From: Acidobacteriota bacterium
Lineage (GTDB): Bacteria; Acidobacteriota; Thermoanaerobaculia; UBA5066
Assembly (NCBI GenBank): GCA_003152095.1
Contig: PLZI01000016.1
Span: 18,334 to 72,504 of the forward strand
Length of the DNA stretch: 54,171 nucleotides
Reading direction: 5' to 3'
Below are positions 1-54,171 of the stretch, piece after piece (the first letter of the stretch is position 1; each line of letters begins with the position of its first letter). The position numbers and the translations under genes were made by a program. The notes beneath the pieces are model-generated. The model ran no database searches, was not told the origin of the DNA, and saw only the letters and a program-made list of their open reading frames with translations.

Positions 1-1161
1 GGAGACATCGAGAAGCCCGAGCTGGGCATTGCGCCGGAGGAGCTGGCCCGGCTGAAAAAGACGCTCACGCACGTCGTTCACTGCGCCGCGAGCGTCTCCT
101 TCGACGACACGTACGAGAACTCCTTCCGCGCGAACGTGCAGGGCGCGCGTAACGCGCTGCAGTTCGCCCTCGCTCTCCAGCAGGCGGAGGGCTCGAAGTT
201 CATCCAGCACGTCGCGATCGAGACGTCCTACATCCACGGGCGGAAGAAGAGGACGACGGCGCAGGAGAACGCACTCGTCTTTCCGCGGAACTTCTACAAC
301 AACTTCTACGAGCTCACGAAGGCGATGGCCTCGCTCGAGACGGACTACACGCTCGTCGACAAGGGCCTGCGCGTCTCGCAGCTCCTCCCCTCGATCGTCA
401 TCGGCCATTCGAAGACCGGCAACAACCGGGGCGACACGAAGGTCGTGAACGCGCCCATCAACGCCTTCGGGCGCTCGAAGGAAGCGATGGACGCCCTGCA
501 GGCGGACGCCCTAGGCCGCGGCAAGGCGTGGCTCATCGGCGCGATCGCCTCGAGCTTCCCCGGGGACGCTTCGGCCGAGCTGAATCTCGTGCCCGTGGAC
601 CGCGTCGTCCAGGGGATCCTCGCGGCCCTCACGGTGCCGGAGTCGATTGGCGAGCGGATTCACCTCGCGACGGACAACCGCATCCGCTCCGAGGACATCG
701 CGCGCATCACGCGCGAGGAGATCGGAATCAACGTGCGCCTCGCCGATCCGACGCTCTTCCGCAACATCACCTTGCCGATCGTGAAGACGGCCCTCGAGCG
801 CGGCGGCGAGCCGAAGCTCGCGAACGCGCTCGAGAAGCTCGGCACGATCTTCGGCGGGTACGGTGAGTGGGGCCAGCCGATTCACGACGTCGGTAACGAC
901 GTGCGCATCCTCGGCCTGCCCGTGCGGCGGCCGAACACGGAGCACGCCTTCCGCATGCTCTGCCGCCACAACAAGTACGTTCAAGAGTTCGGCAAGGTGC
1001 GCGACCTCGACGAGATCGCGCGCCGCGAGTTCCTGTGGGAGAAGGCCCTCGGCGACATCGAGCACAAGGTCGGCCGCGAGGTCGCTTCCCTCCCGCCCGA
1101 CGAGTTCCGCCGCTACCTCACCCAGCGCCTCGATCTGAAGACGTTCAAGCCGAGGGCCTGA
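1..1161 (+). CDS. SDR/thioester-reductase-like NAD(P)-dependent oxidoreductase, 5' end cut off
   Basis: The reading frame is open from the first base to a TGA at 1159-1161, so only the last 386 codons are in the window and the Rossmann GxxGxxG start is missing. Visible features fit an extended short-chain dehydrogenase/reductase of the NAD_binding_4 (fatty acyl-CoA or thioester reductase) type: the segment HCAASVSFDD, where these enzymes carry the N-H-C-A-A core, and a Y-E-L-T-K catalytic YxxxK at about visible residue 103. A 'LVPVDRVV' stretch follows. The C-terminal ~120 residues look helical and are not assigned. The substrate cannot be read from the sequence; a long-chain acyl thioester or a nucleotide sugar are both possible. 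The next gene is on the other strand and converges on it, 8 bases away. Confidence 0.75.
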   Translation, partial: GDIEKPELGIAPEELARLKKTLTHVVHCAASVSFDDTYENSFRANVQGARNALQFALALQQAEGSKFIQHVAIETSYIHGRKKRTTAQENALVFPRNFYNNFYELTKAMASLETDYTLVDKGLRVSQLLPSIVIGHSKTGNNRGDTKVVNAPINAFGRSKEAMDALQADALGRGKAWLIGAIASSFPGDASAELNLVPVDRVVQGILAALTVPESIGERIHLATDNRIRSEDIARITREEIGINVRLADPTLFRNITLPIVKTALERGGEPKLANALEKLGTIFGGYGEWGQPIHDVGNDVRILGLPVRRPNTEHAFRMLCRHNKYVQEFGKVRDLDEIARREFLWEKALGDIEHKVGREVASLPPDEFRRYLTQRLDLKTFKPRA

Positions 1162-1169
1162 GCCCCCCT

Positions 1170-2786
1170 TTACGGCAGCGCGAGCAGGTAGTCGGTCATC
1201 GCCGAGAGCTCGGCGTCGGGCAGGTACCGGAACGACGGCATCTTCGAGCCCGGCACGAGCTTCTTCGGCTCCTTGAAGTGCGCGACGAGCCAGGCCCTGT
1301 CGCGCTTGCCAAGGAGGTGCGCGAGAGCAGGCCCGCGACGGCCACCCTCTCCATAGAGCTGGTGGCATTGCCGGCAGTCCTCGCGGTCGATCGCCGCACC
1401 ACCCACGCGAATGGGCTCAGGCAGGCCGGAGAGCCGCAGGCCGTCTTTTCCGAGCTCCTCCACGTACGCGAGAAGCGACGGCACGTCCTTGTTCGGGTTT
1501 TCGCCGTCCTCTTCCGCCACGGCCGGCTTCACGCTTTTCTCCTTCACGTGGGCCGTCAGCGGGTCGCCCGTGAGGGCGTGCGCGCGTGAAGCGAGGGCGA
1601 GTGCGTCCGCCGGGGCACCCGGCCCAGGCCGCCCGTCTGCCCCGTGGCACGACGCGCAGCCGCGCCGCCCGTACGACGCGAGGCCGCCAAGAACGCGGGG
1701 GTCCGGCGGCGGCTGCGAGGCCGCGTCGAGGCCCGAGGGACGGGCCTTCGGCGAGTCGAGAGCTCCGAAATACAGCAGCCCGACCAGGAGCGCGGCCGCC
1801 GCGCCGCCCGTCGCGAGGACGACCCAGCGGTCGCGCGGCCGGCGAGAGGCGCCCCGATCGAGCCACGGCACGAGTGCGAGGAGAAGCATCGAGACCCCGG
1901 GGAGGATCGCTGTGCCGACCGGCTCGAACGGACCCTTGAAGAACTTCAAGAGCTGGAAGAGCGGGAGGAAATACCACTCGGGGCGGGGCACGTACGACGT
2001 GTCCGTCGGATCAGCGAGCCTCTCGAGCGGCGCGGCGTGCCGCGCGGCGAGCCAGAAGAGCGCGAGGACGACGGCGACGCCCACGGCGCCGTCGCGCGCG
2101 GCCTGATACGGAAAGAACGGCTCGCGCGGGTCGGGCGGGGTCGTCGGACCCGCGTGTCCGTGACGGCGCAGAAGAAGGAGATGGACGCCGATGAACGCAA
2201 AGGCGAGGAGCGGCAGGAGCACGACGTGAAGCGCGTAGAAGCGCGTCAGCGTCGCCGCGCCCACCGTGGGCCCTCCCGCCATGACGCGCGACGCCGCGGG
2301 GCCAACGAGCGGAAGCGCCGCGGGCACACGGGTGCCGACGACCGTCGCCCAGTACGCCTTCTGATCCCAGGGGAGGAGATAGCCCGTGAATCCGAACCCG
2401 AGCACGAGAAGCAGGAGCGCGAGGCCGACGAGCCAGTTCAGCTCACGGGGCCGGCGGTACGCGCCGAAGACGAACGTGCGGGCCATGTGGGCGATAACGA
2501 GGACGACCATCGCCGAGGCGCCCCAGTGATGAAGGCCGCGCACGAGAGCCCCGGCCGGAAGCCGCGTCTGAATCGCCTTCACGCTTTCCCACGCGTGGTC
2601 CGGCGTGGGCGCGTACGCCAGCGCGAGCGCGAGGCCCGACACGAACTGGACGAGGAACGCGACGAGCGCCGCGGCCCCCAGCGTGAAGAGCCACGCGCGC
2701 CGGACGGAGATGGGCTCGTCGGCGAACGCGCGCCAGAGCGAGGAGAGGCCGCCCCGCGACTCGAGAAACTCGAAAATTCTCTTCAC
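1170..2786 (-). CDS. Cytochrome b fused to a C-terminal dihaem cytochrome c
   Basis: Quinol-oxidising membrane subunit of a bc-type complex, 538 aa. The start is a GTG at 2784-2786 overlapping the Rieske stop (GTGA); longer reading-frame extensions upstream are antisense noise. Residues about 1-210 are the cytochrome b core: four hydrophobic helices with paired histidines (GLHHWGAS and VIAHMART in one helix, ALHVV and GVHLLL in another) that would ligate the two b haems. The PEWY loop of the quinol-oxidation site is present as RPEWYFLPLF, followed by further helices. After about residue 360 comes a periplasmic tail with two c-type haem sites, CASCH at 377-381 and CRQCH at 471-475. With the Rieske gene this may be a complete quinol-to-cytochrome branch with no separate cytochrome c1. 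Confidence 0.92.
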   Translation of the reverse strand: MKRIFEFLESRGGLSSLWRAFADEPISVRRAWLFTLGAAALVAFLVQFVSGLALALAYAPTPDHAWESVKAIQTRLPAGALVRGLHHWGASAMVVLVIAHMARTFVFGAYRRPRELNWLVGLALLLLVLGFGFTGYLLPWDQKAYWATVVGTRVPAALPLVGPAASRVMAGGPTVGAATLTRFYALHVVLLPLLAFAFIGVHLLLLRRHGHAGPTTPPDPREPFFPYQAARDGAVGVAVVLALFWLAARHAAPLERLADPTDTSYVPRPEWYFLPLFQLLKFFKGPFEPVGTAILPGVSMLLLALVPWLDRGASRRPRDRWVVLATGGAAAALLVGLLYFGALDSPKARPSGLDAASQPPPDPRVLGGLASYGRRGCASCHGADGRPGPGAPADALALASRAHALTGDPLTAHVKEKSVKPAVAEEDGENPNKDVPSLLAYVEELGKDGLRLSGLPEPIRVGGAAIDREDCRQCHQLYGEGGRRGPALAHLLGKRDRAWLVAHFKEPKKLVPGSKMPSFRYLPDAELSAMTDYLLALP

Positions 2787-3280
2787 ACGTCCAGCGCCGC
2801 CGCGTCGAGCTGCACGCGTCCGCCCGAGACGACGAGCGGAAGGCGTGTGAGCGGCTTCGGGGGCGGTCCGGCCAGCACGGCGCCTTCGGGACCGTACACG
2901 CCACCGTGGCAGGGGCAGAGGAACGCGTTCCGCGTGGCGTTCCAGGAGACGCCGCAGCCGAGATGGCTGCACGTGGTCCCAAGCGCCACGAGGCCCGAAG
3001 CGGCGCTGGTGTCGCGCACGATCGCGAAGCGCTCCTTCACGCGGCGTGTCATGTAGCCGTCCTCCACGGTGCGCTCCATGAGGACCTCTTCCGGCCCGGA
3101 CGTCCCGGCACGCAGCGCCTCGAAAGCCGAAGCCGGACCGAGATCGAGGAGGACGGGCTCGTGTGAGGCGCGCCGGCGAAGCGGCCCAAGGATGAACGCG
3201 AGCGCGGCGCCGCCAACGGAGGAGGCGACCGCGAGGGCGGTTCCGATCGCCACGAGCGTGAACTTCCGGCGCGTCGTCAT
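2783..3280 (-). CDS. Rieske [2Fe-2S] protein of a bc-type complex
   Basis: 165 aa. An N-terminal twin-arginine-like stretch (TTRRKF) is followed by one hydrophobic helix (about residues 8-32), the usual membrane anchor of Rieske proteins. The cluster-binding boxes CSHLGC and CPCHGG are intact, giving two Cys and two His ligands, and both outer cysteines of the disulfide are present. The length is typical. The gene lies directly upstream of the cytochrome b-c fusion and overlaps it by four bases, so the two proteins are made together and should form one quinol:electron-acceptor oxidoreductase. The role is well supported by motifs; the electron acceptor is unknown. Confidence 0.95.
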   Translation of the reverse strand: MTTRRKFTLVAIGTALAVASSVGGAALAFILGPLRRRASHEPVLLDLGPASAFEALRAGTSGPEEVLMERTVEDGYMTRRVKERFAIVRDTSAASGLVALGTTCSHLGCGVSWNATRNAFLCPCHGGVYGPEGAVLAGPPPKPLTRLPLVVSGGRVQLDAAALDV

Positions 3281-3389
3281 CAGCCCATATCCGTCCAGAA
3301 GGAGACTCTTCTCGCGGGAAGATATTCCGCGCCGGCGAGCATGTGCTCATTTTACGTGATCGAGTATTCTCGCCCTGGCGCATGGAGGC

Positions 3390-3953
3390 ATGAGTCTTCG
3401 CTTCGTCTTCCTCGATCGGGACGGAGTCCTGAACCGATCGCCTGTGAAGCGGTACGTCGCGACGCCTGAGGAGTTGGAGCTGTTGCCCGGAACCAGGGAA
3501 GGCCTCTCTCTCCTCTCGGCGCATGGCTACGGGATCGTGATCGTCACGAACCAACAGGGCGTGGCGCTGGGGCAACTCTCGAGCGAGGCCCTTGCAGCCG
3601 TCCACGACGAGCTACGACGGCAAGTTTCCGGTGCGGCCACCTTTCTCGACATCCTGGTCTGCCCTCATTCCGAGTTCGAGGGCTGCCCGTGCCGCAAGCC
3701 GCGACCAGGCATGCTGCTCGAGGCGGCCCGGCGCCACGCGATCCCTCTGGCGCGGACCTTCTTCGTGGGCGACAACCCCACCGACGTCGCGGCCGGGCAT
3801 GCCGCCGGCACCCGAACGATTTACGTGGGCGAGTCTGGAGCGCTGGCGGAGCAGGCCCCCGATTTCCTTGCCGAGGACCTGATCGCGGCCGCGAGGATCA
3901 TCCTCAGGGAGGATGGACTCAGCGTAGGAACGACTACTTCGGCTTGTCCTTGA
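3390..3953 (+). CDS. HAD-family heptose-1,7-bisphosphate phosphatase-like protein (GmhB type)
   Basis: 187 aa, the usual size for GmhB/HisB-N phosphatases. HAD motif I is FLDRDG with nucleophile Asp9 and acid/base Asp11; motif II is VTNQQG; motif IV is VGDNPTD near residue 128. The zinc loop that marks the GmhB subgroup is present as C91-x-H93-x5-C99-x-C101 followed by RKPRPGM. GmhB removes the 1-phosphate of D-glycero-D-manno-heptose bisphosphate in the ADP-/GDP-heptose pathway of lipopolysaccharide or S-layer glycan, so this suits the glycan-rich neighbourhood. Histidinol-phosphate phosphatase is the main alternative. The purine-rich GGAGG ends only one base before the ATG, unusually close. 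The 3' end overlaps the convergent lipoprotein gene by 20 bases. Confidence 0.85.
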   Translation: MSLRFVFLDRDGVLNRSPVKRYVATPEELELLPGTREGLSLLSAHGYGIVIVTNQQGVALGQLSSEALAAVHDELRRQVSGAATFLDILVCPHSEFEGCPCRKPRPGMLLEAARRHAIPLARTFFVGDNPTDVAAGHAAGTRTIYVGESGALAEQAPDFLAEDLIAAARIILREDGLSVGTTTSACP

Positions 3954-4449
3954 CGATCTTGAACTGCGCGGTCCCCATGAGCCTCGCGTCTTCCTTCCCC
4001 GCCTCGGCCAGAGACATCTCGAGCTCGTAGTCTCCGATCGGCCAGCCCTTCGAGTCGGCCTTGAAGGCTACGGCCGGCTTGTCCGGCGGGAGCGGCGCTT
4101 CCTGGCGGGAGACCACCTTCTTGTCCGGTAGGAGGGCCCACGCGACGCGGACCTTCGACCCCGCGGGGGCGTTCGGGATCTCGAACGAGGCGAAAACCGC
4201 TTCTCCCGGCCCGAAGGTGCGCGTCTCGACGCCGACGGTTCCATCGGGACCGGACGACGAGCCGAGGCGGAACTTCGTCATGAACGCGCCTTTCGGCGCC
4301 TCCGCGACCGCAGCCGGGGACTCGACGGCCGCGGCCGGCTTCCCGACGGCAGCAGGGCCGCCCTTGTCGGGCGCTTCGGGCTTTTTCCCGCCGCAACCCA
4401 GAGAAAGAACGCACAGAGCAACCGGAAAAGAGCGCCATTTGACCGTCAT
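3934..4449 (-). CDS. Predicted lipoprotein of unknown function
   Basis: 171 aa. The ATG at 4447-4449 is chosen because GAGGAG lies 8 bases upstream and because it gives a clean type II signal: MTVKWRSF, a hydrophobic core and the lipobox LSLGC with the lipidated Cys19. A Lys/Pro/Ala-rich linker (about 20-65) follows, then a single predicted beta-rich domain of about 105 residues (from FMTKFRLG to the end). No family is recognised. Its last codons overlap the 3' end of the upstream plus-strand HAD gene. The 162 bases upstream hold an inverted repeat (separate entry). The protein is probably anchored in the envelope; no function is claimed. Confidence 0.75.
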   Translation of the reverse strand: MTVKWRSFPVALCVLSLGCGGKKPEAPDKGGPAAVGKPAAAVESPAAVAEAPKGAFMTKFRLGSSSGPDGTVGVETRTFGPGEAVFASFEIPNAPAGSKVRVAWALLPDKKVVSRQEAPLPPDKPAVAFKADSKGWPIGDYELEMSLAEAGKEDARLMGTAQFKIVKDKPK

Positions 4450-4473
4450 CTTCGTACTCCTCGCGAGGCTCCC

Positions 4474-4506
4474 GAACCCGCGTTCCACGAGTCCTCCCGC
4501 GGGTTC
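4474..4506 (-). repeat. Inverted repeat in the leader of the lipoprotein gene
   Basis: A perfect 9-base inverted repeat (4474-4482 GAACCCGCG and 4498-4506 CGCGGGTTC) with a 15-base loop lies 25 bases upstream of the lipoprotein start. A second, shorter palindrome, CCTCGCGAGG at 4459-4468, contains part of the GAGGAG ribosome-binding site. On the minus strand no T-run follows, so this is not a standard terminator. It could fold in the 5' leader and affect ribosome access. The rest of 4450-4611 shows nothing else recognisable except a TATCAT hexamer on the minus strand near 4535. Confidence 0.4.
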
Positions 4507-4611
4507 GCCTCATTTTCGGAACGCAGGCGAATGATGATACCAAGTGCGACCGCGAAGCGCCCATGCGCGCCCGCCCAACGGTCACAGCGTCGCCCGCACC
4601 GTGAGTCTCGC

Positions 4612-7485
4612 CTACCACCTCAGGAAAACGGGGTGGTCGACGAGAGGGGGCCGGTCGGACGGCCCGAAGTCTTCAGGCTTGCACGGTGCCGATACACCCG
4701 CGCCTCGCGGCGGCCGGAGCGCGGACGGCGGAACGATGGAAATCTGTCCGCCGGGCGGGATCCACGTCCATTCGAGTCTCGCGGGCTCGCCCGATGCTTC
4801 GAAGGAGAGCTTGACCGCGTGCTCGCCGGCGCCGAGCGCGACGCTCGCCCGGACGGTCTTCTCGCGCGCCCCCGTCCTCAGAACGGCCTGCCCGTCGATC
4901 TTCAGCTCGGCCGACCCCGATGCCAGAAGGTCCATCGCATACTCTCCGGGCGCTGGCGCGACGAGCGATCCCCTCCACACGGCGTCGTAAGGTTCGCCTC
5001 CGAATTGCACCTCGTCGGAGAGGTTTCCAGTCGCGAGTGTGCCGTCGAGCCGCTCCTGCCTTCGCCCGCCGCGAAACGTGACGACGCCGAAAAGCCCACC
5101 CGGGGGCACGGCGAGAGGCCTCAGCATCGCGGACCAGAGCGCCTGAAAAGCCGGCGCCCCTCCCGCGTTCGCCGGCGCCCACGGCGGGGCCCAGAGGAGC
5201 AGCGCAGGAGCCCCTTCGCGCGCGGGCGCGCCTTCCAGCTCGACGAAGTGATCGCCCCGCGCGAGGCATGCGGACATTACGGCCGCGGGGTCGCCCGCGG
5301 CGATCCGCAGGATCTCGCGCCCATCGATGGCGAGCCGGGCTGGCCCAGGGCCGAGGCGGAACGCATAGTTCCCGAAGCGCGGCACGCGCATCGCCGCCGT
5401 CCACCGGAGCGTCGAGCCCGGGCGCGCCCCGGAGGCGGGATCTCCAGGACCAGGGACGCGGACCGACGTCCCGTCCGGGAGGTGCGCGAGCGCGCCCTGC
5501 GTGGCCTGCCACGCGGCCCGCGGCACACGATAGACGTCGAAGATCCACTGGTCCGGCGGATCTGGGACGCGGCGAAAGCTCCCGCCGGGATAGATCGCTT
5601 CGACCAGATGCCGATACTCCTCCTGCCCGGGGTAGAAGAGAAATGCGAGATCGCGGCTCGCGGGTATCGTCAGAGGAAGGTGGAAGCCGGGGGACAGGAT
5701 TCCGGCGCGAAGCGAGTCGGGCGCGAGGTGATAGACCCAGCCCGAGTTCACCATGTGGAAGTGGCTGCCGAGGCTCACGACCCAGGCGTCGCGCCCCTCC
5801 TTGGCGACCGCGCCGCCCTCGAGCCGCGTGTGGGCCCACGCGTCGAGCTTCGCGTACTCCCCGAAGTAGAAGACCAGCTCCCGCGCCGCCAGAGCGAGCG
5901 CGGCCGCCGCCACGAGGGCGGCGACGGCGGCGCGGCCCGCGCGCGTCTTCACAGGCGCCGCGAAACGGCGCGCTCCCTCGTCGAGGACGAGCGCGGCGAA
6001 GAGCGCCAGCACGGGCACGGCCGTCGCCATCCGCTGGAGGTTCGGCGTTTCGACGGTGACGACGACGCCGGCGAAACCCGTCCAGAACCACGCGGACAGA
6101 AGAGCGAGTCGAGGATCCCGGACGCGCCAGAGGCTCGCGAAGAGCCCGGTGACCGTCAGTGCCGACAGGACGGGCGGCAGGATCGGCTTGTCGATCGGCC
6201 AGAAGAAGTTGCCGTCCGGAAACCGGTTGAAGATCCCGATCGACCGCTCGAGCTGCGCGAGGAGGAGGCGGGGCGTCGACCATTCGGGGTGGACGTACGG
6301 CAAGCGCTCCAGGTTCTGGCTGACGAAGACGCTCGTTTCCCGCGCGCGGACGACGAACCAGTCCGGGTTGGCGTAAGCGCGGTAGAGAAACGGCGCGCCG
6401 ATGGCGAGCGCCGCGAGCGCTCCGAGGAGCGCTCCCGCGAGGATCTTCTTCCGTGCTCCGCGGGGAGCGGTCGCGAGGAGCGCACCCACGAAAAGGAGGG
6501 CGAAGACGCTCCACAGGCGCCCGGTCGTGTAGAAATAAAGCGAGAAGCCTCCCGCGAGGCCGGCGAGGATCCAGGCCCACGCGCGTCCGCCGCGCGCCGC
6601 CTCGAGGAACAGGAGCGCGCTCGCCGCCCAGAGCGTGGTTGTGGGGCCGGCCTCGGTCGTCTCCCGCGAGAACTGCAGGGCCGGTCCGAGGGAGGCGACG
6701 AGGAGTCCGGCGAGAAGGCCGGCCCTCCGGCCGAAATGCCGCACGCCGAGCCAGAGGACGAGGCCGACGGTGGCGATTCCGGCGAGCGCCCCGAACGTCC
6801 GGGCCCCGGCCACGGTCTCGCCCGCAACACTCATGACCGCCGCGAGGAGCCGGAAGTAGACCATGCTGATGTGGTACCAGCCGACTCCGAAAAGAGGAGT
6901 CGCGTCGTGGCCACGGAGGATGGAGAGAGACACGGCGGCCCGATCGCCTTCGTCCGCGTTGATGCCGAAGGGAATCCGGTCGAGGGCCGGGAGACGGGTC
7001 GCGGCCGCAAGGCAGAGGATCAGGACGACTGCTGACCCGAAGAGGACGCGCCGGCTTCGACTCCCGAGGTGCGGCGCGGCGTCCCAGCGCGGCGAAAGGG
7101 TCGTGAGCTCGCTCCCGAGAAAGCCGGCCGCGGCCATCAGGAGGATGGCCGCCATCCACGGGGCTTCGCCTCCCATGTCGTTTCCTCGGGCGTAGAGCCG
7201 CAGGCACCAGACGATTGACGCGATCGCTCCCGCCACGGCGGCGGTGAAAGCGAGAAGCCGGGCCGTGCCGGGCCGCCGCATGGGTAACATCGTCGCGGGC
7301 GGCGCGGGCCTCGGCCACGCGCCCCACGCGAAGAGCCCCGAAGCGGCGAGCTGCGCGCTGATTCCCACCCACGGAGCACGACCCGTCCGGATCAATTCCT
7401 CGCCTGCAAGCGCGAGGCCGACGGCGAGGAGGGTGAACGCCCGGAGCGGCCCCTCCTTCCCGCCCGAGACGCCCGCACTTCCCAT
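4612..7485 (-). CDS. GT39-like membrane glycosyltransferase with C-terminal PA14-like domain(s)
   Basis: 957 aa. The N-terminal ~560 residues are strongly hydrophobic (about 12 or more membrane segments). They carry an Asp-Glu pair in the first extracytoplasmic loop (GINADEGDRA, near residue 178), the catalytic signature of GT-C enzymes of the dolichyl-phosphate-mannose/ArnT (GT39/PMT_2) superfamily. An extra ~150-residue membrane region precedes it. The C-terminal ~300 residues are soluble, with two consecutive beta-rich units (around SGSAELKIDG and PARLAIDGRE) that match the PA14 pattern of a short strand followed by 'xxxxIDG'. PA14 domains usually bind glycans. The enzyme probably moves a sugar from a lipid-phosphate carrier to a periplasmic acceptor. 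The gene starts 3 bases after the stop of the SGNH hydrolase, so they form one operon. Acceptor unknown. Confidence 0.82.
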   Translation of the reverse strand: MGSAGVSGGKEGPLRAFTLLAVGLALAGEELIRTGRAPWVGISAQLAASGLFAWGAWPRPAPPATMLPMRRPGTARLLAFTAAVAGAIASIVWCLRLYARGNDMGGEAPWMAAILLMAAAGFLGSELTTLSPRWDAAPHLGSRSRRVLFGSAVVLILCLAAATRLPALDRIPFGINADEGDRAAVSLSILRGHDATPLFGVGWYHISMVYFRLLAAVMSVAGETVAGARTFGALAGIATVGLVLWLGVRHFGRRAGLLAGLLVASLGPALQFSRETTEAGPTTTLWAASALLFLEAARGGRAWAWILAGLAGGFSLYFYTTGRLWSVFALLFVGALLATAPRGARKKILAGALLGALAALAIGAPFLYRAYANPDWFVVRARETSVFVSQNLERLPYVHPEWSTPRLLLAQLERSIGIFNRFPDGNFFWPIDKPILPPVLSALTVTGLFASLWRVRDPRLALLSAWFWTGFAGVVVTVETPNLQRMATAVPVLALFAALVLDEGARRFAAPVKTRAGRAAVAALVAAAALALAARELVFYFGEYAKLDAWAHTRLEGGAVAKEGRDAWVVSLGSHFHMVNSGWVYHLAPDSLRAGILSPGFHLPLTIPASRDLAFLFYPGQEEYRHLVEAIYPGGSFRRVPDPPDQWIFDVYRVPRAAWQATQGALAHLPDGTSVRVPGPGDPASGARPGSTLRWTAAMRVPRFGNYAFRLGPGPARLAIDGREILRIAAGDPAAVMSACLARGDHFVELEGAPAREGAPALLLWAPPWAPANAGGAPAFQALWSAMLRPLAVPPGGLFGVVTFRGGRRQERLDGTLATGNLSDEVQFGGEPYDAVWRGSLVAPAPGEYAMDLLASGSAELKIDGQAVLRTGAREKTVRASVALGAGEHAVKLSFEASGEPARLEWTWIPPGGQISIVPPSALRPPRGAGVSAPCKPEDFGPSDRPPLVDHPVFLRW

Positions 7486-7488
7486 ACG

Positions 7489-8703
7489 CTAGCGGCCCGG
7501 CGGCGGGATCAGTTTTTCGGAGTCCAGGAAGTCCACCGTCTGTCTCGCCAGGACCGCGTACCCTCTCGGCGTGTAGTGGCAGTGATCGTAGAAGAGCTTC
7601 TCGTGGTTCGACTGCCAGGTCCGCCGCAAGGTGGGAAGGGGGTCGTCGAACGGAATGTGAAGGCGCGCGCTCATCCGCCGGCAGCTCTCCTGCGGCTCGA
7701 ACCTCTGAACGGTCCCCATCACCTGGATGTGCACGGGAAAAAGCACGACGGCGAGGCGCGCCTCCCGCGCGTTTACCTCGTTGCGCAGCGCGGCGGTGAT
7801 CGTCTCGATGATCTTCCACGCCTTCGGATTCCAGCCGAGACCGAAATCCATGTAGGCGTTGTATATCTCGAAGTCGAATCCGTCGCGCGTTCCGAACATG
7901 TCGCCGGGGTGGAGGTTCCGCCCGGCGCGAAACGTCTCACGCCAGAGAGGATCGATCTCCCCGGGAAGCGCTTTCCGGAAGAAGCGCATGTCGAGGAGCT
8001 GGAAGCGGTCGAACAGCCATGTCAAGAAACGGCTCTTCGCCCACAGACCCGGGGGGGTTTTCGTGAAGAAGAGGCTTCCCGACTGCGCGTCGTTGAGGTA
8101 CATCCCGACAAGGACGAGGTCGGGCTTCACGCGCTCTCCGATCTCCCGGAAGAGCGCGAGCTCCTCCGCCGTGCCGGCTCCGGGCAGGCCCGCATTGATG
8201 AAACGGATCGGCTTCCGCCTTCCCTCGGTCAGGGCTTCCATCTGCCGGGTCCACGTCTCGCTCTCGAGGACGAAGTCGCCGAACGTGATCGAGTCCCCGA
8301 GCACGAGCACGCGGAACTCGCCGGGCGACTTCGGCCCGAGCTCGGGATATCTCACGCCGAGCGAGTTGACCTCGATGACGATGTCGCGTCCGCTCAGGAC
8401 GTGATTGTGGATCTCGCCGCGCGTGTTCGGGCGAAGCCTCACGCCGTGGGGCCCGCCGAACAGGACGACCGAGTCGATCGACTTCTCCGCCTTCGTGTCG
8501 AGTCGCTCGAAGCCGCCCGGCGCCTCGTACGTCTCCTGCTTCTCCTGGACTTTCACGGTCTGGGGTGCCGGGAGAAGCAGGCGCGCGGCGACCTCGCAGA
8601 CGATGAGAAAAACGAGAACAGACCCAGCCAGGAGCCCCACGTTCGCCAGAACGCGGCTGAACCGGGGGGAGGACGAGCCCGATGCCGGGAAAATGACGAT
8701 CAC
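7489..8703 (-). CDS. Membrane-anchored SGNH/GDSL hydrolase
   Basis: 404 aa from a GTG at 8701-8703. One hydrophobic helix (about residues 20-45) anchors the protein with its catalytic domain outside. SGNH blocks are visible: VLVLGDSITFG with the nucleophile Ser, a Gly in GLPGAGTAE, GMYLND with the block III Asn, and DHCHYTPRGY near the C-terminus with Asp and His of the catalytic triad. Such proteins act as O-acetyl esterases or acetyltransferase partners on polysaccharides and peptidoglycan. It heads the minus-strand operon with the GT39-PA14 gene, so modification of the same glycan is a reasonable inference. The divergent methyltransferase start is 46 bases away. Confidence 0.85.
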   Translation of the reverse strand: MIVIFPASGSSSPRFSRVLANVGLLAGSVLVFLIVCEVAARLLLPAPQTVKVQEKQETYEAPGGFERLDTKAEKSIDSVVLFGGPHGVRLRPNTRGEIHNHVLSGRDIVIEVNSLGVRYPELGPKSPGEFRVLVLGDSITFGDFVLESETWTRQMEALTEGRRKPIRFINAGLPGAGTAEELALFREIGERVKPDLVLVGMYLNDAQSGSLFFTKTPPGLWAKSRFLTWLFDRFQLLDMRFFRKALPGEIDPLWRETFRAGRNLHPGDMFGTRDGFDFEIYNAYMDFGLGWNPKAWKIIETITAALRNEVNAREARLAVVLFPVHIQVMGTVQRFEPQESCRRMSARLHIPFDDPLPTLRRTWQSNHEKLFYDHCHYTPRGYAVLARQTVDFLDSEKLIPPPGR

Positions 8704-8749
8704 AGGATATCATTCCGTCAGCCCGCGGGAACACCTCGCGCGATCGCAC

Positions 8750-9769
8750 ATGCTCATTCGGCCCTCTTCCGAGAGCCTCTCGACCGCCGGATCGACGCGC
8801 GAAGCCACGCCGGAACGTCCGACGGCGGTACGAGGGTGTCCGTTCTGCGGAGGGAAGCAGGTCCGCGTGCTGTTCGCCGTGCGAGATGGTTTTTCGATCG
8901 CCGACTGCCCGGACTGCCGAGTGGCTTCGACCGTACCACCTGTTCCACCTGACGAAATCGGCTGCTACTATCCTCCGCTGTATTACGGTGAGAAGAACCG
9001 CCGCTTCCATCCGCTGCTCGAGCGGCTGGTGGCCTTCTTCCGGTGGCGCCGCGTCCGCCGAATCGAGCGTTATGTCCCCCGCGGGCGAATCCTCGACGTG
9101 GGAACCGGCCGCGGGGTCCTCCCCGACCTCATGCGCGAGCGCGGCTGGGAAGCGCGTGGAACGGAGATCTCCGAAATCGCGGCCCGGAACGCCCTCGATT
9201 TGGGTCTTCCTGTTTTCGTCGGTGATTTCCTCGAAGCTCCGTATCCCGCAGCCTCGTTCGACGTCGTCGTTCTTTGGCACGTTCTGGAGCACATCCGCGA
9301 CAGCCATGCCGCTCTTGGAAAGTGCCGTGATCTCGTCCGTCCTGGCGGCCTCCTCGTGATCGCCGTGCCGAATTTCGAGAGTCTGCAGGCGGCGCTAACG
9401 CGCCGGCATTGGTTCCACCTCGACGTGCCGCGCCATTACTTTCACTTCCGCCTCTCCTCCCTCCAGCGACTCCTCCTGGAGCATGGCTTCCGGACGGTCG
9501 AGACCGCACACTTCTCGGTCGAACAGAACCCATATGGCTGGATCCAGAGCCTGCTGAACGTTCTCGGCTTCCGATACAACCTGCTCTACGACCTCCTGAA
9601 GACGGCGTCGGCGCGCAAGACTCACCCCGCACGAACTCATCCCCTTCAGACACTTCTGTCGCTCGCGGCTCTCGCCCCGGTCGTGCCGCTCAGCGTTCTC
9701 CTGTTCGGCGTGGAAACGCTCCTCAGACGAGGCGGCACGATCGAGCTGTACGCGATCCGGGAGAGCTGA
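8750..9769 (+). CDS. Class I SAM-dependent methyltransferase with N-terminal zinc ribbon
   Basis: 339 aa from the ATG at 8750-8752; the reading frame continues upstream but that part is antisense to the SGNH gene. Near the N-terminus is a CPFCGG ... CPDC pair, a four-cysteine zinc ribbon often seen on methyltransferases of glycan clusters. The SAM-binding motif I is ILDVGTGRG, followed by an acidic GTEIS and the VVLWHVLEHI segment typical of the Methyltransf_11/23 (UbiG-like) fold. The C-terminal hydrophobic stretch (ALAPVVPLSVLLFG) may associate with the membrane. It is separated by 8 bases from the downstream GT39-PA14 gene, and its likely substrate is a sugar or lipid-linked glycan. Function within the family is not resolvable. 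Confidence 0.85.
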   Translation: MLIRPSSESLSTAGSTREATPERPTAVRGCPFCGGKQVRVLFAVRDGFSIADCPDCRVASTVPPVPPDEIGCYYPPLYYGEKNRRFHPLLERLVAFFRWRRVRRIERYVPRGRILDVGTGRGVLPDLMRERGWEARGTEISEIAARNALDLGLPVFVGDFLEAPYPAASFDVVVLWHVLEHIRDSHAALGKCRDLVRPGGLLVIAVPNFESLQAALTRRHWFHLDVPRHYFHFRLSSLQRLLLEHGFRTVETAHFSVEQNPYGWIQSLLNVLGFRYNLLYDLLKTASARKTHPARTHPLQTLLSLAALAPVVPLSVLLFGVETLLRRGGTIELYAIRES

Positions 9770-9777
9770 CGGCTCCG

Positions 9778-12606
9778 ATGACGCGCGCCAAGCCCGCAAG
9801 CGGTGCCGCCCTCCTTCGGCGAACGGCTCCCGCCGCGGCCCTCGCCCTCGCCGTCTGCATCGCGGTGGTCGGTCCGGTGCGGTTTTCTCCGGCGACACTC
9901 GTGCTCTTCCTCGCGGCAGCCGGCGTGCTCCTGGCGGCCGGCACCGGCCTCTCGCTGCCACGCGCGCCCGAGGCGCCCGAAGCGCCCACCGCCGGCCGTC
10001 GAGCAATTCTCGTCGCCCTCGTCGGGTCGCTCATCGGGGGCGCGCTCCTCCTCGCCGCTCTCCGGCGGTTCGCGGCGAGTGAGAACGTCTCGCGCGGGGG
10101 CTGGGGGCTTTTCCTGCTCGCTCTGGCGGTGGCGGGCGCGCCGTTCTTTCTCTTGAGGGGCGCTCCGGCCACCGAGAAGGAACGCGTCCGGGCCTGGGAG
10201 TTCGGAGCCCTTCTCGTCGTCCTCGCGGTGGGAGCGGCCTTCCGGCTCCACGAGCTCCGGACGTTGCCATATGGTGTCTGGTTCGACGAGGCGGAGAACA
10301 CGCTCGTCGCCAGGCGGATCCTGCAGGAGCCTGGCTACCGGCCGGTCTTCGTTGCCGACGCTTCCAAGATGCCCGCGCTCCCCTTCTACGTCTTCGCGCC
10401 GTTCGTGAAGGCGTTCCCCGACCGGGCGCTCGGCGTACGAGTCGCGATGACGGCGGCCGGTCTTCTGGCGCTCGTCGCGACATGGCTCCTGGGTCGGGAG
10501 CTCTTTGGGAGCGAAGCGGGGCTCCTCGCGTCCGGTTTCCTCGCGGTGAGCCGCTGGCACGTCGGCTTCAGCCGTTTCGGTGTGGCGAATGTCCTGACGA
10601 CGCTCGTCGCGCCGCTTGTCCTCTTCCTCCTTCTCAGGAGCCAGCGGCGAAGGAGTCCTCGCGACGCGGTTCTGGCGGGGCTCACGCTCGGGCTCGGGAT
10701 CCAGCTCTACTATTCGACGATCGCGCTGCCTGCGATCATGGCGGTCTGGTTCATCGGACGGTGGCTCGCACGGGAGGGAAGACTCCTCGCGGCGGCGGGC
10801 TTTCTCTCGCTCACGATCGCGTCGGCCGCATTCGCCTACGCCCCGCTCTGGCAGTTCGCGCATCACAATCCGGAGCAGTTCGGGGAGCGGTTCCGCGCGA
10901 CCGTCGCGCTGCACGTCGATTCGTACGGGGAGCTCGCCCGACTCCTCGTGAAACCCTCGCCGGAGAGGCGTCATGCGATCGAAGTCCTCCGCGAAAGCCT
11001 CGTGCGCCACGCGAAGATGTTCCACTACATCGGGGACGGCAACGGCCGGCACAACCTTCCGCAGGCGCCGATGCTCGAGGTTTCAACAGGAGTTCTCTTC
11101 GGGGTCGGACTCATTCTCTGCCTCCTGAATCTCCGCGACCCGCGCGCGCTCCTGCTCCTCCTCGCCTTCGGCGCCTTCCTCGCGGCCGGCGTCCTTTCCG
11201 TCGACTTCGAAGCGCCTCAGGCCGCCCGGACGCTCGGCCTGGTGCCATTCGCGTGCCTCATGGCCGCTCTGCCTCTTGCCAAGACACGGGAGGCGCTCGG
11301 GAGCTCGCACGCCGTCGCGTTGCGCTGGGGCCTCTCCGCGCTCGCGATCAGCCTCGTCGCATGGGCCGGAGTCGATTCCTGGCGGGTTTTTTTTCGCGAG
11401 CTGCCGTTCGACGGAGGCGCGTTTGCCGCCTGGTCGACGCAGGAGACGAAGATCGCTGACGTGATCGCCGCCGAAGGAGACGGCGCGGCGCTGTTCGTCC
11501 CCCCGCCGATGGTCGGGTCGCCGACGATCCGCCTCATCGCTCGGCCGCTCCGGACGGACCCGTTTCTCTCCGGACGGGACCTCCCGCTCGAGACGGGAGG
11601 GAGGCGCGCGATCGTGTTCGTCACGAATGACGACCCCGGAGCCTCCGAGCTCCTCGCCCGCCTCTACCCGCGGGCGACGTTCGAGGCCTTCGGCCCGCCC
11701 GCGACGCGAGGCCGTCCCCCAGGCGAGCCGATCCTGACCATCGTCCGCATCTCCGCCGCCTCCGTCGAGGAGCTCCGCGGTTGGACGACGACGCTCGTCG
11801 GCTCTTCTCGCGAGGAGGCGTCTCGCAGCTCCGAAAGCGTCTGGGACTGGTCCAAGGCGCCCTTCCGTCCTCCCTTCACGGCGCACGTGCGTGGGCGCCT
11901 CCTCGTTGGGCACGACGGCCCGTATACCCTCTTACTTTCGGGCGGCGAAAAAGCCATCCTCCGGATCGACCTCGGCACCCTCGTCGCTCCCGGTATGCCA
12001 CGAGAATTCGTCGCCTACCTCGCTCGCGGGATGCACGATATCGCCCTCGACGTCCCGGTGTCGCGTCCATCCGCCATGTCGCTGAAGTGGGCGCTTTCGG
12101 GCGCCGAGCCGGCGCCGATCCCTTCCTCGGCGATGGTCTCCCCGCGCTTCGACTTCGGCGGCCTCCTGGGAAGCTACTACCACGGTCTCGACGCGAGCGG
12201 GCCGCTGGCGTTCCGACGGATCGACCCAAGCGTCGCGTTCTATTTTCACGAGCTGCCGGTCGACCGTCCGTTCTCGGTCCGCTGGACCGGCACGTTGTTG
12301 GCGCCTGAGGAGGGAGACTATGCGTTCTCCACGAAGTCGATCGATGGCTCGACGGTCGCGCTCGACGGGCGGGAGATCGTCCGCAACCCCGGGGCGCTCG
12401 CCCATTCCGAAGGCATCGTCCGCCTCGGCGAGGGTCCCCACGCCATCGAGGTGACGCTCCAAAACCGGAGCGAGTACGCACAGATCTTCCTCTCCTGGAT
12501 CCGGCCCAACCGCAAGCGCGAGATCGTGCCGGCCGAGGTCCTGCGGCCTCCTCCCCTCGCTCCCTACCCGGCGGGAACCCTCCCGCCGCGCCCGAAGAAC
12601 GGCTGA
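9778..12606 (+). CDS. GT39-like membrane glycosyltransferase with C-terminal PA14-like domains
   Basis: 942 aa from the ATG at 9778-9780. The first ~550 residues are a polytopic membrane region with the GT-C Asp-Glu pair in WFDEAENT (near residue 170), as in PMT_2/ArnT-like enzymes. The C-terminal ~280 residues hold two beta-rich modules, the second with the PA14 pattern (WTGTLLAPEEGDYAF ... STVALDGREI). The architecture mirrors the minus-strand protein encoded at 4612-7485: same domain order, similar length, and also second in its operon. The two are best seen as paralogues with different acceptors or donors. The neighbours are the methyltransferase 8 bases upstream and the giant DUF2298 fusion 136 bases downstream. 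Confidence 0.83.
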   Translation: MTRAKPASGAALLRRTAPAAALALAVCIAVVGPVRFSPATLVLFLAAAGVLLAAGTGLSLPRAPEAPEAPTAGRRAILVALVGSLIGGALLLAALRRFAASENVSRGGWGLFLLALAVAGAPFFLLRGAPATEKERVRAWEFGALLVVLAVGAAFRLHELRTLPYGVWFDEAENTLVARRILQEPGYRPVFVADASKMPALPFYVFAPFVKAFPDRALGVRVAMTAAGLLALVATWLLGRELFGSEAGLLASGFLAVSRWHVGFSRFGVANVLTTLVAPLVLFLLLRSQRRRSPRDAVLAGLTLGLGIQLYYSTIALPAIMAVWFIGRWLAREGRLLAAAGFLSLTIASAAFAYAPLWQFAHHNPEQFGERFRATVALHVDSYGELARLLVKPSPERRHAIEVLRESLVRHAKMFHYIGDGNGRHNLPQAPMLEVSTGVLFGVGLILCLLNLRDPRALLLLLAFGAFLAAGVLSVDFEAPQAARTLGLVPFACLMAALPLAKTREALGSSHAVALRWGLSALAISLVAWAGVDSWRVFFRELPFDGGAFAAWSTQETKIADVIAAEGDGAALFVPPPMVGSPTIRLIARPLRTDPFLSGRDLPLETGGRRAIVFVTNDDPGASELLARLYPRATFEAFGPPATRGRPPGEPILTIVRISAASVEELRGWTTTLVGSSREEASRSSESVWDWSKAPFRPPFTAHVRGRLLVGHDGPYTLLLSGGEKAILRIDLGTLVAPGMPREFVAYLARGMHDIALDVPVSRPSAMSLKWALSGAEPAPIPSSAMVSPRFDFGGLLGSYYHGLDASGPLAFRRIDPSVAFYFHELPVDRPFSVRWTGTLLAPEEGDYAFSTKSIDGSTVALDGREIVRNPGALAHSEGIVRLGEGPHAIEVTLQNRSEYAQIFLSWIRPNRKREIVPAEVLRPPPLAPYPAGTLPPRPKNG

Positions 12607-12742
12607 GGAAGAGCCTCTCAACCCTCGCAGAGCGCGAGGGCGACGAGTGTCGAGCCGAGCAAAAGGGCGAGGTTCAAGGCGAGCCTGCGCCTGCTCGACC
12701 CGAACTTCGTGTCGTACACTTGCTCCCGCTATCTTAAGCGAA
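12607..12742 (+). other. Intergenic region with a short hairpin between two glycosyltransferase genes
   Basis: 136 bases without a gene. A 7-base-pair hairpin (CCCTCGC at 12622-12628 with GCGAGGG at 12634-12640, loop of five) follows the upstream stop but has no T-run, so at most it is a weak terminator or RNA-stability element. A TATCTT hexamer at 12730-12735, 8 bases before the next ATG, could be a -10 box for an almost leaderless transcript, but no convincing -35 box is seen. Confidence 0.3.
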
Positions 12743-15700
12743 ATGGCGCCGCCACGACCCGCGGGACCCGCCTCGTCACCGCGAGCGTCTCGCGGACTCC
12801 TGCTCCTTCTCGCCCTGTTCGCTCTCGCCATTCGGCTGATCGGCCTCGACTTCGACCAGAACCACTTCTTTCATCCGGACGAACGCGCGATCGGCGACGC
12901 GATTCTCAAGCTTTCGTTTCACCCGCTCCAGCTCAACCCGCACTTCTTCGCTTACGGCTCGCTCCCCTTCTACTTGACGAAGGGCGTGTCGTCCCTTCTC
13001 GCGGCACTCTCGGGCCGTGACTGGTTTGCCTCCTACGACGGCGTCGTCCAGGTCGGCCGCTTCCTATCGGCTCTCGCGGGCGCGCTGACCGTTCTTCTCA
13101 TCGCCGCCGTGGGCCGCCGCCTCTACGGACAGAAGGCGGGGCTTCTCGCCGGACTTCTCCTCGCCCTCGCGGTGCTCCACATCCAGACCTCGCACTTCGC
13201 GTCCACGGACGTGACGCTCACGCTCTTCGTCCTCCTCGCGCTCGCCGCCTCGGGCCGTCTCGCACGCCGGGGACGCGCCCGCGACGCCCTTTTCGCCGGC
13301 GCGCTCACCGGGTTCGCGCTCGCCACAAAGGTGAGCGCCGCGCCGCTTCTCCTCCCGGTCGCCGTCGCTGTCTTCCTCGCCTGCAGGCCGGCGCGCGCAT
13401 GGAGAAAGGGGGTCCTTCTCCTCGGGGCCGGCGGCCTCGCGTTCGCCGTCGCGTTCTTCCTCGGCGAGCCGTACGCGTTCCTGGATTTCAAGGTGTTCTG
13501 GCACTCGCTGTCCGAGCAGGGCGCGATGGTCCGCCACGCGGGCGTCATGCCGTACACGAATCAGTACGTCGGCGTTCCGAATTTCCTGTATGAGGCCCGC
13601 GAGATCGTGCTCTGGGGTCTCGGGCCGCTCTTCGGCCTCGCGGCGCTCTGGGCCGCGGGGCGGCGCCTCGTCCTCTTCCGGAAGCTCTCGGACGTGGAAT
13701 GGGTCTTCGCGTCCTTTTTCGTGCCGTACGTCCTCCTGACCTGCACCTTCGAGGTGAAGTTCCCGCGTTACCTTCTGCCCGTCTACCCGCTCTTCGCGCT
13801 CTGGACCGCCGCCTGGCTCATGGAGAAGGCCGAGCGCGGGCGGGCGGGACGCATCCTCAGGGCCGTCGTGGTGGGCGGCACGGCGGTGTGGGCCCTCGCG
13901 TTCGCGTCGATCTACACGCGCCCGCACAGTTTCGCCACGGCGTCGCTCTGGTTCCACGACCACGTCCCGGACGGAGCGCATGTTCTCGAGCAGGACTGGG
14001 ACGAGGGGTTCCCCTTCGCCTTCCCCGGACGCCCACCGGAACGCTACAAGATCGTTTCGTTCGGGTTCTACGAGCCCGACGCACCCGAGAAGATGGCGAA
14101 GCTCGCCAAAGAGCTCGCTGACGCGGACTGGGTCGTTCTTCAGACGAAGCGCTTGTACGGCGCCGTCACGCGCGCGCCCGAGAAGTTTCCGTTCACGAAC
14201 CGCGCCTTCCGCCTCCTGTTCGCCGGCAACCTCGGCTACACGCTGGCGCGAGAATTCGCGTCGCGCCCGTCCGTCTTCGGCATTCCGGTGCCCGACGAGC
14301 TCGCCGACGAGTCCTTCACCGTTTACGACCACCCGAAGGTGCTACTTTTCGAGAACACGAAACGGCTCTCCGAAGGCACGCTCGAGAAGGCTCTCCTGTC
14401 AGCCACACCGTCGAAGACCCTGACGCGCGACGACCTCCTCCTCGCGCGCCCGTCCGGAACGGCGGCCGCAGTGGCCGCGGCGGCCACGGCCGTGGAGCCG
14501 GGCCCGGGTGTCCCCGCGCGGCGCTCGTCCTTCGTGGCCCTCCTGCTCTTCGCCGTGTGGCTCGAGGCCGTCTCTCTTGCGGGCGCGGGTCTCCTCGCCG
14601 TCCTGCTCCCCGCGCGCCCGGGACGCGACGCCCTCGGCCGCGTCACCGGTGTCCTCCTCTTTGCGTTTCTGCCATGGCTCCTCGTCTCGTGGCGCTGGGC
14701 TTCGTTCACGCGTGGCCTTCTCTTCGTCACGACGGCCGCGCTCCTCGCGGCCGGCTTCCTCTGCCGCCGCCGCGCGGGTGCGACGGCGCCCGCACCCGAA
14801 CGTCGAAAGACGGCGCTCGTCTTCTGGGGCACGTTTCTCTTCTTCCTCGCCGTGCGCTCGCTAAACCCGGAGATCTTCTCGGGTGAGAAGCCGATGGACT
14901 TCTCGTTCCTGAACACCCTCCTCAGGTCCACGGAGCTGCCGCCGCCGGAGCCGTGGCTCGCCGGCACGCCGCTCTCGTACACCTACTTCGGCCACTTCCT
15001 CGCGGCAGCTGCCGGCAAGCTCCTCGGCATCCATCCAGGCCTCCTCTTCAATCTCGCGATCGCAATGACCGCGGCGTTGGCGGCGTCCGCGATCCTCGCC
15101 GCCGGCGCCGCGCTCGGTGGACGTCTGCGCACAGGCGCGGTCGCGGTGCTCCTCGCGCTCTTCGTGGCGCCGCCCTCCGGCCCGCGAACCGCGTTCGACT
15201 TCCAGTTCCATCAAGCCCACCGCCCGCTCGACTGGCATTACTTCTGGGCCACGTCGCGCGTCATCCCGCCAAACGCGATCAGCGAGTACCCGTTCTGGAG
15301 CTTTCTCTATGCCGACCTGCACGCACACGTCCTTGCGCTGCCTTTCACCGCAGCCTTCGTCGCGGTCCTTCTCCTTTTCGTGACGCGCGAGAGGAACGCT
15401 CCCTTCGCTTCTCGACAGGCGGCTTCGCTCGTCGCGCTCGCCGGCCTCTTCTTCGGTGCGCTGCAGATCACGAACGGGTGGTCGACGCCCGTCTACGCGT
15501 GCCTCCTTCTTTTCCTGCCCGGCGCTCTCTGGCTCGGGACGCGGCCGCCGGGATTCGCCGCCTCGACCCTCACGCTCGCGAGGAGCGTCGTCCTGCCCGT
15601 TGCGGGGGTCGCCCTCTCCGCCGCGCTCCTCGCGCGTCCTTTCTGGGCGCGCTTCTCGCCGCCCCCGCGGAACTGGGGCCGTGAGGTCGGTCCGTGGGCG

Positions 15701-17560
15701 CAGCCGTGGGATTTCTTCAACGTGTGGGCTTTCTTCATCGCGCTGCTCGTGCCTTTCGCGTTCGTGGCGTGGAGGACCGGCGCCGTTCCCCTCGGGAGGG
15801 CCGCGCGCGCGTTCCTGATCCTCGCGGCGGTCGCGCTCCCGCTGTCGCTGATGTCCTTCTCGCTCCATCCGCCGCAATTCGACCAGGTCCGCTCGGTGAG
15901 CCTCTTCACCGCCGCCGCCGGTCTCATCGCTCTCGGGGCGGCGCTCAGGCGCGCGACGGACGCCCGCCTCCGCCCGGCGCTCGCGCTCGCCGCTTTCGGC
16001 TTCGCGGTCCTGACGGGCTGCGAGCTCGTCTTCGTCTGGGACCGGATGAACACGGTCTTCAAGTTCCACTTCGAGACGTGGCTTCTCTTCTCCATCGCGG
16101 GAGCCCTGGCGTGGGAGGCGTTCCTCTCCTCGAAGAGCCTCGCGTGGCGCCTCGCCGTCGGCGTCACGGGATTCGCCGCCCTGTTCACGACCGTCACGGC
16201 GCTGAGCGGCTTCTTGCGCCTCGACCGCGGCGGCTGGCCGCGCCGGACGCTCGACGGAACGGCTTACCTCGAGAAGCAGAACCCGGGCGACCGCGGCGCG
16301 ATCGAGTGGATCAACGCGAACGTGCGCGGCCTGCCCGTGCTCCTCGAGGCGCAGGGGCCGGCGTACCAGGAATTCACGCGCCTCACCATGCACACCGGGC
16401 TGCCCACGGTGCTCGGCTGGGAGTACCACACGTTCCAGCGCGGGCACAGCCAGGCCGAGATCGACCGCCGGAAGGAAGAGGTGGCGGCGGCCTATACCTC
16501 GGGCGACGAGGCGGTCGTCGCACGGGTTCTCTCCCGGTATCACGTCGCGCTCGTCGCCGTCGGGAATCTCGAGCGCCGGACGTACGCCGGGGGGAATCTC
16601 GCTCGGTTCGAAAAATGGACGGATCTCTTGACCCCTGTCTACCGGAATCCCGAGATCGTCCTTTTCGCGGTGAAAGGCGTCTTTGCGCCTGGGGCCGCCC
16701 CGGCCCCCGTGCGCGTGGACGAGCTCCCCCCCTCGACGCGGAGGGAGGAGACGCCTCCGCCCGCCGAGGCCGCCGGCCAGGTGCGCCAGCCCCGCGGTGC
16801 GGCATCGGACGCCGCCGGCCGCGTCTGGGTCGCGGACTTCGGAAACCAGCGCGTGCAGGTCTTCGGCGCGGATGGCTCCCCCGCGTTCGCCCTCGGGACA
16901 CGCGGCAGCGGGCCCGGACAGTTCAATGACCCATGCGGCGTTGCGGTCGGCCCGTCGGGCCTCGTCTTCGTGGCCGACACCTGGAACGGCCGCGTGCAGG
17001 TTCTCGATGAGAAGGGCGGCTGGCTACGCGAGTGGGGCGGCGGCTTTTTTGGCCCGCGCGGCATCGCGGTGGATGCGGGAGGTACGGTCTTCGTCTCGGA
17101 TACGGGGAATGGCCGCGTCGTGCGCTTCGACGGCTTCGGGCACAAGGAGGCTGAGTGGGGGACGGCAGCCGGACCCGGAAAGCTCGCCGACCCGCAGGGT
17201 CTCGTGACCGGGAAGGACGGGAAGGTGTACGTCGCCGACAATGGAAACGGCCGCGTCGCGATCTTCGACCGCGACGGCGGTTTCGTGAGAGCTTTTGCGG
17301 TGCCGGGCTGGCGGCGCGAAGTCTTCTCCGAGCCGTATGTCGCGCTCGATTCCGTGGGGCTGCTGTGGGCCTCCGTGCCTCTCGCGGGCGAGGTGCGCGC
17401 CTACACGGCCGAGGGCCGCCTCGTGACGACGCTGCGCGGGAGGGATCTCCCGGAGGGCCAGAGATTCGAGAAGCCTTCCGGGCTCGCTCTCCTCCCGAAG
17501 GGACGCCTTTTCGTCGCGGATCTCGAGGGGCGGTTCGCCATCGTCTCCCTTCCCAAATAG
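12743..17560 (+). CDS. Giant membrane protein: GT39-like domain + DUF2298 (Chlor_Arch_YYY) + six NHL repeats
   Basis: 1605 aa from ATG 12743-12745. Three parts are visible. Residues ~1-600 form a GT-C-type membrane domain with the Asp-Glu motif in FHPDERAIGD (~45) and a periplasmic tail. Residues ~620-1340 are a second polytopic unit of DUF2298/TIGR03662 type: KPMDFSFLN (~715), LSYTYFGHF at the place of the family's YYYxG motif (~744), and a soluble end with GLPTVLGWEYH. Residues ~1345-1605 contain six NHL repeats (for example GRVWVADFGNQRVQVF, LVFVADTWNGRVQVL), which should fold as a beta-propeller outside the membrane. The function of DUF2298 proteins is unknown; GT-C likeness and context suggest lipid-linked sugar transfer. 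No frameshift is seen, so the fusion looks genuine. Confidence 0.85.
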   Translation: MAPPRPAGPASSPRASRGLLLLLALFALAIRLIGLDFDQNHFFHPDERAIGDAILKLSFHPLQLNPHFFAYGSLPFYLTKGVSSLLAALSGRDWFASYDGVVQVGRFLSALAGALTVLLIAAVGRRLYGQKAGLLAGLLLALAVLHIQTSHFASTDVTLTLFVLLALAASGRLARRGRARDALFAGALTGFALATKVSAAPLLLPVAVAVFLACRPARAWRKGVLLLGAGGLAFAVAFFLGEPYAFLDFKVFWHSLSEQGAMVRHAGVMPYTNQYVGVPNFLYEAREIVLWGLGPLFGLAALWAAGRRLVLFRKLSDVEWVFASFFVPYVLLTCTFEVKFPRYLLPVYPLFALWTAAWLMEKAERGRAGRILRAVVVGGTAVWALAFASIYTRPHSFATASLWFHDHVPDGAHVLEQDWDEGFPFAFPGRPPERYKIVSFGFYEPDAPEKMAKLAKELADADWVVLQTKRLYGAVTRAPEKFPFTNRAFRLLFAGNLGYTLAREFASRPSVFGIPVPDELADESFTVYDHPKVLLFENTKRLSEGTLEKALLSATPSKTLTRDDLLLARPSGTAAAVAAAATAVEPGPGVPARRSSFVALLLFAVWLEAVSLAGAGLLAVLLPARPGRDALGRVTGVLLFAFLPWLLVSWRWASFTRGLLFVTTAALLAAGFLCRRRAGATAPAPERRKTALVFWGTFLFFLAVRSLNPEIFSGEKPMDFSFLNTLLRSTELPPPEPWLAGTPLSYTYFGHFLAAAAGKLLGIHPGLLFNLAIAMTAALAASAILAAGAALGGRLRTGAVAVLLALFVAPPSGPRTAFDFQFHQAHRPLDWHYFWATSRVIPPNAISEYPFWSFLYADLHAHVLALPFTAAFVAVLLLFVTRERNAPFASRQAASLVALAGLFFGALQITNGWSTPVYACLLLFLPGALWLGTRPPGFAASTLTLARSVVLPVAGVALSAALLARPFWARFSPPPRNWGREVGPWAQPWDFFNVWAFFIALLVPFAFVAWRTGAVPLGRAARAFLILAAVALPLSLMSFSLHPPQFDQVRSVSLFTAAAGLIALGAALRRATDARLRPALALAAFGFAVLTGCELVFVWDRMNTVFKFHFETWLLFSIAGALAWEAFLSSKSLAWRLAVGVTGFAALFTTVTALSGFLRLDRGGWPRRTLDGTAYLEKQNPGDRGAIEWINANVRGLPVLLEAQGPAYQEFTRLTMHTGLPTVLGWEYHTFQRGHSQAEIDRRKEEVAAAYTSGDEAVVARVLSRYHVALVAVGNLERRTYAGGNLARFEKWTDLLTPVYRNPEIVLFAVKGVFAPGAAPAPVRVDELPPSTRREETPPPAEAAGQVRQPRGAASDAAGRVWVADFGNQRVQVFGADGSPAFALGTRGSGPGQFNDPCGVAVGPSGLVFVADTWNGRVQVLDEKGGWLREWGGGFFGPRGIAVDAGGTVFVSDTGNGRVVRFDGFGHKEAEWGTAAGPGKLADPQGLVTGKDGKVYVADNGNGRVAIFDRDGGFVRAFAVPGWRREVFSEPYVALDSVGLLWASVPLAGEVRAYTAEGRLVTTLRGRDLPEGQRFEKPSGLALLPKGRLFVADLEGRFAIVSLPK

Positions 17561-17638
17561 GGACAATAGAATGGCGGCGGCGCGCCGGCGAGCTTTCGGG
17601 ACGAGCGCCGGGCGCCGAGGGACGAAACACACGCTTTC

Positions 17639-18673
17639 ATGGACGGGAACGGCGCGGAATTCACTCCCGCGTGGTGGCTAAGGAGCCGTCATGCACAGAC
17701 CGTTTGGGGACGGCTCGCCCGGCCGCGCGCGCTCGTGCGCCTCCGCCGCGAAGCGCTCACCGCTCCCGACGGCGACACGCTGCTCCTCGACCACCTCGAC
17801 GTGTCCCCGGCGGCAGACGCGAAAGACGCGCCTCTTCTCCTGCTCCTTCACGGGCTCGAGGGCAGCTCGACTTCGGTCTACGCGCAGGGAATCCTCGCTC
17901 TCGCCGCTCGAGCCGGACTCCGCGCCGCGGTCCTCAATTTCCGGTACTGCGCGCGCGTCGCGGGCGACCTTCGCCGCTGCGTTCCGAACGAGCGCCCGCG
18001 CCTGTATCACTCCGGCGAGACGTCCGACTTCGACTTCGTGGCGCGCACGCTCGCGGCGCGGGACGGCCGGCCGCTTCTCGCGGCGGGTGTCTCTCTCGGC
18101 GGCAACGCGCTCCTGAAGTGGCTCGGCGAGAACCCCGGTGACGGAACAGTCGCCGCGGCGGCGACGCTTTCGGTTCCCTACGACCTCGCGGCGGGCGATC
18201 GGTACATGGCGTCCTTTCCGACGAACCTCTACGTCCGCAGCTTCGTGAAGACACTCACGGCGAAGGCCGAAGACCTCACGCGGCGCTTTCCCGAGGCGAC
18301 CCGACGAATCGACCTTCCGCGCGCGCGACGCGCCTTTACGTTCCGCGAGTTCGACGATGCCGCCACGGCGCCGCTCCATGGCTTCGCGGACGCGGACGAC
18401 TACTACGCCCGCTCGAGCTCCCTTCCGTTCCTCGCCCGTATCACGGCGCCCACGCTCTGCGTGTCGGCGCTCGACGATCCCTTCCTTCCGCCCGAGGCGG
18501 TCGCGCGCGCGCGCGCCGCCGCGTCTGACGCGGTGCGCTTCGTCGTGACGCAGAACGGAGGGCACGTCGGCTTCGTCGCGACGCGCGCTCTGACGCCCGT
18601 TTACTGGGGAGAGAAGCTCGTCGTCGACTTCCTCGCCTCTCGGGCGGCCGTCCGGCCGCGCCCGCTGGCGTAG
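17639..18673 (+). CDS. Alpha/beta hydrolase of the YheT/EMB8 family
   Basis: 344 aa. The N-terminal segment WWLRSRHAQTVWG matches the conserved 'R..H.QT' start of YheT-type hydrolases, and PRLYHSGETSDF is another family hallmark. The catalytic triad is visible: nucleophile Ser in GVSLGGNALLKWLGE (about residue 150), an Asp in SALDDPFLP and His in NGGHVGF (about 309). The family includes acyl esterases/lipases of uncertain natural substrate. An ATG start is given with 78 bases to the preceding gene, and a TAGAAT hexamer at 17567-17572 may be part of its promoter. DNA polymerase IV follows 67 bases downstream on the same strand. Confidence 0.88.
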   Translation: MDGNGAEFTPAWWLRSRHAQTVWGRLARPRALVRLRREALTAPDGDTLLLDHLDVSPAADAKDAPLLLLLHGLEGSSTSVYAQGILALAARAGLRAAVLNFRYCARVAGDLRRCVPNERPRLYHSGETSDFDFVARTLAARDGRPLLAAGVSLGGNALLKWLGENPGDGTVAAAATLSVPYDLAAGDRYMASFPTNLYVRSFVKTLTAKAEDLTRRFPEATRRIDLPRARRAFTFREFDDAATAPLHGFADADDYYARSSSLPFLARITAPTLCVSALDDPFLPPEAVARARAAASDAVRFVVTQNGGHVGFVATRALTPVYWGEKLVVDFLASRAAVRPRPLA

Positions 18674-18740
18674 ATTTCCCTCGAGGCCTGCCGCTCCTCT
18701 AACGACGGCTTCTTGCCTCTCCCCAGCGCAGAATCCAGCC

Positions 18741-19838
18741 GTGGACGCCGTCCCCCGCCGCATCCTCCATCTCGATATGGACGCGTTCTATGCGTCCGTG
18801 GAGCAGCGTGACGATCCCTCGCTGCGCGGCAAGCCCGTGGCCGTGGGCGGCGACCCGAAGGGGCGCGGCGTCGTGGCGGCCGCCAGCTACGAGGCCCGGA
18901 AGTTCGGCGTTCGCTCCGCGATTCCCATGGCGCGCGCCGTGCGCCTGTGCCCGCATCTCGCGATCGTGCGGCCGGACTTCAAGCGCTATTCCGCCGTCTC
19001 GAAGCAGATCCTCGACCTCTACCGCGCCGTCACGCCGCTCGTCGAGCCGCTCTCGCTCGACGAGGCGTATCTCGACGTGACCGAGAATGCGTGGAACGAG
19101 CCCCTCGGCGTGAACGTGGCCCGCCGCCTCAAGAAAGACGTCCATGAAGCGACGTCCCTCACGGTTTCGGCAGGTGTCGCGCCGAACAAATTTCTCGCGA
19201 AGATCGCCTCCGGCTGGAAGAAGCCCGACGGCCTCACGGTCATCGCACCGGTGCGGGTCGAGCGCTTTCTCGAGAAGCTGCCCGTCGACGCGCTCTGGGG
19301 CGTAGGGCCGAAGACGGCGGAGAAGCTCCTCGCGCTCGGGTGCGTGCGCCTCGTGGACGTGCGGCGCATCCCTGCGGACGCGCTCCGGCGCGCGGTCGGA
19401 AGCTGGGCCGACTCTCTCGTCCGCCTCGCGCGCGGCGAGGACGACCGCCCCGTCGTGCCGAACCGGCGCGCGAAGTCGTGCAGCACGGAGGACACGTTCG
19501 CCGAGGACCTGGCGGACCCGGCGGCGATGCGGGCCTGGGTCGAGTCGATGGCGCGCCACGACGCGGCGTGGCTGAACCGAAGGGGGCTCTTCGCGCGAAC
19601 GGTCGTTCTGAAGGTGCGCTATGGGGACTTCACGACCGTCACGCGGAGCGACACGCGCCGCCCGACGCGCGATGCCGACGAGCTGGCGGACCGCGCGGTC
19701 GCGCTTCTCGGGCGGACCGAGGCCGCGACGCGTCCCGTACGCCTCCTCGGCGTCGGGGTGCACGGCCTGATGACGCCGGAGGAGATGGCGCGCGCGGCGC
19801 CGCCCGACCCGCAGCTTCCGCTCCTCGCCGAAGACTGA
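18741..19838 (+). CDS. dinB: DNA polymerase IV (Y-family translesion polymerase)
   Basis: 365 aa. The GTG at 18741 is chosen because it keeps the first catalytic block HLDMDAFYASVEQ (metal-binding Asp12) complete; the next ATG would begin inside it. The second catalytic block is SLDEAYLDVT (about residue 105). Other Y-family blocks are AASYEARKFGVRSAIPM, the thumb-like ASGWKKPDGLTV and a helix-hairpin-helix-like ALWGVGPKTAEKLLALG. The little-finger domain follows. Residues after VHGLM are short, and no clear beta-clamp-binding QxxLxLF tail is seen; the end reads DPQLPLLAED, which could be a degenerate clamp motif. The gene converges on the selenoprotein gene with 3 bases between. Confidence 0.96.
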   Translation: MDAVPRRILHLDMDAFYASVEQRDDPSLRGKPVAVGGDPKGRGVVAAASYEARKFGVRSAIPMARAVRLCPHLAIVRPDFKRYSAVSKQILDLYRAVTPLVEPLSLDEAYLDVTENAWNEPLGVNVARRLKKDVHEATSLTVSAGVAPNKFLAKIASGWKKPDGLTVIAPVRVERFLEKLPVDALWGVGPKTAEKLLALGCVRLVDVRRIPADALRRAVGSWADSLVRLARGEDDRPVVPNRRAKSCSTEDTFAEDLADPAAMRAWVESMARHDAAWLNRRGLFARTVVLKVRYGDFTTVTRSDTRRPTRDADELADRAVALLGRTEAATRPVRLLGVGVHGLMTPEEMARAAPPDPQLPLLAED

Positions 19839-19841
19839 GGC

Positions 19842-20177
19842 TCAGCGCACGCCGAGCTCCTTTCTGAGTGTCTCCTCGTGGAACCCCACGAGAAGGCGGC
19901 GCCCGATCCTCACCATCGGCGCCCGGAAATTACCCGTCGGACCGCGGAGATCGTCGAGCGTCGCGTCGCGCGCCGGGACGGCCCGTGTGGACTTGCCCTT
20001 CGCGACGACGATTTCGTCGACCTCCTTCAGGAGGGTGCGAACGTCCTTCTCGGACATCGGGTTCGACTTGGAGAGGCGCGTCGTGGCGATGCGGGCCTTC
20101 GTGGCGTCCAGCACCTCACGGGTGCGGCCGCAGCTCGTTCAACCGTTGCGGTGGTAGTAGAAATCGACGTCTCGCAT
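19842..20177 (-). CDS. ArsC-family selenoprotein (in-frame TGA read as selenocysteine)
   Basis: 111 residues if the TGA at 20139-20141 is read as Sec. The ATG at 20175-20177 opens MRDVDFYYHRNG, then TGA, then TSCGRTREVLDATK and so on to GVR. This places Sec at position 13 in a U-T-S-C motif, exactly where ArsC/Spx/YffB proteins carry the redox-active C-x-x-C after beta-strand 1. The rest keeps the fold: TRLSKSNPMSEKDVRTLL, then GNFRAPMVRIGRRLLVGF, similar to the 'RPi...g...vGf' end of the family. Length matches ArsC/Spx proteins (110-120 aa). Without readthrough, the remaining 90-codon frame would lack the first strand and the active-site residue. It is probably a thiol-disulfide or arsenate-type reductase, partner unknown. 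It lies 29 bases after the FAD oxidoreductase gene and may be cotranscribed. Confidence 0.88.
20106..20141 (-). promoter_or_regulatory. Candidate bacterial SECIS element just after the Sec codon
   Basis: On the minus strand the UGA (20141-20139) is followed by 18 bases and then a hairpin loop. The upper stem is GCACC (20125-20121) with GGTGC (20115-20111), extended by two more C-G pairs across a one-base T bulge (20127-20126 with 20109-20108). The loop is CGTGA (20120-20116) with a G at its second position. Known bacterial SECIS rules ask for a 16-37 base distance, a short upper stem and a G among the first two loop bases; all are met. The fold was done by eye, not computed. Confidence 0.7.
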
Positions 20178-20206
20178 GAGGGCGGAGTCTAGCGAAAGGC
20201 CGGAGC

Positions 20207-21553
20207 TCAGCGGAGCGTCGCGAGAATCGCGTCCGCCGCCTCGCGCCCGATGCGGATCGCGTAGTTCTGGCCGCGGTCCTCCGGATACGTCTGCGCCATG
20301 CACGCGGACCAGAGCCCGGGGACGGGCGTCTGAAGCGGCGGGAGGAGCTTCGAGTAGCCCGGCACGATGATGGGCTGCGCGTACTCGGCGCGCCCGATCT
20401 GCTTCGCGAGGATCCAGCTCTCGTCGAACGCCGGGTTCACGACCTTCAGCGCGGGCAGGTATTCGGCCCACAGGTCTTCGTCGCGCTTTTTCCACTTCGG
20501 GTCGTCGGGCAGGACGTAGTTCGAGAGGTAGACGACGTGGCGCCCGCCGTAATCCGCAGGGGAGAGGAAATTCGTGTGCTCGATGACGCCGCCGAACGGC
20601 ATCGACACGTCCCCGACGTTGAGCCAGTAATACGGCGAGAGCGAGCGGTCGAGCTCGAGGATCGGGCACAGGGCGTGGGAGTAGGAGATCGCGCTCCACG
20701 TCTTCCGCGTCGCCTCTGGAAGGTCCGGCGCGAGCCTGAGGAGCTCGGGGATCGCGACGGTCGACAGGACGAGGTCGAACGTCTCCGTTCCCCCCGCGAA
20801 CGTCACGTCGAATCCCCCGGTCCCGCGCTTTACGATCCGGACGGGACGCGATGTCCGCACGTCGCCGCCACGCTCTTTCACGCGCGCCAGCACCGCCTCG
20901 ATGCCGCGCCCGAACGAGCCCTTCAGGTAGCCGAGGCGTTCGCCGAGGCCCGTCTTGTCCCGTGAGCGCGTCCTAAGACCGATCTTTCCCCACAGCCACA
21001 CGAGGCCCACGTCTTCCGCGCGGCGCCCGTACTTCTGCCGGAGAAGCGGCCCCCAGACGGCGTCGAGCGCGCGCCCGTAGCCGTTCGCGCGCATCCAGCC
21101 CATCGCGGTCTTGTCTTCCAGACTTTTCCAATCGGCGTCGTGCCGAAGCTTCAGCGTCGAGAGGACGAACTGGACTCTTCCCAGGAGCCCGAGCGGGGTG
21201 AACGCGAGAAGAGAAGCCGGCGTACCGAAGTCGTAGAGCTTGCCGCCCGAGAGGAAGCCCATGCGCGACTTCAGCCAGAGGAGATCCTTCTCGAAGCCGA
21301 ACTCCTTCGCGAAAGAGACGTAGTCGACGTCGCTCGTGAAGAGGTGGTGGTAGTACCGCTCGAGCGGCGTTCCGCCGACGTTCACGACGCCCACCAAGCC
21401 GCCCGCCTCGGGGAACTTCTCGAAGATCGTGACGGGCACGCCCGCCCCGAGCAGGCGGTCCGCCGCGACGAGGCCGGCAAGACCGCCGCCGATCACGGCG
21501 ACGCGGGGCGAAGCGGCAGCGTTCACGGTCGCGAGTGTAAGCCGGGGACTCAT
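20207..21553 (-). CDS. FAD-dependent amine-oxidase/protoporphyrinogen-oxidase-like oxidoreductase
   Basis: 448 aa. The N-terminus has a classic dinucleotide-binding fold: VAVIGGGLAGLVAADRLL followed by an acidic end of strand 2 (TIFEKFPEAGGLVG), typical of COG1232/amino-oxidase flavoproteins. The PLERYYHHLFTSD segment occurs in the branch often found beside polyprenyl-phosphate glycosyltransferases. The C-terminus ends with GLWSACMAQTYPEDRGQNYAIRIGREAAD, the usual FAD-contact region. The annotated start is ATG 21553; a GTG at 21526 is also possible and would remove nine residues. The enzyme is not a clear haem-pathway oxidase: no hem genes are near, while the divergent DUF2298 operon begins 39 bases away. 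A role in lipid-carrier or sugar oxidation or isomerisation is inference. Confidence 0.82.
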   Translation of the reverse strand: MSPRLTLATVNAAASPRVAVIGGGLAGLVAADRLLGAGVPVTIFEKFPEAGGLVGVVNVGGTPLERYYHHLFTSDVDYVSFAKEFGFEKDLLWLKSRMGFLSGGKLYDFGTPASLLAFTPLGLLGRVQFVLSTLKLRHDADWKSLEDKTAMGWMRANGYGRALDAVWGPLLRQKYGRRAEDVGLVWLWGKIGLRTRSRDKTGLGERLGYLKGSFGRGIEAVLARVKERGGDVRTSRPVRIVKRGTGGFDVTFAGGTETFDLVLSTVAIPELLRLAPDLPEATRKTWSAISYSHALCPILELDRSLSPYYWLNVGDVSMPFGGVIEHTNFLSPADYGGRHVVYLSNYVLPDDPKWKKRDEDLWAEYLPALKVVNPAFDESWILAKQIGRAEYAQPIIVPGYSKLLPPLQTPVPGLWSACMAQTYPEDRGQNYAIRIGREAADAILATLR

Positions 21554-21592
21554 TCGGCCGGATCGAGCCCTGTGTTACCTTGAATCCGTTCC

Positions 21593-23695
21593 GTGACCGT
21601 CACGACGGCGCTTCTTTTCGCCTTTGTTCTTCTCCTGGCCGGTGCGTCGGGCGCCGCCGTACTCGCCCGCCTTTTCCGGGGAGACGAGGCGGACCCGGAT
21701 TCCCGCGCGGACGCCGTTCTCTCTTTCGCGCTTCCCGTCGGCCTCGTGCTCGCCGCCCTGCCCGGCTGGATGCTGTCGTCGATCTTCTACGTCCCCATCG
21801 GCCGGCTCGCGATACCGCTCGCGTTCGTCGCGCTTTCCGCGGGGCTCCTCTGGGGCGGCGCCGACCTTCCGGCGACCCTTCCGCGCTCCTCTCGGCGACT
21901 CTTGCCTGTGGCTCTTTTCCTCGGCGTCTTCCTCTTTTTCCTGTGGATCCGCTGGACCTTCGGCGAGATTCGCCAGACGGAGAAGCCGATGGACTTCGCC
22001 GTCCTGTCGGGCCTCATGACGACCGCGCGCCTGCCGTTCGCGGACCCGTGGCTCTCCGGCGAACGCTTTCCGTACTATCACTTCGGGACGTACCTCTTCG
22101 CGCTCCCGGCGCGCGCGGCTCGCGTGCCTTCGGAATACGCCTACAACCTTGTCGCGGCGCTCCTGCCGGCCCTCGCGGCCCTCGCGGGTTTTGGCGCGAT
22201 CCGCGCGCGGCGCGGCGGCAGCGCGATCGCCGTTTTCGGCGGCCTCCTTCTCGTTCTCGGCGGGACGTTCGACGGCGCCCGTCAGTTTCTCTCGGACAAG
22301 CGGCTCACCGATCTCGACTGGTGGATCTCGTCGAGGCGCGTCGACTGGCGCCCCGAAGGCTCGCGCACGATCACCGAGTGGCCTCTTTTTACGTTCCGCC
22401 TCGGGGATCTCCATCCCCACGCGGTGACGTTCCCTTTCCTCGTGACGCTGCTCGGCCTCGCGGGCCGCATCTCTCGCGCCTCAGGCATCCTGCTCGACGG
22501 CCTGCTTCTCGCGGCGGTCGTTTCGGCGAACCCGTGGGATCTCCCCGCGTCGCTCCTCATCCTGGGCGCCGGGAACCTCGCCGAGCGTGATTTCAAGCCC
22601 GCGTTCATCAGGAGCCTCGCGACGCTTCTCCCCGCGGTGCTCTTTCTCGTGCCCTTCGCACTCTCCCCGCGCCCCGCGTTCAACGGGCTCTCGTGGTGGA
22701 AGGAGGGGACGGAAGCCTTCGACGCGTTTCTCCATTTCGGCGTTCTCGCCGTGATCCCGGCTCTCGCCTTCGGGGTCGCCCTCGTGCGCAGCCAGGCGCG
22801 CGCCGACCGTGCGCTCGTGGCGGCGTGCGCGTTTCCCGCCCTCGCGCTCGCTCTCGTCGTCTTCACGAAAAAGCCCGTCTTCTCCCTCGCGGCCGGGTTT
22901 GCCGCGGGCGTCTTATGGCTGCTGCTCAAGGAGACCCGGCCGGGCGAGCCCGCGCCGCCTGCGGGCGCGCTCAGGGCGGGTCTTCTCCTTGCGGCTTCCG
23001 GCGCGGTCCTCGCCGCCGTGCCCGACGTCGTCCTCGTGTCCGATTCCTACGGCGAGGCGATGCGCCGCATGAACACCGTGTTCAAGTGCTTCATGGGAGC
23101 CTGGCCGCTCCTCGCGCTCGGCGGGGCGCTTCTGCTTCCGCTCGCGCTCGCCACGCGCCACGCGCGCGTGCTCATCCGCATCGCCGTTGCCGTCGCGCTG
23201 CTCGGCGCCCTCGCTCATCCGCTCGCGGCAATCGTGTTCCGCGCGAAGTCGAGCGGTCCCCTCGACGGTCTCGACGGGCTCCGCTGGATGACGCGCGAGG
23301 CGCCGGGCGACCGCGCGGCGATTCTCTGGCTGAGGGCTTACGGTGTGGACGGCGCCGTGCTCGCGGAGGCCACAGGCAACGCTTACAGCGACTACGGTCG
23401 CATCGGCGCCGCCTCCGGACTCCCGACTGTTCTTGGATGGGAGAACCACGAGGGCCTTTGGCGCGGTGGCAGGTCCGGCGACGAGACGTCGGCTCGCAAG
23501 CACGGCCTCAAGCTGCTCTATACGTCCGAGGACTCCGAGGGAGTCTTCGACTTCCTGCACCGTTACAAAGTCCGCTATGTCTTCGTCGGCGCCCTCGAGA
23601 GGCGCGACTTCGGCATGAACGCATTCCCGCTTCGCGCGACCTTCCGGCGCGCCTTCGCGAGCGGCGACGCCGCCGTCTACGAGATCTTGAAGTGA
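21593..23695 (+). CDS. DUF2298 (Chlor_Arch_YYY, TIGR03662) polytopic membrane protein
   Basis: 700 aa from a GTG at 21593, about 14 hydrophobic segments. Family features: EKPMDFAVLSGL, FPYYHFGTYLF at the family's YYYxG site (about residue 161), WWISSRRVDWRPEG, FRLGDLHPHAVTFPF and RRMNTVFKCFMGAWPLL. A soluble C-terminal end contains GLPTVLGWENHEGLWRGG and a YVFVGALERRDFG motif. This is the single-domain form of the unit also found inside the 1605-residue protein at 12743-17560, with the same order of motifs. The function is uncharacterised; GT-C type lipid-linked sugar transfer is inferred. Its stop overlaps the GTG start of the Agl23-type gene (GTGA), an operon arrangement known for TIGR03662/TIGR03663 pairs. 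Confidence 0.87.
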   Translation: MTVTTALLFAFVLLLAGASGAAVLARLFRGDEADPDSRADAVLSFALPVGLVLAALPGWMLSSIFYVPIGRLAIPLAFVALSAGLLWGGADLPATLPRSSRRLLPVALFLGVFLFFLWIRWTFGEIRQTEKPMDFAVLSGLMTTARLPFADPWLSGERFPYYHFGTYLFALPARAARVPSEYAYNLVAALLPALAALAGFGAIRARRGGSAIAVFGGLLLVLGGTFDGARQFLSDKRLTDLDWWISSRRVDWRPEGSRTITEWPLFTFRLGDLHPHAVTFPFLVTLLGLAGRISRASGILLDGLLLAAVVSANPWDLPASLLILGAGNLAERDFKPAFIRSLATLLPAVLFLVPFALSPRPAFNGLSWWKEGTEAFDAFLHFGVLAVIPALAFGVALVRSQARADRALVAACAFPALALALVVFTKKPVFSLAAGFAAGVLWLLLKETRPGEPAPPAGALRAGLLLAASGAVLAAVPDVVLVSDSYGEAMRRMNTVFKCFMGAWPLLALGGALLLPLALATRHARVLIRIAVAVALLGALAHPLAAIVFRAKSSGPLDGLDGLRWMTREAPGDRAAILWLRAYGVDGAVLAEATGNAYSDYGRIGAASGLPTVLGWENHEGLWRGGRSGDETSARKHGLKLLYTSEDSEGVFDFLHRYKVRYVFVGALERRDFGMNAFPLRATFRRAFASGDAAVYEILK

Positions 23696-25431
23696 GCAAC
23701 GCCGCGCCGCGCACCGCCTCCGAGACGCCCTTTTCGAGCTTCGAGAAGAGGGCCTGGGTCGTGCTCCTCGTCCTCTCGGCGCTTTTCCATCTCGTGCAGC
23801 TCGGAACGCACGCCTTCCACCACGACGAGTCCATTCACGCGTGGGCCGCGCTCCACCTCCTGAAGGACGGCACGTACAAGTACGACCCCGTGTACCACGG
23901 GCCGGTCCAGTACTATGCGGTCGCCGCGGCGTTCGGCATCTCCTCCGCCGTCGGGAAAGTCGCGGGCCTCCTCCTCGGGATCCCCGCCGCGAAGACATGG
24001 GACGGCACGTCCGACTTCACGGCGCGCCTCGCCCCGGCTCTCGCGGGCGTCGCGCTGACCGCGATGGCTCTCCTCCTGAGACGGCGCTTCGGCCCGGGAG
24101 CGGCGTTCGCCGCGGGCGCGCTCGCGGCGTTCTCGCCGAACCTTCTCTATTACTCGCGCTTCTGCCGCGACGACGTCTGGAGTCTCGTCGGAACGGCAGG
24201 CCTCTTCCTGTGGCTGGACCTGTACCTCCAGCGCGGGCGCCTGCGCGATCTCTGTTACGCCGCACTGTCGGCCTCGGTCGCGTTCGCGTCCAAGGAGAAT
24301 TTCTACGTCCTCCTGGCGCTCATGGTGCCGTCAATTGCCGCCGCATGGGCCGAGCCCGGCCGCGGCGCCGACGTGTGGAACCGGCTCCGCCGCCTCATCG
24401 ACTGGCTCGAGGCGCATACGGTTCCCATCGTCGGCGCGCTCCTTCTTTTCTTCTGCGTTTCCGAGGTCCTCTACACCGTGTTCCTCGTCCATCCCGAGTC
24501 GGGCAATCCCCTCTTCGACGCGATCTCCTATTGGTGGGGTCAGCACAGGATGGAGCGTGTCGGCGGACCGAAGACGTTTTACCTTCCGCGCCTCCTGCAA
24601 TACGAATTCGCGGTCGTTCTCCCGGCGCTCGCGCTCATCGCCACGCGCTGGTCGCGCTTCACGTTCGCCGAGCGCTTTCTCGCCGGCTGGGCGCTTTCCT
24701 CGGTCGCGATGTACGCTTACCTCGGCGAGAAGGCGGGCTGGCTCATCGTCCATCAAGTGCTTCCTTTTCTGCCGCTCGCCGGCGCCGCGTGGGCGCTCCT
24801 CGCCGAAAAGGGCGCGCGCTGGCGCCTCGGGGGCGCCGCGGTGGCGGCGGCGTCACTGGTCACGGCGGTGACCCTCTCCTTCGTCTATCCGATCCTCACG
24901 CCGGGCTCCCGGAAGGCCGAATCCACGATCCAGGTCCAGACCTGTCCCGAAATGCTGGGCCTCGTGGACGAGATTCTCGCGTACGGGAAGGCGGGTGAGG
25001 TGCCGGCGGCCATCATCTCGGGCGAAGCGGGCTGGCCGATGAGCTGGTACGTGCGCAACGCGCCCGTGAACTGGCAGCCGCCGACGGGCGATCTCCGTCC
25101 GCCGATCGTCGTCTGTGACGACGGCGAGGCCGACAAACAGGCCGGGATCCTCGGGCCGATCTACAAGCGCGACCACGTGCCGTTCCGCGCCTGGTGGATT
25201 CCCGACACCTCGCTCTCGCCGCTCCGGCCGAACCTCAGGCAGCTTCTGCTTTACGTCTTCACGCGCGAGACCTGGGAGCGCGCCGACCGCAACAATCCGA
25301 TCGGCTCCGTCTGGGTGACGGTTTTCCGCCGAACCGGGCCGGCCACGCTGCCGCCCTCGCCGGCGGCGCCCGCGCCCGCCCCGGATGGACCCGCCCCGGA
25401 AGTGTCCGCGGAAGCCAAGAGCGCGTCGTGA
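23692..25431 (+). CDS. TIGR03663/Agl23 family membrane protein (flippase-associated, GT-C-like)
   Basis: 579 aa from the GTG at 23692-23694, overlapping the previous stop by four bases. The invariant features of the TIGR03663 family are present near the N-terminus: a DE pair in FHHDESIHAW (about residue 45) and the HGP tripeptide in VYHGPVQYY (about 70), followed by many membrane helices with PNLLYYSRFCRDD and SKENFYVLLAL. The soluble C-terminal ~170 residues include EAGWPMSWYVRN and end in an Ala/Pro-rich tail. The family was first described as occurring in genomes with DUF2298 proteins, often adjacent, and archaeal members are annotated as flippase-activity-associated Agl23. Exact activity is unknown. 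The gene overlaps the GT2 gene by four bases. Confidence 0.88.
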   Translation: MSNAAPRTASETPFSSFEKRAWVVLLVLSALFHLVQLGTHAFHHDESIHAWAALHLLKDGTYKYDPVYHGPVQYYAVAAAFGISSAVGKVAGLLLGIPAAKTWDGTSDFTARLAPALAGVALTAMALLLRRRFGPGAAFAAGALAAFSPNLLYYSRFCRDDVWSLVGTAGLFLWLDLYLQRGRLRDLCYAALSASVAFASKENFYVLLALMVPSIAAAWAEPGRGADVWNRLRRLIDWLEAHTVPIVGALLLFFCVSEVLYTVFLVHPESGNPLFDAISYWWGQHRMERVGGPKTFYLPRLLQYEFAVVLPALALIATRWSRFTFAERFLAGWALSSVAMYAYLGEKAGWLIVHQVLPFLPLAGAAWALLAEKGARWRLGGAAVAAASLVTAVTLSFVYPILTPGSRKAESTIQVQTCPEMLGLVDEILAYGKAGEVPAAIISGEAGWPMSWYVRNAPVNWQPPTGDLRPPIVVCDDGEADKQAGILGPIYKRDHVPFRAWWIPDTSLSPLRPNLRQLLLYVFTRETWERADRNNPIGSVWVTVFRRTGPATLPPSPAAPAPAPDGPAPEVSAEAKSAS

Positions 25432-26387
25432 ACAGCCCCGAGATCTCCGTCGCGCTGCCCGTCTTCAACGAGGCGGAAAACCTCGACGAGCTGAACGAGC
25501 GGCTGGCCCACGTCCTCGCCTCCACGGGCCGGACGTGGGAAATCGTGTATGTGGACGACGGCAGCGGCGACGCATCGTTCGAGAAAATGGCGGCCTTCGC
25601 CCGTAAGGACCCGCGCGTGAGGGCGCTCAGATTCTCGCGCAACTTCGGCCACCAGATGGCGCTGACCGCAGGCGTCGACGCCGCCCGCGGCCGGATCGTG
25701 GCCGTCATGGACGCGGACTTGCAAGACCCGCCCGAGCTCCTCGGCGAGATGCTGAAGAAAGTCGACGCGGGATACGAGGTCGTCTACGCGCAGCGCACGA
25801 AGCGCGAGGGCGAGGGCGCGTTCAAGCTCTGGACGGCGCACGTGTTCTACCGGCTTCTCAAGCGCTGGACGAACGTGGACATCCCGGTGGACGTCGGCGA
25901 CTTCCGCCTCATGGGTCCGCGCGCCGTGGCCGCGTTCCGGCGTCTGCGCGAACGGCATCGCTTCATTCGCGGCATGACGGCCTGGGTCGGCTTCCGGCAG
26001 GTGGGTGTGCCGTACGTGCGGCCGGCCCGCACTCGCGGGGAGACGAAGTTTCCGCTCCGCAAGATGCTGCGTTTCGCGCTCGACGGCCTCACGTCGTTCA
26101 GCCACGTGCCGCTGCAGCTCGCGACGTGGCTCGGGTTCGCGACGTCGTTTTTCGCATTTCTCTACATTCTCGTCGTCCTCGCGCTGTGGATCCTGAGGAT
26201 CAACGTGCCCGGGTGGACGACGCTCATGGTCTTCGTCCTTCTCCTCGGCGGCATGCAGCTCATGGTCATCGGCGTTCTCGGCGAATACCTCGGCCGCGTC
26301 TACGACGAGGTGAAGGGCCGGCCGCTTTACGTCGTCGCCGAGGAAGTGGGGGGCGAGGGGCCCGGGGAAGACACCGCGAAGGTTTGA
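25428..26387 (+). CDS. Family 2 glycosyltransferase, polyprenyl-phosphate sugar synthase type
   Basis: 319 aa from the GTG at 25428-25430 (GTGA overlap with the preceding gene). GT-A fold motifs: SVALPVFNEAENL, YVDDGSGDAS, the metal-binding DADLQDPPELL, and ETKFPLRKML. Two C-terminal membrane helices (about residues 235-260 and 265-295) follow, as in GtrB, ArnC and DPM1-like enzymes that put a sugar on undecaprenyl or dolichyl phosphate at the cytoplasmic face. It therefore probably makes the lipid-linked donor used by the GT-C proteins encoded in the same operon and nearby. Which sugar is used cannot be told from sequence. Confidence 0.92.
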   Translation: MNSPEISVALPVFNEAENLDELNERLAHVLASTGRTWEIVYVDDGSGDASFEKMAAFARKDPRVRALRFSRNFGHQMALTAGVDAARGRIVAVMDADLQDPPELLGEMLKKVDAGYEVVYAQRTKREGEGAFKLWTAHVFYRLLKRWTNVDIPVDVGDFRLMGPRAVAAFRRLRERHRFIRGMTAWVGFRQVGVPYVRPARTRGETKFPLRKMLRFALDGLTSFSHVPLQLATWLGFATSFFAFLYILVVLALWILRINVPGWTTLMVFVLLLGGMQLMVIGVLGEYLGRVYDEVKGRPLYVVAEEVGGEGPGEDTAKV

Positions 26388-26449
26388 TTTCCTGAAGAGG
26401 GCGGGCAGGAAGGAGCCTTTTCTCGCCGGCCGGCGTACTCTCTCCGGGG

Positions 26450-27460
26450 ATGAAGTCCGGCTACTACCACCATGCCATCGGAGACCTCCGAAAACGCCTC
26501 ACGGCCGCCGTGCCGCATGACGTCCTGAAGGTGCTCCACCAGAAGAGCCCCGCGCGGCACTTCGCGGTCGCCCTTCGCCAACTTCTCCTCTTCGCCGCCG
26601 CGCTCGCGCTCGGCTGGCATTTCGAGAGCCTGTGGGCGCGCGTCCCGTGCGCGCTCGTCCTCGGCTTCGTCGTGTTCGACGGGACCGTGCTCCTTCACGA
26701 GGTCGTCCACAAGGCGGTCTTCGACGGCGACCGGCCGCGCGCCTATCGCCTCCTCGGCCTCCTCTACGCGCTGCCGTCCGGTATCTCGCCGACGCAGTTC
26801 ACGCGTTGGCACCTCGACCACCATGCCGAACTCGGCTCCTCCACGGAAGATCCGAAGCGCGCGCATCTTTCGCCGAAGCGAAACGTGCGTTGGCTGAAGC
26901 TCCTCTACGCGACGCCCGCGCTCTTCCCGATCTATTTCCGGGCGGCGCGCCAGGAGACGGCGACGTACCCGGACACGATTCGGCGGAGAATCCACAGCGA
27001 ACGCCTCGCGGCGATCGGGCTGCACCTCGCGGTGGCCATCGCGGTCACTTTTTTCGGGGGACCCTCGCGCCTCCTGTGGCTCTATGCCGTGCCCGTGTTC
27101 TTCGTCTTCCCTCCCGCGTTCGCGCTCAACCGCCTCGGACAGCACTACGACATCGTGCCCGGCGAACCGGCGAAGTGGGGCACGCGGATGGCGCGCTCGC
27201 CGCTCTGGGAGTTCGTCTACCTCTGGTCGAACCTGCACCTCGAGCACCACTACTTCCCCGCCGTGCCCTTTTACCGCCTCCCCGCGCTGAACAGGGCCCT
27301 CGAGCCTTTCTTCGCGAGGGAGGGCATTCCGGCGCGCACCTATCGCGAGCTTCTCCACGGGTGGATCGTCGAGAACCGCATGCCGCACTCGGACTGGCAC
27401 GCGCCGACGTCTCCCGGGGCTTCCGGCGCTTCCGCGGCCGCCGCCCACCCCGTCGCGTAG
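26450..27460 (+). CDS. Membrane fatty-acid desaturase/hydroxylase family protein
   Basis: 336 aa. The three histidine clusters of membrane diiron enzymes are intact: HEVVH (about 82-86), HLDHH (about 121-125) and HLEHHY (about 262-267), with four hydrophobic segments between them. The spacing fits the FA_desaturase superfamily, which includes acyl-lipid desaturases, hydroxylases and carotenoid ketolases/hydroxylases. The substrate is not identifiable; a lipid is most likely. The C-terminal ~25 residues are low-complexity Ala/Ser/Pro. It lies 62 bases after the GT2 gene on the same strand and may follow its transcription unit, which would be consistent with modifying a lipid carrier or membrane lipid, but this is only context. 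Confidence 0.85.
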
Positions 27461-27503
27461 CGGCTCGCCTCTGGCGCGGCCTTTTTCCGGTAATCTCCGC
27501 CCG

Positions 27504-29639
27504 ATGGCGACGGAAATCGCGCCGCCGCAAGCGGACCATTTCGAAGGCCTTTCGCGCGAGGACCTGCTCCGGGCGTACCGGAACATGGCCACGTCTCGGC
27601 GGATCGACGACAAGGAGATCCAGCTCAAGCGCCAGAGCAGGATTTTCTTCCAGATCAGCGGCGCGGGGCATGAAGCGGTCCAGACGGCGATTGCGTTCCA
27701 AATGCGGAAAGGCTCGGATTGGCTTTTTCCGTATTACCGCGACCGCGCGCTCTGCCTCGGTCTCGGCGTGACGCCGCGCGAGATGTTCCTGCAGGCCGTG
27801 GGCGCGGCCGACGATCCGGCGTCGGCGGGGCGGCAGATGCCCTCCCACTGGGGTTCGCGCGCGCTGCGCATCTTCACGACGTCCTCGCCCACGAGTACCG
27901 AGTGCCTGCCGGGTGTCGGCGCCGCCGAGGCCGGTCGCTATCTCCAGCGCCCCGAGGCGTCCGTTCTCGACGGCGCCGTCGCGCACGCGGCGGCCGACGA
28001 GATCGTGGTCGTGACGATCGGCGAGGGCTCGACGTCGGAAGGTGAATTCTGGGAGGCGCTGAACTCCGCCTGCATCCTGAAACTCCCCGTCGTCTTCGTC
28101 GTGGAGGACAACGGCTATGCCATCTCGGTTCCGGTCGAGGTGAACACGCCCGGCGGCTCCATTTCGAAGCTCGTGCGCTCGTACCCCGGCCTCTTCGTGG
28201 CCGAGACGGACGGTTGCGACTTTCTCGCGTCGTACGACGCGCTCCGATACGCGTTCGCCTACGCGCGCGAGCACAAGGGGCCGTCCCTCGTCCACGCGCA
28301 CGTCATCCGCTCGTACTCGCACTCCCTCTCCGACGACGAAAAGCTCTACCGGCCGGAAGCGGAACGAAAGAAGGACGTGGGGCGCGATCCGCTCGATGTG
28401 TTCGAAGCTTTCCTCGCGAAAGAGCACCTCGCCACCGCCGAGGATCTCGCGAAGTTGCGCGAGGACGTCGACGCCGAGGTGAACGCGGCCGCGGACGCCG
28501 CCCTCGCCCGGCCCCAGCCCGCGCCCGAGACCGTTTTCGCGCACATCGTGTCACCCGACGTGGACCCGGCGTCGGCGGCCTTCGACACGGAAGACACGCC
28601 CGCCTTCACGGGCGAGCCGACGACGATGGTCGACCTCATCAACGCCGCGCTCCGCGACGAGATGGCCCGCGACGCGCGCATCGCCGTCTGGGGCGAGGAC
28701 GTCGCCGACGCGAGCCGTGCCGAAGTCCTCGCCGAGTGCAAGGGAAAGGGCGGCGTCTTCAAGGTGACGGCCGGCCTCCAGAAGGCCTTCGGGCCCGCGC
28801 GAGTGTTCAACTCCCCGCTTGCGGAGGCGGGCATCGTGGGGCGCGCGATCGGCTGGGCCGCGCGCGGACTCAAACCCGTCGTGGAGGTCCAGTTCTTCGA
28901 CTACATCTGGCCCGCGATGCTGCAGATTCGCGACGAGCTCGCCACGACGCGCTGGCGCTCGGGTGGAGCCTTCCGCACCCCGGTCGTCATCCGGGTCGCG
29001 ATCGGCGGCTATCTCACTGGCGGCGGTCCGTATCACTCGCAGTCGGGTGAAGTGACGTTCACGCACATTCCCGGGCTCCGCGTCGTGATGCCGTCGAACG
29101 CCCTCGATGCGAACGGCCTCCTCCGGACGGCCATCCGCTGCGACGACCCCGTGCTCTTCCTCGAGCACAAGCACCTGTACCGCCAGACGCACAACAAGGG
29201 CCGCTATCCGGGGCCGGATTTCATGATCCCTTTCGGAAAGGCGCGCATGGTGCGGCCTGGAACGGACGCCACGATCGTGACGTACGGCGCAACCGTGTTC
29301 CGCAGCGCGGTGGCTGCCGCCCGGCTCTCGGAAGAGGACGGCCGCGAGGCCGAGATCCTCGACCTGCGCTCCCTCGCGCCGTACGACTTCGAGGCGGTGG
29401 CCAAGAGCGTGAAGCGGACGAACCGGCTCCTCGTGGTGCACGAGGACTGGCAGACACACGGGTTCGGCGCCGAGATCGCGGCGCGCGCCGCCGACGAGCT
29501 TTTTGCGTGGCTCGACGCGCCCGTGCGCCGCGTCGCCGCGAAGGACGTGTTCTGCGGCTACGCGCCGCAGATCGAGGAAGCCACGCTCCCGCAAAGCGGC
29601 GACATCCTCGCGGCGCTGCGGTCGCTCCTCGCGTACTGA
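27504..29639 (+). CDS. 2-oxoacid dehydrogenase E1 component, alpha and beta subunits fused
   Basis: 711 aa. Residues ~1-365 are the E1-alpha (thiamine-diphosphate binding) half: [28 protein letters not shown], the Mg-ThDP motif [15 protein letters not shown] (about 172) ending in the Asn of [10 protein letters not shown]. Residues ~370-711 are the E1-beta half, from [17 protein letters not shown] through [19 protein letters not shown] and [14 protein letters not shown] to [13 protein letters not shown]. The best match by pattern is the branched-chain 2-oxoisovalerate dehydrogenase, decarboxylating 2-oxoacids and passing the acyl group to an E2 lipoyl protein. No E2 or E3 gene is in the window. 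Alpha-beta fusions of this kind are known in several phyla. Substrate preference (branched-chain, acetoin or pyruvate) is not proven. Confidence 0.92.
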
Positions 29640-29681
29640 CCCTACTCACCCTTCTCAGAAAATTGCTACCGTGCGGTTGTG

Positions 29682-30614
29682 ATGAGCAAGCGGGCGCGGC
29701 TCCTGAGCGTGGTTCTGGGAGCAATGTTTTTCTGTTTCTTTTTCCTCTTCGGCGCCGTCGCCGTGGACCCGCTGCCGGTCTACCGCTCGATTCAAGAGAC
29801 GCGGCTCTCTCTCGCCGGCGCGCGACGGGAGATTTTCGCGGCCGACGACGAAACGATCCTCTCGGCGTTCGTCCTCGGACCGCTTTCGGCGGAGCGGCCG
29901 GTCGTTCTGCTCCACGGCCTCGGGGCCGATGCGACGTATTGGACGGACGCCGCGCGCTTTCTCGCGAGGCGCGGCCGCACGGTCATCCTCCCCGATGCGC
30001 CCGGCTCGGGCCGGAGCGAGCCGCCCGCGAACGCGGCCGGCTATGGGCTCCTTGGCCGCGTGGCGGCGATGGACTCGCTCGCGCGCGCTCTCGCGCTCGG
30101 AAAATTCGATCTCGTCGGTCACTCTCTCGGCGCCTGGACCGCAGCGTGGTACGCGCTGAGGTTTCCCTGGAAAACCGGCCGGCTCGTCCTCGTGGACGCG
30201 GCGGGCCTCTCCCTTCCCCACGACGCCGAAGCCGAGCGCGCACGGGTCCTGCCCAGAGACCGCGCGGGCGCCCAACGCATCTTCGACCTCCTCTTCTTTC
30301 GCAAGCCCGCACCCTCGATGGGGTTCATCCTCGACGCGTTCGGCCGGAACTACGGCGGCGGTCCTGCGGCCGCCACGGTCTCAAGCCTCACGGAGGCCGA
30401 TGGCCTCGTCGCGCGCCTTGGCGAGCTGCCGGAAGGCACGACCCTGATCTGGGGCGAGCACGAGACGCTCTTTCCGCTCGCCGTGGCGCGCGTGGCAGCC
30501 GCGAAGATGCACGGCGCACGTCTCGTCGTCCTCGACGGCGCCGGACACGACGGACCGCTCGAGACGCCCGCCGCGTTTCACGCGGCGCTCATCGACGCGC
30601 TCGAAAAACGCTGA
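29682..30614 (+). CDS. Membrane-anchored alpha/beta hydrolase
   Basis: 310 aa from ATG 29682 (a GTG directly before it is an alternative). A hydrophobic N-terminal segment (ARLLSVVLGAMFFCFFFLFGA) acts as signal or anchor, so the catalytic domain is likely outside the cytoplasm. The alpha/beta hydrolase fold is shown by VVLLHGLGADATYW (oxyanion loop), VILPDAPGSGRSE, the nucleophile elbow LVGHSLGAW and the catalytic His in GAGHDGPLE near the C-terminus. It resembles the lipase/esterase and haloalkane-dehalogenase-like branch; the substrate is unknown. The gene ends 3 bases before the 3' end of the convergent minus-strand GT39-like gene. Confidence 0.85.
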   Translation: MSKRARLLSVVLGAMFFCFFFLFGAVAVDPLPVYRSIQETRLSLAGARREIFAADDETILSAFVLGPLSAERPVVLLHGLGADATYWTDAARFLARRGRTVILPDAPGSGRSEPPANAAGYGLLGRVAAMDSLARALALGKFDLVGHSLGAWTAAWYALRFPWKTGRLVLVDAAGLSLPHDAEAERARVLPRDRAGAQRIFDLLFFRKPAPSMGFILDAFGRNYGGGPAAATVSSLTEADGLVARLGELPEGTTLIWGEHETLFPLAVARVAAAKMHGARLVVLDGAGHDGPLETPAAFHAALIDALEKR

Positions 30615-30617
30615 CGC

Positions 30618-32174
30618 TCATGGCACGTCCGGTCCGAGCCGGTAGACCACGAAGGTGGGCCGGCCCCACGGGTCGCGCCCGCGCGTGAGGACGTCGCCCC
30701 GATGCCCGCCGAGAGCCGGAATCGTGGCGAGCTCGCCGCCGTCCGCGTATAGGATGCTCTCGCGAAGAGTCATGCGTTCGCGGGACAGATCAGCGAAGAG
30801 GATGACGGGCGCGCTTCGATGGCCGGGTGGCGCGAGAAGCTCTTCGACGACATACGCGTTGCGTGAGGCGGTCCTGAGATTCAGGACGACGCGGCGCGGG
30901 CCCTCCGCCTGCACCGCAGAAAGCGCGTCCGCGAGCTCCCGCTCCGGCCCTCCGAACGCGCCCCACGTGCGCGGCGACTCGGCCCAACGTACGAAACTCG
31001 CGGTGTCCAGGGCCGCGGAGACCGCGACGAGGCCCGCGAGCGTGAACGCGCCCCTGCGCCGTGACGATTCCGGCAGTCCCGCCAGGAGGCGATCCGCGCC
31101 AAGGCCCGCGAGAACGAGGAGAAAAGGCGCTGCCGGCGAGACCCGGTACGCGTTTGCACCCGTCGTCTCCGACGAGAGAAGACCTCCCAGGAGAGAGAGC
31201 GCGGCCGGGAGCGCGACCGCGCGCTCGACGCCGCCGCGCCGAAGCCCAAAGGCCGCCCCGACGAGCGCGAGGCCGGACACCGCGACGGGCACGATGGGCC
31301 GCGCAGGATCGCCATGGCGCTCGTTCGCGTCGCCGTGCAGGAAGAACAGTGCGGCGTAGTCCGCGACGTTTTGGGCGAGGGCGACGCACGCGGGGCGGAC
31401 GCCGCCTCGGAACGCCGAGATCTCGCGCTCGCGGGCGAACGCGCGATCCGGGTGCCGGATGAGGTGAGCGAGAAGCGGCAGCGCAACGGCCCCCGCCGCG
31501 GCGAGTGCGATCCCCGCGAGAACCGTGCGGCGACGGCCCCCCGTGTCACGGCGGGGGAGGCTCATCGCCAGCACGAGCACGGGCGCCACGACGAGAAGAC
31601 GTCCCGCCGCGTAGCCGTAAACGCCGAGTCCCGCGAGGGCCCCCGCGGCCGCGGCCCACGCGCGGGAGGCGGTGCGCGCGGCCACGAGTGCCGCTTCCGT
31701 GGCGAGGACGATGAGCGCGGACGTCGCGACGGCGTTCCAGCCCCAACGGCCGGTGGTCAGGAGCCACATCGATGACGCGCCGAGAGCCACCGTCGTCCCG
31801 AGCGCGAACGGACGTCCCCGCGCCGCCTCGAAGGCCAGGGCAAAGAGGCCCGCCAGAAGAACGAGCGCCGGCACGACGGAGAGCGCGCGGAACGACGCGA
31901 TGCCGCCGCCCGCCACCCGGTCTACGGCGTTCGTGAAGACGAGGTAGAGATTCGGCGTCCACGCGTTTACGAAGCCCTCACCGGGCGGCGTGAGCGCCGA
32001 CGTACCGAGGAGAGGCGCCTCCTCCGGCAGCAAGCGCGCCGCGCGTAGCGCGTAAGCTTCATCGATCCACGGGCCCGGAGGCCACGTCTCGAGGTGAATC
32101 GTGCGGAGCCAGACGCCCGCGGTAGCGCTCATGACGAGGACGGCGACGAGAACCGCTCTTCCGCGGGCGCTCAT
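30618..32174 (-). CDS. GT39-like polytopic membrane protein (putative glycosyltransferase)
   Basis: 518 aa. The ATG at 32172-32174 overlaps the stop of the upstream gene (ATGA); the longer open frame before it is antisense or out-of-frame sequence. About 11 membrane segments are visible, with the GT-C Asp-Glu pair in PWIDEAYALRAARLL (about residue 38). The soluble C-terminal ~130 residues end in RPTFVVYRLGP. No PA14 or NHL module is present. It fits the PMT_2/GT39-like superfamily but is weaker than the other members here. Co-expression with the phosphodiesterase-like gene suggests action on the same extracytoplasmic substrate. Confidence 0.75.
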   Translation of the reverse strand: MSARGRAVLVAVLVMSATAGVWLRTIHLETWPPGPWIDEAYALRAARLLPEEAPLLGTSALTPPGEGFVNAWTPNLYLVFTNAVDRVAGGGIASFRALSVVPALVLLAGLFALAFEAARGRPFALGTTVALGASSMWLLTTGRWGWNAVATSALIVLATEAALVAARTASRAWAAAAGALAGLGVYGYAAGRLLVVAPVLVLAMSLPRRDTGGRRRTVLAGIALAAAGAVALPLLAHLIRHPDRAFAREREISAFRGGVRPACVALAQNVADYAALFFLHGDANERHGDPARPIVPVAVSGLALVGAAFGLRRGGVERAVALPAALSLLGGLLSSETTGANAYRVSPAAPFLLVLAGLGADRLLAGLPESSRRRGAFTLAGLVAVSAALDTASFVRWAESPRTWGAFGGPERELADALSAVQAEGPRRVVLNLRTASRNAYVVEELLAPPGHRSAPVILFADLSRERMTLRESILYADGGELATIPALGGHRGDVLTRGRDPWGRPTFVVYRLGPDVP

Positions 32175-33835
32175 TGCGGACCCGCCGCCTCGAACGTCGA
32201 CACGATCGGAACGCTCGCCGACTCCGTGAACCGCTCGTCGAACGCCTCGGCGAGGACGCGCCCGTCCATGTCGCGGGCGAGCGGCTCGCCGGCGAGGACG
32301 AGCAGCGTCGGCGCAAGATCGAGGACGCCTGCCGACGTGAGGCGTACTCCCGACCTCACGCCAGCGCCCGCGAGGAGCACGAAGCCGTCCCGCGCCGCAT
32401 CCGGGCTCGCCGTGGGTGTCCGCCCGCGCAAGAAGCGCGAGACGGCTTCGAGCACGGGCGGCGGTCCCCATCCCACGGGAGTGAACAGGCAGATCGTGCG
32501 GTCCCGGCCTTCCCGCTCGAGGATTTCGCCAAGCAGGTCATCGAGAAACCGGTAATAGGCGCGCAGCGCCGCGGCCCGTGCCCCGGCCTCGGGCTCCGGA
32601 ATGGAGAGGCCCCAATAGCGCGAGTTCCTCGCGGCACCAAAAAGGCCGCCCGCTTCGCGAAGGCCCGAGAGGACGAGCGCCGAGACGTTCTGCGGGCCTC
32701 CGGGCAGGGCGGCGAGAGCCGCTCCGGTCACCGTGAGGTCTCGGGCGGCTCCACGCAGGGGGCCGATTCGGGCCTCGCCGGCGGCCAGGCCCTCCGGCAC
32801 GAGCGAGCGAGCGAGCGGACGATCGAGACCGTCTGGCGACACGCGGAAAAGGCGTGCCCGCGCGCCAGCCTCGACGGGCAGCGCCGTACCGGCGCCCATG
32901 TCCCCGTCGAAGAAGATGTCGGTTGCCCAAAGGACGAGTCCTTCCCGTGCCGGAAAGGACGCGGGCCACCCGAGGACAGCCGCTTCGTGGCCGCGAGCGG
33001 CGAGAATCTCCCAGAACGTCAGGCTGCGCCGGGAGGCGGCCGCGTCTGGCGCCGGGTCCGCGCCCCCCGGCACGGGAGAACCGGGAAGGACCGGGAGAAG
33101 CCGGAGCGTTCCGCCGGGCGTCTCCCAGCGACGCGACGAAACCACGCCGTGCTTCAGCGGCCGTTTGCCCGTCGCCGCCGTCGTCCAGAGCGCGGCGCGA
33201 TCGTACGGAGCGAGCGCGGCGAACGGACCGGCGGCTCCTTCGCGCAGAAGCCGCGCCACGACCGGCATCGCGCCCTCGGAGGCGTACGTGGTGAGAAGGT
33301 CCCATGAGGCGCCCTCGAGCCCCACGACGAGAAGGTTCCGGCGCGGCGCGCGGAGAGGCGCGGGCGACGCTCCGGGTGAAGGGCGGTCCGGAGCGCGCCG
33401 GCCCACGAGGGGCGCCAGCAGGAAGAGAATGATCGGGATCGAGAGGGTGCCGGCGGAGAGCCCACCGCGCTGGACGCGTGCGGCGAGGACGGCGGCCGAA
33501 AGAAACGCTGCCATCGTGGTCGCGACGAGGACGCGCCGGGCCCCGGAGGGCACGAAGTCGTAGAGCGCCTGCCGCTGGAACTCGACGACCACGCCATAGG
33601 AAGCGAGCAGGACCGCGCTCCACGCGGCGCCCGCGCGCGAGGCCTGCCGCGCGCGCGGCAGGAGGGCGAGCGGAAAGACGAGGACCGCCCCGGACATGGC
33701 GGCGACGAAAAGCAGACGCGCCGCGGGAAGAACGCGGAGGAGCTCCGGATTGAGGCCCAGGAGCAGATCGCCCGCGGCGAGGCCCGCGAGCGCGCCCGCG
33801 AGAGGAAGGTGGTACGCCGGTCGGCCCTCGCTCAT
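32171..33835 (-). CDS. Membrane protein with alkaline-phosphatase/phosphodiesterase-like domain, active site apparently lost
   Basis: 554 aa from ATG 33833-33835. Residues ~1-140 hold about five membrane helices. Residues ~155-554 follow the type I phosphodiesterase/nucleotide-pyrophosphatase pattern: LLVVGLEGASWDLL, ALWTTAATGKRPLKHGV, AVLGWPASFPA and LDLAPTLLVLAGEPLARDMDGRVL. Key metal and nucleophile positions look changed: the usual GxDG is GLEG, the Ser/Thr-Pro nucleophile segment before the Trp reads YDRAALW, the SDHG box reads TPVGWGP, and the late His is absent (VLLAGAGVRSG). It may therefore be a binding or regulatory pseudoenzyme. The short divergent gap to pyrK is 33 bases. It overlaps the GT39-like gene and probably works with it in the envelope. 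Confidence 0.78.
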   Translation of the reverse strand: MSEGRPAYHLPLAGALAGLAAGDLLLGLNPELLRVLPAARLLFVAAMSGAVLVFPLALLPRARQASRAGAAWSAVLLASYGVVVEFQRQALYDFVPSGARRVLVATTMAAFLSAAVLAARVQRGGLSAGTLSIPIILFLLAPLVGRRAPDRPSPGASPAPLRAPRRNLLVVGLEGASWDLLTTYASEGAMPVVARLLREGAAGPFAALAPYDRAALWTTAATGKRPLKHGVVSSRRWETPGGTLRLLPVLPGSPVPGGADPAPDAAASRRSLTFWEILAARGHEAAVLGWPASFPAREGLVLWATDIFFDGDMGAGTALPVEAGARARLFRVSPDGLDRPLARSLVPEGLAAGEARIGPLRGAARDLTVTGAALAALPGGPQNVSALVLSGLREAGGLFGAARNSRYWGLSIPEPEAGARAAALRAYYRFLDDLLGEILEREGRDRTICLFTPVGWGPPPVLEAVSRFLRGRTPTASPDAARDGFVLLAGAGVRSGVRLTSAGVLDLAPTLLVLAGEPLARDMDGRVLAEAFDERFTESASVPIVSTFEAAGPQ

Positions 33836-33868
33836 AATCCGCGCCCGGCGAGTCTCGCCTCCTTCCCG

Positions 33869-34675
33869 ATGGCCGTCAACGAGTCGCTCCGCGTCCTCAG
33901 GACGATCCACTACGACGAGCATCACTATTCCCTGTTTGTCTCGGCCGGCACGATCGGCCCCAAGACGAAACCCGGCCACTTCGCGATGATCCAGGCCGGC
34001 GAGGGATTCCGCCCATACCTCCGTCGCGCGTTCTCCATCGCCGACGTGACCAAGGTGGCGGGCGTTCCCGCGCTGGAGTTCGTCGTCAAGATCGTGGGCG
34101 TGGGAACGGCCGCGCTCGCGCGCTTCGCCGAAGGGACGCCGCTCCCCGTCCTCGGCCCGCTCGGCGTGCCGTTTCCAATCGACGACCTTCTCCCCTCCGA
34201 CCGCGTCGCTCTCGTCGCCGGCGGCATCGGCCTCGCCCCTCTCGTCCTTCTCGCGCGCACGCTCGCCGCGCGCGGCATCGCGGCGGACCTCTTCTACGGG
34301 GGGCGAAACGAGAACGACGTCCTGAAGCGCGCCGACTTCGAGCGGTTTCTCGGCCCGCACCGGTGCCGTTACGCGACGGACGACGGCTCTCTCGGACGCC
34401 GAGGCCGCGTCACCGAGCTCTTCACGAACGCGCTCGCGGGAGGCGTGCGCTACCGCCGCGTTTATGCCTGCGGCCCCGTGGCGATGTTCCGCGCCCTCGC
34501 CGAGCTCCTCGCGGAAGCGAAGCTCGAAGGCTCGTTCGCGATGGAGTCCGAGATGGCCTGCGGCTTCGGCGTGTGCCTCGGCTGCGTCGTTCCGATGGTG
34601 GATGGCCGCTTTGCGACGATCTGCAAGGAGGGCCCGTGCGTGTCCCCCGCGCAAATCGACTGGGCGCGCCTGTGA
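33869..34675 (+). CDS. pyrK: Dihydroorotate dehydrogenase electron-transfer subunit
   Basis: 268 aa from ATG 33869. An N-terminal FAD-binding barrel with RRAFSIADV (the RxYS-like flavin box) is followed by a NAD-binding fold with VAGGIGLAPLVLLARTL. At the C-terminus is the [2Fe-2S] site CGFGVCLGCVVP ... C (four cysteines, ending CKEGPC), which defines PyrK. PyrK passes electrons from dihydroorotate oxidation in PyrD to NAD+. The pyrD gene follows 4 bases after the stop, giving the class 1B enzyme pair. The upstream region of only 33 bases is shared with the divergent phosphodiesterase-like gene; no pyrimidine attenuator is seen. Confidence 0.95.
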   Translation: MAVNESLRVLRTIHYDEHHYSLFVSAGTIGPKTKPGHFAMIQAGEGFRPYLRRAFSIADVTKVAGVPALEFVVKIVGVGTAALARFAEGTPLPVLGPLGVPFPIDDLLPSDRVALVAGGIGLAPLVLLARTLAARGIAADLFYGGRNENDVLKRADFERFLGPHRCRYATDDGSLGRRGRVTELFTNALAGGVRYRRVYACGPVAMFRALAELLAEAKLEGSFAMESEMACGFGVCLGCVVPMVDGRFATICKEGPCVSPAQIDWARL

Positions 34676-34679
34676 CGCC

Positions 34680-35624
34680 ATGACGGTCGACCTCTCCACG
34701 GCCTTTGGCCGGCTGCGCCTGAAGAACCCGATCGGAACGGCATCCGGCACCTTCGGCTACGGCCTCGAGTTCGCCCATTACCTCGACCTCGCGGCGCTCG
34801 GCGCGATCTCCGTGAAGGGCCTCTCGTTCCGTCCGTGCCACGGCAACCCGCCCCCGCGCATCTGCGAGACGGACGCGGGAATGCTGAACGCGATCGGTCT
34901 TCAGAACGTGGGCGTCGACGCGTTTCTCGCCGAGAAGCTGCCCGAGCTCGCCCGCCTCGGCGCGACCGTGATCGCGAACGTATGGGGTGACACCGAGGAC
35001 GACTACGTGGCGGTCGTGGAGCGCATCGGCAGCGATCGACGAGTGGCCGCGATCGAGGTGAACGTCTCCTGCCCGAACGTGGTCAAGGGAGGCATGATCT
35101 TCGGGAACAACCCCGAGGCGCTCGCCGCCCTCGTGAAGAGGATCCGCGCGGCCACCGGCCATCCGCTCGTCGTCAAACTCTCGCCGAACGTGACGGACAT
35201 CGTCGCGTGCGCGCACGCGGCCGTCGACGCCGGGGCCGACGCGCTTTCGCTGATCAATACGCTCGTCGGCCTCGCGATCGATCTCGAGCGCCGCGAGCCG
35301 AAGATCGGTTTCACGACCGGCGGGCTCTCGGGTCCCGCGATCCGCCCCGTCGCGCTGCGCATGGTGTGGGAGGTGCGCAAGGCCATTCCGAAAATCCCGA
35401 TCTTCGGGATGGGCGGGATCGAGACCGTCGAGCACGTCGTCGAGTTCCTCATCGCGGGCGCGAACGCCGTCCAGATCGGCACCGCGAACTTCCGGGATCC
35501 GTCGCTCGCGAGCCGTCTCGTCGGCGAGCTTGCCGCGTGGTGCGAGGACCACGGCGTCGCGCGCGTGTCCGATCTCGTCGACACGCTCCGCACGCGCCCG
35601 CGGCCGGATCACGAATTTGCGTGA
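34680..35624 (+). CDS. pyrD: Dihydroorotate dehydrogenase, class 1B catalytic subunit
   Basis: 314 aa. The start is ATG 34680, 4 bases after pyrK. FMN-barrel motifs are visible: [26 protein letters not shown], the catalytic cysteine in [13 protein letters not shown] (Cys is typical of class 1 enzymes, Ser of class 2), [10 protein letters not shown], and the phosphate-binding [14 protein letters not shown]. It oxidises dihydroorotate to orotate in pyrimidine synthesis and needs the PyrK subunit encoded just upstream for NAD+ reduction. It overlaps pyrF by eight bases. Confidence 0.97.
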
Positions 35625-36342
35625 CGCGCGCGCCCGTCTCGCCGTCGCGCTGGACCTGCCGGACCGCGCCGCGCTTCTCGCCATGGCGCACGGCATCGGC
35701 CCCGAGGTCGGCGTCCTGAAGGTGGGGCTCGAGGCCTTCGTCGCCGAGGGGCCCTCTCTCGTTCGCGAGATCGTGGCGTCGGGAGCCGGCGTCTTCCTCG
35801 ACCTCAAGCTGCACGACATCCCGAACACGGTCGGGCGCGCCGCCGCCGCCGCCGCCGCGACCGGCGCCTCGATCGTGAACTGCCACGCCGCGGGTGGCAC
35901 GGAGATGATGAAAGCGTTCGGTGAAGGCTGCCGCGCCGGAGCCGCGAAGGCCGGCCGCGCGGCGCCGAAGCTTATCGCCGTGACCGTCCTCACGTCACTC
36001 GATGGCGCGGCTCTCTCCGCGATCGGCCTCGCCGGCTCCCCGCGCGAGGCCGCGCTCCGCCTCGCGGTGCTTGCGCGCGAATCTGGCCTCGATGGTGTCG
36101 TCTGCTCGCCGGAAGAGATCGTTGCGATCCGCGCAGCCTGCGGGAAGGACTTTCTTCTCGTCGTGCCGGGCGTTCGCCCTCAGGGCGCGGCCGCGGGCGA
36201 TCAGAAGCGCGTCGCGAAGCCGGCGGACGCGATCCGCGAAGGCGCGGACCTCCTCGTCGTGGGCCGCCCGATCACCGGCTCGCCCGACCCCGCCGCCGCC
36301 GCGCGCGCGATCGTCGCCGAGATCGCTTCCGCCCTGCGCTGA
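35617..36342 (+). CDS. pyrF: Orotidine-5'-phosphate decarboxylase
   Basis: 241 aa from a TTG at 35617-35619, overlapping the pyrD stop by eight bases; this is the only start that leaves the first beta-strand ([10 protein letters not shown]) complete without running far into pyrD. The catalytic block [13 protein letters not shown] contains the Asp-Lys-Asp array, and the phosphate-gripping end VVPGVRP and [12 protein letters not shown] are present, as in the type I OMP decarboxylase. It converts OMP to UMP, the last step of the pathway begun here by pyrKD. A run of seven alanines (GCC codons) follows the active-site helix. pyrE and the earlier pathway genes are not in the window. Confidence 0.96.
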
Positions 36343-36402
36343 TCGACGCGGCGAAGCGGAGGCGTAGGTGTTCGTCCTACGAGATTCCGGGCGAAGGGCG
36401 TC

Positions 36403-36750
36403 CTATTCCACCTTGATCTTCTCGTAGTGTGAGGGCTTGCGACCTTCTGCGGCGCGCTCGGCGAGCACGATCTCCTCGTTGAGAAAATCGCGCAGCGCCT
36501 TCATGAACTCGATGCCGGAGGTCGCCGCGCGAGAGAGCGTGCTGCCGTGACCGCGCCTGAGCCGCAGGGAGAACCTCCCGACGAGGTCCGCGGCGGGTTT
36601 GAAGACACAGCCGTCGCCCGCGCACGCGAGCCCGGGGATCGGGCCTGATGCCGCGCGCGGAACGCCGGCCCTTTTGGCCGCCGGCTCGTCGCGGAGGCCC
36701 GGCCCGAAGTCTTCTTCGAGGGGATCCTTCTTCTTCGCTTTTCGGACCAT
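36403..36750 (-). CDS. Conserved hypothetical protein next to ArsA-type ATPase
   Basis: 115 aa. No family is recognised. The N-terminus is charged (MVRKAKKKDPLEEDFGPG). A middle section has two cysteines (GLACAGDGC), and the C-terminal ~50 residues look helical (GIEFMKALRDFLNEEIVLAER), ending KPSHYEKIKVE. The ATG shares one base with the stop of the ArsA-type gene (TGATG), so it is translated right after it and may be a partner of that ATPase. The 60 bases downstream contain a small inverted repeat, GTAGG ... CCTAC (36365-36381). Confidence 0.65.
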   Translation of the reverse strand: MVRKAKKKDPLEEDFGPGLRDEPAAKRAGVPRAASGPIPGLACAGDGCVFKPAADLVGRFSLRLRRGHGSTLSRAATSGIEFMKALRDFLNEEIVLAERAAEGRKPSHYEKIKVE

Positions 36751-37946
36751 CAGCGTGTCTCCATGGGGCGCTCGAAGCGCACCGTGAGCCGGCCGTCCTC
36801 CATCGCGGCGCCGGCCGGCGAGAAGCCGGCGAGCGTCCGCGGGACCGGAATGTGGTGGCGCACGTTGCCGATGCGTACGATGAGGTCTCCCGACGCCATC
36901 GCGAGATCGACTTCGTGCTTGTCGACGAACGGCAGATTGAGCGTGAGGACGTACTTCCCCTTCCTTTTCGTATAGCGATATGGGGGATCGGACCGGAAAG
37001 ACGCGGCGGGATCCCTCGCGGCCCAGAGATCCTGCCCGAGCGCCGTGAGCGCCGCCAAGCCGAGGACCTGGTCATCGTAGAGCGGTAGCGTGAAGATCGG
37101 CACCGGATCGAAGTAACCGCGCGCCTCCTCGAGGAACTGGGCTTGGGTCTTTCTCCACTTCGAGAAAAACGGGTCGAGGACGCCTTCCGGCAGGAGCCGG
37201 TTCACGATGACGGCATCCACGGTGAAGCCGTAGAGGCCGAAGTACATGAAGGCCCTCTGCGTCTCCTTGATGACGATCTTCTCGGCGTTCGTCACGAGGC
37301 GCACGGTCGTCGTTTCTGGATCCTTGAGAAGCGCATCGACGCCCTCGAGCTTCTGCGCGAGCGACTGCACGTTGTCGAAATACCGGTCCGGCGGGAGCGG
37401 CAGGTCGGTCACTTTCTTCGCGACCGGCCGCGCGATCTTCAGGAGCGAGCGCTCGAGGTGAAAGAGCTTCTTCATGTACCACTCGAGCGTGGGCGGAAGC
37501 GAAACGAACCGGAGCGATTCTCCCGTGGGCGCGCAGTCGAGGATGAGGACGTCGAACGCCTTCTCTCGCGCGTACTGGTTGACGTAGAGGAGCGCCGAAA
37601 CCTCCTCCATGCCCGGGAAGATCGCAAGCTCCTCGGCGAGCACCTCCTCGACGCCGGTGACGGCGAGGAGCGTCGTGATGTACCCCGAGATGTCCTTCCA
37701 GTGGCGCCCGATTTCCTCGGTGACGTCGACCTCCTGGATCCAGAGGTTGTCCGCGACTTTCACGGCCGTGCCCTGCGCGTGGTCCGTCAGGGCGACATCT
37801 CGATCGAAAGAGTCCGCGAGGGAGTGGGCCGCATCCACGGACATGACGAGCGTCTTCAGGCCGCGCGCGGCGAGCAGGAGACCCGTCGCGGCCGCCACGG
37901 TCGTCTTACCGACCCCGCCCTTGCCGGTGAAGAGAAGGATGCGCAT
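36750..37946 (-). CDS. ArsA/Get3-family ATPase with C-terminal HSP20-like domain
   Basis: 398 aa. The deviant Walker A motif GKGGVGKTT is at residues 8-16, and LVMSVDAAHSLADSFD (switch I/A-loop region) and VLILDCAPTGESLRF (switch II/Walker B) follow. A metal-site CxxC is not seen, nor is a duplicated second ATPase half, so this is the single-domain bacterial Get3-like form. The last ~75 residues (YVLTLNLPFVDKHEVDLAM ... DGRLTVRFERP) are the alpha-crystallin/HSP20-like domain often fused to bacterial ArsA proteins. A role in arsenite efflux is unlikely because no arsB is near; handling of hydrophobic or membrane client proteins is the better guess. The small downstream gene overlaps by one base. 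Confidence 0.9.
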   Translation of the reverse strand: MRILLFTGKGGVGKTTVAAATGLLLAARGLKTLVMSVDAAHSLADSFDRDVALTDHAQGTAVKVADNLWIQEVDVTEEIGRHWKDISGYITTLLAVTGVEEVLAEELAIFPGMEEVSALLYVNQYAREKAFDVLILDCAPTGESLRFVSLPPTLEWYMKKLFHLERSLLKIARPVAKKVTDLPLPPDRYFDNVQSLAQKLEGVDALLKDPETTTVRLVTNAEKIVIKETQRAFMYFGLYGFTVDAVIVNRLLPEGVLDPFFSKWRKTQAQFLEEARGYFDPVPIFTLPLYDDQVLGLAALTALGQDLWAARDPAASFRSDPPYRYTKRKGKYVLTLNLPFVDKHEVDLAMASGDLIVRIGNVRHHIPVPRTLAGFSPAGAAMEDGRLTVRFERPMETR

Positions 37947-37966
37947 CCGCGAACGATGTTACGCGC

Positions 37967-38971
37967 TCAACCGAGGCGTTCGCCCAGGCGGAAGCATCCC
38001 CAGGCGAGGAGGACACCGGCGTAACCGTCGAGCGCGTAATGCCAGCCGCTCACAACCGCCGTGAAGAGCGTGAGCGCGGCCGCGGCCGAGTAAGCGAGGA
38101 AGAGCGCTTTCGAGCGGCGCCGCGCGAAGAACGCGAGAAACGCCTGTGCCGCGACGTGCAGCGAGGGCATCGCGGCGACGCCGAGATACGGGGAGATATC
38201 GATGCCTTCCGGGTGCCGGTGAAGGGCCCGGACGCGTCCGTAGTGCGCGAAGAGGGCATCCATGACCGCCGACTGCGCTGGCATTGCGGCCCTCACGTCG
38301 ACGTAGTCGTCCTTGAGGAGATAGCACGGTCCGAGGGAGGGCATCGCGAAGTACCACCACGAGCCGAGCACCCAGAGGAGCGCGAAGCCCGTGGCGAACC
38401 GCGTCCTTTCGCGCCGCGACAGCACGGTCGCGAACCAGCCGATACCGGCCATGACCGTGTAGATGAAGGTCGCATACCAACCGTCGAGAGCCTTCCAGAG
38501 CGACGCGTACGGAAACAGCCCTTGCAGGAGGCGTCCGGGGTTCACGCCGAGATGCAACGCGGTCTCGACGCGAAAGAGCACGTCGTCGAAAAGGACGTCC
38601 GGCCGGAGCAGCGGCAGCGTCACCTTCAGCCAGCTGTAGACATACGACGTGAGGCTCATGAAGAACAGAAAACGCGCGAGGTCGAGGAGAGAGACGGGCC
38701 GGAAGGCGGTGCGGAAGCGAACCCAGACCCGCCGCGGAGAGCGCCGCCCGGCGAGAAGGCTTCTCAGCACGAGTCCGCCGAGAAGGAAGCCCGCCGAGAA
38801 GAGCGCGAACGGGGGGAGGTCACGCAACGTCAGCGACAGGTCGACTCCCAGCCGCGCCCGCTGGCGCATGAGCCAGACGACGACGACGAAATCGGCGAGC
38901 ACGACGGCCTCGTAGAGGCGCGGGCCCGCAATCCGGCCGCTCGCAATCCGGCCGCCTCCAGTCGTCACCAT
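37967..38971 (-). CDS. PAP2-superfamily membrane phosphatase
   Basis: 334 aa from ATG 38969-38971, which overlaps the end of the upstream S4-domain gene by seven bases. Six to seven membrane helices are visible. The PAP2 phosphatase signature is present in its three parts: an initial SLGPCYLLKDDYVD region, AAMPSLHVAAQAF (block with catalytic-type Ser-x-His) and SGWHYALDGYAG (catalytic His and Asp). The first Lys/Arg-rich block is atypical, as in the inositol-phosphorylceramide-synthase-like (PAP2_3) branch. A possible role is dephosphorylation of lipid carriers or synthesis of phosphosphingolipid-type heads; the sequence does not decide. It ends 20 bases before the start of the ArsA-type gene. 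Confidence 0.83.
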   Translation of the reverse strand: MVTTGGGRIASGRIAGPRLYEAVVLADFVVVVWLMRQRARLGVDLSLTLRDLPPFALFSAGFLLGGLVLRSLLAGRRSPRRVWVRFRTAFRPVSLLDLARFLFFMSLTSYVYSWLKVTLPLLRPDVLFDDVLFRVETALHLGVNPGRLLQGLFPYASLWKALDGWYATFIYTVMAGIGWFATVLSRRERTRFATGFALLWVLGSWWYFAMPSLGPCYLLKDDYVDVRAAMPAQSAVMDALFAHYGRVRALHRHPEGIDISPYLGVAAMPSLHVAAQAFLAFFARRRSKALFLAYSAAAALTLFTAVVSGWHYALDGYAGVLLAWGCFRLGERLG

Positions 38972-39378
38972 CCGCGCGCCTTCTCCCGGGCACGCCGCTC
39001 CCTTTTCGACAGCTTGCCGCCCTTCTCGTCCCGACGCGGCGCGAGGAGACGCTCGAGCCGACGCGCCTCGAGGAGCTCGGGCGAAAGCGGCGGAGTCGTC
39101 TCGTCGTAAAGCGTTCGCGCCGCCGCCCGGGCAACGTGCTTCTCGACGAGGCCCTTCACGAGAAAACTCCTTCGGCCGCGGGAGAATGTGATCGCAAGCC
39201 GATCGCCCGCGCGCACGAGCTTGTGCGCGGCCGCGGCGCGCCCGTTTAGGTCCACCTTGCCCCCCGCGCACGCCGCGGAAGCCTGCGACCGTGTCGGAAA
39301 AAGGCACGCGACGTCCAGCCACACGTCCAACCGGATTTCGGTGAGCGGCGGCTCCTCGTCTTCGACACGTCGCGGCAC
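38965..39378 (-). CDS. S4-domain RNA-binding protein (Hsp15-like)
   Basis: 137 aa from a GTG at 39376-39378. Residues about 15-75 form an S4 domain: IRLDVWLDVACLFPTRSQAS, GGKVDLNGRAAAAHKLVRAGDRLAITF. This is the RLD.WL...RT...A..... G.V.VNG pattern of heat-shock protein 15 and tRNA/rRNA-binding S4 proteins. A basic C-terminal tail (KGGKLSKRERRAREKARGW) follows, as in Hsp15, which rescues stalled 50S subunits carrying nascent chains. It overlaps the PAP2 gene by seven bases. No good ribosome-binding site is seen before the GTG, so the start is tentative. Confidence 0.8.
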   Translation of the reverse strand: MPRRVEDEEPPLTEIRLDVWLDVACLFPTRSQASAACAGGKVDLNGRAAAAHKLVRAGDRLAITFSRGRRSFLVKGLVEKHVARAAARTLYDETTPPLSPELLEARRLERLLAPRRDEKGGKLSKRERRAREKARGW

Positions 39379-39432
39379 GGAGGAAGACTAAAGGAAGTTC
39401 GACGGGAGCGGGAGGATCGCGGAGCGAACCGA

Positions 39433-39475
39433 GGGGGAACCGGACGATCGAGCCCGAAGGGCCACCGGTTCCCCC
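39433..39475. repeat. Nested inverted repeat between the DUF4845-like and S4 genes
   Basis: An 11-base perfect inverted repeat (GGGGGAACCGG at 39433-39443 and CCGGTTCCCCC at 39465-39475) encloses a second hairpin with a GAA triloop (GCCC GAA GGGC, 39452-39462). It lies 10 bases past the stop of the DUF4845-like gene and 55 bases before the S4 gene, both on the minus strand. There is no T-run, so it is not an ordinary intrinsic terminator; it could be a 3'-end stabiliser, a terminator of unusual type or a protein-binding site. Confidence 0.5.
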
Positions 39476-39484
39476 GATCCACGA

Positions 39485-39853
39485 TCAGAAGACGGGCTTC
39501 TCGACTCGCTTGTCGAACTTGTAGACGTACTTGTAACCGAGGACGTCAACGGACTGCTCGTATCGGGCCGAGATCGCGATGTACGAGCCGCTGCGCTCCA
39601 CCTTGATGGCCTCCAGCTTGAGCGGTACCTTGTTGTTCTGCGCGCGCATGAAAACGTCCATCTGCAGCTTCTCGGGAGATTTCAGGCCGCCGAAATTCGC
39701 CGCCTCGTTCAGAGAGTCGAGGACCTCATTCCCATGGATGTGCAACGGGATGATGCGCACGCACGCGACGACGACGACGAACAGGACACCCAGGCCGACG
39801 ATGAGCCCGAAGGCTCCCTCTCCCCGCCGGGACCTCGTGGAGGCTCGCCGCAT
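39485..39853 (-). CDS. Small single-pass membrane protein, DUF4845-like
   Basis: 122 aa. The start is ATG 39851-39853 with GGAG six bases upstream. One N-terminal helix (about residues 14-35, GAFGLIVGLGVLFVVVVACV) is preceded by basic residues. The rest is a small periplasmic domain with beta-type sequence ending in YKYVYKFDKRVEKPVF. The pilin-like opening and the position directly after lepB resemble DUF4845 proteins, which sit next to lepB in proteobacteria; the homology is suggested by layout and pattern, not proven. Function unknown. It is 36 bases from lepB and probably cotranscribed. Confidence 0.65.
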   Translation of the reverse strand: MRRASTRSRRGEGAFGLIVGLGVLFVVVVACVRIIPLHIHGNEVLDSLNEAANFGGLKSPEKLQMDVFMRAQNNKVPLKLEAIKVERSGSYIAISARYEQSVDVLGYKYVYKFDKRVEKPVF

Positions 39854-39889
39854 CGTGTTCTCCTTCCGGCGCGGTCCTGCCCGCGCTCT

Positions 39890-40570
39890 CTAACGGATGG
39901 CGTGGAACACTCTCTCCCAACGCGTCCGAGACAAAAAGTTTAGCGCGGTATCGATCAAACCGCGTAACGCCGCTCCGCGACCCGAAAAGGCACGCGGCGC
40001 CTCGCGGACGGACCAGAGGACCGAGACGGCCCGTCCCTCAAGATGCGCGAGGGGCGCCGGCCCCCAGAAACGCGAATCTTGCGATTCGTCGCGGTTATCG
40101 CCCATCGCGAAAAAATGGTCTGCCGCCACAGCGAGCGGCCCGAAGCGGTCGCGCCGGAGCAGGGTCGGGGGCGCGTCGGCCCCGTAAGTCGTCGCGTCGC
40201 GATGCACGGCGTACGGCTCGGCCTGGACGAGTCCGTTCAAGCGAACCACCTTCGCTTCGACCTCGACCCGGTCGCCCGCCAGCGCGACCGCGCGCTTGAC
40301 GAGATCGCGGCCGGGGTCGGGCGGATACCGGAATACGACGACGTCACCACGCGAAAGGTCGCGGTACGGCAGGACGCGGCCCCACGGGCCCCGGTGGGGT
40401 CCGTAGGCAAATTTGTTCACGAGAACGTAGTCGCCCGAGAGAACCGTGTCCTCCATCGAGGAGCTCGGCACGTGGTAGATCTGAAAGACGAAGCCCTTGA
40501 AGGTGAGCGCGAGCGCCGCGGCCACGAGGACGGTTTCGGCCGTCTCCACGAGGCGTGCCGCGCGTGTCAT
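39890..40570 (-). CDS. lepB: Signal peptidase I
   Basis: 226 aa from ATG 40568-40570, sharing one base with the lepA stop (TGATG). A single N-terminal membrane helix (about 8-30) precedes the catalytic domain. Catalytic Ser is in VPSSSMEDTVLSGDYVLVNK (box B), the general-base Lys in LVKRAVALAGDRVE (boxes C and D), and box E is MGDNRDESQDSRFWGP. It removes signal peptides from secreted proteins at the membrane. The length is on the short side but complete. Confidence 0.96.
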   Translation of the reverse strand: MTRAARLVETAETVLVAAALALTFKGFVFQIYHVPSSSMEDTVLSGDYVLVNKFAYGPHRGPWGRVLPYRDLSRGDVVVFRYPPDPGRDLVKRAVALAGDRVEVEAKVVRLNGLVQAEPYAVHRDATTYGADAPPTLLRRDRFGPLAVAADHFFAMGDNRDESQDSRFWGPAPLAHLEGRAVSVLWSVREAPRAFSGRGAALRGLIDTALNFLSRTRWERVFHAIR

Positions 40571-42369
40571 CAGTCCACCTTGAGGACGGCGAGGAAAGCC
40601 TCCTGCGGCAGGTCGACGCGTCCGACCTTCTTCATCCGCCGCTTGCCTTCCTTCTGCTTCTCGAGGAGCTTCTTCTTGCGCGTGATGTCGCCGCCATAGC
40701 ATTTCGCGATGACGTTCTTGCGCAGCGCCTTCACCGTCGAGCGGGCAAGGATCTTCGATCCGATCGCCGCCTGGATGACGACCTCGAACATCTGCTGCGG
40801 GATCATCTCCTTCATCTTCTCGACGAGCGCGCGGCCCTTCGTCTGCGACTTGTCGCGGTGGACGATGAACGCGAGGGCATCCACGGGCTCGCCGTTGATG
40901 AGGATGTCGAGCTTCACGAGATCGCCGGGGCGGTAGTCGATGAGCTGGTAGTCGAACGAGGCGTAGCCCCGCGACAGCGACTTCAGCTTGTCGTAGAAGT
41001 CGAGAATGACCTCGTTCAGCGGCAGCTCGTACTTGAGGATGGCGCGCTGCGTACCGGCGTACTCGAGCGACACCTGCGTCCCCCGCCGCTCCTCGGCGAG
41101 AGCGAGGATTCCTCCGAGGTACTCGTCCTTCGTGATGATCGTCGCGAGGATATAGGGCTCGCGCATCTCGTCGATGAGCTGGGCTTCGGGGAGTTTGACC
41201 GGATTCGAGATCTCGAGCTCTTGTCCGCGTGTCGTCTTCACCTGATACGGCACGGAAGGCGCCGTCGTGATGAGCGACAGATTGAACTCGCGCTCGAGAC
41301 GTTCCTGGATGATCTCCATGTGGAGGAGGCCGAGGTAGCCGCAGCGGAAGCCGAAACCGAGCGCCGTGGAGGACTCGGGCTCGAACGTGAACGACGCGTC
41401 GTTGAGCCGGAGCTTTTCCATCGCGTCGTGCAGGTCCTCGTAGGCGTCCGTCTCCGTCGGGAAGATCGACGCGAAGACCATCGGCTTGACGTCCTGGAAG
41501 CCGGGCAGCGCCGCGGCGGTGGGCCGTTCGGCTTCGGTGACGGTGTCGCCAATCTTCGCGGCGTGGAGGTCCTTGATACCCGCGATGACGTAGCCGACCT
41601 CACCCACGGAGAGCTCGGCCACGATCTGCTGTTTCGGGTTGAAGATTCCGACTTCTTGCACCTCACCGCCGAACCCCGTCCCCATCATGCGGATTTTCGT
41701 GCCTGGTTTGACCGTGCCTTGGTGCACGCGCACGAGGCACGTGACACCGCGGTAGACATCGAACCAAGAGTCGAAAAGAAGCGCCTGGAGTGGAGCGGCC
41801 GGATCGCCCGTCGGCGCGGGGATGTCGTGGACGATCTGCTCGAGGAGGTCGCGCACGCCCGTGCCGACCTTTCCCGACGTCAGCACCGCGTGCCGCGCGG
41901 GAATCCCGATCACTTCCTCGATCTGTTCGCGCGCCATCTCGGGGACGGCGGAGGGCAAGTCGACCTTGTTGATGCACGGGACGATCGTCAGGTTGTTGTG
42001 GATCGCGAGATAGGCGTTTGCAAGCGTCTGCGCCTCGACGCCCTGTGTCGCGTCCACGACGAGGACCGCGCCTTCACACGCGGCGAGCGAGCGGGAGACC
42101 TCATACGTGAAGTCCACGTGCCCCGGCGTGTCGATGAGGTTCAGGACGTAGTCCGCGCCATCCTCCGCGCGGTATTTCAGCGTCACGGAGCGGGCCTTGA
42201 TGGTGATGCCGCGTTCCTTCTCGATCGGGTTGTCGTCGAGAACCTGCTCCGTCATTTCGCGGGCGGTCAGCGCGCCCGTGATCTCGAGGATCCGGTCGGA
42301 AAGCGTCGTCTTCCCATGGTCGATGTGGGCGACGATCGAGAAATTGCGGATGCGCGACGGGTCTGTCAT
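40570..42369 (-). CDS. lepA: Elongation factor 4 (back-translocating GTPase)
   Basis: 599 aa from ATG 42367-42369, the normal size for EF-4. GTPase motifs G1 [10 protein letters not shown]2/switch [14 protein letters not shown]3 DTPGHVDF and G4 NKVD are present. EF-G-like domains III and V follow, and the EF-4-specific C-terminal domain ends in [24 protein letters not shown]-4 acts on stalled ribosomes and during 30S assembly. It precedes lepB with a one-base overlap, the classical lepA-lepB pair. The 41-base gap to tsaD contains a 22-base near-palindrome (separate entry). Confidence 0.98.
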
Positions 42370-42380
42370 GGGAGCGGTGA

Positions 42381-42402
42381 CGCGCGGCCGGCCGGTCGCG
42401 CG
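42381..42402. repeat. 22-base near-perfect palindrome in the lepA leader
   Basis: Positions 42381-42402 form a palindrome of 11 complementary pairs with one G-T wobble, made of CG and CCGG steps. It lies 11 bases upstream of the lepA start and just after the tsaD stop. On the minus strand the sequence TAGAAT (42413-42418) sits above it and could be a -10 box, which would place the palindrome in the leader RNA. It may be chance in GC-rich DNA. Confidence 0.35.
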
Positions 42403-42410
42403 CAAGCTCT

Positions 42411-43493
42411 CTATTCTACCGTTTCGAGCGGCCAGCGCGAGCGCGCCACGGCGCCGAGCCCCTCGCCAAGACGCCCCGAGAGCAACCGACGGAGACCCGC
42501 GAACGCGACCATGACGGCGTTGTCTCCCGTGAGCGCGCGCGGCGCGACACGAACGTCTACGCCGCGTGCGCGCCCCCACGCTGGAACGCGCTCGCGGACG
42601 AGCGTGTTCGCCGCGACGCCGCCCGACACCGTGAGGACGCCGAACCGCCCGGCCTCTTGGAGACGCGAGAGGCGATGCAAGAGCTGCGCGACGATCGCCT
42701 CCTCCACGTCCGCCAGGAGATCGCAGAGAGCCTGCGGGGCGTCTTCCTCTCGGAGCGCGGGGCCGCCCGCGGCGCCGCGCGCAAAAACGCGGCCCAGCTC
42801 GACGAGACGCTCCCTCGCCGCTGTCTTCAGGCCCGAAAAACTGAAGTCGGACGAGCCGTCCTTGAAGTGCGGAATGGGAAAGGGCCGTGCGGCGTGGCCG
42901 CGCCGTGCGAGGCGGTCCACGGCGGGACCGCCCGGATAGCCGAGGCCTGCCATCTTCGCGACCTTGTCGAAGGCCTCGCCCGCCGCGTCGTCGCGCGTCC
43001 GCGCGAGGCGCTCGATCCGGCGTCCCGCGAACCCGAAGATGTGCGTGTGCCCGCCCGAGACCACGAGCGCGGCGAACGTCTCCGGGACCGGAGCTGCCGA
43101 GCCGCGTTCGCCGTCGAGAAACGGCGACAGCGCGTGCCCCTCGATGTGGTTCACCGGAACAAAGGGCACGCCGAGCCCGAGCGCGAGCCCCTTCCCTTCC
43201 GAAAGCCCGACGAGAAGCGCGCCCACGAGCCCCGGGCCGGCGGTCGCCGCCACCGCTGTCACGTCGGCCAGTGTCGCGCCGGCGTCGGCGAGCGCCGCGT
43301 CGAGGAGGAATGGAAGGTTTTGAACGTGCGCGCGGGCCGCGATCTCCGGCACGACGCCGCCGAAGCGGCGGTGAGCCTCCTCTTGCGACGCGACGCGGGA
43401 GGCGCGCGTCCGTCCCGCGCCGTCGAGGAACGCCACGGCCGTCTCGTCACAGGACGTCTCGAGGCCGAGAACGAGCGTTTCGTTCGGGGTCAT
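42411..43493 (-). CDS. tsaD: tRNA N6-threonylcarbamoyladenosine transferase, catalytic subunit
   Basis: 360 aa from ATG 43491-43493, overlapping the mtnA stop by one base. Kae1/TsaD motifs are intact: [15 protein letters not shown], the metal-binding HxxxH as [41 protein letters not shown] and [13 protein letters not shown], plus the ALTGDNAVM region near the end. It transfers the threonylcarbamoyl group to A37 of ANN-decoding tRNAs. Other pathway genes (tsaB, tsaC, tsaE) are not in the window. A much longer open frame upstream is an antisense artefact over mtnA and pgk. Confidence 0.97.
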
Positions 43494-44587
43494 CACGAAA
43501 GGAACCGCGCGAGCGCCTCCGCGTGCGGCGGCCCGGATACGCCCCGCTCCGTCACGATCGCGTCGACGAGAGCGGCAGGCGTCACGTCGAAGGCGGGATA
43601 GAGCGCGGAGACGCCCGCGGGCGCCAGAGACACGGAGGCCCCGCCGGGCAGCCGCAGCGCGACCACTTCGGCCCCGTCGCGCTCCTCGATCGGAATCGAC
43701 GCGCCGTCTCTCGTCGCGAGGTCGATCGTCGTGGTCGGTGCCGCGACCAGGAACGGGACGCCATGCGCCTGGCAAGCGAGCGCGAGGCCGTAGGTCCCAA
43801 CCTTGTTGGCGACGTCGCCGTTCGCCGCGATGCGGTCCGCGCCCACGATGACGCCCTGCACGCGGCCACGGGCGATCAGCGACGCGGCCGCGACGTCCGG
43901 GAGGAGGGTCACGTCGAGCCCGTCCTGCCGCAGTTCCCATGCCGTGAGGCGCGCGCCCTGCAGGAAGGGCCGCGTTTCGTCCGCGAGAACCGCGAGCGGA
44001 CCCTCTGCGGCAAGGACCCGCACAATCCCGAGCGCGGTCCCGATTCCCGCCGTCGCGAGCGCGCCCGCATTGCAGTGCGTGAGGACCGACGGGACGCCGG
44101 AGAGACTCGACCAGCGCGCATGCAGCCACGCGGCCCCGAGGCGGCCGATCGCGAGGCAGGCGAGACGATCCTCCTCGGCGATGCGGTGCGCCTCCTCTTC
44201 GAGGCGGAGGACGCGCTCGCCGGCACGGCCGTTCGCCGACGCCGCGGCGACCGCGCGCATCCGGCCGACGGCCCACGCGAGATTCACGGCGGTGGGACGC
44301 GCCGACACGAGCCTTTCGGCGCCGAGCGCGAGCGCGACATCGAGGTCCTCCGGGACGCGCGCGGTCACGCGGCGCGCCTCGGCACAGAGGCCGTAGGCAG
44401 CGGCGACACCGATCAGGGGAGCACCGCGCACGGCGAGGCTGCGGATGGCCTCGGCCGTCTGGGCGGCGCTGTCGCACTCGAGGAAGACTTCCTCGTGCGG
44501 CAGGCGGCGCTGGTCGAGGAGCCGCAGCCGCCCGGCCGAGTACACATACGGGGTCACACGCGTGGCGGGTCCGGCGTCGGAACTCAC
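43493..44587 (-). CDS. mtnA: S-methyl-5-thioribose-1-phosphate isomerase
   Basis: 364 aa from a GTG at 44585-44587. Motifs of the MtnA/eIF2B-like family: SLAVRGAPLIGVAAAYG, RPTAVNLAWAVGRM, the catalytic cysteine in LTHCNAGALATAG, and the catalytic aspartate in VIVGADRIAANGDVANKVGTYGLA. It converts methylthioribose-1-phosphate to the ribulose form in methionine salvage; no other mtn gene is near, so the isomerase may serve a partial salvage or a different aldose-1-phosphate substrate. A TATAGT hexamer at 44600-44595, only 7 bases before the start, could make the transcript leaderless. Divergent from pgk, 67 bases apart. Confidence 0.95.
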   Translation of the reverse strand: MSSDAGPATRVTPYVYSAGRLRLLDQRRLPHEEVFLECDSAAQTAEAIRSLAVRGAPLIGVAAAYGLCAEARRVTARVPEDLDVALALGAERLVSARPTAVNLAWAVGRMRAVAAASANGRAGERVLRLEEEAHRIAEEDRLACLAIGRLGAAWLHARWSSLSGVPSVLTHCNAGALATAGIGTALGIVRVLAAEGPLAVLADETRPFLQGARLTAWELRQDGLDVTLLPDVAAASLIARGRVQGVIVGADRIAANGDVANKVGTYGLALACQAHGVPFLVAAPTTTIDLATRDGASIPIEERDGAEVVALRLPGGASVSLAPAGVSALYPAFDVTPAALVDAIVTERGVSGPPHAEALARFLS

Positions 44588-44654
44588 GGACGAGACTATA
44601 GAGGCCGCTGACGCTTAAGATGCAGCGATCGACCTTTCCGAAGAGGAGGGCTCC

Positions 44655-45854
44655 ATGTTCGGCCTGCCGCGTTCGATCCGGGACCTCGACCTCGACGGCA
44701 AGCGGGTCTTCATTCGCGTCGACTTCAACGTGCCGCTCAAGGACGGCGTCGTACGCGACGACACGCGCGTCGTCGAGGCGCTGCCCACGCTCCACCTCGC
44801 CCGCGAGCGCGGCGCCCGCCTCGTCCTCGCCTCGCACCTCGGCAAGGCGAAGGGCACGAAAGACCCGAAGTACTCCCTCGCTCCCGTCGCGCGCACACTG
44901 GAGGCGCGCCTCGGGACACCGGTGGCCTTCGCGCCCGACTGCGTCGGCCCCGAGGCGGAGACGGCCGTCGCCGCCCTCGCGCCTCGCGGCGTCCTCGTTT
45001 TGGAGAACCTGCGTTTCCACGCCGGCGAGGAGAAAAACGACCCGGCGTTCTGCCGGCAGCTCGCGGCCCTCGCCGACGTCTACGTCAACGATGCCTTCGG
45101 CACGGCCCACCGCGCTCATGCCTCCACGGCCGGCATGGCGGCGCTCTTCCCGAGGGATCGGCGCGGTATCGGCCTCCTCATGGAGAAGGAGCTGAAGGCG
45201 CTCTCGAAGGTCGCGACCGACATCGATCGCCCGTTTGCCGCGATCCTCGGTGGAGCGAAGATCCTCGGCAAAATCGCCGCCCTGAAGACCCTGGTCGAGA
45301 AAGCCGACATCATTCTCGTCGGGGGCGGCATGGCAAACCACTTCGTCGCCGCGCTGGGGCTCCCCGTGGGCAAGTCCCTCCTCGAAACGGAGGGCGTCCC
45401 CGTCGCCCGGCAGATCCTCGACCGCTGCAAGGAACGTGGCGTCGCGCTCGTGCTGCCGTCCGACTTCGTCGTGGCGCCCTCGCTCGAGAAGGCGGCCGAC
45501 GCAAGCACCGTCAAGACCGTGCCGATGAACGCGATTCCTTTGAACGCGGCGGCCTTCGACATCGGGGAAAAGACGATCGAGATGTTCCGTCGGATGACAA
45601 AGGACGCGAGAACGATCTTCTGGAACGGGCCCATGGGCGTCTTCGAGACCAAGCCGTTCGACAAGGGGACGTTTGCCGTCGCGAAGATGCTCGCGGAGTC
45701 TTCGGCCTTCACCGTCGTGGGTGGTGGCGAGAGCGTGGAGGCTGTCAAGGAGGCAGGCCTCGCCGCGAAGATCTCGCACGTTTCCACGGGAGGAGGGGCC
45801 TCGCTCGACTTCGTGGCGGGCGAGCCGCTTCCCGCAGTGGAAGCCCTGCGTTGA
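44655..45854 (+). CDS. pgk: Phosphoglycerate kinase
   Basis: 399 aa. The ribosome-binding site GAGGAGG (44643-44649) stands five bases before the ATG. Family blocks: [50 protein letters not shown], the ADP/ATP-side [11 protein letters not shown], and [10 protein letters not shown] plus [14 protein letters not shown] at the nucleotide loop. It makes ATP from 1,3-bisphosphoglycerate in glycolysis. It begins the pgk-tpiA-secG-tRNA-Leu run, an order kept in many bacteria, and its stop overlaps the tpiA TTG start. Confidence 0.98.
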
Positions 45855-46630
45855 GAGAGCGCCGGCGCCTCCTCGTCGCCAACTGGAAGATGACCCGCAC
45901 GCCGTCGACGGCCGCGGTGCTCGCGCGCGCCATCGCGGCGCTCGAGCGGCCCGCGGAAGTCGATGTCGCCATCGCTCCGTCGTTTCCGGCCCTCGACCGC
46001 GTCGGCGAGGCGCTCCAAGGCACGGGCATCGCTCTCGCAGCGCAGGACGTGTACCTCGAGCGGCAGGGCGCGTTCACCGGCGAGGTCTCCGCGGCGATGC
46101 TGAAGGACGCCGGCGTGTCGCTCGTTCTCGTGGGACACAGCGAGCGCCGCCTCCTCCGCGGCGAGCGCGAGCCCGACCTCGCCCGCAAGATGGCCCGGCT
46201 CGTCGAGGAAGGTCTCGCCCCTCTCTACTGCGTCGGCGAGACGCGCGCCGAGCGCGACGCGGGACGCGCCGCGGACGTGCTCAGAAACCAGCTCTCAGCC
46301 TTCGATGGGCTCGCCTCGGCCCCGCCCGGCCTCACCCTCGCCTACGAGCCCGTTTGGGCAATCGGGACCGGCCTCTCCGCGACGCCCGAGATGGTCGCGG
46401 ACGCCCACGCACGACTCCGACAGGAGCTGGCGGCACGATTCGGCACAGACGTCGCTCGGTCGACGCGGATCCTTTACGGTGGATCCATCTCACCCGCCAA
46501 CGCCCCGGGTCTTTTCGCGAAACCGGAGGTGGACGGCGGGCTCGTCGGAGGTGCTTCCCTCGCGGCCGGCGATTTCGCGGCTCTCCTCGCCGCCGCAGCG
46601 GGCCCCGTTGCAGCGGAGCCTCGCGCCTGA
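45851..46630 (+). CDS. tpiA: Triosephosphate isomerase
   Basis: 259 aa from the TTG at 45851-45853, overlapping the pgk stop (TTGA). Catalytic residues are in place: Asn-Lys in LLVANWKMT, His in LVGHSERR, and Glu in [12 protein letters not shown], with phosphate contacts [12 protein letters not shown] and [10 protein letters not shown]. It interconverts dihydroxyacetone phosphate and glyceraldehyde-3-phosphate. The TTG and the overlap suggest translation is coupled to pgk. The C-terminal ~12 residues are Ala/Pro-rich and beyond the usual end of the barrel. Confidence 0.97.
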
Positions 46631-46695
46631 GCGGCGATTCCGCTATCATCTCCCGCCCCCCCGGGCCCGCCCCGGGGTTTGGAGCACCACCGAAC

Positions 46696-47073
46696 ATGAT
46701 CTACGTTCTCGTCCCCATTTACGTCATCGTCTGCGTCTTCCTGATCCTCGTCGTGCTTCTCCAGCAGGGAAAGGGCGCCGACGTGTCGGCTGCCTTCGGC
46801 GCCTCTTCTTCACAAACGACCTTCGGCGCTCGCGGCGCCACGACGCTTCTCGAGAGAATCACGACGTGGTCGTTCGTCGCGTTCTCGGTCCTCGCGGTCG
46901 TGATCTCGTTGATGCAGGCCCGGCCGAGGTCCTCGGTTCTCGCCAAGGCGAAGGCGGCCGCGCCCGCGAAGGCCGCCTTCCCGGCACCGGCCCCCGCGCC
47001 GGCCAGCGTTCCGGCCTCTCCGGGCGGCACGGCCCCGGCGTTCCCGGCGCCCGCGGCTCCGGCCACGAAATAG
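46696..47073 (+). CDS. secG: Protein-export membrane protein SecG with long Ala/Pro tail
   Basis: 125 aa from ATG 46696. Two membrane helices (about 1-22 and 52-74) flank the conserved loop VVLLQQGKGADVSAAFG ... TTFGARGATTLLERIT. SecG assists the SecYEG translocon. The first ~78 residues match the whole usual protein; the remaining ~47 residues are a low-complexity Ala/Pro/Lys tail of unknown use. The 65-base gap from tpiA contains a GC hairpin (CCCCGGG ... CCCCGGGG) and a TATCAT hexamer, so a separate promoter or attenuator is possible. Confidence 0.93.
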   Translation: MIYVLVPIYVIVCVFLILVVLLQQGKGADVSAAFGASSSQTTFGARGATTLLERITTWSFVAFSVLAVVISLMQARPRSSVLAKAKAAAPAKAAFPAPAPAPASVPASPGGTAPAFPAPAAPATK

Positions 47074-47108
47074 TTTTCGGTTAGAATCCCCTTCCCTCAC
47101 GACCCCGT

Positions 47109-47193
<85 letters not shown>

Positions 47194-47232
47194 ATCCTTT
47201 TCCCGCCGGGCGGCGACTGGAAACCCGTCGGT

Positions 47233-48063
47233 TTACTTGTGCGTCGCGGCCGCATCGGCCACGTAGAGCCGCACATCCCCGTTCACCGTCTCGACGGTGA
47301 GGTTTTCCCGGCCGCCGTTGATCGCGCCGCGGGCCTCCTTCGGGCCCCACTTGCCCTCGACCGTGACCTCCGGAAACTGCGACTGGATGCGGCCGTTCGT
47401 CGTCTGCAAGGTGCAGCGGATCGACGACTCCCTCGCGCACGTCACGGTGACCGAGCCGTTGACGGTTTCGAGACTCGTCTGGCGCATCGGGCCGGCGAAA
47501 GACACTTCGACCGAACCGTTGACCGTGTTCACCTTCAACGGCCCGTCGTGCCCGTTCACGCGGACCCCGCCGTTCACCGTGGAGAGAACGAGGTCGCCCG
47601 TGCGGTTCGTGGCGGTGACACGGCCGTTCACCGTCTCGGCCTCCAGCGCGAGCGCGGCGGGCAGCGTGATCTGGTAGGCCACGTCCGCCGATCCGGTCCG
47701 CCCGAAGAACGCCCATGGAAAGAACCGCCCGCGCTTCGGAAGGATCGTCTCCACTTCGATGATGCTTCCGGACTTCGTGATCCGGATCTCGGTCTCCTTG
47801 AGGAGATCGGCGTCGGCGGTGGACTTCACCTTCTTGACGGCCACGACCTGGAGCTGGTCTCCGCCCGTTTCGATCTGGATCACGCCGTTCACGTTCTGGA
47901 CTCTCACCTTGCGGACGCCAGCAAGGTCGTACTTCTTCTCGAATCGCTCCTGCGTCGCGTCTTCGGCCTTCAGGCCGGACGCCGCGAGAAAAGCGACGGA
48001 AAGGACGGCCAGGACCCGCTGCAGGCTCTGTCGGGGGTGGGCGGGGGACGGAATCTCGAACAT
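47233..48063 (-). CDS. Exported DUF4097-type beta-repeat protein
   Basis: 276 aa from ATG 48061-48063 with GGGAG six bases upstream. An N-terminal signal peptide ends near LAASGLKAED. The mature part has repeated strands around 'TVNG': QNVNGVIQIETG, ETVNGRVTATN, STVNGGVRVNG, NTVNGSVEVSF, ETVNGSVTVT, TTNGRIQSQ, ETVNGDVRLYV. This periodic pattern is that of the DUF4097 putative adhesin family, predicted to form a right-handed beta-helix or roll outside the cytoplasm. Molecular function is unknown. It is 60 bases downstream of the RDD gene on the same strand and converges on the tRNA gene, 39 bases away. Confidence 0.82.
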   Translation of the reverse strand: MFEIPSPAHPRQSLQRVLAVLSVAFLAASGLKAEDATQERFEKKYDLAGVRKVRVQNVNGVIQIETGGDQLQVVAVKKVKSTADADLLKETEIRITKSGSIIEVETILPKRGRFFPWAFFGRTGSADVAYQITLPAALALEAETVNGRVTATNRTGDLVLSTVNGGVRVNGHDGPLKVNTVNGSVEVSFAGPMRQTSLETVNGSVTVTCARESSIRCTLQTTNGRIQSQFPEVTVEGKWGPKEARGAINGGRENLTVETVNGDVRLYVADAAATHK

Positions 48064-48123
48064 TCGAAGCTCCCTGCCCTAGAGAACGGTGATCCGAGGG
48101 GGAAAGTTTCGCGTGCGGCTCAC

Positions 48124-48582
48124 TCAGGCCTCGACGAGCGCGGTTCCGGCGACCCGATCCCCGGGCCGCCGCCCGTCCCTGCGACGCATAACCGACGTGA
48201 ACTCAATGAGATTCCAGCCGGGAACAAGAAGGGTGGCGTTTCTCAGCAGTGACTGCAGGAGTCCGGCATTCGCTCCACCCTCACGAATGAGACGCAGGCC
48301 GAAGAGCTTCTTCCCGGGGCTTCCGCCCCCGGCATCGCGGAAGAGGAAGAGGCCCACGGCAACGGCCTGGGCGGCCCGGAAGCCCGCATCCAGGCCGGCC
48401 GGCGCCTCGTGCGACGCCATGTGGACCCCGAGGACGATGACGGACGCGAGGAGGAGCGGCCCGCCCGCGACGAGGAGCAGGTCGACGCCGAAGGCCGCGA
48501 TACGCATCCACAGCCGTGCGCGCGGCGGCGTCCCGAGTCGCACCGGCCCGGTTTCGAGCGGGCTCTCGTACGATGCGCTCAC
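48124..48582 (-). CDS. RDD-family membrane protein
   Basis: 152 aa if the GTG at 48580-48582 is used; an ATG at 48505-48507 is the alternative and would remove 25 residues. The RDD pattern is visible: RLWMRIAAFGVDLLLVAG (Arg then Asp in the first helix), a second and third helix, SPGKKLFGLRLIREGG, and a final hydrophobic LLRNATLLVPGWNLIEF. Members of this family are small transporters or chaperone-like membrane proteins of mostly unknown role. The GTG abuts the divergent start of the deaminase gene with no bases in between, an unusual layout discussed in the findings. Confidence 0.82.
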   Translation of the reverse strand: MSASYESPLETGPVRLGTPPRARLWMRIAAFGVDLLLVAGGPLLLASVIVLGVHMASHEAPAGLDAGFRAAQAVAVGLFLFRDAGGGSPGKKLFGLRLIREGGANAGLLQSLLRNATLLVPGWNLIEFTSVMRRRDGRRPGDRVAGTALVEA

Positions 48583-49578
48583 GTGACCCCGCGACGAGAC
48601 GCCCTCGCCTTCCTCCGCCGCTTCGCCTCCGCGCCGAAAGTGGAGCTTCACCTGCACCTCGAAGGAGCGGTTCCGGCGGCCGTCCTCGTCGGCCTCTCGT
48701 CCCGCTCGGCCAAGCCTATCTTCCCCGATGTCGCATCCGTTCGCGCGCGGCGCCGCGCGCTCGGTTCGCCGGACGCGTTCTTCGGCTTCTACCGCGACGT
48801 CTGCCGCCAGATTCGGAGCTCCGCCGATTACGCCGTCATCGCGCGTAGCCTCGTGGCGCGCCTCGCCCGGGAAAACGTGCGCTGGGCGGAGGTCTACGTC
48901 TCGCCTGCGGTCGTGGAGAAGATCGGGCTCGACTGGTTCGACGTCCGCGACGCTCTCGAGCACACCTTCGCGGAGCACGAAGCGAGGGGCGGCGGGCGCG
49001 TGCGCGTTCTGCTCGACTTCGTGCGGCACTGGGGCCCGGCGGCCGCCGAGCGCGTCCTCGATCTCCACGCCGAGCGGCCCTGGCCGCGCGTCGTGGGATT
49101 CGGTCTCGGCGGAGAGGAAACGGCCTTTGCCACAGGCGATTTCGCCGAGGTATACCGCCGGGGCCGCCGAGCCGGACTCCTTCCGGTCGTGCACGCAGGT
49201 GAATGGGGGGGGCCGGATTCGGTCGCCGACGCCGTGCACTTTCTTCAGCCGGTACGGATCGCTCACGGCATCCGGGCCGCGGAGGATCCCGCGCTCCTGA
49301 AGACGCTCGCGAGAAAAGGCGTTGTCTGCGACGTCTGCCCGACGTCGAACCTCCGAACGGGGGCCGTCTCCCGCGGCGCGGAGCATCCGCTCCGCCGCAT
49401 GCTCGCGGCGGGCGTTCCCGTGACACTCTCGACGGACGACCCCGGCCTCTTCGGGACGACCCTCGTGGGCGAGTTCCGGCGCGCCGCTTCGTGGGGCGCG
49501 TCCGGGGCCGAGCTGGAGAGGTGCGCCGCTGACGCGCGTCAGGCCGCGGCCAGGACGCGCTCATACACCGCGAGATAG
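48583..49578 (+). CDS. Adenosine deaminase family protein
   Basis: 331 aa from GTG 48583. The metal and catalytic residues of the family are present: VELHLHLEGAV (two His), HAGEWGGP (third zinc His and catalytic Glu-type segment), IAHGI (His base), and LSTDDPGLFG (zinc Asp). The length matches adenosine/adenine deaminases (about 330-350). Adenine versus adenosine versus a 6-aminodeoxyfutalosine-type substrate cannot be separated by eye; the pattern FYRDVCRQIRSSADYAVIAR is compatible with all. Its 3' end overlaps the convergent bshA gene by 40 bases. No ribosome-binding site is seen before the GTG. Confidence 0.85.
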   Translation: MTPRRDALAFLRRFASAPKVELHLHLEGAVPAAVLVGLSSRSAKPIFPDVASVRARRRALGSPDAFFGFYRDVCRQIRSSADYAVIARSLVARLARENVRWAEVYVSPAVVEKIGLDWFDVRDALEHTFAEHEARGGGRVRVLLDFVRHWGPAAAERVLDLHAERPWPRVVGFGLGGEETAFATGDFAEVYRRGRRAGLLPVVHAGEWGGPDSVADAVHFLQPVRIAHGIRAAEDPALLKTLARKGVVCDVCPTSNLRTGAVSRGAEHPLRRMLAAGVPVTLSTDDPGLFGTTLVGEFRRAASWGASGAELERCAADARQAAARTRSYTAR

Positions 49579-50660
49579 CGCGATACGATCGCGTTCGCGT
49601 CGAAGAGGCGCGTCGCGCGCTCCCGAGAGGCCCGGGACATCGCCGCGTAGCGCGGCTCATCGAGAAGCAGCGACACGCCGTCCTCCGCGAGGCCGGCAAC
49701 GTCGCCCACGCTTCGGAGGAAGCCCGTCTCGCCGTGCGCGATGACCTCCGGAAGCCCGCCCACGGCGTATCCGAGGACGGGGACGCCGCACGCTTGCGCC
49801 TCGAGCGCGGAGAGCCCGAAGGATTCGGAGTTCGACGGCAGGAGGTAGAGGTCCGCGGCGGGCATCACGGCCTCGAGCGCAGGCATGTTCCCGAGGAACG
49901 AAACGAACGGCGCGATACCCTTCTCGCGGCACAGCGCCTCGGCGGCGGGGCGGTCAGGGCCGTCGCCGATCATGACGAGCGTCGCCGGGACGCGCTGCCT
50001 CAGGCGGTCGAAAACCTCGACGACGTCCAGCACGCGCTTCACCGGCCGGAAATTCGAAACGTGCATCAGCACCTTCCGGCCCTCGGGTACGAAGCGGCAT
50101 GCGAGCTGCGGCGATTCCGGTGTCCAGCGCTTGGGGTTGATGAAGTTCGGTATGACCTCGATCTCCCGCTTCGGTTGGAACACGTCGATCGTGACCTTCT
50201 TGAGGTGCTCGGAGACGGCGGTGACGGCGTCCGACTTCTCGATGCCGAAGCGCGTAATGGGAAGGTACGAACGGTCCTGCCCGACGATCGTCACGTCCGT
50301 CCCGTGCAGCGTCGTCACGAGGCCGAGGCGCCGCGGGGCGAGCATCTCGCGCGCGAGATGGGCCGAGATCGCATGCGGGAGCGCGTAGTGGACGTGAATC
50401 AGGTCGAGGCCTTCGTGTGTCGCGACGTCGCCCATACGTGTCGCGAGCGCGAGGTCGTACGGGGCGTACTGGAAGAGCGGATACGACGGGACTGAAACCT
50501 CGTGATACGTCACGCGATCCGCGAAGACGTTCAGGCGCGAGGGCATTGCGTACGTGATGAAGTGCACGTCGTGCCCACGCTGCGCCAGCTCGTGTCCGAG
50601 CTCCGTCGCCACGACCCCGGAGCCTCCGAACGTCGGGTAGCACGTGATGCCGATCTTCAC
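49539..50660 (-). CDS. bshA: Bacillithiol synthesis glycosyltransferase (GlcNAc-malate synthase)
   Basis: 373 aa. The BshA N-terminus is unmistakable: MKIGITCYPTFGGSGVVATELGHELAQRGHDVHFIT. GT4 features include HVHYALPHAISAHLA, TTLHGTDVTIVGQDRS, and the donor site SFLGNMPALEAVMPAADLYLLPSNSESFGLSALEAQACGVP with the catalytic Glu-x7-Glu. BshA couples UDP-GlcNAc to L-malate, the first step of bacillithiol synthesis. Its start overlaps the bshB1 stop by four bases, so the order on the minus strand is bshC-bshB1-bshA. Confidence 0.97.
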   Translation of the reverse strand: MKIGITCYPTFGGSGVVATELGHELAQRGHDVHFITYAMPSRLNVFADRVTYHEVSVPSYPLFQYAPYDLALATRMGDVATHEGLDLIHVHYALPHAISAHLAREMLAPRRLGLVTTLHGTDVTIVGQDRSYLPITRFGIEKSDAVTAVSEHLKKVTIDVFQPKREIEVIPNFINPKRWTPESPQLACRFVPEGRKVLMHVSNFRPVKRVLDVVEVFDRLRQRVPATLVMIGDGPDRPAAEALCREKGIAPFVSFLGNMPALEAVMPAADLYLLPSNSESFGLSALEAQACGVPVLGYAVGGLPEVIAHGETGFLRSVGDVAGLAEDGVSLLLDEPRYAAMSRASRERATRLFDANAIVSRYLAVYERVLAAA

Positions 50661-51394
50661 GTTTTCTTTCCGCCTTCGTACCCGAGGAACGCGGCGACCG
50701 GGTCCGCCAGCGTCGGGGGCACGTTCGAGACGAAGCCTTCCGCGTATTCCACGTTCGCGATCCTCCCGAGCGCGCGCGACCGTGCCTCGATCCCGTCGAA
50801 AAAACCCTTAGAGGAGACATACGTCTCGGGTTCGCTCGAGTTTTCGTCGAAAAACTGGCTCCGATAGGCGCGGAGGGCCGCGATCTTCGTCGCAAACGAC
50901 GTTGAGACGTCGACGAGGAACGTGGGCGGCGCAAAGACGTACGCGGCATAGAAGATCACCTGGTCGGGCCGGTGCGGGGGGAGGCCCGTCTCGAGCTTCG
51001 CGAGCCCGGCGTACCAGGCCGCCTCCGGCACGAGGCGGCCCGCGCGCGCGTGATCCGGATGGCGGTCTGCGGGGAGCGGCGCCAGAATGAGGCGCGGCCG
51101 CGCGCGCCGGACGGCCTCGACAACGCGAAGTTCGGCGGCGCGATCCGTCCGGAGGTCGCCGTCCCCGAGGTCGAGCGTCTCGCGAAAGCACGCGCCGAGG
51201 ATCCGCGCGGCCTCCCGCGCCTCGCTTTCCCGGATCTCCGGCGTGCCGCGCGTGCCCATTTCACCGCGTGTGAGGTCCACGATTCCAAACGACCGCCCGC
51301 GCCGCGCGAGCGCGGCGAGCGTCCCGCCGCACCCGAGATCGACGTCGTCGGGGTGAGGAGAGAATGCGAGGATGTCGACGGGCTCGACGTTCAC
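50657..51394 (-). CDS. bshB1: Bacillithiol deacetylase BshB1
   Basis: 245 aa. A PIG-L/LmbE-type zinc deacetylase: the zinc-binding AFSPHPDDVDLGCGG at the N-terminus, DLTRGEMGTRGTPEIREQ-like segment (here EIRESE), and the distal ligand region LPADRHPDHARAG. It removes the acetyl group of GlcNAc-malate to give GlcN-malate. The gene overlaps bshA (downstream) and bshC (upstream) by four bases each, giving a compact, coupled operon. Confidence 0.96.
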   Translation of the reverse strand: MNVEPVDILAFSPHPDDVDLGCGGTLAALARRGRSFGIVDLTRGEMGTRGTPEIRESEAREAARILGACFRETLDLGDGDLRTDRAAELRVVEAVRRARPRLILAPLPADRHPDHARAGRLVPEAAWYAGLAKLETGLPPHRPDQVIFYAAYVFAPPTFLVDVSTSFATKIAALRAYRSQFFDENSSEPETYVSSKGFFDGIEARSRALGRIANVEYAEGFVSNVPPTLADPVAAFLGYEGGKKT

Positions 51395-52968
51395 AGGGCG
51401 ATCACCTGGAGCCCCGGCTCGTTCCAGACGAGCTCCCGCCGGAGCGCGCCCACGACCGCCTCGCGGCCGAAACGCAGGACGTATGGCAACACGGAGTACA
51501 CGCGCTCGGCCAGCATACCGCCGGGAAAGATCTCCTCCGCGAGCCGGTTCACCTGTTGCGCCACGTGTTCGTCCGCGCGTCCCGCCGCGCCGGCCGTCTT
51601 CTCGACGAGCTTCTCAAACGCAAAGGCGGTCTTGTCGCGCGTCGTCTCTACTGCCTTCTCGAGGGCGGGATCCACTGCGAGAAGCGCCGGCTTCAGACCC
51701 TCGAGATCCCGGATCGCACCCTCCCGGACGGCCGTGAGGCGATTCAGGAGCGCCTGCACCTTGCCCGTCCCCTTCTTCCTCAGCATCGCCTCCGGCCCCT
51801 CGAGGACATCCGTGACGGAAAAGCCGAGTTTGCCGAGCAGGCGCGCCGTGGCGGGAGGAATGAGCGCCACCATGGGGCGCGGAACCATCACGGGCGGGAC
51901 GATTCCGGCCCAGGCGAAGAGCGGCCAGCTCTGGGCCCAGTAGGCAATCTCGGCCGGGCCGAGGATCGTCGCGGCGACCGGCAGAAGCGTGGAAGCCGCG
52001 AGCGGTCGTGTGAGCGCAGAGAAGGACGGCAGCCAGGCGCCGCTCGCGAAGCGCTCGACGACCTCCTCGGCCTCGAAACTCCCGTCGCGCCCCTTGAGCG
52101 CGAGGTGCGATCCCCTCTCGACGAGGAGAAGGCGTTCTCCGCCGACGCGCGCGAAGAGCGGCAGGGCGGCGGGGTCGGACGTGACCTGCAGCGGGTGATT
52201 CGCAGCCTCGAGCGCGGCGCCGCGCTCGGCAAGGATGCGCTTCACGTCCGCCCGCTCGCGCACGATGCGAGATGCGAGCGGCACGAGCGCCGGTTTGTCG
52301 GCAGAGTTCGCCGCGTCCACGACGGGCATCACGTCGCCCGGGTCGTCCGAGAGTAGCCAGGCGAGCGTCGCGGAGAACGCCTCGAAGAATGTCTTTCCCC
52401 GATGCGCTGCCGCAAGCGCCTCTGCCTCCTCATCCCTCGGCTGAGCGAGACCGGCCGCTGCCGCTCGGACGAGCGCTTCGACGTCGACGCCGACGGGGAG
52501 TTCGCCAACGGGCGACCGGTTTTCGGCGAGCGCGTCCGGGTTGGGGCCGAAATCCTTCGGCCCATCCGGCCCCGGGAGGACGAGCCGCGTGACTTCCACG
52601 AGGTCATGGTCTTCCGACGCGCACCAGAAGGCGGCGCGTGCGGCCGTCCCGTGGGCCTCGAGATCCGCGGCGAGCTTTTCGGCCGCGAGGGCCTTGACGA
52701 GCGTCAGAAGAGGGCCGCCGAAGAGACCCACCTGCTGTCCGCTGAGAATGGCCGCTCGTTCGCCGCGGGCGAGCATCGCGAGCTCGGGATCCGTTTCGAG
52801 AGCCATGGTCCGCGGCCGGAACGCGGCCCGCACGTCGCGCACGCGCGCCGCGATGTTCGTGAATTCCGGCCGATCCGGAAGGAATGCGGACACGTCGGGC
52901 GTGCCCGTGGCGAGGCCGCGCGCGAGCGCCGGAATTCCCGGAACGCGAGCGAGCGGTGCGGTCGTCAT
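51391..52968 (-). CDS. bshC: Bacillithiol synthesis cysteine ligase
   Basis: 525 aa from ATG 52966-52968, preferred over a GTG 27 bases upstream because GGGGAA lies before it. Family marks: AILSGQQVGLFGGPLLTLVKA, AFWCASEDHDLVEV and the C-terminal coiled-coil-like region RAVREGAIRDLEGLKPALL (here TAVREGAIRDLEG). BshC is the presumed ligase adding cysteine to GlcN-malate. The three-gene operon therefore supplies a complete route to bacillithiol. A TATCAT hexamer on the minus strand (52996-53001) could be its -10 box. Confidence 0.95.
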   Translation of the reverse strand: MTTAPLARVPGIPALARGLATGTPDVSAFLPDRPEFTNIAARVRDVRAAFRPRTMALETDPELAMLARGERAAILSGQQVGLFGGPLLTLVKALAAEKLAADLEAHGTAARAAFWCASEDHDLVEVTRLVLPGPDGPKDFGPNPDALAENRSPVGELPVGVDVEALVRAAAAGLAQPRDEEAEALAAAHRGKTFFEAFSATLAWLLSDDPGDVMPVVDAANSADKPALVPLASRIVRERADVKRILAERGAALEAANHPLQVTSDPAALPLFARVGGERLLLVERGSHLALKGRDGSFEAEEVVERFASGAWLPSFSALTRPLAASTLLPVAATILGPAEIAYWAQSWPLFAWAGIVPPVMVPRPMVALIPPATARLLGKLGFSVTDVLEGPEAMLRKKGTGKVQALLNRLTAVREGAIRDLEGLKPALLAVDPALEKAVETTRDKTAFAFEKLVEKTAGAAGRADEHVAQQVNRLAEEIFPGGMLAERVYSVLPYVLRFGREAVVGALRRELVWNEPGLQVIAL

Positions 52969-53007
52969 CGCGGCTTCCCCGTTACCATCGGGCACGATGA
53001 TAGGAGG

Positions 53008-53037
53008 AAAAAAGAGGGCTCCGCTTTGCGGAGCCCT
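53008..53037 (-). terminator. Rho-independent terminator of the atp genes
   Basis: On the minus strand a 10-base-pair perfect stem (53037-53028 with 53024-53015, three-base loop) is followed by CTTTTTT (53014-53008). This is a textbook intrinsic terminator 134 bases after the atpC stop and just before the bshC promoter region. It marks the end of the atp transcription unit. The 53038-53170 part of the gap holds no gene that can be supported. Confidence 0.9.
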
Positions 53038-53170
53038 GGTAGGAGGCAGGAGGTGTTCGTGTCGCCTGGCGCGCCCTTTCGGCGCCCACCGGGTTCGCCT
53101 TTCCCTATCGCAAGCCCCGTGCCGGGGTGGCCGGCCCCGCGCGGGGACGTCATGTCACGATTCTCTCGGG

Positions 53171-53578
53171 TCAGGCCGGCCGAAGAAGAGCGAGCCGTGC
53201 CTCGGCGAATCGGGCGTCCGCGTTTGCGGACTCCAGCTCCTCGTCGCCGGCCACACGGGCGCGCCGGTTCTCCGCGTCTCCCCTCTCGGCCGAGACTTTC
53301 GCCTCGTCGATCGCGTCCGGCGTCGCCGCCTGATCGGCCAGCACGCGCACGGCGTCACCCGAGATCTCCACGAAGCCGCCGCGCACGGCGAGCGCCGCGC
53401 GACGGGATCCGTCGCGATAACCCACAACGCCGATTCCGAGGAGCGCAACCAGGGGCGTATGGCCCGGCAGGATGCCGATCTCGCCCTCCAGGCATGGCAC
53501 GGCGACTTCGTCGCAGGCCACGCTCTGGAGCACCGCGCGCTCCGGCGTGACGACCGTCAGCGTGAGCCGTCCGTCCAA
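53171..53578 (-). CDS. atpC: ATP synthase F1 epsilon subunit
   Basis: 135 aa from a TTG at 53576-53578, two bases after the atpD stop and preceded by GGGAG. N-terminal beta-sandwich signature: LTLTVVTPERAVLQSVACDEVAVPCLEGEIGILPGHTPLVALLGIGVV, then AVRGGFVEISGDAVRVLADQA. The C-terminal ~45 residues form the two-helix domain, rich in Ala, Glu and Arg. The subunit links F1 to the rotor and can inhibit hydrolysis. Last gene of the atp transcription unit, followed by a strong terminator. Confidence 0.95.
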   Translation of the reverse strand: MDGRLTLTVVTPERAVLQSVACDEVAVPCLEGEIGILPGHTPLVALLGIGVVGYRDGSRRAALAVRGGFVEISGDAVRVLADQAATPDAIDEAKVSAERGDAENRRARVAGDEELESANADARFAEARLALLRPA

Positions 53579-53580
53579 CG

Positions 53581-54171
<591 letters not shown>

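Follow-up and report, generated by a model that had tools for sequence, protein, structure and literature searches.

A TGA-interrupted arsC-related gene in an Acidobacteriota genome very probably encodes a UxxC selenoprotein of the NF041106 family

Background

When a TGA interrupts an arsC-related reading frame in a bacterial genome, does it end the gene, or is it read as selenocysteine (Sec, U)? The question arises at a locus within a 54,171-nucleotide stretch of an Acidobacteriota genome (hereafter, we refer to the whole stretch as the window), for which an initial annotation had proposed an ArsC-family selenoprotein with TGA at the redox-active position. In the present manuscript, we examine this gene together with its relatives in neighboring genomes, in a sample of the phylum and in a scan of named genomes. 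We put the probability at about 0.9 that the gene encodes a selenoprotein with a UxxC redox center, of the NF041106 type within the ArsC/Spx superfamily.

Selenoproteins of this general kind have been documented in the literature. A listing from 2006 includes ArsC-like selenoproteins (PMC1794560), and the GOS survey of 2008 listed both UxxS and UxxC forms of arsenate reductase (PMC2398784). The UxxC form is listed again in a 2022 review (PMC9312934), and a 2026 review enters an “Arsenate reductase-like protein, UxxC” under NF041106, citing the GOS survey (PMC13188914). NF041106 thus has an existing description as a family of selenoproteins, and the window's gene is an additional member of it. 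In the literature that we searched, we found no biochemical work on NF041106; assaying substrates for any one of its members would fill a real gap.

Results

Reading frame and genomic surroundings

The frame continues without a further stop for 98 codons after the internal TGA, exactly as the initial annotation had described; it is encoded on the minus strand, a point on which that description was silent (Table 1). When the TGA is read as U, the translation starts with MRDVDFYYHRNG-U-TSC and has 98 of its 111 residues after the internal TGA; its full sequence is MRDVDFYYHRNGUTSCGRTREVLDATKARIATTRLSKSNPMSEKDVRTLLKEVDEIVVAKGKSTRAVPARDATLDDLRGPTGNFRAPMVRIGRRLLVGFHEETLRKELGVR. It equals NF041106 in length, in agreement with the earlier remark that the total length fits the family. 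For this locus, the ORF listing of the window gives only the piece from GTG 20114 to 19842 (90 aa), which is precisely the truncation that had been predicted of a conventional gene finder. Standard annotation thus cuts the gene short and loses its active site, one more case of this kind. The plus-strand reading of the same interval holds no relevant frame, and no clear Shine-Dalgarno sequence stands before the ATG.

Table 1 Coordinates of the selenoprotein gene, its elements, its neighbors and the bacillithiol operon in the window
Feature	Position	Strand	Details
arsC-related selenoprotein gene (NF041106-type)	19842..20177	minus	ATG 20177, stop TGA 19844-19842, 111 aa
In-frame TGA, codon 13, read as Sec	20139..20141	minus	first residue of U-T-S-C
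TGC codon, Cys16, putative resolving Cys of UxxC	20130..20132	minus	alignments A1 and A3
SECIS-type apical hairpin GCACC-CGUGA-GGUGC	20111..20125	minus	5-bp stem, +14 to +28 after TGA
Codons for invariant R85-A86-P87	19917..19925	minus	align with LRRP of Spx
FAD/NAD(P) oxidoreductase-like gene (PRK07233 type)	20207..21553	minus	upstream, co-oriented, 30 nt from ATG
DNA polymerase IV gene (dinB)	18741–19838	plus	convergent with selenoprotein gene
Bacillithiol operon bshA-bshB1-bshC	49539..52995	minus	about 30 kb from selenoprotein gene

Only 3 nt separate the convergent stop codons of dinB and the selenoprotein gene. On the other side, co-transcription with the oxidoreductase-like gene is possible; this neighbor is not conserved beyond the closest relatives. 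Across the relatives, we found no conserved operon partner, the neighbors being lineage-specific only (upstream genes in other lineages encode an M20 peptidase, a sulfatase, ThiG, a P450 or MatE). Different in each lineage, these neighbors give no pointer to an enzymatic role. An Rfam search around the gene returned no match, and a plasmid search returned no relative of it.

Selenocysteine machinery

At 3.64 Mb and 99.3% completeness, the genome to which the window belongs contains all four components that the initial annotation had named as a check, so that the refuting case it had set, a genome devoid of Sec machinery, does not apply. These components, which a bacterial selenoprotein should be accompanied by, are the following: SelA (442 bits), SelB (324 bits, summed over its frame), SelD (334 bits) and a tRNA-Sec (62 bits), reported by ARAGORN as tRNA-SeC with anticodon UCA. 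The second tRNA candidate is an ordinary tRNA-Ser. The selD gene, at G000:C120:26414-27388 (locus L010), carries one in-frame TGA, and because of this codon SelD is probably a selenoprotein too.

Family membership and conservation of the TGA

For the profile searches, the protein was scored with Cys written in place of Sec. It reaches 88.9 bits against the NCBIfam model NF041106, “ArsC family (seleno)protein”, above the cut-off of 85 (81.2 bits when the DNA is searched in six frames), and 24.6 bits against the Spx/MgsR model TIGR01617, whose cut-off is 75.05. The arsenate reductase model TIGR00014 (cut-off 106.05 bits) gives no match to the protein at E <= 1, and Pfam ArsC matches only weakly. 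The ArsC-family label given earlier stands at the level of the superfamily; as to closer kinship, NF041106 and Spx are nearer to the sequence than true arsenate reductase is. Compared with NF041106 (ArsC_rel_Se_1), the match extends over the whole length, with UxxC and Sec at the same place, and nothing essential differs. The window's protein is a divergent member close to the cut-off, and its branch has a shorter SECIS-type stem that lies closer to the UGA (+14/+28).

Searching the window's genome together with 60 related ones, we obtained 26 matches, namely the window's gene, 24 relatives and a chance match (L048). All 24 true relatives have TGA at codon 13 and a frame open to the end. In the phylum sample of 396 genomes, 36 of 37 matches above 50 bits carry TGA, the exception being G419 (50.4 bits). 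The named-genome scan found at least 508 stretches encoding an NF041106 relative, and we examined the codon at U13 in the best 80 of these: it is TGA in 76, TGC in three and TGT in one. The scan is unbiased toward Sec, because both of its search patterns can match Cys forms, and the number of encoding stretches, together with the frequency of Sec among the best 80, shows the large size of the family.

Within the best 80, the records with Sec forms are named as Acidobacteriota, Planctomycetota, Myxococcota, Delta- and Gammaproteobacteria, KSB1, Rokuibacteriota and others, and the four Cys forms come from Isosphaeraceae (L105), Actinobacteria (L147) and two genomes named “bacterium” (L154, L168). 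The UGA thus aligns with the redox Cys of homologues, and relatives have either Sec or Cys at residue 13, which bears out the proposal that TGA replaces the first Cys of the C-x-x-C motif and answers the suggested check for Cys at this residue in relatives. The idea that Cys-bearing genomes would be without SelB is not borne out: SelB exceeds the cut-off in three of the four (L105, L154 and L168), with none over the cut-off in the L147 genome. As these three genomes keep SelB, the occurrence of a Cys form does not imply that the machinery has been lost.

Among the invariant columns of the family alignments are Y8, R10, U13, C16, G61, G79, P80, G82, R85, A86, P87, V97 and G98, with Cys16 invariant in alignments A1 and A3. 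In one relative outside this pattern (L059), the motif reads UTSS, so that Sec is retained and Ser stands in place of the resolving Cys.

These data bear on whether the TGA could be a true stop, arising from sequencing error or gene decay and followed by a frame that is open by coincidence. The gene finder's calling of only a 90-codon piece would fit such an explanation. However, dozens of independent assemblies from several phyla carry TGA at this codon, which excludes a sequencing error, and the codons after it are under purifying selection in comparisons with three congeners (dN/dS 0.21, 0.33 and 0.38), in a genome that has the Sec machinery. Because the relatives (24 in the 60 neighboring genomes, and 76 of the best 80) keep the TGA, the frame is far beyond chance, and we regard a true stop as very improbable. 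A general reassignment of TGA in this organism could likewise explain in-frame TGAs in both the selenoprotein gene and selD, but the window's gene and most of its relatives terminate with TGA, and the UCA tRNA-Sec and SelB account for the recoding; the chance of a changed code is practically negligible. Conservation, selection and the use of TGA as terminal stop accordingly lead us to reject a sequencing error, a pseudogene and a general change of the code.

Predicted fold

An AlphaFold model built from 24 aligned sequences, with Cys in place of Sec, has a pLDDT of 93.8 and places U13 directly before a helix spanning residues 14–25. Spx chains head the PDB matches in both comparisons, that of sequence profiles (E 1.5e-10) and that of folds (E 4.6e-5, TM about 0.58), and ArsC-related chains and glutaredoxins come after them. 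In the alignment with Spx, U13-T-S-C16 corresponds to CTSC and U13 falls on its first Cys. Pro87 would occupy the site at which a thioredoxin fold is expected to have its cis-Pro.

SECIS-type hairpin

A SECIS-like hairpin had been reported after the TGA, and we find one whose loop begins at the 19th nucleotide after this codon (18 nt between) and has G at loop position 2. The stem has 5 bp, or 7 if a bulge is allowed, and the local fold has an energy of -9.5 kcal/mol. These properties agree with the published SECIS consensus (loop of 3–9 nt, stem of 4–16 bp, G in the first two loop positions, spacing of 16–37 nt and energy <= -7.5 kcal/mol; PMC13188914), and the register is common to 23 distinct sequences. 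Taken alone, the window's hairpin is unremarkable against synonymous shuffles (p = 0.17), with a fold z of -0.71 over 55 nt and -1.89 over 24 nt.

A general minimum-energy test across the family, in which at least two rows were without usable shuffles, gave a mean z of about -1 for the Sec genes. As this test is too blunt, we used a hairpin score that follows the published SECIS model and compared it with synonymous-codon shuffles. The mean score of 86 Sec genes is 8.52 versus 4.55 ± 0.34 after shuffling, and 0 of 200 shuffles reach the real score; for six Cys genes, there is no excess (3.00 versus 2.97 shuffled). The hairpin is therefore present, and highly significant for the family, while the window's own copy does not reach significance. 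Hairpins with a contiguous stem and G in the first two loop positions are found repeatedly among the Sec genes, at a few registers after the TGA, chiefly three. Other hairpin types include GCGUCCA-AGUUGA-UGGACGC and GCGCAGGA-GUU-UCUUGCGC.

The first, wider alignment was too diverse for a pattern scan. In a stem-pairing test, codons were permuted column by column between rows that share an amino acid. Pairing was 192/196 cells versus 181.7 ± 1.7 in one register and 143/147 versus 137.4 ± 1.1 in another (0/2000 permutations each), figures that are not strict probabilities because relatedness is ignored and rows were assigned to a register by their best hairpin. The window's register (80/2000) says little in this test because it varies too little. 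Stem registers differ by branch (+14/+28, +16/+35 and +17/+33; L023-L035 versus L036-L178), and over the course of evolution the position of the hairpin within the coding sequence therefore seems to have moved.

Discussion

What the protein does can be narrowed by comparison with its better-known relatives. A true arsenate reductase, in which Sec13 would form a selenium-arsenate adduct as the catalytic Cys of classical ArsC does, is consistent with the ArsC superfamily fold and the weak Pfam ArsC match. The role would also be vacant in this genome, since a search for TIGR00014 across it found none at E <= 0.001. With ArsC (TIGR00014) and its UxxS selenoprotein form (ArsC 1 of GOS), the window's protein has in common the superfamily and the position of the nucleophile; it differs in having no TIGR00014 match of its own and in the fourth motif residue, which is Cys rather than the Ser of the CxxS type usual in ArsC. 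Furthermore, none of the genes that adjoin it in the genomes sampled is an ars gene, and the fold ends in a Spx-like LLVGF, where classical ArsC carries an additional catalytic Arg. We consider arsenate reduction an unlikely role. The standing of Spx chains as best PDB matches by sequence and fold, with UTSC aligned to CTSC, could point instead to a Sec version of Spx, that is, a redox switch that would bind RNA polymerase and have an Se-S bond as its sensor. The likeness to Spx/MgsR (TIGR01617; PDB 1z3e, 6ghb) lies in the thioredoxin-like fold and in the UTSC/CTSC, R-x-P and VG[FY] motifs. However, the protein is far below the Spx/MgsR cut-off, has Sec for Cys and is shorter (111 aa versus 131-132 aa for Spx), and Sec appears to be chosen usually for catalysis and not for sensing. 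Such a switch is improbable in our judgment, and a Sec-based redox regulator, a counterpart of Spx that would sense oxidants via the Se-S bond and control transcription, is hardly more than a marginal prospect.

The initial annotation had also considered a bacillithiol-linked reductase; such an enzyme would be bacilliredoxin-like and work with the bsh operon nearby. The operon is indeed complete (bshA, bshB1 and bshC; its BshC has 234 bits, under the cut-off of 265.8), and besides its proximity, the occurrence of BshC in all sampled carriers of the window's own class argues for such a link. We examined co-occurrence in the 36 TGA-carrying genomes of the phylum sample (BshC threshold E <= 1e-30), using a table compiled by hand from lists that do not name every negative genome. 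BshC is present in 25 of the 36 carriers and not found in 11, several of which are 96–100% complete; among the 14 carriers that do not belong to the window's class, just 3 have it. With an odds ratio of 1.6 (p = 0.22), the association is not significant, and the co-occurrence with bacillithiol synthesis expected of a bacillithiol-dependent oxidoreductase is not seen across the phylum. Since BshC was not found in 11 of 36 carriers, an obligate partnership with bacillithiol is not supported. We find the suggested role doubtful, and a lineage-specific link to bacillithiol is possible.

The function that we prefer for this small thioredoxin-fold protein, a general thiol/disulfide oxidoreductase role based on a selenolate, seems reasonably likely. 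SelB and Sec-tRNA would decode the UGA at codon 13, helped by the stem-loop just downstream, and the selenolate of Sec, placed where the first helix begins, would stand in for the nucleophilic Cys of CxxC. Judging from this anatomy, the selenolate most likely attacks a disulfide or a similar oxidized substrate, after which Cys16 would resolve the intermediate with formation of an Se-S bond, and a cellular thiol system would presumably re-reduce that bond.

Spx-like UxxC proteins are found in other genomes of the same phylum (L080, L081 and L082). As in the window's protein, Sec is at the same motif position and Cys homologues exist, but these proteins form a separate branch, with L080 scoring 64 bits against TIGR01617 versus 35 bits against NF041106. 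The motif of this second group reads STUTTCRNA or PTUTSCRKA, and its Cys relatives are L091, L092 and L093.
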